From Prevotella sp. (lineage in GTDB: Bacteria > Bacteroidota > Bacteroidia > Bacteroidales > Bacteroidaceae): a DNA stretch of 34,507 bases. A program made the translations under genes and the position numbers. This document shows, one piece after another, positions 1-34,507 of this stretch. The stretch's first letter is position 1. Each line of letters opens with the position of its first letter. The DNA lies in contig JAFSRY010000013.1 of the NCBI GenBank assembly GCA_017445845.1, forward strand, positions 1 to 34,507, read 5' to 3'. A model generated the notes under the pieces. It made no database searches, was not told the origin of the DNA, and saw only the letters and a list, made by a program, of their open reading frames with translations.

Positions 1-43
1 CTCCGTCGGCCCACAGGCAGGGGATGAAGACCATCAGAAACAT
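1..43 (-). CDS. Lipoprotein N-terminus, truncated by window edge
   Basis: Reading leftwards from the ATG at 43 gives MFLMVFIPACGPTE, a short hydrophobic stretch ending in a lipobox-like I-P-A-C, so this is probably the start of an exported, lipid-anchored protein transcribed in the same direction as the genes to its right. Only 14 residues are in the window and no family can be named. The reading frame stays open upstream of this ATG, so a longer N-terminus is possible. Its leader carries the GC-rich palindromic repeats at 78-175. In a carbohydrate locus such a lipoprotein could be a SusD-like or surface enzyme, but nothing here shows that. Confidence 0.4.
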   Translation of the reverse strand, partial: MFLMVFIPCLWADG

Positions 44-77
44 GCTGACGGCGACGAGTCGGCTATAGAGCGTTGAA

Positions 78-175
78 GGCCTACCCCCAACCCCTCCCAA
101 AGGGAGGGGAGAAAATAGGCCTACCCCCAACCCCTCCCCAAGGGAGGGGAGAAAAAGGGGGAGGGGAGAAAATAT
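78..175. repeat. Tandem 40-bp GC-rich palindromic repeat, 2.5 copies
   Basis: Units at 78-117 and 118-157 differ at only a few bases and are followed by a truncated third copy (157-175). Each contains a perfect 8-bp hairpin, CCCCTCCC-N3-GGGAGGGG (91-109 and 131-149). The minus strand carries several G-tracts in a row and could form a G-quadruplex. A diverged copy lies at 4521-4550. The repeat sits between the 3' end of one gene and the start of the next, as expected for a REP-like dispersed element. Confidence 0.85.
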
Positions 176-211
176 ATGATTTACTTTCATCTGATAATCT
201 TTTTATTCAAC

Positions 212-341
212 TTTCTGAAGTAGATAAGTAGTCAGTAGTTAAGTAGTTAAGCCAAATGACTGAGTGGTGGAAGGCAGCCGATAGAAGTAATTTCTGAAGT
301 AGATAAGTAGTCAGTAGTTAAGTAGTTAAGCCAAATGACTG
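212..341. repeat. 51-bp direct repeat pair (212-262 and 291-341)
   Basis: A 51-base stretch beginning TTTCTGAAGTAG and ending CCAAATGACTG occurs twice, separated by 28 bp. Inside it are smaller repeats of the AGTTAAGTAGTTAAG type. Both copies lie in what is now the reading frame of the C-terminal extension of the gene at 247-2064, although the composition looks intergenic. A small hairpin, GTCC-GAAA-GGAC, lies at 381-392. Confidence 0.9.
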
Positions 342-2064
342 TAGGCAGAAACAAGCGAAAAGAGTAATGGCTTAACTTCAGTCCGAAAGGACGAGCGAAG
401 CGATAACTACTTAACTCCTTAACTACAAAGAAGTTGAGCGAATGCGAAACTTGAGTCTTTTTACCTTTTACTATCGTGATGCCACGGTAGTTGTCGGCCA
501 CGCGCTGACCCTGCAGGTTGTAGCACTTTGAGGTTTGGGCATTGATGTCAGTGGTTTGGGCGATGCCCGATGCGTCTTCTACCTTGGCCTTGGTGACCAT
601 CGACGGCATCTTGTCTTTGGCGAAGCCGATGACGGTGACCGTCTCGCTGGCCACTACATCGTCTTCTCCGAGTTCGATGCTCCAGCTGCCATTCTCTATC
701 GTTACTTCGTTGCGGAGGGTCTCACTCATGCTGCCGATGACGATGACGCGTTCCAGGTCGGCCTCACCGGTACCGGCAATGCGGTTGGTGTTACACTCGG
801 TGACGGTAAGCGGTGCTGTCTGGTTGATGAAGAACGGTGTGGTCTGTCCTTCTACGATTTGCCACTTGCTCATGTCGGAGAACTTGAAGGTGGAGAGCGT
901 CTGCATATCCTCGGGCATGACGCCGAAGGTCTCGTAGAGGTCGGGGTTGTCGCCGTCGCCCATACCCATGGTGGCACCGTCGCAGTTGTAGTAGCAGGCT
1001 TTCACCTGCAGTCCGTCCCAGTTGCGTCCGGAGATACCGGCCGTCTTCACACCGTCGACCTTGGCGGTGATGGTTCCTGAGAAGTAGCTGTCAGTGATAG
1101 GACCGTTGAAGTTGACGGCACAGAGTCCGCCATTCCACGGGTCCTCCCAGTTGTCATGGTAGTAGATGTCGGTGGCGGTGATGTCGCCGGTGACGTAGTT
1201 GCGTATCATCTTTCCGCGCACGGCATTGCCGCCGATGCCGCCGACGCCGGGTCCGCTGATGTTGGCGAAGACGCTGCAGTTGATGACGTTGGAGTTGCTG
1301 ACGTTCCAGTTGGGAGCAGCCATGATGCCGCCCACACAGCCGCCGCTGCTGGTGATGTTGCCATAGACGGCGCAGTTTTCGAAGCAGTTGTCGACGAGGC
1401 AGTTGCCGTTGTAGAAGGCGCAGATGCCGCCTGCCATTGACGTTCCGATGATGCTTCCGTAGAAGGTGCAGTTCCAGTAGTGTCCGCCAGCTTCGCTGTC
1501 GCCGCTGATGCCGCCGATGCCGTTGCCCGAGCCTTCTACATTGACGTTGATGGCGTGGCATCCTTCAAAGGAACCGCCGGAGACACCGGCGAAGGCACCA
1601 ATCCATTCTGTTCCCTCGATGGAAGAGTCGTAGATGTAGCAGTTGCGGAAGAGTCCGCCCTTGGCTTCCCAGTTGCCGTTGGTGCTGCAGAGGATGCCGC
1701 TCCAGCGGTTGCCGACGATGTAGCAGTCGCGTACGACGATATTCTCGAGTACTGCCGGCTCATTGACGCGGTTAAAAATTCCAAGTCCGTCCTCACCGGT
1801 CTCGATGGTGAGTCCGCTGATGATGTGTCCCTGTCCGTTGTAATGGCCGGTGAAGGTGCCGATGGGCTTCCACACGATGTCGGTGAGGTCGATGTCTTCT
1901 GTCTGAACGAACGAGGAAGACAGGAAGTCGTTGACGGCTTGCAACTGCTCGGCAGTGGCCACCTGATAAGGATCACTCTCTGTTCCCGTTCCTCCCGCAA
2001 ACTGTGCGGAGGCATTCATGGTGAACATGCCCATAAGGGCGATGGATGCGAATAATTTTTTCAT
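247..2064 (-). CDS. Secreted GLUG-like repeat protein with run-on C-terminus
   Basis: A 605-residue protein with a clear signal peptide (M1 to about A20). Residues about 30-400 hold repeated short segments rich in Gly, Asn and Cys, with the pattern 'GTFTGHYNGQGHIISGL' followed by 'ENIVVRDC', typical of GLUG-type beta-solenoid surface proteins. Near residue 520 it has the tail 'YNLQGQRV' and 'GITIVKGKK' shared with other secreted proteins in the window. Instead of the expected V-M-R-stop, the frame runs 69 codons further through repeat DNA (247-456), so the original stop appears lost. It starts 27 bp after the beta-helix gene 2092-3900 and is probably co-transcribed with it. Likely a surface adhesin or glycan-binding protein; the ligand is unknown. 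Confidence 0.8.
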   Translation of the reverse strand: MKKLFASIALMGMFTMNASAQFAGGTGTESDPYQVATAEQLQAVNDFLSSSFVQTEDIDLTDIVWKPIGTFTGHYNGQGHIISGLTIETGEDGLGIFNRVNEPAVLENIVVRDCYIVGNRWSGILCSTNGNWEAKGGLFRNCYIYDSSIEGTEWIGAFAGVSGGSFEGCHAINVNVEGSGNGIGGISGDSEAGGHYWNCTFYGSIIGTSMAGGICAFYNGNCLVDNCFENCAVYGNITSSGGCVGGIMAAPNWNVSNSNVINCSVFANISGPGVGGIGGNAVRGKMIRNYVTGDITATDIYYHDNWEDPWNGGLCAVNFNGPITDSYFSGTITAKVDGVKTAGISGRNWDGLQVKACYYNCDGATMGMGDGDNPDLYETFGVMPEDMQTLSTFKFSDMSKWQIVEGQTTPFFINQTAPLTVTECNTNRIAGTGEADLERVIVIGSMSETLRNEVTIENGSWSIELGEDDVVASETVTVIGFAKDKMPSMVTKAKVEDASGIAQTTDINAQTSKCYNLQGQRVADNYRGITIVKGKKTQVSHSLNFFVVKELSSYRFARPFGLKLSHYSFRLFLPTVIWLNYLTTDYLSTSEITSIGCLPPLSHLA

Positions 2065-2091
2065 AACGGTATTGTTTTTGATTAATAATTA

Positions 2092-3900
2092 CTAATTCCT
2101 CATTACTTTCTTTCCGTTTGCAATGGTGATGCCACGATAGTCGTCGCCGACACGTTGTCCCTGGAGGTTGTACATCCTCGAGTGGCCGTTCGAGGTGGTG
2201 GGACTCCCGATGCCAGAGCGTTCGTTGAAGTGAAGGTCGTAGACGAGCTGGCATTCGGTGGTGTTGTTGGTCTTGAGCCGCTGATAGTCCCATCCTTTGA
2301 GCGGTTGCCCGCAGATGGTGACGTTGTCGAAGTAGATGTCGTGGATATACTTTGTGGGTGTTCCCTGCTGCTGCCATCCGTAGAGCCAGATGTCGTTGCT
2401 GACGGGCGTTCCCGTGTCGCGTTTGACGGTGATGTTCGAGAAGTACACGTCGCTGATGTCGCCTTCTGTCGACTGGTCACCCACGATGCTGCCATACCAG
2501 AAGCTGTCCTCAAAGCCCATGGCGAAGAGTCGTGTGCAGCTGTTGATGCGGATGTTGTCGTAGTGGATGTTTCGGAAGAAGGTGCCGTGGAGGGCACAGA
2601 TGTTGATGGCAGAGCGGTCTGCCATACCTTCGGTGATACTCTTCTCGTCGTATGCGAAGAGGATGTCACTGTCTTCGAAGCGGATGTTCTCGAAAACCGA
2701 TGCTCGTGTCTCTGCTCCGATGCCGAAGGCGTTGTTGGTGTCTGTCCACAGCTGCATCCGCCTGAAGGTGAGGTTGCGCTGTGCGGGGCTGTTGGCAGGC
2801 AGCGTGCCCTCGGCAGCGAGCCCCTTGATGGCGACGCAGTCGTCGTAGGCTCTGACGAAGCAGTTGTCGAAGGTGATGCCGTCGCACCCCGTCAGGTCTA
2901 TGCCGTCGGAACTGCCTCCCTGCATGGCGATGATTTTCACGTTGCTCACGGTCAGGTTCTTGCAGTAGGTGTAGGTGGTCTGCCATCCGCGAGCCTTGAA
3001 GCGATGGAAGATGACGCCCTCGATGCTGCCGCCGTCGGATGACTGGCACGACAGTTGCCGCTGGCTGTCGTGATTGGTTACGACAATGCCATGGCCGTAG
3101 ATGCGGCTGCCGTTGCCAGCGAAGCCCAAGGAACCGTATACCACGGCTCCGCCCGACACATAGATGCTGCGTCCGCCCACGGCTGCCACCTGTCCGTTGG
3201 CGGTGAGCTCGTTGAGGTCGTAGTAGCCGGGACCGAAGTAGTAGGTCTTCGTGTCGCGGTCGTAATGATAGCCCTCGGGATCGGCGACGGCAGGCGGTGT
3301 GATGATGTCGTTGCAGAACAGGTGCAGTACATTGTCTTTTCGATAGTCATCGCCTGTGACGAGTGTGATGTTCTGGTTTGAGCGCGTCACGCGGAAGCGC
3401 AGAATCTTATCCGTCAGTTTTTCCACGTCGGTGATGGCCGCATTCTCGGGCAACAGTTCAAAGTCGCCCAACTCCTTTCGGCAGGAGATGACGACTTCCA
3501 CCGGCTTCTCGTCGTCGAAGTCGAAATAACCGAAGCTGACACGCCCGCCCCATGGGTTGTTGCAACAGTATAGCCCTGCATAGCTTTGTCCTGCGACCAT
3601 GACGTTGAACTGTGGTGCTCCGTCGAGCAGGGTGTATTCGTCGGGTCGCGCATAGGTCATCACACTGCCGTCGGCGGCAGTCCATGTTTCACCCTTGCTC
3701 GCTGCCGATGTCCAGGCAGCATAGCCTTCGGCAGGCATGATTACAGGCTGGCGTATGGCAAGAGCCACCTGACAGTAGGGACATGCTATTGCCAGCACGG
3801 CCCACAAACAGAAACACCGACGGACATTGGACAGGACGGTTTCCCGGCGCCATGTCCACTGCCCATGCGATGCTGAAGATTTGGATTTACGGTTGTCCAT
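2092..3900 (-). CDS. Secreted right-handed beta-helix glycoside hydrolase-like protein (GH28/GH49-like)
   Basis: A 602-residue protein. A basic N-terminus and a hydrophobic segment (about residues 28-48) form a signal peptide. A beta-sandwich-like region follows, then from about residue 250 a parallel beta-helix with repeated 'NLTVSNVKI' and 'GITFDNCF' rungs. Candidate acidic catalytic residues are in SSDGID (about residue 330) and AYDD (about 352), arranged as in GH28 polygalacturonases and GH49 dextranases. It ends with the tail 'MYNLQGQRV' and 'GITIANGKKVMRN'. It is paralogous to the protein at 9518-11458. The -7 box at 3936-3929 puts transcription start about 22 nt before this ATG, supporting the start chosen. 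The substrate cannot be read from sequence; GH110-like activity is an alternative. Confidence 0.75.
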   Translation of the reverse strand: MDNRKSKSSASHGQWTWRRETVLSNVRRCFCLWAVLAIACPYCQVALAIRQPVIMPAEGYAAWTSAASKGETWTAADGSVMTYARPDEYTLLDGAPQFNVMVAGQSYAGLYCCNNPWGGRVSFGYFDFDDEKPVEVVISCRKELGDFELLPENAAITDVEKLTDKILRFRVTRSNQNITLVTGDDYRKDNVLHLFCNDIITPPAVADPEGYHYDRDTKTYYFGPGYYDLNELTANGQVAAVGGRSIYVSGGAVVYGSLGFAGNGSRIYGHGIVVTNHDSQRQLSCQSSDGGSIEGVIFHRFKARGWQTTYTYCKNLTVSNVKIIAMQGGSSDGIDLTGCDGITFDNCFVRAYDDCVAIKGLAAEGTLPANSPAQRNLTFRRMQLWTDTNNAFGIGAETRASVFENIRFEDSDILFAYDEKSITEGMADRSAINICALHGTFFRNIHYDNIRINSCTRLFAMGFEDSFWYGSIVGDQSTEGDISDVYFSNITVKRDTGTPVSNDIWLYGWQQQGTPTKYIHDIYFDNVTICGQPLKGWDYQRLKTNNTTECQLVYDLHFNERSGIGSPTTSNGHSRMYNLQGQRVGDDYRGITIANGKKVMRN

Positions 3901-3928
3901 AGATGTCGATGCTTTAAGTTTAACGCTG

Positions 3929-3991
3929 CAAAATTAGCCTATTATTCATTTTCCCGTTTAAAAAAATCGCTTGAAAAATATAAAAAATGTC
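3929..3991 (-). promoter_or_regulatory. Promoter with upstream activator-type element, copy 2
   Basis: On the minus strand a -7 box TAATTTTG lies at 3936-3929. Exactly 30 bp upstream of it is a 25-bp element (3967-3991) matching 23 of 25 bases of the one before the gene at 4627-7284. No good TTTG -33 box is present, which fits a promoter needing an activator. The obvious candidate is the hybrid two-component regulator encoded at 11575-14349; that assignment is inference. Confidence 0.65.
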
Positions 3992-4058
3992 CAGTTCCGG
4001 TGCATTTGCAGCGATTTCTTATAGCCGATAGACATTATTGACAGACACGGCAGGCTTT

Positions 4059-4234
4059 GGAACGGTGATTACCAAGCACTGATAATCCGATGATCAGTGT
4101 GAGATAATCCGATGATCAGTGTGAGATAATAGGCTTATCAGTGTGAGATAATCCGATGATCAGTGTGAGATAATAGGCTTATCAGTGTGAGATAATAGGC
4201 TTATCAGTGTGAGTTAATACTCTGCATCGGCTGA
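4059..4234. repeat. Iteron-like array of eight 22-bp tandem units (array 1)
   Basis: Eight contiguous 22-bp units. The six central ones (4081-4212) come in two forms, ordered A-A-B-A-B-B: both start GATAAT and end ATCAGTGTGA; form B has GATAA-N5-TTATC dyad symmetry. The first unit (4059-4080) ends in ACCAAGCACT and resembles the units of the second array at 20939-21114, and the last (4213-4234) is degenerate. There are no spacers, so it is not a CRISPR. It lies between the terminator of one carbohydrate unit and the promoter of the next. Confidence 0.9.
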
Positions 4235-4265
4235 CTTCTCTGTGACGATGCTGTCAAACGGCAGC

Positions 4266-4309
4266 AAAAATTAAAAGACCCGCCAGAAACGATGTCCTGA
4301 CGGGTCTTT
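4266..4309 (-). terminator. Rho-independent terminator of the GLUG/peptide unit
   Basis: Stem arms at 4274-4282 (AAAGACCCG) and 4301-4309 (CGGGTCTTT) with three further inner pairs. On the minus strand the stem is followed by TTTTAATTTTTG. It lies 27 bp past the stop of the peptide gene at 4336-4512, so it ends the transcript that begins before 7284. Confidence 0.85.
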
Positions 4310-4335
4310 CTCAATTCTATTATTGGTTGGATGGA

Positions 4336-4512
4336 CTATTCGTCCCAGACGTAGCCTTTGGAGAACGACAGATCGTCGCTGCCTTGGTTTTCGAATGTGA
4401 TGTCGCCGAGACCGTTGGTGGGCGTGGTGTCACTGATGGAACCAATCAGCATGGGGTCTTCCGTGACAACCACCTGCATCTTACTGATGGGCGTTTGATA
4501 TGTCTTTTTCAT
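4336..4512 (-). CDS. 58-residue hypothetical peptide
   Basis: Starting at MKKTYQTPISKM gives 58 residues with an acidic C-terminus ending YVWDE. An upstream in-frame ATG at 4614 would add 34 residues, but those are translated repeat DNA (4521-4550), so I reject it. The pattern MKK-x-Y-x-x-P near the start, then ML-x-GS around residues 26-29 and an acidic glycine-rich end, resembles short Bacteroidales proteins I recall as common and uncharacterised. There is no obvious signal peptide or membrane segment. It lies 114 bp after the GLUG protein gene, before a terminator, so it should be co-transcribed with it. Function unknown. Confidence 0.65.
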   Translation of the reverse strand: MKKTYQTPISKMQVVVTEDPMLIGSISDTTPTNGLGDITFENQGSDDLSFSKGYVWDE

Positions 4513-4520
4513 CTTTTGAA

Positions 4521-4634
4521 ACCTCCCCCTGCCCCTCTCAAGGAGGGGAGTGCCTGCCGGTTTGTGGGAGGTTGGCAGGATGTTGTTTTTGTTACTTAAT
4601 TTGTTAGTTGACAAGTAAACAGGTTATTACTCAT
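4521..4634. repeat. Diverged copies of two dispersed repeat families
   Basis: 4521-4550 is a degenerate version of the palindrome at 78-175 (CCCCTCTCAAGGAGGGG core). 4607-4634 is a 28-bp near match to the GTTGACAAGTAAAC repeat present twice at 11472-11556. Together they make up much of the spacer between the GLUG protein gene and the 58-residue peptide gene, and would be transcribed in the message of both. Confidence 0.75.
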
Positions 4635-7284
4635 GTCTCATTACTTTCTTACCGTTTACTATGGTGATGCCACGGTAGTTGTCGGCTACGCGCTGACCCT
4701 GCACGTTGTAGACGGGAGCGAGTTTTTCACTATTTACTTTTAATCCTTCACTTTCAATGCCAGTCTCGTCGCCGTCGAGGATAGAGAACTTGGCACTGCC
4801 TCCCTGTGCCGACTCGTTGACGAAGTATGCGCGGAAGGCATGAGCCGTTGCTTTCTTTCCTGCAGCGCTGTGGATGGCCTTTGTGCCGAGGATGACATAG
4901 ATGTCTTGGTCGGTGAGGTCGAGGTCAGCGGTGTAGTTGCCCTTGAAGTCATAGCTGATGTCGCCGTCGGCATGGCTGACGGTCTGTGCCTCGTCGGCTG
5001 TCAGGTTGACGTTGGCAAAGGCAAAGGTGGCAGGAGCTTCGGCTGGCATCTTCACCATGACGGGTGTGGCTGCTGCGATGTCGGCGGCGTCGGCGAAGGA
5101 GAGCGTGGCAAGGCCGTCAGCAGCGGTGACGGCGGTGAAGGCTTTCACGTCGGTGGCGCCGAGAACAGTCTTGAGTGCGGCGGCTGTGGTGGCGAAGGGC
5201 AGCACGAGGCTGTTCCATCCCTCTTGGAATGTGTAGCGGAGGGTGGCGTTCACGGCGGTCTTTTCCGTGGGCTCGTAGGTGGTGTTTTCATCGAGCGTGA
5301 CACTCTCGGTGTTGGTGTAGGCTCCATTGAAGGCATAGACGGCTCCGGCCTCTCCGCAGGGTACCGGATGTGCTGTCTGGGTGCCGCCGTTGTCGATGTC
5401 CTGCATCCATGGTGTGCCGCCCTCGGCTTTACCGTTGAGGAGGTAGCAGAGTTCGCCGGATGCGGTCTGCTCATCGGTTACGCGGGTGGCGTCGTCGGCC
5501 ATGGTGTTGAAGCAGCCTGTTACGACGGAACCCATGTTGTCGTAGAGCAGGGCTCCCGTTTCGCCGGCGCTGTTGTCGCTGACATGGCCGGTGTTGTAGC
5601 AGCCTGACATCTGTACATTGCCGAAGGCTCCTGCGCAGATGGCTGCCGTACGGAGTGTTCCGGTTATGTTGCCGGTGTTGTAGCAGTTGCTGATGACGAT
5701 GGTGGGTCGCATGGCGTCGCCGTCACGGCCGTCGGCGCTGCCGATGATGCCGCCGGCGCGGAGGTTCCAGTACCAGCCGTCGGCTCCGGTGCAGGCCACG
5801 GTGCCCTCGTTGCCGCAGTTCTCGATGGTGACGGTGCCGACTCCCTTGGCGGCTCCTGCGATGCCGCCGACGTAGTTGCGTCCGCGGATGGAGCAGGTGG
5901 CGTCGAGGATGACGTTCTTCACGACGGCTCCTGGTGCAAGCATTGAGAACAGTCCGAGTCCCCAGTCGCTCTCACTGGTGCGGTCGAGATGGAGGTTGAG
6001 GATGCGGTGGCCCTGACCGTCGAAGGTGCCGGCATAGAAAGTGCTGGTGTAGCCGATGCCGTAGCCCAGCGGTGTGAAGTTGTCGATGGGCTGCAGGTCG
6101 ATGTCGGCCGTGAGCACGGCGTTAACGGCGGCGTTGCCCTTGACGACAGTGCCGAAGCTGACGAGTTGTCCGCAGTTGCCGATGTGGTAGATGCCGTCGG
6201 TAAGGGTCGGCGCCTCGTAGGTGGTGCAGACGGAGCAGATGCCGTTGACGAAGTTATGCGGGTCGCGCTTTCCTTCTCCGCCTGTGTTGTTGTAGCTGAT
6301 GCTTCCTTTGGCTGTTCCGTCGCAGTTGAGGTCGCCGACGGCATAGACGATGCTGTGGGTGGCATCGAGCACGGGGTACGGGTCGACGTCACCGGTGAGG
6401 TTCTGTCGGAAGGCGACGGTGGATTCGCTGATGCTGCCGTTGACGAGGAAGCAGAGTTCGCCGGATGCTATTTGCTGGGCTGTGACGGCAGTGACGCCTT
6501 CGCCGGCCATGGTGCTGTAGCAGTTGGTTATGGTGGAGCCTCCGGGTTCATAGATGAACTGTGCGACTTCGGTGCTGCCGTTCATGATATGTCCGGTGTT
6601 GTAGCAGTTGGTGGCGCTGACCTTGCCGTTGGCAAAGGCGCAGATGGCTGCCACGCGCTCGGTGGCGGCAAGAATGTCGCCGGTGTTGTAGCAGTTGCTG
6701 ATGACGACGCGGTCGGGATAGTCGTTGTTCTGATAGCTGCAGCAGCCTACAAAGGCGGCGACGCGCTGGTTCCAGTACCAGGTGCCGGTAGATTTGCTCT
6801 CTACGGTGCCTTCGTTGCCGCAGTTTTCGATGATGACGTCGCCGCCGTTGCCTGTTACCGCTGTGCCGGTGATGGCTCCGACGTTCTCACCGCCAGTGAT
6901 GTGGCAGGTGGCGTCGATGATGACGTTCTTCACTACGGCTCCGCCGCCGAGGCGTGAGAACAGTCCGATACCCCAATGCCAGGAGTCGGTCCATGTCATG
7001 GTGAGGTTGAGGATGCGGTGGCCCTGACCGTCGAAGGTGCCGACGTATGCCTTCTGGTAGCCGATGGGCGCGAAGTTGTCGATGGTAGACATGTCGATGT
7101 CGGCTGTGAGCACGGCGTTGGCTGTCAGGTTGCCGTCGGTGACGATGCCGCGGAAGGCGTCGAGGTCGGCAGCCGTCGCAATCTGATAGACTCCGCCTGC
7201 ATCTTGCTCAATGGCAAGGGCGGCGGTGCTTCCTGTCCAGGCGAGGACGAGGGAGAGCAACAAGTAGATGGTTTTCTTTTTCAT
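4627..7284 (-). CDS. Secreted protein with two GLUG-like blocks
   Basis: An 885-residue protein with a signal peptide (cleavage after about residue 24, T-A-A-L-A). Two homologous blocks (about residues 25-330 and 355-640) each begin with a 'YQIATAADL' or 'YHIGNCGQL' segment and contain GTFDGQGHRILNL and NCYNTG motifs, typical of GLUG beta-solenoids. The two blocks are also similar in DNA (about 5998-6030 and 7012-7042), so this is an internal duplication. A beta domain with GWNSLVLPF follows at about 688, then the C-terminal tail 'VYNVQGQRV', 'GITIVNGKKVMRHE'. Expressed from the promoter at 7353-7415. Probably a cell-surface binding or adhesion protein; no catalytic motif was seen. Confidence 0.8.
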   Translation of the reverse strand: MKKKTIYLLLSLVLAWTGSTAALAIEQDAGGVYQIATAADLDAFRGIVTDGNLTANAVLTADIDMSTIDNFAPIGYQKAYVGTFDGQGHRILNLTMTWTDSWHWGIGLFSRLGGGAVVKNVIIDATCHITGGENVGAITGTAVTGNGGDVIIENCGNEGTVESKSTGTWYWNQRVAAFVGCCSYQNNDYPDRVVISNCYNTGDILAATERVAAICAFANGKVSATNCYNTGHIMNGSTEVAQFIYEPGGSTITNCYSTMAGEGVTAVTAQQIASGELCFLVNGSISESTVAFRQNLTGDVDPYPVLDATHSIVYAVGDLNCDGTAKGSISYNNTGGEGKRDPHNFVNGICSVCTTYEAPTLTDGIYHIGNCGQLVSFGTVVKGNAAVNAVLTADIDLQPIDNFTPLGYGIGYTSTFYAGTFDGQGHRILNLHLDRTSESDWGLGLFSMLAPGAVVKNVILDATCSIRGRNYVGGIAGAAKGVGTVTIENCGNEGTVACTGADGWYWNLRAGGIIGSADGRDGDAMRPTIVISNCYNTGNITGTLRTAAICAGAFGNVQMSGCYNTGHVSDNSAGETGALLYDNMGSVVTGCFNTMADDATRVTDEQTASGELCYLLNGKAEGGTPWMQDIDNGGTQTAHPVPCGEAGAVYAFNGAYTNTESVTLDENTTYEPTEKTAVNATLRYTFQEGWNSLVLPFATTAAALKTVLGATDVKAFTAVTAADGLATLSFADAADIAAATPVMVKMPAEAPATFAFANVNLTADEAQTVSHADGDISYDFKGNYTADLDLTDQDIYVILGTKAIHSAAGKKATAHAFRAYFVNESAQGGSAKFSILDGDETGIESEGLKVNSEKLAPVYNVQGQRVADNYRGITIVNGKKVMRHE

Positions 7285-7352
7285 ACGTTTACTTTTTTAA
7301 ATAATTAGGTTTTAGGTTATATGGGTTCCTTTTTGTTGTTAAGAATGTGTTG

Positions 7353-7415
7353 CAAAATTAGCTTTTCTCTTTCTGCGGGTATTTAATTTTTCGCTTGAAA
7401 ACTATCAAAAATGTC
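7353..7415 (-). promoter_or_regulatory. Promoter with upstream activator-type element, copy 1
   Basis: The minus-strand -7 box TAATTTTG is at 7360-7353, giving a leader of about 60 nt for the GLUG protein at 4627-7284. A 25-bp element at 7391-7415 (minus strand core GACATTTTTGATAGT, then TTTTCAAGCGA) lies 30 bp upstream. The element and spacing recur at 3929-3991. No -33 TTTG is evident. Confidence 0.65.
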
Positions 7416-7444
7416 TAATGGGTAATATTTATTGGTTTTTGGTG

Positions 7445-7502
7445 GTTTGGTAGATTGGTGATATTACCTTGGCTGATAGGTTACTTTCCTAATCTACTAA
7501 AC
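7445..7502 (-). terminator. Inverted repeat after the esterase gene, possible terminator
   Basis: Arms GTTTGGTAGATT (7445-7456) and AATCTACTAAAC (7491-7502) pair at 11 of 12 positions across a 34-nt loop. It is 25 bp beyond the stop of the gene at 7527-9521. There is no clean U-run, so termination is possible but unproven; the right arm also belongs to a run of phrase-like repeats (CTAAACGACCAAACGACG). Confidence 0.4.
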
Positions 7503-7526
7503 GACCAAACGACGAACTAAAAGTAA

Positions 7527-9521
7527 TTAGTAGTCTGCATTGCGGTAGGTCAGTCCGGGCCAGTCGTCGGTGCGGAATGGGTGGGCTGGCAGTCCTTGCC
7601 GGTTGTAGAGGTGGCCTGAGGGATTGTCGGCCCAGTTGTAGCGTGCGGCAACGGGGAGGGTTACTTGGGGTGATGTGAGAACGACGTCGGTGCCGTCGAT
7701 ATGTGCGTCGGCCCAGTGGTACTGATGGTCGGGTCCTGCGAGGGCGAAGGCATGGCTTCCGGTGGTGAGGTAGAGGCTGTCGGCATGGGTGAAGTGAAGG
7801 CGTAGAGCCTGTCCTTCTACGGTATGGCCGGTGTAACGCGGGCCGCTGTATTCGATGTTCTCGCCATAGGTGAGGGCCCGTGCGAGCAGGGCGAGGCGAT
7901 GGCCAGCCGTCTGTTTGTCCTTGGGATGGATGTCGTCAGCGGTTCCGGTGTCGATGAGACATGCGGTGGCACACTGTGGAAGGTGGCAGGCTGTGAGCTG
8001 CTGTGCTTCGCGCAGCTCTGCCCATTTCGACTCGCCGGGTTGCGCTTTCTCCTCCTGGTAGTTGGCGAGCTGGGCTATATAGAAGGGCAGCGTTGCTCCC
8101 CATGCGCCCCGCCAGTCGTCGATGAGGCATGGCAGCAGTTCGCGGTATTGGTAGGCGCGGTTGGCATTGTCTTCGCCTTGATACCAGAGGAAGCCTCTCA
8201 AGGCGTAGGGGGCGAGTGGATGGATCATGGCGTTGTAGAGCATACAGACGTTTTTTGCATCGGTGAGGGGGTTGCGTGGCTGTACGGGCAGCTGATGGAG
8301 GGTTTGTGCGCGGCATACCCTCCAGGATGTGGTGAGGGGTTGCCCCTCCAGTCGTATCGTATCGGGGAGTCCTGCCCATCCTCCGATGTCGAGGTCGCGA
8401 ACGGTGATGACGGCTCGGCCGGCCGTCACGAGCTGTGCCGGTACTTTGTAGATGCGGTGTTCGGCATAGCCGTCGGTATGTCCGATGACGGTTCCGTTCC
8501 AGAAGGTGAGGTCGTTGTCGTCGATGCGTCCGAGGTCGAGGGTGAGTTCTCTTCTGGCCCACTTAGCAGGGATGTCGACGACGGTGCGATACCACAGGAT
8601 GCCGTCGAAGCTGTCGTAGTCAGGTCCGGTGGTATATCCGGGTACGGGTGCAACGTCCCATGAGCTGTCATCGTAGGTAGGGAGTGCATAGCGAAGCGCC
8701 CCTTGGCTCCATGCCAGGGTGTCGGCCTGCAGCAAGCGGTTCCATTCGGTGAGTTCCCGTTCGTAGTATGTCCGTCGCTGCCCGGCATCGACGGGCATCC
8801 TCGTGATGCGCCCGACGGCTGCCGTGAAGTCGGGAAGCCGCGAGAGGGCGTCGGCGCTGACCCATGCTTCTGCCGGTGTGCCGCTCCATGTGGTCATGAT
8901 AAGTCCGACGGGCACATGTTGCGACTGTAGGATGTCGCGTCCGAAGAAGTAGGCGGCGGCCGAAAAGCGTGCTACGGTCTGTGGTGTGCAGGCCTGCCAT
9001 CCTCCGTCGCGGACGTGGACGTCGCGCTGCGGCCGGGGACTCATCGTATAGTCTATATGGAGGAAGCGCAGCTGCGGATAGTGGGCTTCGGCGCATTCGC
9101 GCTCATAGTCTTTCACCTTGCCCCATCCGGCGACGGGCATGTCCATGTTCGACTGGCCGGAACAGAGCCATACCTCGCCGATGAGGACATCGTGGAGGGT
9201 GAGCCGCTGCGTATTGGTATGGTGATCACGGGTATCGGCCTTTTCTTCGATGGTGAGTTCGTAGGGTCCGCCGGCGGAGGGCGTGAGAACGCGGAGCATC
9301 CAACGGCCTTGGACATCGGCGACGGCAGAATAGGTCTGGCCGTCCCACGACGTGGTGACGCTGACGGTGGTGCCGGGCGAGGCTTCACCCCACAGGGGGG
9401 CATGGCTGCGCTGCTGCAGCACCATGCCGTCGGCAAAGAGGGGTTGCATCTGGAGGGTGGCAAAAAGAGATGATGTCAGACTGGACAGCAGGAGTAATAG
9501 CGACAGGCGTAGTTTTCTCAT
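7527..9521 (-). CDS. SASA-type carbohydrate O-acetylesterase (sialate O-acetylesterase family)
   Basis: A 664-residue secreted protein with an N-terminal signal peptide (about residues 1-21). The nucleophile motif is CSGQSNMDMP (Ser near residue 123), and D-x-H in 'DDIHPKDK' (about 530) supplies the rest of a SGNH-type triad. A jelly-roll-like insertion between them (about 290-390, with 'YRTVVDIPAKWA' and 'DLGRIDDND') is usual in the larger Bacteroidetes members. The family removes acetyl groups from sialic acids or plant polysaccharides; beside beta-helix hydrolases, deacetylation of a glycan substrate is likely. Its ATG overlaps the stop of 9518-11458 (ATGA), suggesting translational coupling. 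It lacks the C-terminal tail of its neighbours. Confidence 0.85.
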   Translation of the reverse strand: MRKLRLSLLLLLSSLTSSLFATLQMQPLFADGMVLQQRSHAPLWGEASPGTTVSVTTSWDGQTYSAVADVQGRWMLRVLTPSAGGPYELTIEEKADTRDHHTNTQRLTLHDVLIGEVWLCSGQSNMDMPVAGWGKVKDYERECAEAHYPQLRFLHIDYTMSPRPQRDVHVRDGGWQACTPQTVARFSAAAYFFGRDILQSQHVPVGLIMTTWSGTPAEAWVSADALSRLPDFTAAVGRITRMPVDAGQRRTYYERELTEWNRLLQADTLAWSQGALRYALPTYDDSSWDVAPVPGYTTGPDYDSFDGILWYRTVVDIPAKWARRELTLDLGRIDDNDLTFWNGTVIGHTDGYAEHRIYKVPAQLVTAGRAVITVRDLDIGGWAGLPDTIRLEGQPLTTSWRVCRAQTLHQLPVQPRNPLTDAKNVCMLYNAMIHPLAPYALRGFLWYQGEDNANRAYQYRELLPCLIDDWRGAWGATLPFYIAQLANYQEEKAQPGESKWAELREAQQLTACHLPQCATACLIDTGTADDIHPKDKQTAGHRLALLARALTYGENIEYSGPRYTGHTVEGQALRLHFTHADSLYLTTGSHAFALAGPDHQYHWADAHIDGTDVVLTSPQVTLPVAARYNWADNPSGHLYNRQGLPAHPFRTDDWPGLTYRNADY

Positions 9522-11458
9522 TTCTTTATCTTGATTGGTCGGACAATGGTGGGGTCGTTGATTTTGAGCAGCGGATGGCTGAGACGGTCGATGGGACGTC
9601 CTTCGACGAGTACATGGTCGAACGTGATATGTTCGATGAGTTTGGTAGGTGTACCTTCACGCTGCCAGCCGTTGAGGAGCACCTCGTTGGCGATGGGGCT
9701 GTCGGCATGGTTGAGCGACCGGATGTTGCGGAAGGTTACATGTTTGATGCCGCCTGCCGTAGACTGGTCGCCGAGGATGGTGCCGAACCAGAAGGAGGGC
9801 TTGAAGCCCATGGCGATGAGCCGCTCGCAGTGGTAGACGCGGATGTCGTCGTAGAGCAGATTGTTGAAGTAGGTGCCGTGGAGACAACAGATGCCGAGGG
9901 CTGCCCGCTCGTCGAGCTGGGTGTGATACTCGGGGTCGTCGTAGGAGAAGAGAATGTCGGTGTCGGTGAGGCTGATGTGGCTGAACTGCCGCGCCCGTGT
10001 CTCGGCACCTATAGTGAAGGCGTTGTTGCAGTCGTTCCACAGCTGCAGGTGGCTGAAGCGGAGGTCGGTCACTTCGGGCGACTGCGAGGGTGGCGTGCTG
10101 CCCATACCCTTGATGGCAATGGCATCGTCGCAGGCCCGGATGAAACAGCTGTCGACACGGCAGTGGCTTGAGGATACGAAGTTCAGTCCGTCGGTGGAGG
10201 CATAGCGTGTAGAGATAATCTTCAGATGGCGAATGTCTATAAGTTCGCTACCATGGACGATGGTCTGCCAACCCTGCGGGCGGTGCCCGTGGAGGGTGAT
10301 GCCGCTGATGGAACAATGGCGGCTGCCATCGACGTTGAGGAGTGTGCCGCCGGCATTGACTACCATGCCGCTGCCGCTGATGACGGCTCCGTCGGCATGG
10401 CCGATGCGGATGGTGCCATCGACAACGGCGCCTGGCGCAATATAGACTTGCTGGCTGCCGCTGACGGTGAGGGGACCACCGAAGCGTTGCTGCAGCGAGT
10501 GGTAGCCGGCTGGGAAGTAGTAGTCGACATCGGCGGGGGCTGCTTCGGGTTGGAAGGCATTGCAGAAGAGGTGGAGCACATGGCCCGTGCGGGCATCGCC
10601 GCCGGCAATGAGCGTCAGCTGGCAGTTGGCCTCATGCGTGGTGATGCGAAGGGCGTTAGGGGCCGTCTGTCTGACGCGGTAGGACGGCGACTGTGGCAGC
10701 AGTTCATAGTTGGTGAGACTGTCCTTGCAGATGATGTCGATGGTGACGTCAGTTCCCTGCTGCATCTCAAAAGACCCGAAGTCGACGGTGCCGCCCCAGT
10801 AGTTACGGTCGTTGTAGAGAGCCACGCAGGAACCGCCCACGAGCACGTTGAAGGGTCGCTCGATGGGCTCAAGATAGGGGTATCCGTCGGGAATGCGGTG
10901 GGTGGCAAAGGTATGTCGGACGTCGAGAGAGTCCTGTCCCATGCATCGTTGTTCGTCGAACGGCAGAAAATGGCGTCGGGCGGCGGCATCACGAGCCTGC
11001 AGCCGGGCTATCGTGGCCTTGGCGGCATGTCGGTCGCTTTCCATACAGATGCGACCGAGGGCGTTGTGGCGCGCCAGCTCGTCGTAAGCCATCTGTGCCG
11101 TCAGCGCATCAAGGCTGTCGCTGCCCTGGTTGCCGATGAAGAGCTCCAATCTGTCTCGCCCCTCCTGGGGGTTCTGCCTTTCGCCAGACGTGGGGACCAG
11201 AGGGGAGTTGCCGGGGTGGAGCCGCCGGGTGAGAAAGTCGTTGAGGGTTGACATGAACGAGCCGTCGGACATCAGCACATGACTGGCGACATCGGCGGTA
11301 GCCTGACCGATGATGACACCGCCAAAGACGGGCGTTGGACATACCATCAACTGGTGGTCGGCAGTGAGCTGAATGGCAACTCTCTGTCCTTCCTCTTGCG
11401 CCATCATTGAATGGGTGAAGAGAAGGAAGCATGTGATGAATAATAGATTGTTTTTCAT
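9518..11458 (-). CDS. Secreted beta-helix glycoside hydrolase-like protein (GH28/GH49-like), paralogue
   Basis: I place the start at 11458 (MKNNLLFITC), giving 646 residues with a signal peptide ending near M-M-A-Q. The longer frame from 11557 adds 33 residues that are translated repeat DNA. An N-terminal region (to about residue 330) precedes a beta-helix. Candidate catalytic acids are STDGLN (about 422) and ACDD (about 444), with FTIGAETR further on. The same order of motifs occurs in 2092-3900, including 'CLHGTYFNN', 'GDQSTAGG' and 'GWQREGTPTK', so the two are paralogues. This one lacks the shared secretion-type tail. No promoter was found in 11459-11574, so it may be read from the regulator's transcript. 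Substrate unknown. Confidence 0.75.
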   Translation of the reverse strand: MKNNLLFITCFLLFTHSMMAQEEGQRVAIQLTADHQLMVCPTPVFGGVIIGQATADVASHVLMSDGSFMSTLNDFLTRRLHPGNSPLVPTSGERQNPQEGRDRLELFIGNQGSDSLDALTAQMAYDELARHNALGRICMESDRHAAKATIARLQARDAAARRHFLPFDEQRCMGQDSLDVRHTFATHRIPDGYPYLEPIERPFNVLVGGSCVALYNDRNYWGGTVDFGSFEMQQGTDVTIDIICKDSLTNYELLPQSPSYRVRQTAPNALRITTHEANCQLTLIAGGDARTGHVLHLFCNAFQPEAAPADVDYYFPAGYHSLQQRFGGPLTVSGSQQVYIAPGAVVDGTIRIGHADGAVISGSGMVVNAGGTLLNVDGSRHCSISGITLHGHRPQGWQTIVHGSELIDIRHLKIISTRYASTDGLNFVSSSHCRVDSCFIRACDDAIAIKGMGSTPPSQSPEVTDLRFSHLQLWNDCNNAFTIGAETRARQFSHISLTDTDILFSYDDPEYHTQLDERAALGICCLHGTYFNNLLYDDIRVYHCERLIAMGFKPSFWFGTILGDQSTAGGIKHVTFRNIRSLNHADSPIANEVLLNGWQREGTPTKLIEHITFDHVLVEGRPIDRLSHPLLKINDPTIVRPIKIKK

Positions 11459-11471
11459 TATTGTTTTTAGC

Positions 11472-11556
11472 TGACAAGTTGACGAGTTGACAAGTAAACA
11501 AGTTATTATTTTTGTTGACAAGTTGACGAGTTGACAAGTAAACAAGTTATTTCTCA
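11472..11556. repeat. 36-bp direct repeat pair of GTTGACAAG phrases
   Basis: A 36-base stretch starting TGACAAGTTGACGAG is present at 11472-11507 and again, identical, at 11516-11551. Each copy is built of degenerate 9-10-base words (TTGACAAG, TTGACGAG, TAAACAAG). A third partial copy lies at 4607-4634. It fills most of the spacer between the regulator gene and the beta-helix hydrolase gene. Confidence 0.9.
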
Positions 11557-11574
11557 TTTCTCATGACTCGTCAA

Positions 11575-14349
11575 CTAAAAACCCCTTTTCCCTTTTCCCC
11601 TCACGTCTCCCGGGCTGATGTGATATTCGTCTTTGAAGCACTTCGAGAAGTAGGAGGGTGCGGTAAATCCTACTTTATAGGTAATCTCCGATATAGAGAG
11701 TTCGGTGGTTTCGAGCAGTTCCCGACCACGGCGCAGACGGGCTGACCGCAGGTGCTCTACAGGGGCACGGCCGGTGAGGGCTTTTATCTTGGCATAGAGT
11801 TGGGCACGGCTGAGGTTCATGGCTTCGCTGAGGTCTTCGACGCTGAGGTCGGAGTCGGTAAGATGTTCTTCTATATAGTCGAGGAAGCGACGGACAAACT
11901 CCGACTCGCGCGGTTTCACGGCTTCGAGGGTGGGAGCCTTGCTGTCCGCCGACCAGAGGTTCCGCAGCATCTGCCGGTTGGCCAGAAGATTTTCGATGCG
12001 CGACCGCAGGACTTGTGCCGTGAAGGGTTTTGTCAGATAACCGTCGGCACCGTTGTCATAGCCCTCTACATAGTGTTCGTCGAGTGAGCGGGCTGTGAGC
12101 ATCAGCACGGGGATGTGGCTGGTCGCAGTGGTCGTCTTGAGCAGACGGCAGCAGGTAAGACCGTCCATGACAGGCATCATCACGTCGCACACGATGAGGT
12201 CGGGCACCAGTCGCTGCGCCAGGTCGAAGCCTTCCTGGCCGTTGGCAGCCTGGCTGATGGTGTAACGCTCGCCCAAGACATGGCTGACATACGCTCGCAT
12301 CTCGGCATTGTCGTCGATGATGAGGAGGGAGGGCCGTTCGGACAGACTGGCATCGTCGGTTACCTCGGCGACCTTCTCGGGCTGGACAGTAGGCTGCAAC
12401 TCGGTTTGTCTTAGCGGCAGGCTGATGGTGAAGAGGGTGCCGATGCCTATGGCGGAGTCGGCGGTGATGGTGCCGCCGTGGAGTTCGACGAACGACTTTG
12501 CCAGTGACAAGCCGATACCCGTTCCGCCTTGCGCCGTGGGTGACTGATAGAAGGTGTCAAAGATGCGTGGCAGGTCTTGGGGACTGATGCCGGTGCCTGA
12601 GTCGCGCACCTTCAGACAGCAAGTCCCGGCAGCGTCATCGGACGTCAGCGTCACATCGATGCTGCCTTGTTCGGGCGTGTATTTAAAGGCGTTGCTCAGA
12701 AGGTTGACGACAATGCTGGTGAGTTTCTTCCTGTCGGCTTCTATCCACAAGGGAAGCTTGTCGTCGCAGTTTAGGCGCAGTGAGATATGCTTTTCGCGAG
12801 CCGTCGGTTGGAAGTTTCCTGTCCAGTCGGTCAGGGCCTTGGTAAGGTCAAAGCGGTCTACCTTCAGCGTAGCCATGCCGTTCTGTACTTTTCGGAAATC
12901 AAGTATCTCGCTGACCAGATCGAGCAGGACATGGATGTTTTTGTCGGCTACACTCAACAGCTGCTGTCGCCTCTCACCACTCAGGGTCTGGTCGTTGAGC
13001 AATGCTTCAACTGGCCCGGCCACCAGTGTCAGCGGCGTACGGATTTCGTGGCTGATGTTGGTGAAGAAGTTCATCTTTGTCTGCGCGTCTTCTTCAATCT
13101 GCTGGTTCAGCTGTTGCAACTTCTCATTGCTCTTGAGCAATAGCGAGGCCTGTTCCTCTTTCTTTACATACTCGTCTTCGATGTGCCGTTTCAGACGGCG
13201 GTTGCGCTGAAGCGTCTTATAGAGGGTCACCGAGAAGAATGTCAGCGCTGCGGCGAGTATGGCCATGAGGATTGTGATGACACGCTGCTGGCGATGCTGG
13301 TTGCTGACGGCATTGAGCATCCCGCGCATGGTCCCGATCTGGTTGTCCAGGTGGTCGATTTCGACATGCTGCTGAAGTATGGTCTCGAGGTTCTCACGGT
13401 CAACGAGTCCGGTGGGCAGGATTTCTGTCCGTTCATAGGGCTCTCCATGAAGAATCTGCAGGGCCGTCTCAAGCACCTTGTCACCGCGGGTGGGATAGAC
13501 GAAGCTGGCGGTAAGGTTGCCTTTCTTCACGCTTTCGATGCCGGAAGGGTTCTTCGACAAGGCATCGATGCCGACGAGTTTGATAGGGGGCGAATGGCGA
13601 TTGGCATAACGGCTGATGGTGTGGTTGACCATACCGTCGGTATGGAAGAAAATGAGGTCTACGTCGTTGTGGCGGGACAGTACTTCGACGGTCTTCTGCA
13701 ATGCCATCGTGTCGTTCCAATTGGCGTATTCGCTGGCGACGAGTTGAATGTCCGGATATTGGCGGAGGGCCTCGCTGAAGCCTTGATGGCGTTCCTCGGT
13801 GGAGTAGTTGCCCTTCCGTCCTTGAATTTCTACGACACGGCCGTGCCCGTCCAGTTCATGACCCACATAACGGCCGATGGTCTCGCCAATGTCATAGTTG
13901 TCGGCACCGATATAGGCGGTGTATTTATCGGTGAGCATGGCGTTGTCGACTAAAACGACAGGGACACCGCTGTCGTAAGCCTGCTCGATGGCTGCCACGA
14001 CGCGCTGGTCTTCGATGGGGGAAACGATGAGCAGGCTGATGCCCGAACGCACGAAACGGTTGATTTGTTCGGCCTGCTTCTCGGCGCTGTTGTCGGCAGA
14101 ATAGATTTGCAGGTCGACATTGTCATATTGATAGGAGGCATACTCCAGTTCGTTGGCAAGTTTTTCACGCCAGGAGAACTGATGATAAAGGGAGACTCCG
14201 ATGCGGTATTTAGGCTTCGCTCCACAAGACCATAGCATGAGGGCCGTCAGTCCCAACAGCCATAGAAATCCCGACCAATGAGTCAGGAACTGTTGACGCT
14301 CCGGACCGCTTAGGTGTTGAAGAACGGAAGTAGCTTTTCTGGTTTCCAT
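11575..14349 (-). CDS. Hybrid two-component system regulator with sugar-binding-like sensor
   Basis: 924 residues from METRKATSV; the frame extends 37 codons upstream but that part looks untranslated. Order: a membrane anchor near residues 25-42 ending W-S-C, a LacI/ribose-binding-type periplasmic domain (about 50-323, YRIGVSLYHQ to LPTGLVD), a transmembrane helix (about 353-373), a coiled linker, a histidine kinase with H-box NISHEIRTPL (His near 433), N-box NLLSNAFKY and G-boxes DSGTGIS and GTGIGLS, a receiver with CDVMMPVMDG (Asp near 720) and TKPF, and an AraC-type HTH (about 826-919). Such proteins sense a released sugar and switch on the local utilisation genes; the sensor type matches the fructose-sensing BT1754 class. 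The ligand here is unknown. Confidence 0.95.
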   Translation of the reverse strand: METRKATSVLQHLSGPERQQFLTHWSGFLWLLGLTALMLWSCGAKPKYRIGVSLYHQFSWREKLANELEYASYQYDNVDLQIYSADNSAEKQAEQINRFVRSGISLLIVSPIEDQRVVAAIEQAYDSGVPVVLVDNAMLTDKYTAYIGADNYDIGETIGRYVGHELDGHGRVVEIQGRKGNYSTEERHQGFSEALRQYPDIQLVASEYANWNDTMALQKTVEVLSRHNDVDLIFFHTDGMVNHTISRYANRHSPPIKLVGIDALSKNPSGIESVKKGNLTASFVYPTRGDKVLETALQILHGEPYERTEILPTGLVDRENLETILQQHVEIDHLDNQIGTMRGMLNAVSNQHRQQRVITILMAILAAALTFFSVTLYKTLQRNRRLKRHIEDEYVKKEEQASLLLKSNEKLQQLNQQIEEDAQTKMNFFTNISHEIRTPLTLVAGPVEALLNDQTLSGERRQQLLSVADKNIHVLLDLVSEILDFRKVQNGMATLKVDRFDLTKALTDWTGNFQPTAREKHISLRLNCDDKLPLWIEADRKKLTSIVVNLLSNAFKYTPEQGSIDVTLTSDDAAGTCCLKVRDSGTGISPQDLPRIFDTFYQSPTAQGGTGIGLSLAKSFVELHGGTITADSAIGIGTLFTISLPLRQTELQPTVQPEKVAEVTDDASLSERPSLLIIDDNAEMRAYVSHVLGERYTISQAANGQEGFDLAQRLVPDLIVCDVMMPVMDGLTCCRLLKTTTATSHIPVLMLTARSLDEHYVEGYDNGADGYLTKPFTAQVLRSRIENLLANRQMLRNLWSADSKAPTLEAVKPRESEFVRRFLDYIEEHLTDSDLSVEDLSEAMNLSRAQLYAKIKALTGRAPVEHLRSARLRRGRELLETTELSISEITYKVGFTAPSYFSKCFKDEYHISPGDVRGKGKRGF

Positions 14350-14474
14350 ATTTGTTTTTCTTTGCTGGGCCTTGTGATGCTCAGAATATAGTTTCAGGCG
14401 CTTTTTTACGTTTGCAAAGAAAATAAAAAAATATGAAAGGTAAAAGCTTTTTACTCTCAAAAAACTTCCTTCAA

Positions 14475-14508
14475 GACATTTTTGATAGTAAATAATTGTT
14501 TTTTGATA
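14475..14508 (+). promoter_or_regulatory. Possible regulator half-sites upstream of the hybrid regulator gene
   Basis: GACATTTTTGATAGT (14475-14489) is identical over 15 bases to the core of the upstream element at 7391-7415, in inverted orientation relative to the gene it precedes. TTTTTGATA occurs at 14479-14487 and again at 14500-14508, a 21-bp step that matches the half-site spacing common for AraC-type dimers. It lies about 130 bp upstream of the regulator's ATG and may be an autoregulatory site. Confidence 0.4.
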
Positions 14509-14520
14509 ATGGGGCGGGAA

Positions 14521-15210
14521 TCAGAGCCGCCCCTGTTCGTTGTAGGAGTAGTAGGCACCGTCGCAGACGATGATGTGGTCGAGCATATAGATGCGCATGG
14601 TGTCGCAGGCCTGCTTGACGCGTTGCGTCAGACGGTCGTCGTCGCGGCTGGGATGCGCCTGGCCCGAAGGGTGGTTGTGGACAAGGGCCATGACGGTGGC
14701 ATTGCACAGCAGGGCTTCCTTCATGATGATGCGCACGTCGACGGCAGTCTCTGAGATGCCGCCGTGGGAGATGCGCAGGGCTCGGATGAGGCGGTAGCGC
14801 TGGTTCATCAGTATCACCCAGGCTTCTTCCACATCAAGGTCCTGCATACGGGGGTGCATATAGTTGTAGATGGCGGTGGGCGAGCCGAGGTCGGGCCGCT
14901 CTTCAGCCTTCTCGCGCTGACGACGCTTCCCCAGCTCGCAGGCGGCAAGGAGGGTGATGGCCTTGGCTTCGCCGATGCCGTTGTATCCGCACAGTTCGCG
15001 GATGGTCTTCTTGCCCAGCGTGTTGAGGTTGTTGTTGCAGTCGCCCAACAGACGTTTCATCAGTTCCACGGCCGTCTCCTTGGTTGAACCGCTGCCAATG
15101 AGGATGGCCAGCAATTCGGCATTGCTGAGTGCGTCGGGACCCAGGTCGCGCAGCTTCTCGCGGGGCTGGTCGTCGGATGACCATTGGGCTATTGTCAGTT
15201 TCTCGCTCAT
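14521..15210 (-). CDS. radC: RadC-family JAB/MPN-domain protein
   Basis: 229 residues, the normal length for the family. The N-terminal third has a helix-hairpin-helix-like segment (CGYNGIGEAKA), followed by the JAB/MPN domain with the metal-binding signature HNHPSGQAHPSRDD near residue 175. The name 'DNA repair protein RadC' is traditional; the biochemical role is not established, and members are often linked to DNA recombination contexts. It follows the glycosyltransferase gene by 44 bp on the same strand, suggesting co-transcription from the efp promoter. Confidence 0.95.
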   Translation of the reverse strand: MSEKLTIAQWSSDDQPREKLRDLGPDALSNAELLAILIGSGSTKETAVELMKRLLGDCNNNLNTLGKKTIRELCGYNGIGEAKAITLLAACELGKRRQREKAEERPDLGSPTAIYNYMHPRMQDLDVEEAWVILMNQRYRLIRALRISHGGISETAVDVRIIMKEALLCNATVMALVHNHPSGQAHPSRDDDRLTQRVKQACDTMRIYMLDHIIVCDGAYYSYNEQGRL

Positions 15211-15254
15211 AATGTTTTTACAAAGGTTTCGAATGACCGCTGTCCTTCACGGAT

Positions 15255-16361
15255 CTATGAATAGAAGTTCTTCTCGAAGGCTGTGAATTCGTCTTGTCGG
15301 AGGACGATGCGGCGCCAGAAGGCATGGAGGAAGCCGAGACCATAGCCTGTGAGCTGGACGAAGGCGGCAGGCACGGAGAGCAGTCCGACGTGGAGACTGC
15401 GGTTGTGGAGGGTGCTGTCGGTGATAATGAGCAGCGAGTAGAGTAGGAGGGGCAATAGCGACAGGATGCAGAGTGCGAAGCCGATGCCCTGATGCATGTT
15501 GTCGGTGGGACGGAGTCCTTGTGCGTCGAGCCATTCGCCATAGCCGAACATGGCAAGCCCCAAGAGGGTTGTCATTAGGAGTCCGAGGACACCGAGTGTG
15601 AACAATGCAGGCAGTTTATGCACGAGCTTCATCGTGCCGGGATGGCGGCGTGAGAGGTTGATGCGTGCGATGCCGCTGTTGTAGACCTGCCGGAAAAACT
15701 TGCGCAGGTCGGTGCGACGCTTGTGGTAGACCCATGCCTCCGGCAGGAGGGCTGTCTTGTAGCCTGCTTCTACGATGCGATAAGAGAAGTCGATGTCTTC
15801 GCCGAAGCGCATCTTTGAGAACCCGCCGAGTTCTTGGTATACGTCGCGGCGGATGCCCATGTTGTAGGAACGGGGATAGAACTTGTCGAGGGCATTCTTA
15901 GGCTTCTTGGTGGTTCCCCCGCGTATGCCTCCGGTGGTGAAGAAGGAGGTCATGGCATAGCTGATGGCTTTCTGGATGGGGGTGAACGATGGGTGTGCAC
16001 GGTCGGGTCCGCCGAAGGCCCCCAATTCCTCATCCCCTTTGAGTGAGGACAGGTGGCGTGCGATGCTTTCCATATAGCCTTCGGGCAGGATGACGTCGCT
16101 ATCTAATATAATAAGGTACGTGCCGCGCGCGTGCCCGGCTCCGTAGTTTCGGCTCTGTCCCGGTCCGCTGTTGGGCTTGCTGTAATAATGCAAGTCGAGG
16201 ATGCCTGCATATTGTTTGCAGACATCCTCGCAAGTTAGTGTCGACCCGTCTTCCACAATGATTACTTCAAAGTCTTTCACAGTCTGTCGGGTGAGGCTTT
16301 GAAGGAGTTCGTCGACCTCTTCGGGCCGGTTGTAGACGGGAACGATGATGGAATATGTCAT
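15255..16361 (-). CDS. Family 2 glycosyltransferase, membrane-associated
   Basis: Start chosen at MTYSIIVPVYN (16361), giving 368 residues; the upstream frame to 16415 overlaps efp and adds no domain. The GT-A fold shows the nucleotide-binding start SIIVPVYNRPEE, 'VEDGST' and the metal-binding 'LDSDVILPEG' (about residue 87), then 'GEDIDFSYR' with the catalytic-base region. The C-terminal part carries three hydrophobic segments that would anchor it to the inner membrane. It probably adds a sugar to a lipid-linked or envelope glycan; donor and acceptor are not readable. It begins 10 bp after the efp stop. Confidence 0.9.
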   Translation of the reverse strand: MTYSIIVPVYNRPEEVDELLQSLTRQTVKDFEVIIVEDGSTLTCEDVCKQYAGILDLHYYSKPNSGPGQSRNYGAGHARGTYLIILDSDVILPEGYMESIARHLSSLKGDEELGAFGGPDRAHPSFTPIQKAISYAMTSFFTTGGIRGGTTKKPKNALDKFYPRSYNMGIRRDVYQELGGFSKMRFGEDIDFSYRIVEAGYKTALLPEAWVYHKRRTDLRKFFRQVYNSGIARINLSRRHPGTMKLVHKLPALFTLGVLGLLMTTLLGLAMFGYGEWLDAQGLRPTDNMHQGIGFALCILSLLPLLLYSLLIITDSTLHNRSLHVGLLSVPAAFVQLTGYGLGFLHAFWRRIVLRQDEFTAFEKNFYS

Positions 16362-16371
16362 TACCTCTTTA

Positions 16372-16938
16372 TTACTCCTTGACGCGGGCCAGATAGCTGC
16401 CGTCGCGGGTGTCAACCTGCACGAGTTCGCCTTCGTCGATGAAGAGGGGAACGCGGATCTCGACGCCGGTCTCGAGTGTGGCAGGTTTCAGCGTGTTGGT
16501 GGCTGTGTCGCCCTTGATGCCAGGCTCGCTGTGAGTGACGCGCAGGATGGTCTTCACGGGCATTTCGGCATAGAGGATAGTGTTGGTGTCGGCATCGCTG
16601 ACAACATCGAGAACGTCGCCTTCCTTCATGTATTCAACGCCGGTGATGAGGTCGCGGGCGATGGGAATCTGGTCGTAGGTCTCCTGGTTCATGAAGATGT
16701 AGTCTTCGCCTTCCATGTAGAGATACTGGTAGGGGCGGCGCTCAACGCGTACGTCTTCAAGGGCTTCGCCGATATTGAAGCGCTTTTCAAGCACACGTCC
16801 GCTGACCACGTCTTTCAGCGTGGTGCGCATGATGGTGTTTCCTTTTCCCGGCTTTACGTGCAGGAAGTCGATGCAGAAGTACAGCTTTCCGTCCATGCGG
16901 ATGCAAGTACCTTTCTTGATGTCTTGTGATTTAATCAT
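16372..16938 (-). CDS. efp: Translation elongation factor P
   Basis: 188 residues, full length. The N-terminal KOW-like domain shows 'FLHVKPGKGN', with Lys32 at the loop tip that in other bacteria is modified and reaches the peptidyl-transferase centre. The C-terminal OB domains end with 'VDTRDGSYLARVKE', the usual EF-P signature region. EF-P relieves ribosome stalling at consecutive prolines. No modifying enzyme gene (epmA, earP or ymfI type) is in the window. It heads the efp-glycosyltransferase-radC group and diverges from rpmH. Confidence 0.97.
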   Translation of the reverse strand: MIKSQDIKKGTCIRMDGKLYFCIDFLHVKPGKGNTIMRTTLKDVVSGRVLEKRFNIGEALEDVRVERRPYQYLYMEGEDYIFMNQETYDQIPIARDLITGVEYMKEGDVLDVVSDADTNTILYAEMPVKTILRVTHSEPGIKGDTATNTLKPATLETGVEIRVPLFIDEGELVQVDTRDGSYLARVKE

Positions 16939-16982
16939 TGTTTTTGATACTTATTTTTTGATATTATTTCTCTTTACGGCTG

Positions 16983-16990
16983 CAAAGTTA
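16983..16990 (-). promoter_or_regulatory. -7 box for efp
   Basis: TAACTTTG on the minus strand (16990-16983), about 45 bp before the efp ATG. The -33 region has no exact TTTG match. Confidence 0.6.
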
Positions 16991-17041
16991 CAGTAAATTT
17001 GGAAAAAAACCTAAATTTTTTAGCTAAAATTCGCATATTTC

Positions 17042-17072
17042 TTTGCTAATTCGAAAATTATGCGTAATTTTG
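17042..17072 (+). promoter_or_regulatory. Promoter for rpmH
   Basis: TTTG at 17042-17045 and TAATTTTG at 17065-17072, 19 bp apart, match the Bacteroidetes consensus. Transcription should start near 17079, about 50 nt before the rpmH ATG. Confidence 0.85.
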
Positions 17073-17131
17073 CAACCCCAAATGTGCTTTTGTGCAGAAA
17101 AATGATAACAAAATATAAATAAGGAAAGACA

Positions 17132-17287
17132 ATGAAGAGAACATTTCAGCCACACAATCGTCGCCGCGTGAACAAGCATGGTTTCCGCGAGCGCATGGCA
17201 ACGAAGAATGGTCGTCGCGTACTGGCTTCGCGCCGCGCTAAGGGCCGCAAGAAGTTGACAGTATCTGACGAGAACCACGGCAAGTAA
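17132..17287 (+). CDS. rpmH: 50S ribosomal protein L34
   Basis: 51 residues: [18 protein letters not shown] at the start, then [16 protein letters not shown], the hallmark of L34. Very basic, as expected for an rRNA-binding protein of the large subunit. The C-terminal SDENHGK is slightly longer than the E. coli protein. It has its own promoter and strong terminator, so it is monocistronic here; dnaA, rnpA and yidC, its neighbours in many bacteria, are absent. Confidence 0.97.
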
Positions 17288-17312
17288 GCCGAGGCTTTCT
17301 GTTGAAGCGACG

Positions 17313-17361
17313 AAAAGGCTGCAGCAAATATCTCATTGGTGAGATTTTGTTGCAGCCTTTT
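17313..17361. terminator. Strong terminator after rpmH, possibly bidirectional
   Basis: Long stem: AAAAGGCTGCAGCAAA (from 17313) pairs with TTTGTTGCAGCCTTTT-type sequence ending at 17361, with an inner ATCTC/GAGAT stem and a short loop. It is followed by TTTTG on the plus strand and by A-rich complement on the other side, so it may also end the minus-strand transcript of 17424-18602. Confidence 0.9.
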
Positions 17362-17423
17362 GTTTGTCCCCCTTTCCTTTTATGCTTTGCGCCGGCCGGA
17401 AGTGGCTGGTGTTCCTTTCCGCA

Positions 17424-18602
17424 TTAGTATTTGTGGGTGGCCTTCCACCAGGCAGTATGCTCTTTTCCGTCGGCTTTGTCGTTGACGGACGGGTCGCTGA
17501 TGGTGATGCCCGAGAAGCGGTCGATGGCTACGGTGTGGGGATGGTCGATGGTGCTGAAGATGCTGGGCGTGTTGACCTTGAAGGGCACAAGCCGTTGCAG
17601 CTGTTGAGTCAGCGGGCTTAATAGTTCAGAATCGCCGAAGCAGAGGAAGTCGATGTAGTGTCCGCAGTCGAAGAAGATGGGTGGTGTGTATCCGTCGAGT
17701 GCCTGCAGCCATTCCCTGTCGTCTTCGTTGAAGGTGTGTGTGGCGTTGGCTTCTGCCATGAGTTGGGCGAAGGCCTCCACCTCGCGGCAGTCGATGGCGG
17801 CTAATGTCCCGTAGGGATAGGAGTAATCCGAGTAGAACTTGTGATAGGCGTTGCATACTTCTTCGTAGTTGGGTGTGGGCGAGAGGTACTGCCAGATGTC
17901 TTCATAGGGCATCCCGCGTGCCATGATTTCGCTGGTCGACGCGATGAGATGGTCGGCGACGCGATGCAGGTCGTAGGCTACCTCGACGTTTGCCATGTAG
18001 CAGTCGTCGAAGAGGATGAAGTCGAGGTGGGTCTGGCTTTCGCTGATGGCATCGGCGAGGGTTGTTATTTCAGCTCTGAACCCTTTGTCGCCACCGAAGT
18101 ATTTTCGTCTGGCCAGGTTTGTCTTTGCTGAGGCATCATCGTCAACGGGCAGCCATCCCATGCCGTGGCAACCAATCATCATGGCATACCGCAGCGAGGG
18201 TGCGTAGCCTTTGGCGTCGTTGATAAACCCCCTGATGGTTTCTTTCTTCGTGAAGTCAACGTTGGAATATGTGGCAAGGGTGTCGCGAACGGTGGTGCCC
18301 TTGTCGAGTTTTATCTCGAAGAGTACGGCCTCATAGGGTTTGTTGGCCATGCAGACGAGCAGTCGTGCATTGGCCATGGTCTGCCGTTTGGTGATGGCGT
18401 TCTCAATCTCGCGGATGTTGTTCTGGAAGTCGGAGTATAGTCCTGCACTGCCCTTCGCGTTGCCCGACCAGGGGAAGTAGTAAAGGATGGTCTGGTCAGT
18501 AGGCTCCGGCTCCGGCTCGTGGTGGTGATGGCAGGAGAGTAGGAAAAAAGAAAGAATGAAAAAATGAAGGAATGAAAGGTTTCTGTAGTTCAGAAAATCC
18601 AT
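17424..18602 (-). CDS. Clostripain-like (C11) cysteine protease lipoprotein
   Basis: Start at MDFLNYRNLSF (18602) gives 392 residues and a classic lipoprotein signal ending L-L-S-C at about residue 23. A start at 18674 overlaps the previous stop (TAATG) and could be coupled, but would put 24 residues before the signal peptide. The His-containing GCHGMGW (about residue 146) and Cys-containing FDDCYMANVE (about 201) are the catalytic dyad of peptidase family C11, which cleaves after Arg or Lys. Probably surface- or periplasm-anchored. A His4 run and E-P repeats follow the lipid-attached Cys, likely a spacer. Last gene of the 20568-to-17424 group. Confidence 0.88.
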   Translation of the reverse strand: MDFLNYRNLSFLHFFILSFFLLSCHHHHEPEPEPTDQTILYYFPWSGNAKGSAGLYSDFQNNIREIENAITKRQTMANARLLVCMANKPYEAVLFEIKLDKGTTVRDTLATYSNVDFTKKETIRGFINDAKGYAPSLRYAMMIGCHGMGWLPVDDDASAKTNLARRKYFGGDKGFRAEITTLADAISESQTHLDFILFDDCYMANVEVAYDLHRVADHLIASTSEIMARGMPYEDIWQYLSPTPNYEEVCNAYHKFYSDYSYPYGTLAAIDCREVEAFAQLMAEANATHTFNEDDREWLQALDGYTPPIFFDCGHYIDFLCFGDSELLSPLTQQLQRLVPFKVNTPSIFSTIDHPHTVAIDRFSGITISDPSVNDKADGKEHTAWWKATHKY

Positions 18603-18673
18603 TTTTCCCTTTGAACAGTCATTCGTGGGTATCCTTATGTTCAATCCTTTTTCCATTTTTTCATTCTTTCCCA

Positions 18674-19369
18674 TTATCTCATTTTCTTAATCACGGGCAG
18701 CACAAGGCTCTCCATCACCTCGTAGCCTTTCTTGTTGGGGTGCACCTGTTCGGGTGTATAGGCCGTGTTCATGCGTGTTCCGTCTTCGCTGAGCATCGCT
18801 GAGAAATAATCGACGAAGGGAATCTTGTGGCTGTCGGCATAGGCCTTGACACGGGCGTTGAGGCTGCGTATCTTCTCCATCGAGTCGGTGATTTCGAGTC
18901 GCCACGGGAAGTTTCCTGCTGGCAGTGTCGAGGTGAGGATGACCTTGATTTTGTTTGCTTTGGCCAGTTCGCACATCGAGACGACATTGCCGAAAGTCTG
19001 GTCTTCGTCGTATTTACCGGTGTTCTCTGCAATGTCGTTGGTGCCGTAGTTGATGACGACGATTTTCGGTTGCAGGTCGATGACATCCTGACGGAACCGC
19101 AGCAGGAACTGGTAGGACGTCTGTCCGCTGATACCGCGGCCGATGAAGCCGTTCTCCTTGAAGAACTCCGGGTGTTGTTCAACCCAGCCCCATGTGATGC
19201 TGTTGCCTAAGAATACGACGCGCTTCTCGCCTTTGGCGGGTTTGCCGAGTTCAGCATTGGCCTGTGCGTATCCCTCGAAGCAGGCGAAGTCGTGGCGCTG
19301 TGCCTGAATGTTGTTTGCTGCGAGCAGCATCATCGCTGCGAGCATGATGTTCTTGATAGTTCTTTTCAT
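18674..19369 (-). CDS. Secreted SGNH/GDSL-type hydrolase
   Basis: 231 residues with a signal peptide (cleavage near A-N-N-I-Q-A-Q, residue 24). The four SGNH blocks are visible: FLGNSITWG (Ser57), GISGQTS (Gly), YGTNDI (Asn) and VHPNKKGY (His210). The position three before the His, usually Asp, is Glu207. Such enzymes are acyl or acetyl esterases acting on lipids or glycans; a periplasmic platelet-activating-factor-acetylhydrolase-like role is often annotated without proof. The stop overlaps a possible start of the protease gene. Confidence 0.88.
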   Translation of the reverse strand: MKRTIKNIMLAAMMLLAANNIQAQRHDFACFEGYAQANAELGKPAKGEKRVVFLGNSITWGWVEQHPEFFKENGFIGRGISGQTSYQFLLRFRQDVIDLQPKIVVINYGTNDIAENTGKYDEDQTFGNVVSMCELAKANKIKVILTSTLPAGNFPWRLEITDSMEKIRSLNARVKAYADSHKIPFVDYFSAMLSEDGTRMNTAYTPEQVHPNKKGYEVMESLVLPVIKKMR

Positions 19370-19416
19370 GACTGTTTCTTATATAGTTTTTCTATTGTTG
19401 CTTTGGGGAGCAGTGA

Positions 19417-20196
19417 TTATCCTTTTCGCTCAGTAGAGGTCGGTTCGGTGACGTCATAGCTGTCGAGCGAGAGATGTTCGCCGTCGAAGACGGCATAGGT
19501 GAACTGCCACAGCCAGTCGCCGAGGATGATGACGCGGGCTTTCTGCGACAACATCAGGTCGAGTTCTATGTGGCGGTGTCCGAAGACGTAGAAGTCGATG
19601 TCGGGCCGTTGCTGCATCATCTGCTTGGCATACTGCACGAGGTATTCTTTGTCTTCGCCCATATAGGGTGGTTCCTTACCGTCGTCGCGCTTCAGTCTTG
19701 AATGCTTTGCCCAGCCAAGTCCGAGCTGCATACCCCACCACGGATGGGCAAAGTTGAGAAGGCGCTGACAGAGGCGGTTGTGGAAGACGGCGCGCAGAAA
19801 GCGGAACTTCCTGTCGGGGTCGCCCAGCCCGTCGCCGTGGGCCAGGTAGAACACCTTGCCGTTGATGGTGACCGTGGCGGGCTCGCGGTGGACGATGACG
19901 CCACACTCTTCTTCCAGATAGCCATAGGTCCAGATGTCGTGGTTGCCGGTGAAGTAGTGTACTTCGATGCCGCGGTCGGTGAGTTCCGACAGTTTGCCGA
20001 GAAAGCGCGTATAGCCTTTGGGCACCACATGCCGGTATTCGTTCCAGAAGTCGAACATGTCGCCCAGAAGGTAGATGGCGGCAGCATTGTCCTTGATGCT
20101 GTCGAGGAAGCTGACCAGTCGCCGCTCCTGTCCCCGCTTGTCGGCGGTGGCCAGTGAGCCCAGGTGGGCATCGGAGAGAAAATAGACTTTCATCAT
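19417..20196 (-). CDS. lpxH: UDP-2,3-diacylglucosamine pyrophosphatase (LpxH-like)
   Basis: 260 residues (259 if the second Met is used). The calcineurin-like metallophosphoesterase motifs are in order: SDAHLGS, LGDMFDFW, GNHDIW, AHGDG and FGHRHIE, which bind the two metals. 'RFLRAVFHNRLC' and 'HSRLKRD' resemble the substrate-binding cap of LpxH. The enzyme makes lipid X from UDP-diacylglucosamine in lipid A synthesis at the inner-membrane face. Slightly longer than the E. coli enzyme (240). It follows the DUF59 gene by 51 bp. Confidence 0.88.
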   Translation of the reverse strand: MMKVYFLSDAHLGSLATADKRGQERRLVSFLDSIKDNAAAIYLLGDMFDFWNEYRHVVPKGYTRFLGKLSELTDRGIEVHYFTGNHDIWTYGYLEEECGVIVHREPATVTINGKVFYLAHGDGLGDPDRKFRFLRAVFHNRLCQRLLNFAHPWWGMQLGLGWAKHSRLKRDDGKEPPYMGEDKEYLVQYAKQMMQQRPDIDFYVFGHRHIELDLMLSQKARVIILGDWLWQFTYAVFDGEHLSLDSYDVTEPTSTERKG

Positions 20197-20197
20197 T

Positions 20198-20247
20198 ATT
20201 GATAATTGATAGGTGATAATTGATAATTATCCATTGTCCATTATCCA
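20198..20247. repeat. Simple ATTATCAATTATCA-type repeat between genes
   Basis: On the minus strand the 51-bp spacer reads as degenerate words ATAATGGACAATGGATAATT and ATCAATTATCA repeated. It resembles in style, but not in sequence, the phrase repeats at 11472-11556 and 212-341. Confidence 0.7.
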
Positions 20248-20568
20248 TCAGTCAAACCCCAGTTCCACGCGGGCCTCCTCTGACATCATGCTTTGGTCCC
20301 ATTCGGGTTCGAAGACAAGGTTGACAGTGGCCTGGCGGATATCCTCTAAGCTTTCAACCTTTGTCCTCACGTCTTCGATGATATAGTCGGCGGCAGGGCA
20401 GTTGGGTGCGGTGAAGGTCATGTCGATGTCTACCGTGTTGTCGTCTTTGACGTCGATGCGGTAGATCATACCGAGGTTCCACACGTCGACGGGTATTTCG
20501 GGGTCGTAGACGGTCTTGAGCACGTCGACGATGCGTTCTTCTATCCGGGTCTTTTCTTTCTGTGTCAT
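20248..20568 (-). CDS. MIP18/DUF59-family Fe-S assembly factor
   Basis: 106 residues, the typical single-domain size. 'VYDPEIPVDVWNLGMIY' and 'TAPNCPAAD' (with the conserved Cys near residue 58) identify the DUF59 family (SufT, PaaD-like), which helps deliver iron-sulphur clusters. The ending 'WDQSMMSEEARVELGFD' is also typical. No suf genes are nearby. It has its own promoter and leads the group that continues to the LpxH-like gene. Confidence 0.9.
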   Translation of the reverse strand: MTQKEKTRIEERIVDVLKTVYDPEIPVDVWNLGMIYRIDVKDDNTVDIDMTFTAPNCPAADYIIEDVRTKVESLEDIRQATVNLVFEPEWDQSMMSEEARVELGFD

Positions 20569-20591
20569 TCTTGTTATTGTCTTAACGGGTG

Positions 20592-20622
20592 CAAAGTTAC
20601 GAAAAATCGAGGGCAGAACAAA
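20592..20622 (-). promoter_or_regulatory. Promoter for the DUF59 gene
   Basis: Minus-strand TAACTTTG at 20599-20592 with TTTG at 20622-20619, spacing 19 bp. The ATG at 20568 is about 24 nt from the -7 box. Confidence 0.85.
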
Positions 20623-20733
20623 ACAAAATATATTTTTTTTTACCCTGCATTATAGCCGCCCCTTATCAAGGGGCTCTAAATATGCCGAGATGGAGTAACT
20701 TATTTAAAGTTACGAAAAATCGAGGGCAGAACA
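20593..20733. repeat. 28-bp direct repeat duplicating part of a promoter
   Basis: Bases 20593-20620 (AAAGTTACGAAAAATCGAGG and the next eight bases) recur exactly at 20706-20733. The segment between contains a hairpin GCCCCTTATCAAGGGGC (20653-20669). The second copy lacks the C of the -7 box, so it reads TAACTTTA. The rest of the 700-bp spacer up to 20938 holds no convincing gene. Confidence 0.85.
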
Positions 20734-20938
20734 TGATTTTTTATGCGCTGCATGTCGGGGTGTTTGCGCAGGCTGGACTGTGTGTCCGAATTGGTGTCGA
20801 ACGATGGTTACATCCCTTGGGGAGCCGTTGTACACCCTGCGGTGTGGATGCCATCCCGGCGCGACGGCCGTTTGTCAGACTCCTTTTCCACAGCGTTGTG
20901 TATGGCATGTCTTTGTTTCGGCACTCTTGTCAGAGATT

Positions 20939-21114
20939 GGTAATGGTCTTAACAAGCACTGATAATGGTGTTAACAAGCACTGGTAATGGTGTTAACAAG
21001 CACTGATAATGGTGTTAACAAGCACTGATAATGGTGTTAACAAGCACTGATAATCGTGTTATCAAGCACTGATAACAGGCTTATCTCATTGTGATAATAC
21101 TGTCATCTCTTTGA
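20939..21114. repeat. Iteron-like array of eight 22-bp tandem units (array 2)
   Basis: Eight contiguous 22-bp units. Units 1-6 start GATAAT or GGTAAT and end TTAACAAGCACT or TTATCAAGCACT; unit 7 (21071-21092, GATAACAGGCTTATC core) matches form B of the array at 4059-4234, and unit 8 (21093-21114) is degenerate. Both arrays are 176 bp and end in a unit with TAATACT near its start. It lies downstream of the terminator of the 1286-residue protein gene. Confidence 0.9.
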
Positions 21115-21192
21115 TGCCATCCTGCCGATGCTTGTTTTTTATGTAAGCATCTATAAGTCATTGTGTTATCGTTTCCGTGTTTTAATGTTACC

Positions 21193-21231
21193 GAAAAAAG
21201 GGAGGCCTGTCGCTATGACAGGTCTCCCTTT
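21193..21231 (-). terminator. Terminator of the 1286-residue protein gene
   Basis: Arms AAAGGGAG-G-CCTGTC (21197-21211) and GACAGG-T-CTCCCTTT (21217-21231) around a 5-nt loop, one mismatch. On the minus strand it runs on into T residues (TTTTTTC). It starts 40 bp after the stop at 21271. Confidence 0.9.
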
Positions 21232-21270
21232 ATCTGTTAGGATGCTTACGGATGTAAGCTTTCGCGTCTC

Positions 21271-24200
21271 TTATTTGCGAACGACTTTCTTACCGTTCAC
21301 GATGTTGATACCGCGCTGCATCTTCTTCAGCTGAACACCCTGGAGGTTGAATACCTTGGCATCCTTGCTGTCTGCATTGACTTCGTTGATGCCTGTCGGG
21401 TTGGCGTTCTGAGTGATCTCGAACCATACGAGGTTAGAAGAGTGATATTCACCGCCACCGTTGTAGGTGGTCTGGATACCAACCTTATCCCAATCGGAGT
21501 GGTCGAGGTTCAGGTAGATATGAGTGGCGTAGAAGTCCCAATCTTCTGTGAATCCGTAAGGAATGTCGATCATGTCTTCTTCAAGTTCCGGATAGATTTC
21601 GGGATCGGCAACGAAGGTGACAGGCGATGCTGTGCCACCGACGCTGGAGAATATACGATAGGTGAGCTTCGAGGTGAGCATCGGGTTGCCGTCGGTGTCG
21701 ACGAGAGGAATGTTGAAGATGAGGATGTCGCCGTAGTCAGTTGCACGGACCTCGGTGATTTCGGGATCGGCAGGTGTGGCGGCTTTCTCTACAATCTTCT
21801 GGATGGTGACATTGGTATATTCGTCGTAGGCGTCGAAGCCATTGGTGGACTCGTCTTCGGGCTCCATGTAGGAGTAGGTGCTGTAGCCATTAGCGCAGGT
21901 CAGTTTACCGGCTGCTGCATCGTAGTCGAATACTACATCCTGGAACGGATCGAAGTAGATGTCGATGGGGAAGAAGCCCATGTAGAGGTACTGGCCCAGA
22001 TACTGTCCGGCTTCTACCGTTACCTTGTCGCCATTAATCTTACCCTTCACCCATCCGTCTTCTTCGAAGAGTTCGGAAACGCTGTTGATATAGATGTCTT
22101 CACCGTCGAAGGCAACCTTGACAGGACGTGACACGACTTCCTGATAGTAGTTGTCGAAGGCTGAGAAGTAGAACTCCTGGACATCGGCAGTCTCGGGAAC
22201 TTCAACGACTTCGTCGGTTACTTCGGCACCACGTCTGATGGTGTAGTCCTGATAGTAGCCATAGGAGAAGAACTTGTCGTACTTGCCGTTGACAGAGAGC
22301 AGGGTGTTGTTCTTGGCAGGCCAGATGCGACCGGTTTCGTCATCATAGAGGAAGTTGACTTCGTCGGGATACTGATACAGACCTTTCGAGATGTCGGTGG
22401 CGAGGAGCCAGTAGTCCTTACCGCCTACATTGCCCTGATACTGTACGCCGGGGAATGTGATGACCTTGTAGGTCTTGCCTACGGTAACGACTTCACCGTC
22501 AACTACGACATCGTTGTTCACTTCACCGGTGATGGTACCCTTGATCCAACCCTCGTTGAGGAAGTCGAACCAGCCGAGACCCTGGATGTAGACATCGTCG
22601 CCGTCGAATCCTACATGAACTTTCTTGGCGAGTTCCTGCGGTTCGAACTGAACGTTGGTGTCTGACCACTCGTTGAAGCTTCCAACCTGGAAGGCTCCGC
22701 CGATGGTCCATACCTCAGGCTTGAGGTTGGCGGGCGGTGTGACGAGGTCGTAGGGGTTGATGATGGAGTAGTCGAACGACATGGCAGGCATGAGCGTGTT
22801 GTCGTTGGTGTTTCTGAGTGCTCCGGCAGGAATGATGACCTGATACTTGCCGGTAGTGGTCTGCTCTTCGAAGGTGATGAGGGCGCGTGAGCTGCCGACG
22901 GTGAAGATAGGAGCAACCTGCTGTTCGCCAGTGACGATGTTGAGCAAGGTAGCCTTGGGATCACCTTCGAGGGTGACACCGTTGTCGAATGTGATGTTGA
23001 TGGCGCTCAGTGACTGTAAGCGTCCTTCAGCGGGATCAACGTCGTAGCCTTCCTCGGCCTCTGCGGGAGCTTCACCGAAGTAGGTCAGGCGGAAGTTGTC
23101 GATGATAATCCAGTTGCTCTTGGTGCTGGCACCGAAGACCTTGGCACCTACGCGGAGCTTACCGTCGGTGACGACAACCTTGATGACATCGCTCTTGTAG
23201 AGGCCGTCGGTGATGCCGCGGCTCACCTGGTTGACACCATCTGGAACGAACAGACCGCCCATTTCGCGGGTAGCGCGGTCGGGAGTTCTCTCCGTGCGAT
23301 ATTCTGAATAGATGGAAGGCATCTGTGCAAATTCGTTGTTGGCATAGAACCATCCGTAGTTGGGCAGTGTGCCTGCGATGTACTGGTTCAGGTGGTCAGC
23401 GTTCATCTGGTCGCCGGGAGTGGGGCTGAAGACGCCTGCTACCTGCAGTTCATAGACACCGTTGGGTACTTTGATTTCCTGGAAGACATCGGCCAGGTTG
23501 AGTGCCCATGTCTCAAGGACGCGGTTGGGGTTCTCCCACCAGTCGCCACCGATGTTGAAGCCACCGGCATCGCCTGTGCGCTGCCATGCTGCGTTCTTCT
23601 CATAGTTGGCGGGGAAGCTGTTGGCCTCGATGAGCCATGTGGCGTTCACGGGAGCCTCGGCAGTAGCCTCAGCAAGGGCTGCTAAGCGCTCTTCCTTCGT
23701 GACAAGCTGCCATACGCCGGCGATGACATCGGAAATGTTGCCGTTTTCGTCAACACCGAGGGCCTTGTTGCCAGAGGTGATGGTATAGGCGTTCTTGGCG
23801 CGGTTAGACGGGGTGAATACCCATGTGGTGACGGCGTCGGGAGTATCCATGTAGAGGTTGGAGGCATTGAGAGAGTGGTTACCGGCAAAGTAGGTGTTGA
23901 TGCGATAGCCACCGTCCATGGCAACAAGCTGGAACGGCATACCGTCGACATCGACTTCGGCGCGCGTGGTCCAAGCCTGTACCTTCTGCATGTTGTTGTT
24001 CTGCAGCCACAGACCGCTTTCGGGGTTGTAGAGATAGAAGTCGCCTTCGCCTACTGCAGCACCTTCCCAAGGAGTATCCAACGGGGGAACGTACTTCGTG
24101 AAGACAGCGTTTCTGTAAGAGTCGAAATAGTACTGTGAGTTGTCGACGAGGAAGAATTCGTTCTCGGCGGTGAACGTGCCGGCCTGAGCATCGTAATCCA

Positions 24201-25131
24201 AGACGACGGGCTCGCCCATCAGTGAGTTCAGGAACATGTCGTAACCACTGTAATTGCCGAAGTACTGGTTAGGAGCGAAGGTTACCTTTCCGTCGGCCAG
24301 TGTGCCCTTTGCCCAAGATTCGGGGATATAGGAGCACAGGCCCTGGATGTAGACATCGGTGCCGTCGAAGCCTACGAAGACAGATCCTGTCACGTCTTCT
24401 GAGTCTTTATAGTCGCGGGCACTGATGGTGTATTCTTCAGTCTCAAGACCATCGGGGGCTACTACCACCTCAGGTGCATCGGCAGGAGTCAGCGTGCTGC
24501 CCTTCACCCAATAGGGAGTGAGGGAGTAGCCGTCGTACTGGCCTCCGACAAGCACTCGGCAGAACCATTCGCCAAACGTGATGACACCATCGTCGCCAAT
24601 GAAACCGGTGATGCTCGAATAATACCATCCTGCATCATACTGGTCATTACCTTCAAAGTAAAACAGACCAGTGACGTCGTAGTCGCCATAGGAGGAGGTT
24701 CCGGCGCTCTGACGGGCAATGACGAGCTGGCCGTTGGCAAGGTCGACAGTGGCTGTCAGGTCGTTGGGGAACATGCCCGACAGCGTTACCGTGTTCTCTT
24801 CGAGACTGGCCACGCTGATAGTGACGCGGCTTTGGCCGTCGGTCTTTTCCAAGGCATCCAGCTGATCGTCTGTTACAGATTCCTTGGCTTGCTGATAGTC
24901 CCAAAGATAAGAGCCTTCGAGTTCTGCCACAGAAGTAATAGCTTTCTTCTGGACATTACTCTTGGCCTTCTGCACGTTCTGAAGTTCAACGGTGCTGGAA
25001 AGACGCTCCGGAGCTACCTTCACCGAAAGGATATCGGTGGCGGGCAGAGGAGTGAATCCGCTTGTTGCCTTCTGAGCATACCCTACTACTGAGAGCAGAG
25101 CTGCAATAGCAAAAAGAGTGAATCTTTTCAT
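21271..25131 (-). CDS. Large secreted modular protein, unknown function
   Basis: 1286 residues with a signal peptide (cleavage near V-G-Y-A-Q, residue 20). One module recurs three times, each with the pattern VGFDG-D-VYIQG followed by W-x-KG (around residues 251, 838 and 1002), after linkers such as 'YTISARDYKDSEDV'. The middle (about 500-690) looks like a galactose-binding or CBM-type beta-sandwich, ending 'NWIIIDNFRLTYFG'. The C-terminus is the shared tail, 'VFNLQGVQL' and 'GINIVNGKKVVRK'. Aromatic and acidic residues are plentiful and no catalytic motif was found. Probably a cell-surface or released glycan- or protein-binding protein; I do not recognise the family. Confidence 0.8.
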   Translation of the reverse strand: MKRFTLFAIAALLSVVGYAQKATSGFTPLPATDILSVKVAPERLSSTVELQNVQKAKSNVQKKAITSVAELEGSYLWDYQQAKESVTDDQLDALEKTDGQSRVTISVASLEENTVTLSGMFPNDLTATVDLANGQLVIARQSAGTSSYGDYDVTGLFYFEGNDQYDAGWYYSSITGFIGDDGVITFGEWFCRVLVGGQYDGYSLTPYWVKGSTLTPADAPEVVVAPDGLETEEYTISARDYKDSEDVTGSVFVGFDGTDVYIQGLCSYIPESWAKGTLADGKVTFAPNQYFGNYSGYDMFLNSLMGEPVVLDYDAQAGTFTAENEFFLVDNSQYYFDSYRNAVFTKYVPPLDTPWEGAAVGEGDFYLYNPESGLWLQNNNMQKVQAWTTRAEVDVDGMPFQLVAMDGGYRINTYFAGNHSLNASNLYMDTPDAVTTWVFTPSNRAKNAYTITSGNKALGVDENGNISDVIAGVWQLVTKEERLAALAEATAEAPVNATWLIEANSFPANYEKNAAWQRTGDAGGFNIGGDWWENPNRVLETWALNLADVFQEIKVPNGVYELQVAGVFSPTPGDQMNADHLNQYIAGTLPNYGWFYANNEFAQMPSIYSEYRTERTPDRATREMGGLFVPDGVNQVSRGITDGLYKSDVIKVVVTDGKLRVGAKVFGASTKSNWIIIDNFRLTYFGEAPAEAEEGYDVDPAEGRLQSLSAINITFDNGVTLEGDPKATLLNIVTGEQQVAPIFTVGSSRALITFEEQTTTGKYQVIIPAGALRNTNDNTLMPAMSFDYSIINPYDLVTPPANLKPEVWTIGGAFQVGSFNEWSDTNVQFEPQELAKKVHVGFDGDDVYIQGLGWFDFLNEGWIKGTITGEVNNDVVVDGEVVTVGKTYKVITFPGVQYQGNVGGKDYWLLATDISKGLYQYPDEVNFLYDDETGRIWPAKNNTLLSVNGKYDKFFSYGYYQDYTIRRGAEVTDEVVEVPETADVQEFYFSAFDNYYQEVVSRPVKVAFDGEDIYINSVSELFEEDGWVKGKINGDKVTVEAGQYLGQYLYMGFFPIDIYFDPFQDVVFDYDAAAGKLTCANGYSTYSYMEPEDESTNGFDAYDEYTNVTIQKIVEKAATPADPEITEVRATDYGDILIFNIPLVDTDGNPMLTSKLTYRIFSSVGGTASPVTFVADPEIYPELEEDMIDIPYGFTEDWDFYATHIYLNLDHSDWDKVGIQTTYNGGGEYHSSNLVWFEITQNANPTGINEVNADSKDAKVFNLQGVQLKKMQRGINIVNGKKVVRK

Positions 25132-25197
25132 AAGCTTTGTTTGGTTTTAATAATTAATTATGTATATACAAATATTTTTTCTGATGTTCATACACCG

Positions 25198-25248
25198 CCA
25201 AAAGGCTGCCTTTTTGGGGCAGCTACCGGCTATTTGGATGCAAAGTTA
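25198..25248 (-). promoter_or_regulatory. -7 box and leader hairpin of the 1286-residue protein gene
   Basis: TAACTTTG on the minus strand (25248-25241) gives a leader of about 100 nt. Near its start is an 8-pair hairpin, CCAAAAAGGCAGCCTTTTGG (25217-25198), without a U-run. There is no TTTG at the right -33 distance. Confidence 0.5.
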
Positions 25249-25441
25249 AGTTTTTTTTGTCAAATAAGCTAACAAAAAGGCAAAAAAAAAGTTTTTTTAC
25301 CTATATTTTATTAAATTAAGGTTCGAAAATCTGTAAGAACGTATATTTTTAGGGCTTTACCTCCTGTTTTTGCCGAAAAGACGAAATAGGTCAAGTATGT
25401 TGGCGAAAAACGTTGATTTTGTTCAGAAAAGTACGAAATAA

Positions 25442-25473
25442 CTTGCACGTTATAAAAAAACATTGTAATTTTG
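25442..25473 (+). promoter_or_regulatory. Promoter of the five-gene envelope operon
   Basis: TAATTTTG at 25466-25473 with CTTG (25442-25445) 20 bp upstream, a near-consensus pair. The ATG at 25518 is 44 nt further. 25132-25517 thus holds back-to-back promoters and no gene. Confidence 0.7.
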
Positions 25474-25517
25474 CAAAGATTTATAATCAAAACAATATTT
25501 ACACAGTAGCATCCGAT

Positions 25518-26009
25518 ATGATGAAAAGATTGTTTTTCCAGACAGTGCTCATGGCTGTTGCCGCAACGAATACATTGAAAGCTCAATTACCCGCCTATAC
25601 GCTGAAGGATATCAGTGGAAAGGAAGTACGCACCGACACTTTAACAAACAACGGACGTCCCATCATCATCGACTTCTTTGCCACATGGTGCAAGCCCTGC
25701 AACCGTGAACTCGACGCCATCAGCGAGGTCTATGAGGAATGGCAGGAGGAGACGGGAGTGAAACTCATCGCCATCTCCATCGACCGTGCACAGGACGTTC
25801 ACAAGGTAAAGCCCCTTGTCGACAATCATGGTTGGGACTATGAGGTTCTCATCGACACCAATGAAGAACTGAAGCGAGCCCTTGGCATTCAGGCCATCCC
25901 CTATACGCTCATCCTCGACGGAAAGGGTAACATCGTCTATCGCCACAACGGCTATGTCGATGGGGCTGAAGAGGAACTCATCGAGAAAGTGAGAGAAATG
26001 GGGGAATAG
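25518..26009 (+). CDS. TlpA-like periplasmic thioredoxin
   Basis: 163 residues from the first of two adjacent Met codons; the frame is open upstream but the promoter lies inside that part. Signal peptide to about residue 22 (T-L-K-A-Q), then a thioredoxin fold with FFATWCKPCNREL (Cys58 and Cys61) and the cis-proline loop QAIPYT. 'ISIDRAQD' and 'VLIDTNEELKRALGI' are typical of TlpA/ResA proteins, which reduce disulphides in exported proteins. As first gene of an operon of outer-membrane and secreted proteins, some with CxxC motifs, it may act on them. Confidence 0.92.
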   Translation: MMKRLFFQTVLMAVAATNTLKAQLPAYTLKDISGKEVRTDTLTNNGRPIIIDFFATWCKPCNRELDAISEVYEEWQEETGVKLIAISIDRAQDVHKVKPLVDNHGWDYEVLIDTNEELKRALGIQAIPYTLILDGKGNIVYRHNGYVDGAEEELIEKVREMGE

Positions 26010-26036
26010 GTGCTGATAGTTTAGAGTTACTTAGAG

Positions 26037-27677
26037 ATGAATAAACTGAAAAGCATCCTTCTTTTTAGTACTGTATGTTGCTGTATCACAGCCACTTCTC
26101 AGACTTCAGACAAAGGGCTTGCCGTCACTGGCTCCGTGCAGAGCGACGTGCTCCTTCCGCAGGAGGACACATCCATCGGCACCGGCTCTTACGATAAAGA
26201 CTGGCTCACCAATAGTTACGCTGAGGTGGGCATCATGAGCAAGTATGTCGACGCCGGCTTGCGCATGGAATACCTCGAACGACCCTTACCCGGCTTTGAG
26301 AAAGACTTCAAAGGATGGGGACTGGCCAACGCATACGCCAAGGTCCACACGAAAGGCTTGGAGGTGACGCTCGGCAATTTCTATGAGCAGTTCGGCTCGG
26401 GCTTTATCCTTCGGACATACGAGGAACGGTCGTTAGGTATCGACAACTCGCTGTTGGGCGCCCGTGTCACCGTGGAACCCCTGAAGGGTGTCCGCGTGAA
26501 GGCTTTGGGCGGCTATCAGCGATATTACTGGAGTCACAATGACGCCCTTATTTCCGGAGGTGACGTGGAGGTGAACCTCGAACAATGGCTGCCTTCGCTG
26601 AAAGATGCCAGTGCCTATTGGTCGTTGGGGGCCTCCTATGTCAACAAGCACGAAAAGACAGAGGTCATCATGGCCGACCCGACCCATCGGCTGAACTTGC
26701 CCGAAAACGTCAGCTCCTATGACCTTCGGACACGTCTGCAGAAAGGCAACGTAAGCCTCTTGGCGGAATATGCCCACAAGACGCAAGACCCGTCGTTCGA
26801 CAACGGATATATCTATCGGCAAGGGTATGTGGCAATGCTCTCGGGAAGCTATTCGAAGAAAGGAATGAGCCTTCTGGTGCAGGCCAAGCGCAGTGATAAC
26901 ATGTCGTCGAGGAGCAGGCGCTCGGTCAACGGCATCTCTTCGATGGTCAACCATCTGCCAGCCTTCACCATGACCCATACCTACGCCCTCGCAGCCCTCT
27001 ATCCCTATGCCACTCAACCTCTTGGTGAATGGGCCTGTCAGGCTGAGGCCGGCTATGCCTTCAAACGCCACACGCCACTCGGCGGCCGCTATGGGACGAA
27101 TGTCAAAGTGAACTTCTCGCATATCCACGCCATCGACCGCCATGTCATCGATGGCGGAATGAGAGGAACAGACGGCTATGGCTCGTCGTTCTGGCGATGG
27201 GGTGACCAGACGTATTATCAAGACTTGAATGTGCAGATAGAGAAGCGCATCTCGAAACCCCTCAAGCTGAACTTCATGTATATGAACCAGTTCTATAACA
27301 AGACGGTCATCGAAGGCGAAGGCGGCATGATACACAGCAATATCTTCGTCGGAGAAGGCAAGTATCAGTTCTCAAAGAAACTGACCTTGCGCGGCGAAGC
27401 TCAATACCTGACGACGAAGGACGATGAGGGCGACTGGATGTTCGGTCTACTGGAACTGTCGTTCCTGCCCAACTGGATGTTAACCTTGAGCGATATGTAT
27501 AATGTCGGAGAAACCGACATCCACTATTATCAAGGCTTTGTGACCTATAACAAGGGCAGTCATCGGCTGCAGTTAGGCTATGGCCGCACGCGTGCCGGCT
27601 ACAACTGTTCGGGTGGCGTCTGCCGCTATGTGCCTGCTTCGAAGGGCTTCACCGTTTCATACAACTATAACTTCTAA
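26037..27677 (+). CDS. DUF6029-type outer-membrane beta-barrel protein
   Basis: 546 residues with a signal peptide (about 1-21). The rest alternates polar and aromatic residues in beta-strand patterns and ends in Y-N-Y-N-F, with the C-terminal Phe that marks outer-membrane barrels. 'GNFYEQFGSGFILRTYEERS' near residue 120 is characteristic of this Bacteroidetes family, which I recall as DUF6029. No transport substrate is known. It is 27 bp after the thioredoxin gene and 3 bp before the Omp28 gene, so clearly in one operon. Confidence 0.75.
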   Translation: MNKLKSILLFSTVCCCITATSQTSDKGLAVTGSVQSDVLLPQEDTSIGTGSYDKDWLTNSYAEVGIMSKYVDAGLRMEYLERPLPGFEKDFKGWGLANAYAKVHTKGLEVTLGNFYEQFGSGFILRTYEERSLGIDNSLLGARVTVEPLKGVRVKALGGYQRYYWSHNDALISGGDVEVNLEQWLPSLKDASAYWSLGASYVNKHEKTEVIMADPTHRLNLPENVSSYDLRTRLQKGNVSLLAEYAHKTQDPSFDNGYIYRQGYVAMLSGSYSKKGMSLLVQAKRSDNMSSRSRRSVNGISSMVNHLPAFTMTHTYALAALYPYATQPLGEWACQAEAGYAFKRHTPLGGRYGTNVKVNFSHIHAIDRHVIDGGMRGTDGYGSSFWRWGDQTYYQDLNVQIEKRISKPLKLNFMYMNQFYNKTVIEGEGGMIHSNIFVGEGKYQFSKKLTLRGEAQYLTTKDDEGDWMFGLLELSFLPNWMLTLSDMYNVGETDIHYYQGFVTYNKGSHRLQLGYGRTRAGYNCSGGVCRYVPASKGFTVSYNYNF

Positions 27678-27680
27678 GCG

Positions 27681-28475
27681 ATGAGAGTAAAACACATTAT
27701 TATATATATAGGAATGGTCCTGTCGGCACTGGCTGCCTGCAGCCATATCGACGAGGACGAACGCTTCGTCTATGTGGCTCCGGCTGAAGTCAACCGCGCC
27801 GTCCTCATTGAAGACTTCACCGGACAACGCTGCGTCAACTGTCCGAATGCCACTGCCGAGATTGAAAAGCTGCAGGAAGAATATGGCGCAGACAATGTCA
27901 TCGCTGTCGCCATCCACAGCGGTCCCTTCGGCCATCGTTCCACCATCTCAAGTCCACTGCTCCCGTTGGCAACGGCCCTTGGCGACGATTACTACCGTCA
28001 TTGGGGTATAGAGTCGCAGCCAGGAGCCATGGTCAATAGGAGTGGCGTCATCTATGATCCTTCACAATATGCCTCGGAAGTGAAGAAAGCATTGGAAAAG
28101 CCCACGCCCGTCACCCTGAACGTCTTTTGTGAAGAGACTTCCGAAGGGCAGTATAGCGTGAAAGTTGAAGGCCTTTCGGCCGAGAACGTCCAGGGTAGGT
28201 TGCAGGTGTGGCTTACGGAGAATAACATCAAGGATATGCAGTATATGCCCGATGGTACGAGGAACAACGAATACATCCATCAGCATGTCTTTAGGGCTTC
28301 GTTGACCCGTGATGACTTCGGCGACGACTTTGTCATCAGCTCCTCCCAACCGGCAACGGCCTCGTATTCCTTTACGCCCGAAAGCGTCTGGAGTATTGGA
28401 AACCTTCAAGTTGTAGCCTTTGTCTATGACGTCAGCGATGGCGTATTGCAGGCTGCCACCCGTTTCGTTCAATAG
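27681..28475 (+). CDS. Omp28-family lipoprotein with CxxC motif
   Basis: 264 residues with a lipoprotein signal, A-L-A-A-C (Cys near residue 20). 'VLIEDFTGQRCVNCPNA' (Cys51 and Cys54) followed by 'VIAVAIHSGPFG' shows the thioredoxin-like fold of the Omp28 family, first described as a surface antigen of Porphyromonas gingivalis. The C-terminal half is a beta domain. Anchored in the outer membrane, perhaps facing outward. Its partner downstream (29170-31056) has a second such domain. Confidence 0.88.
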   Translation: MRVKHIIIYIGMVLSALAACSHIDEDERFVYVAPAEVNRAVLIEDFTGQRCVNCPNATAEIEKLQEEYGADNVIAVAIHSGPFGHRSTISSPLLPLATALGDDYYRHWGIESQPGAMVNRSGVIYDPSQYASEVKKALEKPTPVTLNVFCEETSEGQYSVKVEGLSAENVQGRLQVWLTENNIKDMQYMPDGTRNNEYIHQHVFRASLTRDDFGDDFVISSSQPATASYSFTPESVWSIGNLQVVAFVYDVSDGVLQAATRFVQ

Positions 28476-28500
28476 TAAAAACATAATAAAGAGAAAGCCT

Positions 28501-29154
28501 ATGAAGAAATTATTTACGCTTATTTGCTTCTTGACAACCCTCTCGCTCTCAGTCCTTGCACAGGATGTGACGTTCGTCGATAAGAACGGCAATCCCGTGG
28601 CCGACAATTCATGCCTTGCCATTACCGACGGAGAAATTATCGGCGACGACGAGTGGGCTTACATCCAGTTGCCGACAGGTCTTTTCATTAAGAACAACGA
28701 CACTTCGGCCGCCTATGTCGGCATCTCCTATACCATCAAGGAGTTGCCTCATGGTGCCTTTCAGATCTGTTTCCCCCTCAATTGCGTACAGAAAGATGCC
28801 GCAGGAGCCTATTCTACCGACCCTGCTGCCATTGCTGCCGGTGAGAGCAAGGACTTGCAGTCGGAGTGGATAGTCGATGAATTGGGTAAATATGGCTATT
28901 GTGAAGTAGAGTATCAGTTGGTATTCTACGACTATGAGCCTCTGACACAGAAATACACTCAGAAGGGAACAGGCCCGAAGGTTACCGTCGGTTTCAACTA
29001 TAGTGACGAGACACATGGGGTCGAAGCCATTTCCTACCATTCGTCAGCCGCTGCCTATTATACCCTCGACGGCCGACAGCTCGACTCTTTGCAGAAGGGA
29101 CTGAACATCGTAAAAGACAATAACGGCCAAACAGTTACAGTCATTATACATTAA
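28501..29154 (+). CDS. Secreted protein with C-terminal tail, unknown function
   Basis: Starting at MKKLFTLICF (28501) gives 217 residues with a signal peptide (cleavage near L-A-Q, about 21); the frame upstream overlaps the Omp28 gene. It is predicted beta-rich, with 'YVGISYTIKEL' and 'CEVEYQLVFYDYE', and ends with 'YYTLDGRQL' and 'GLNIVKDNNG', the window's tail motif in a second dialect. No domain is recognised. Position between two Omp28-type genes suggests a shared surface complex. Confidence 0.8.
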   Translation: MKKLFTLICFLTTLSLSVLAQDVTFVDKNGNPVADNSCLAITDGEIIGDDEWAYIQLPTGLFIKNNDTSAAYVGISYTIKELPHGAFQICFPLNCVQKDAAGAYSTDPAAIAAGESKDLQSEWIVDELGKYGYCEVEYQLVFYDYEPLTQKYTQKGTGPKVTVGFNYSDETHGVEAISYHSSAAAYYTLDGRQLDSLQKGLNIVKDNNGQTVTVIIH

Positions 29155-29169
29155 TTAAACAGATTTATT

Positions 29170-31056
29170 ATGGTAAAAAGATTACTTTCATTGTCAGTGC
29201 TGGCATTGACCGCAGTGGTCGGTGTTCAGGCACAAGCGTTTCAGGCTAATCCGGAGAAAGCATTCAACCCTTTTACTCCCAGTGTCTTCAATGCTCCTGC
29301 CAAGGCTGCCTCATTGGAGGGCACTATCGAATGGAGCTATTCTGGAACGACATCCGTCAGTGAGTGGGGTGGGGTCGGCGTCGGTGCTGCCGACGTAGCC
29401 TTTGATGTGGCCATCTTCGTCCCTGGTGACGGTGTGTTGGCAGGTGCAAGCATCAATGGCATCAGTGTTCCCGTCCTCGATACGGCAGGTAAGAACTATA
29501 CTGCTTGGGTGAGAGCAACACTTGACGAAGAGCCTTTGGCATCTGTAGCCCTCGGAACCGTTAAGTCTGGCTTAAACGCCGTTGCCCTTGATGCCCCTCA
29601 GGCCATTCCTTCCGCAGGATGCTATGTGGGTTATTCTTTCACTTGTTCTACCGCTTATCCTATTGCATACGATGAAACCGTACAGACTCCCGGTTCCTAT
29701 TTCCTGCAGTTTGATGCAGGCGGTTGGGCCGACTATGCCAGCCAGTTCGGTGCGTCACCCTTGAAAATCCATGTCTCGAATGTTACACTGGCGGATAATG
29801 ACCTGGCTCTGATGGGAATAGAGAAGAAAGCAACATTGCCCAACAGCCCCTTCACCGCAGTGGCAACGCTGAACAGTAGTGGCGGTAAGTCCGTCGAGTC
29901 GATTGACTATACCATCACTGTGAACGGTAAGAGCGAGAGCAAGCACGCTGACCTTGAAACACCGATTGCTTCTGGCTTCAATAAGCCGGGAACGGTTGTC
30001 ATTGAGGGTACCAGCCCCGAGGAGATTGGCGAATATACCGTTGTTGTTACCATTGATAAGGTCAACGGCGGCGAGAATGCACAGACAGCCACCGCCCAGG
30101 CTACTTTCAAGAACCTTACGAAACTAGTCCAGCGCAAAACCGTCGTCGAAGAGTTCACCGGTACGGGATGCGGATGGTGTCCCCGTGGCTGGGCCGGTAT
30201 GGAGATGATGAAGCACGAACGTGAAAACTTCATCGGTATTGCCTTCCATAAATATAACACCACCGACCCGATGTATCTCGCCAACTATCCGTTGCTCGGA
30301 CTGACGGGTGCTCCCGGCTGTGTCATGGACCGCAAGACTAGCTTTGACCCCTATTTCGGCTCTGGAAGAGGTGAAGATATCAAGGCTGACTTTGTATACT
30401 ACAACGCCCTGGCCCCAGAGGTTGATGTCACACTTGTGGCTACCTATAATGAAGACTCTACGAGTGTTGATTTCAAGGCCAGCACAGAGTTCCTCGTCAA
30501 ACCCAACAAGGTTAGCTTCGTCTATGTCCTCACGGCAGATGGACTGAGCGGAACCACAACCGCATGGCGTCAAGCCAACAACTACGCAGGCTACAACCAG
30601 GGAGGCCTTGCCTATCTCGATGACTTCTGCAAGGACGGAAAGTATGGGGAAACGTATGTCTATCTGACCTTCGACGATGTGATGATTGGCAGTTCCTATA
30701 ATACTTCAATGGTCAACCAGGGACAGAGCGTACAGGGCAGCAGCCGGCTGAAAGAGGGGTCTGTGTATCCTTCGGAATATACAATCGCCATGCCGACGAA
30801 AGCTACGTTGAAGGCTGCCATCGACAAGGATAAAGTCTATGCAGTCGTGTTGGTTGTCGATGATGCCACTGGTGAAATTCTCAATGCTGCCAAGACTAAG
30901 GTGGTAGGTGAAGAAACCGGCATCAAGGCCACTCATATCCAGAGTGCCGCCGACAGCTTCTATACCATCGACGGTCGCCGTCTGACAGCTCCGCAGCGTG
31001 GCGTGAACATTGTCCGCAATGCCGACGGAAGCACACGGAAAGTGGTGGTAGAGTAG
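29170..31056 (+). CDS. Secreted Omp28-like thioredoxin-fold protein with C-terminal tail
   Basis: 628 residues with a signal peptide (about 1-22, G-V-Q-A-Q). The N-terminal half is beta-sandwich-like. From about residue 320, 'VVEEFTGTGCGWCPRGW' (Cys334 and Cys337) and 'GIAFHKYN' show an Omp28-like thioredoxin fold with a CGWC centre close to that of classical thioredoxins. 'TGAPGCVMDRK' holds the matching Pro loop. The end is 'FYTIDGRRL' and 'GVNIVRNADG', the tail motif. Unlike the Omp28 gene before it, it has no lipobox. Last gene of the operon. Confidence 0.85.
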   Translation: MVKRLLSLSVLALTAVVGVQAQAFQANPEKAFNPFTPSVFNAPAKAASLEGTIEWSYSGTTSVSEWGGVGVGAADVAFDVAIFVPGDGVLAGASINGISVPVLDTAGKNYTAWVRATLDEEPLASVALGTVKSGLNAVALDAPQAIPSAGCYVGYSFTCSTAYPIAYDETVQTPGSYFLQFDAGGWADYASQFGASPLKIHVSNVTLADNDLALMGIEKKATLPNSPFTAVATLNSSGGKSVESIDYTITVNGKSESKHADLETPIASGFNKPGTVVIEGTSPEEIGEYTVVVTIDKVNGGENAQTATAQATFKNLTKLVQRKTVVEEFTGTGCGWCPRGWAGMEMMKHERENFIGIAFHKYNTTDPMYLANYPLLGLTGAPGCVMDRKTSFDPYFGSGRGEDIKADFVYYNALAPEVDVTLVATYNEDSTSVDFKASTEFLVKPNKVSFVYVLTADGLSGTTTAWRQANNYAGYNQGGLAYLDDFCKDGKYGETYVYLTFDDVMIGSSYNTSMVNQGQSVQGSSRLKEGSVYPSEYTIAMPTKATLKAAIDKDKVYAVVLVVDDATGEILNAAKTKVVGEETGIKATHIQSAADSFYTIDGRRLTAPQRGVNIVRNADGSTRKVVVE

Positions 31057-31071
31057 CAGACGAAAAATAAA

Positions 31072-31225
31072 GAGGGTGTGTCAAAATAGAAATTCAGTCG
31101 TCCTACGGACGAGAAATCCTACAAATCTATACAAATCAAAAGTCCTGATAGACAAGATGAAAGATTTTGGATAGATTTGTGAGATTTCTGCGCGAAGCGC
31201 ACTACCTTCATTTTGACACGCCTTC
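31072..31225. repeat. 154-bp imperfect inverted repeat with nested hairpins
   Basis: Ends GAGGGTGTGTCAAAAT (31072-31087) and ATTTTGACACGCCTTC (31210-31225) pair at 14 of 16 positions. Further in, both arms contain a perfect small hairpin at the same place (CGTCC-TAC-GGACG at 31099-31111; TGCGC-GAA-GCGCA at 31189-31201) and then matching GAAATC..ACAAATCTAT sequence. It sits between convergent genes and could be a terminator in both directions or a MITE; I see no target-site duplication. Confidence 0.8.
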
Positions 31226-31242
31226 TTTTGTTGGTTGTTTTT

Positions 31243-32229
31243 TTACAACCTCTTTATGTAGATGTCACGATAGTAGACTTTGCTGCCGTGAGCTTGCAGT
31301 TCGATTTGTTCCACAGGGAAGATGGGGCGCGAACGGTCCCAGTAGTTTTCCAGGATGACATTGTCGACGACGAGGATGCCGTTGAGGCGGACCGTCACAC
31401 GGTCGCCCACCATCTTAATATAGAAGGAGTTCCATTCACCCAGCTTGTTGTCGGCAACACAGAGTGGAATAGACTTGTTCTGCTGGTTGTTGTAGAGTCC
31501 GCCTGAGCCTACCTGTGCTCCGACATTCACGCGGGCGATGTCCCAGATCTGCACCTGTGGCGTACCGCGCAGGTAGATGCCTGCATCGGGCTCTTGCCCT
31601 TTCGGGTCGAGCCGCCAGTCGACATACATTTCAAAGTCACCATATTGTTCGTCGGTGCAGATGTTGTCATAGCCGTGGCCGACATAAGCCAACAGGCCGT
31701 CCTCAACGACCCAGTCGGCTCTCATCCGTTCGTCGGCAGCAATCTGTTGCGTAGCCAGTTCGACGGGTGTCATCTTCTCTCTTGCTATCGGGTTTTCAAC
31801 GAGGCCCTTCCATCCCGTGAGGTCGCGTCCGTTGAAATGACTTACAAAGCCTTCGACGGGTTTCTTTGCCAGTTGCTCCATGATGGACTTGCGGTCGGCA
31901 CGGCAGACGAAGGGATAGGCTTTCGCCAACAGTTGTCGTGTGAGGTGGCCGTCATAGGCGGGGTGGGTGAGGGCGATGGCGGCGACGGCCTTTGCCGCCT
32001 CCTTTTGCAGCAGTTGGTTGTCGAGATAGCTGCCGGCAACGGTCATCGCTACAAATTCTCCGGTCTGTCCCATTTGCCGGATGATATCCCGTTGCGTGCG
32101 GACATCGGTGGCATTTTCCAACTGTTGTCTGAGGTTCAGCAGCCGGTTGGCGGGAGTCATTTCCTGTGCCCTCAGGTTCGTAAGGCAGAGGCACAGCAAC
32201 ATAATAAGGATAAGGTTTCTCTTTCTCAT
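31243..32229 (-). CDS. DUF1080 (3-keto-disaccharide hydrolase-type) protein
   Basis: 328 residues with a signal peptide (about 1-21). Residues about 25-120 are helical and HEAT-like (repeated 'AAKAVAAIAL'). The DUF1080 beta-sandwich follows from about 130: 'HFNGRDLTGWKG', 'DFEMYVDWRLDPKGQEPDAG', 'IYLRGTPQVQIWD' and 'YYRDIYIKRL' at the end. Family members cleave 3-keto-glycosides or bind glycans; the activity here is not shown. Single gene with its own promoter. Confidence 0.88.
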   Translation of the reverse strand: MRKRNLILIMLLCLCLTNLRAQEMTPANRLLNLRQQLENATDVRTQRDIIRQMGQTGEFVAMTVAGSYLDNQLLQKEAAKAVAAIALTHPAYDGHLTRQLLAKAYPFVCRADRKSIMEQLAKKPVEGFVSHFNGRDLTGWKGLVENPIAREKMTPVELATQQIAADERMRADWVVEDGLLAYVGHGYDNICTDEQYGDFEMYVDWRLDPKGQEPDAGIYLRGTPQVQIWDIARVNVGAQVGSGGLYNNQQNKSIPLCVADNKLGEWNSFYIKMVGDRVTVRLNGILVVDNVILENYWDRSRPIFPVEQIELQAHGSKVYYRDIYIKRL

Positions 32230-32259
32230 GAGTGAATAAATTTAGATGTTAACGGATTG

Positions 32260-32290
32260 CAAAGATACGAATTAATTGCGAGGATGCAAA
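32260..32290 (-). promoter_or_regulatory. Promoter of the DUF1080 gene
   Basis: Minus-strand TATCTTTG at 32267-32260 and TTTG at 32290-32287 with 19 bp between. The ATG at 32229 is about 30 nt from the -7 box. Confidence 0.85.
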
Positions 32291-32518
32291 GAAAATGCAG
32301 CTAAAAAGTGTGCAGGGAGAAACAGGGGTGAAAAACTGACTTGAGATATGTCAAGGATTTTAGAGTGTTAATTCTGTATTTTCTCTGTCTTTTGTCTGTA
32401 TTCCCAGAAATCCATCTCTTCTCGTAACTTTTTGTAATACAATCAAAAGCAGGAAAATATTATATGTATTTATCTGTATTTTCGTGTGTATCGATAAGGT
32501 AGAGTGGAGAAAAGGTCG

Positions 32519-32722
32519 TAACTTTGCATCGACAAAAGATGAGAAAACGGAGTTGTGAAACTCTTTACAGATATACAAACGATATCTCTTTCTTTTATAG
32601 CGGAGCCAGACCGTTGCTGGCTGAGGAAATAATAATGTCGGGATGTGGTATTAGTTAGGTAAAGGACAGATTGTAATCCGGGCATTTTCCTCATCAGCAA
32701 CCGTCATGGCTCTTTTCTTTTA
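32519..32722 (+). ncRNA. Candidate structured small RNA with orphan promoter
   Basis: TAACTTTGCA at 32519-32528 matches the -7 box and following bases at the other promoters, although no -33 box is seen. After it come three hairpins: GAGTT-N4-AACTC (32550-32563), AGATAT-N7-ATATCT (32569-32587), and a long imperfect stem of about 26 bp with arms 32603-32629 and 32685-32712, followed by TTTTCTTTT. A 39-codon frame at 32539-32658 is the only coding possibility. Together they suggest an RNA of about 190 nt ending just past the upp stop. 32291-32518 shows nothing else. Confidence 0.45.
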
Positions 32723-32744
32723 TGTTGTTTTCCCCCTTAGCCGC

Positions 32745-33401
32745 TTACAGTTTTTCTCCGTAGCAGAGGTCACCGCAGTCGCCGAAGCCGGGCACGATAT
32801 ATTTGTGCTCGTTCATCCCGGGGTCGATGGCGGCAGCCCACAGGGTAGTCTCATCGGTGACAGCCTGTCTGACGACTTCTACGCCCTCGGGCGCGGCGAT
32901 GACACAGGCGATGTGCACCTTCCTGGGAGTTCCAGTCTTCAGTAAGGCTTCATAGGCGGCAGCCATCGAGCCTCCTGTGGCCAGCATGGGGTCTACAATG
33001 ACGAGCGTCTTTCCTTCTACCGACGGTGCCGCCATGTATTCGGTGTGTACGCCGACCTCTGTGTGCTCCCGGTTAGTATACATCCGATAGGCCGATACAA
33101 AGCCGTTGTCGGCATGGTCGAAGACATTGAGGAATCCTTCGTGGAAGGGCAGTCCGGCGCGGAGCACGGTGGCGATGACGATGTCGTCGGCGGGCAGGTT
33201 GACGTGTGCGGTAGCCAATGGAGTTTCCACTTCCTTTTCTTCATAGTTGAGGGTCTTCGAGAGTTCAAAGGCCATCATTTCTCCGATGCGTCGGATGTTG
33301 TTACGGAAGAGCAGGCGGTTTTGCTGATAGTCGCGGTCGCGCAGTTCTGCGACGAACTGATTGATGATGCTGTTCTGTCCAGCGAAATTAATGACTTTCA
33401 T
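32745..33401 (-). CDS. upp: Uracil phosphoribosyltransferase
   Basis: 218 residues from MKVINFAGQN; in-frame starts at 33431 and 33497 lie upstream of or inside the promoter. The PRPP-binding loop is 'VDPMLATGGSMAAA' (about residues 134-147), and 'DPGMNEHKYIVPGFGDCGD' near the end is the uracil-binding region of UPRTases. It salvages uracil to UMP in the cytosol. The ending C-Y-G-E-K-L is a normal variant. Single gene, transcribed toward the candidate RNA. Confidence 0.95.
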   Translation of the reverse strand: MKVINFAGQNSIINQFVAELRDRDYQQNRLLFRNNIRRIGEMMAFELSKTLNYEEKEVETPLATAHVNLPADDIVIATVLRAGLPFHEGFLNVFDHADNGFVSAYRMYTNREHTEVGVHTEYMAAPSVEGKTLVIVDPMLATGGSMAAAYEALLKTGTPRKVHIACVIAAPEGVEVVRQAVTDETTLWAAAIDPGMNEHKYIVPGFGDCGDLCYGEKL

Positions 33402-33434
33402 AGTGTCAGGTGGTTTATGTTCATATATCATTTG

Positions 33435-33464
33435 CAAAGGTACAGCTTTTTTTCGTCTTTCAAA
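33435..33464 (-). promoter_or_regulatory. Promoter of upp
   Basis: Minus-strand TACCTTTG at 33442-33435 with TTTG at 33464-33461, 18 bp apart. This supports the short start for upp at 33401. Confidence 0.75.
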
Positions 33465-33612
33465 AACAATTAGACTGAAAATAAATTGAATTTGCAAAAC
33501 AGACTTTGCAAAACCGCGCGGTAGCCGGTGGTTTTAAAAATCTTTAACCGAAAAATGTCAAAGTGAGTGTGAATAATTTATAAATCTCAATTCATTATTC
33601 ATAATAATTATG

Positions 33613-33620
33613 TAACTTTG
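33613..33620 (+). promoter_or_regulatory. -7 box of pckA
   Basis: TAACTTTGCACC begins at 33613; the ATG at 33669 is 48 nt beyond the box. No TTTG at the -33 distance. Confidence 0.65.
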
Positions 33621-33668
33621 CACCCGATTTCAAACGAATATTCATCATTAAAACATTTTATAATAATT

Positions 33669-34507
33669 ATGGCAAAGTTAGATTTGACACAGTATGGCAT
33701 CACTGGTTCTACCGTGATAGCCCACAATCCGTCTTACGAGTACCTCTATGAGGAAGAGACCAAGGCTGGTCTGACCGGTTTCGACAAGGGTCAGAACACC
33801 GAGCTGAACGCTGTCAACGTGATGACCGGTATCTTCACCGGCCGTTCGCCTAAGGACAAGTACATTGTTGACGACGCCCAGAGCCACGACAAAGTATGGT
33901 GGACCACCGAAGGTTACAAGAATGACAACCACCCCATGAGCGAAGAAGTATGGGCAAAGGTGAAGGACATCGCCGTGAAGGAGCTCTGCAACAAGAACCT
34001 CTATGTTGTCGATGCATTCTGCGGTGCCAACGCTGCCACCCACCTCGCCGTCCGCTTCATCGTTGAAGTTGCCTGGCAGGCTCACTTCATCAAGAATATG
34101 TTCATCCAGCCCACCGAAGAGGAACTCGCTAACTTCGAGCCCAACTTCGTCATCTACAACGCTTCTAAGGCAAAGGTAGAAGACTACAAGGCTCTCGGTC
34201 TGAACAGCGAGACCTGCGTAGCCTTCAATACCACCACCCGTGAGCAGGTCATCATCAACACCTGGTACGGCGGTGAGATGAAGAAGGGTATGTTCTCCAT
34301 GCAGAACTACTATCTGCCTCTCCAGGGCATCGCTTCTATGCACTGCTCTGCCAACACCGATATGGAAGGTAAGAATACCGCTATCTTCTTCGGTCTCTCC
34401 GGAACCGGCAAGACCACCCTCAGCACCGACCCGAAGCGCCTCCTCATCGGCGACGACGAGCACGGATGGGACGACGAAGGCGTGTTCAACCTCGAAGGCG
34501 GCTGCTA
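33669..34507 (+). CDS. pckA: Phosphoenolpyruvate carboxykinase (ATP), N-terminal half
   Basis: 279 complete codons of a protein normally about 535 residues; the rest lies beyond the right edge. '[13 protein letters not shown]' and '[17 protein letters not shown]' are substrate-site regions, and the P-loop [12 protein letters not shown] followed by GDDEHGWDD marks the ATP-type enzyme. It interconverts oxaloacetate and phosphoenolpyruvate; in Bacteroidales it commonly runs toward oxaloacetate in the succinate fermentation pathway. Codon choice is strongly biased to C-ending codons (AAC, ATC, GAC), suggesting high expression. Confidence 0.97.

Follow-up and report, generated by a model that had tools for sequence, protein, structure and literature searches.

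A 36-bp direct repeat at fixed promoter spacing as the probable operator of a Prevotella hybrid two-component regulator

A 25-bp element placed ahead of two gene units in a Prevotella sp. contig very probably constitutes the promoter-distal half and the spacer of a 36-bp operator for the neighboring hybrid two-component regulator (HTCS), through which sugar-responsive promoters would be activated. The window, meaning the entire stretch of DNA analyzed, is 34,507 nucleotides of contig JAFSRY010000013.1 from assembly GCA_017445845.1 (genome G000; 2.46 Mb, 75.5% complete), and a contig end adjoins the gene cluster. The repeat structure, the fixed spacing, the restriction to a single locus, and the conservation alongside orthologous regulators are present in the DNA itself; binding, activation, ligand, and autoregulation are what we infer from it.

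The two copies of the element, TCGCTTGAAAAATATAAAAAATGTC (3967-3991) and TCGCTTGAAAACTATCAAAAATGTC (7391-7415), are identical at 23 of 25 positions, as the first-pass annotation had reported, and its claim of an exact 30-bp gap to a -7 box holds at both promoters: CAAAATTA, that is, minus-strand TAATTTTG, occupies 3929-3936 and 7353-7360, the former lying 19 bp from the full 36-bp operator described below. The TTTG expected near -33 is indeed absent: the 40 bp preceding each -7 box contain none. A search of the window that tolerated up to three mismatches among the 23 shared positions found the element twice, against a mean of 0.00 in 100 dinucleotide-preserving shuffles, and the whole-genome scan that the annotation had called for returned these same two places only from the assembly; these results rule out a chance origin. 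A widely used promoter element is ruled out as well, since matches with at most three mismatches occurred in just three of 150 genus genomes (a draw from a larger group), the source genome included. The reversed element, used as a control, matched two of the 150 (once in G096, five times in G146), which puts lone matches with three mismatches at background level; G083 has a single match of this kind.

Reading the 25-mer as the regulator's operator was correct in the main, but it covers only part of that operator, one half-site and the spacer of a longer repeat. The conserved unit runs about 10 bp beyond it on the promoter side, making up a direct repeat 36 bp long whose period is 21 bp, GACATTTTTkATAgttttCAA followed by GCGATTTTTTaa. 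Operator 1 (3956-3991, minus strand; half-site 1 at 3978-3991, half-site 2 at 3957-3970, again with the 21-bp period) scores a profile E-value of 1.5e-6 in its own genome, and operator 2 (7380-7415, minus strand; half-sites at 7402-7415 and 7381-7394) scores 2.7e-5, each site being included in the model. A third, partly degenerate copy, missed in the first pass, lies upstream of the regulator gene and inverted relative to it (operator 3, 14475-14510, plus strand), and reads GACATTTTTGATAGT and then, 21 bp on, TTGTTTTTTGATAAT. Its E-value is 0.0025, the next own-genome match among the candidates scored being 3.44, and its leave-one-out score of 21.7 bits compares with 18.6 bits for the best reversed-sequence match (full matrix, 1.71 Mb). 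When the first 14 bp of nine sites were examined for self-similarity, offset 21 was best with a mean of 8.1 identities, followed by offset 23 with 6.1, and other offsets from 14 to 30 gave 2.4 to 5.4. The spacing of about 21 bp between sites that marks HTCS operators is therefore found over the nine sites as a set; operator 2, whose second half-site is the weakest of the nine, alone does better at 23 (8 of 14 identities, against 5 of 14 at offset 21).

The neighboring protein (11575-14460, minus strand) is, as proposed, a hybrid two-component regulator with an AraC-type DNA-binding domain: Pfam models Peripla_BP_4 (the sensor), HisKA, HATPase_c, Response_reg, and HTH_18 all match above cut-off. 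Residues 781-784, in the receiver, read SHIP, an instance of the (S/C)HIP motif carried there by most HTCSs (PMC11253607). The true start is likely the ATG at 14349, and a candidate -7 box read from the sequence, TTTCTTTG (14415-14422, minus strand), with one mismatch to TAnnTTTG, lies 52 bp from the 5' edge of operator 3.

The remaining genes of the cluster share the minus strand, and each has a counterpart in the related genome G140. Behind the HTCS gene come a 679-aa GH28-like protein (9518-11557), with 53% identity to a 616-aa G140 protein and 39% to the 602-aa protein below but no Pfam match of its own at E 0.001, and a 664-aa SASA-type esterase (7527-9521; Pfam SASA; 57% identity); the scanned junctions of these two genes contain no operator. 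The putative target of operator 2 is an 885-aa protein (4627-7284; 65% identity to an 896-aa protein), probably secreted as judged by eye, and that of operator 1 is a 602-aa GH28-family protein (2092-3900; Pfam GH28; 76% identity to a 592-aa protein over 528 aa). The latter gene probably shares a transcript with that of a 605-aa protein (247-2064; 70% identity to a 540-aa protein), to judge from the short gap between them, in which a scan found no operator. The description of both units as carbohydrate units thus stands for the one with a recognized enzyme domain, GH28, and not for the 885-aa protein, which matched no family in Pfam or NCBIfam. Matches to NCBIfam polygalacturonase and rhamnogalacturonidase models were discarded as evidence of substrate, scoring about 28 bits against cut-offs of 600 and 650. 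Genes under an HTCS operator are expected to lie with the HTCS and with SusC/SusD; here the HTCS is adjacent. The G140 cluster includes SusC-like and SusD genes, and that of another relative, G102, a SusC-like gene; close orthologs of the G140 pair were not found in the incomplete G000 assembly.

The operator appears confined to the HTCS locus. Profile R1, run on six genomes, found sites at E-values up to 0.00251 in G000 (three), G140 (two), and G102 (three), all at that locus, and the best other match, 0.044, fell in a control genome, among first-look candidates scored (150 of 488 in G000, 796 in G140, and 1280 in G102). These eight sites were members of the model, and the informative part is the lack of further ones: among the candidates scored, none of the three genomes has a comparable copy away from the locus, and nothing else in G000 falls below E 3. 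A loose whole-repeat pattern gave four own-genome matches, two of which, 32329-32361 (two mismatches) and C91:85163 (three), are missing from the R1 list and are taken as chance. Just beyond a SusC-like match, C46:19231-19295 reached 0.0147 with a longer profile and was not counted, the best control-genome match being 0.0112. Orthologous loci carry the operator in G140 (regulator identity 65%), Hallella seregens (52%, the site lying upstream of its HTCS), and G102 (50%). An intergenic scan of 14 stretches from the G000, G140, G102, and H. seregens clusters gave stretch maxima of -11.5 to 8.7 bits with one exception, L066:15462 in H. seregens, at 15.2 bits (19.0 with a 7-site matrix).

Spacing to the promoter, counted from the end of the 25-mer to TAnnTTTG, is regular at the forward sites. 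All six forward sites (two in G000, one in G140, three in G102) have this -7 element of the Bacteroidetes primary sigma factor, sigma-ABfr, at exactly 30 bp, and none of the six promoters has TTTG at about -33; the sole TTTG found, at G102 site 4523, precedes its -7 box by 30 bp. That site and G102 site 6382 surfaced in spacing-annotated lists, the list for 4523 being filtered to 29-31 bp, and both exceed the 12-bit threshold, which was applied irrespective of spacing. No TAnnTTTG stands at 30 bp in the remaining three of the nine sites, which are the inverted ones at HTCS genes (window, G140, H. seregens).

Matching of the 25-mer with up to seven mismatches was mostly noise at more distant loci and was dropped in favor of a weight matrix. 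Across 84 related loci (an 80-locus set plus 4 of 10 further stretches, leaving aside the two G140 stretches, the G102 stretch, and three that duplicate named loci), matches to half-site 1 alone peak at spacings of 30 (28 matches), 9 (33), and 31 (12). In the reversed controls no spacing exceeds 4; the mean over other spacings, 2.35, takes in the 9-bp peak. The 30- and 9-bp peaks differ by exactly 21, and a motif-free test on the same loci agrees. For inverted sites, the 80 loci were surveyed less L067, L090, and L114, where the HTCS is at a contig edge. Among 17 operators facing away from the HTCS, a divergent, target-side TAnnTTTG lies at 30-31 bp in 14, partly by selection, and an HTCS-side -7 box lies at 49-52 bp in 13. 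The matrix comprised 20 sites, 16 of them from related loci picked because they showed 30-bp spacing, which makes target-side spacing circular at those loci; at the nine sites outside matrix-building loci, the target-side box is in place in six and the HTCS-side box in five. Four matches oriented forward to the HTCS (16.7-24.1 bits), none with 30-bp spacing, may be false matches or exceptions. On balance we lean toward a rigid two-way geometry for Bacteroidales HTCS promoters, in which the 21-bp repeat sits 30 (sometimes 31) bp from the target -7 box, its proximal half-site replacing the -33 element, and about 51 bp from a divergent HTCS -7 box, a single dimer controlling both. This appears valid for HTCSs with binding-protein-type sensors; evidence for others is weaker.

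In the mechanism we propose, AraC-type domains would dock as a dimer on the two direct-repeat half-sites, whose 21-bp separation, two helix turns, would put them on the same face of the DNA. The proximal half-site covers the -33 position missing from these promoters, an arrangement to be expected of activation, and the bound HTCS would bring RNA polymerase to TAATTTTG, acting like a class II activator. The trigger would be a sugar at the periplasmic sensor, perhaps a product of a pectin-type glycan, and the inverted operator 3 could let the HTCS tune its own expression. The missing -33 TTTG fits an activator-dependent promoter, but is weak evidence of an activator because, of the sigma-ABfr consensus of TAnnTTTG at -7 and TTTG near -33, the TTTG motif was not found in Flavobacterium johnsoniae (PMC7366714). 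HTCS genes are typically constitutive at a low level (PMC6874557), which disfavors strong autoregulation.

Another regulator, whether a different HTCS or a stand-alone AraC-type protein, might bind the element, its proximity to this HTCS being coincidental. The genome does contain eight matches to the HTCS, counting the protein itself, from a search that scored 5 of 29 candidates, and predicted HTCS operators have a common architecture (PMC3878776). We nevertheless consider this unlikely: a site precedes the orthologous HTCS gene in each of G140, H. seregens, and G102, comparable copies are lacking elsewhere in G140 and G102 as noted, and the two HTH segments of the HTCS, by eye, are nearly unchanged among the window, G140, and H. 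seregens. It is very unlikely that no activator is involved and that the repeats are UP-like or structural A/T-rich elements or were left behind when a promoter was duplicated. T-tracts do occur within the half-sites, duplication can place two promoters in a single gene cluster, and the reversed element, equal in composition, had its own matches in the genus. Yet conserved bases extend beyond the T-tracts (ACA, CAA, GCGA) and recur in other species, the 21-bp period and preferred spacing stand apart from reversed and shuffled controls, and the two promoters, by eye, are unalike outside the element and an extended -7 box.

A more serious question concerns operator 3, which might be the relic of an operator for a lost divergent target operon rather than an autoregulatory site. 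We regard this as possible, though somewhat doubtful. The divergent target-side boxes of the relatives' inverted sites, partly selected as they are, would suit it, as would the degenerate second half-site, the usual constitutive expression of HTCS genes (PMC6874557), and the upstream neighbor here, a co-directional radC-like gene. Against it, the window and G140 agree in all of the first 15 bases, GACATTTTTGATAGT, although both lack the divergent TAnnTTTG at 30 bp; an HTCS-side -7-like box persists at 52-53 bp in the window, G140, and H. seregens, in line with the 49-52 bp of most relatives' sites; and in G102 the site ahead of the HTCS gene is forward, with that gene's -7 box at 30 bp.

Operators of this kind have been predicted in Bacteroides thetaiotaomicron, where 16 of 36 HTCSs were assigned motifs, direct repeats at a mean distance of 21 bp (PMC3878776). 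Those, like the operators here, pair with an AraC-type HTCS, and lie upstream of polysaccharide-utilization genes. The present examples are from another genus, and the resemblance noted is one of architecture. Here we also measured how far the operator stands from the -7 box and found an inverted copy ahead of the regulator gene; the relevant passages of that paper give no promoter spacing. BT1754 (HTCS_Fru) likewise combines a binding-protein-type sensor (COG1879), kinase, receiver, and AraC HTH in a single protein and senses fructose (PMC3878776, PMC11501099). The HTCS here sits beside genes for GH28-like proteins and an esterase, not fructan genes. The rhamnogalacturonan regulons of HTCS_Rgu-1 and HTCS_Rgu-2 (BT4111/BT4124, BT4178/BT4182) share pectin-type targets and a direct-repeat operator with the present system (PMC3878776). 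Their sensors differ from the Peripla_BP_4 type, since BT1754 is described as the only B. thetaiotaomicron exception to the usual COG3292 sensors (PMC3878776).

The operator structure is of a kind already published for Bacteroides HTCSs, and the apparently rigid two-way geometry is the more interesting part. HTCSs have a say in which of the glycans in the diet are used by gut Bacteroidales. If the geometry is fixed, HTCS sites and their target promoters could be searched for by sequence alone, with no motif known beforehand; it would predict how an HTCS acts, with the proximal half-site standing in for the -33 element; and many of these regulators would share a single operator with a divergent target.

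Re-reading of the sequences returned the 25-bp element of the first-pass annotation at 3967-3991 and 7391-7415, and the TAnnTTTG-type -7 boxes at 3929-3936 and 7353-7360, where that annotation had placed them. Direct comparison gives 23 of 25 identical positions, the measured gap from element to box is exactly 30 bp at both promoters, and the TTTG said to be absent at -33 is indeed absent from both; the available text of PMC7366714 describes TAnnTTTG at -7 together with a TTTG near -33. The element is thus real but incomplete as delimited, since it comprises the promoter-distal half-site, the spacer and only four bases of the proximal half-site. The full 36-bp sites, with a slash dividing the repeat, are operator 1 (3956-3991, minus strand; GACATTTTTTATATTTTTCAA/GCGATTTTTTTAAAC on the gene strand), operator 2 (7380-7415, minus strand; GACATTTTTGATAGTTTTCAA/GCGAAAAATTAAATA on the gene strand) and operator 3 (14475-14510, plus strand; GACATTTTTGATAGTAAATAA/TTGTTTTTTGATAAT), the last lying upstream of the gene for the hybrid two-component regulator (HTCS) and inverted relative to it. 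Separately, 22-bp tandem repeat arrays of different sequences occur at 4081-4220 (6.4 copies), directly upstream of operator 1, and at 20941-21075 (6.1 copies).

When nine sites were compared with themselves at successive offsets, the first 14 bases best resembled the stretch 21 bp further on, with a mean of 8.1 identities of 14, against 6.1 at offset 23 and 2.4-5.4 at the rest of the offsets from 14 to 30. Operator 3, when excluded from the matrix, still scored 21.7 bits; the top score of the full matrix in 1.71 Mb of reversed sequence was 18.6 bits. In the passages available from PMC3878776, 16 of 36 HTCSs of B. thetaiotaomicron are predicted to use direct repeats spaced 21 bp on average, and dimers on one DNA face are inferred. 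The element pair is very probably the operator of the adjacent HTCS, the activator that the first-pass annotation had proposed, and is predicted to be a well-supported instance of this known operator type. Operator 2 weakens that reading, as it alone departs from the 21-bp offset (5/14 identities at 21 vs 8/14 at 23).

It is most improbable that these are A/T-type elements without any activator. Such an origin would fit the finding that the element read backward, as a control, also matches genomes of the genus; in one of these, G146, it matches five times at no more than three mismatches, perhaps as a repeat of that genome's own. The shuffled window gave no element matches at up to three mismatches, and the 25-mer found only its two known sites in the genome's own assembly (2.46 Mb, 103 contigs, 75.5% complete). 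A profile of the operator only, R1, was run on six genomes, with 150 candidates scored in each. Among these candidates, the three window sites led in the own assembly (E values 1.5e-6, 2.7e-5 and 0.0025; next match 3.4), as did two sites in the relative G140 (next 0.33) and three in the relative G102 (next 0.22), while the best values in three control genomes were 0.83, 0.044 and 0.70; as these eight sites built the model, the result speaks to the lack of comparable others among the candidates scored and not to site authenticity. With profile R2, which extends through the -7 box, six forward sites reached E values of 1.1e-9 or lower, followed by the inverted G140 site (0.0023) and then by matches at control level.

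The window HTCS (11575-14460) carries a Peripla_BP_4 sensor, HisKA, HATPase, receiver and AraC-type HTH domains, together with a SHIP motif, which the part of PMC11253607 available ties to receiver-HTH inhibition. Behind it lie genes for a GH28-like protein of 679 aa and a SASA esterase of 664 aa, operator 2, an 885-aa gene, operator 1, a 602-aa GH28 gene and a 605-aa gene, which adjoins the contig end (1-246). The 605-, 602- and 885-aa proteins share a near-C-terminal segment (51-78% identity over 27-49 aa), which may resemble a type IX secretion sorting signal. A 44-bp unit occurs in two copies at 11458-11551, near the start of the 679-aa gene and directly behind the HTCS gene; that start may be misplaced. 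A clostripain-family (Peptidase_C11) gene at 17424-18674 bears no relation to the operators. In G140, whose HTCS is 65% identical, the order is HTCS, esterase (57%), operator, 616 aa (53% to the 679-aa protein), 896 aa (65% to 885 aa), 592-aa GH28 (76% to 602 aa), 540 aa (70% to 605 aa), SusC-like and SusD. For the last two, no gene of the own assembly is a close orthologue, the top-scoring matches reaching 31% and 30% identity, so the cluster was probably cut by assembly or the genes were lost.

The G140 forward operator lies 30 bp from TATATTTG. G102, with an HTCS 50% identical, has three forward sites, upstream of the HTCS gene, a GH28 gene and a 547-aa gene that precedes a SusC-like gene, and in all three the distance to TAnnTTTG is exactly 30 bp; the site at the GH28 gene falls within the longest reading of that ORF, making the TTG start at L038:6404 doubtful. 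The 30-bp spacing is therefore common to all six forward promoters of the own genome, G140 and G102. The survey also took in 84 related loci (1.57 Mb), where the half-site-1 matrix alone gave 2429 matches, with TAnnTTTG at 30 bp in 28 cases, 9 bp in 33, 31 bp in 12 and 10 bp in 10, and no more than 6 at the next-highest spacings; reversed sequence gave 2208 matches and at most 4 at every spacing. Peaks at 30 and 9, 21 apart, are what this matrix would yield by recognising either half-site. In a matrix-free test, self-similarity of 14-mers upstream of 1140 TAnnTTTG boxes reached 9/14 for 29-50 boxes at separation 21 (with 14-mers beginning 53-61 bp ahead of the box), compared with 2-16 at other separations from 17 to 25 and 4-11 at separation 21 for 864 reversed-sequence boxes (starts 52-58). 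The signal peaks at starts 58-60, so the relatives' half-sites probably begin a few bases ahead of GACA. After upstream regions at least 80% alike were collapsed (1066 of 1162 boxes kept), 42 boxes in 29 of the 84 loci reached 10/14 at separation 21, against 4-13 at the twelve other separations between 15 and 27, and a maximum of 9 (mean 3.9) in 200 shuffles. An ORF of at least 100 aa starts within 200 bp downstream of 31 of these 42 boxes, vs 612 of all 1066.

The 21-bp signal is weaker in 15 stretches around HTCSs whose open frames measure 1299-1459 aa, taken irrespective of sensor type: 16 of 310 boxes reached 9/14, with 1-10 at other separations and 6 of 231 in reversed sequence. Direct repeats of 21 bp, 12/14 identical, with other motif letters and the same distance from TAnnTTTG, occur near such HTCSs at L186 (near 6923), L190 (near 13397) and L183 (near 5703), and are candidate operators of those regulators.

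Inverted sites upstream of HTCS genes show a different arrangement. One is operator 3; G140 has an inverted tandem (GACATTTTT twice, 21 bp apart), and Hallella seregens, whose HTCS is 52% identical, has an inverted site. All three lack TAnnTTTG at 30 bp, and looser boxes face the HTCS gene at 52 bp in the window (TTTCTTTG), 52 in H. seregens (GATATTTG) and 53 in G140 (TATTTTTG). Downstream of the H. seregens HTCS, a possible further intergenic operator (L066 15462-15497) scores 19.0 bits with a seven-site matrix and 15.2 with a nine-site matrix, and has no TAnnTTTG at 30 bp. When 77 regions upstream of HTCS genes were scanned with the family matrix at a threshold of 12 bits, 21 had a match vs 2 of 77 reversed controls; 17 of the 21 matches are inverted to the HTCS gene and four forward. 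An HTCS-side TAnnTTTG lies at 49-52 bp in 13 of the 17 inverted sites (8 at 51), a spacing for which there was no selection; on the opposite side, 14 of the 17 show a box at 30-31 bp, eight of these 14 being from loci chosen for 30 bp.

The inverted site might be a relic of a lost divergent promoter arrangement, which we consider rather doubtful: the operator is kept in the window and G140 though neither has the 30-bp divergent box, and this persistence would favour HTCS autoregulation, without proving it. Set against autoregulation is the statement, in the portion of PMC6874557 available, that constitutive low-level expression is typical of HTCS genes. The forward operator of the G102 HTCS gene (L038 13071-13106), 30 bp from TACTTTTG, has the arrangement of a target gene, which suggests positive autoregulation in that genome.

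The available passages of PMC3878776 give no operator-promoter distance, and its main text lacks 'transcription start' and 'TTTG'; an HTCS operator-to-promoter spacing was likewise not met in literature titles and abstract openings, and may be in print elsewhere. The four forward matches upstream of HTCS genes, none with the 30-bp spacing, weaken the case for a rigid two-way geometry, which we hold to be somewhat the better bet. What would go beyond the description found so far is this apparently rigid geometry, in which the operator faces target promoters at 30 bp and the HTCS side at about 51 bp.
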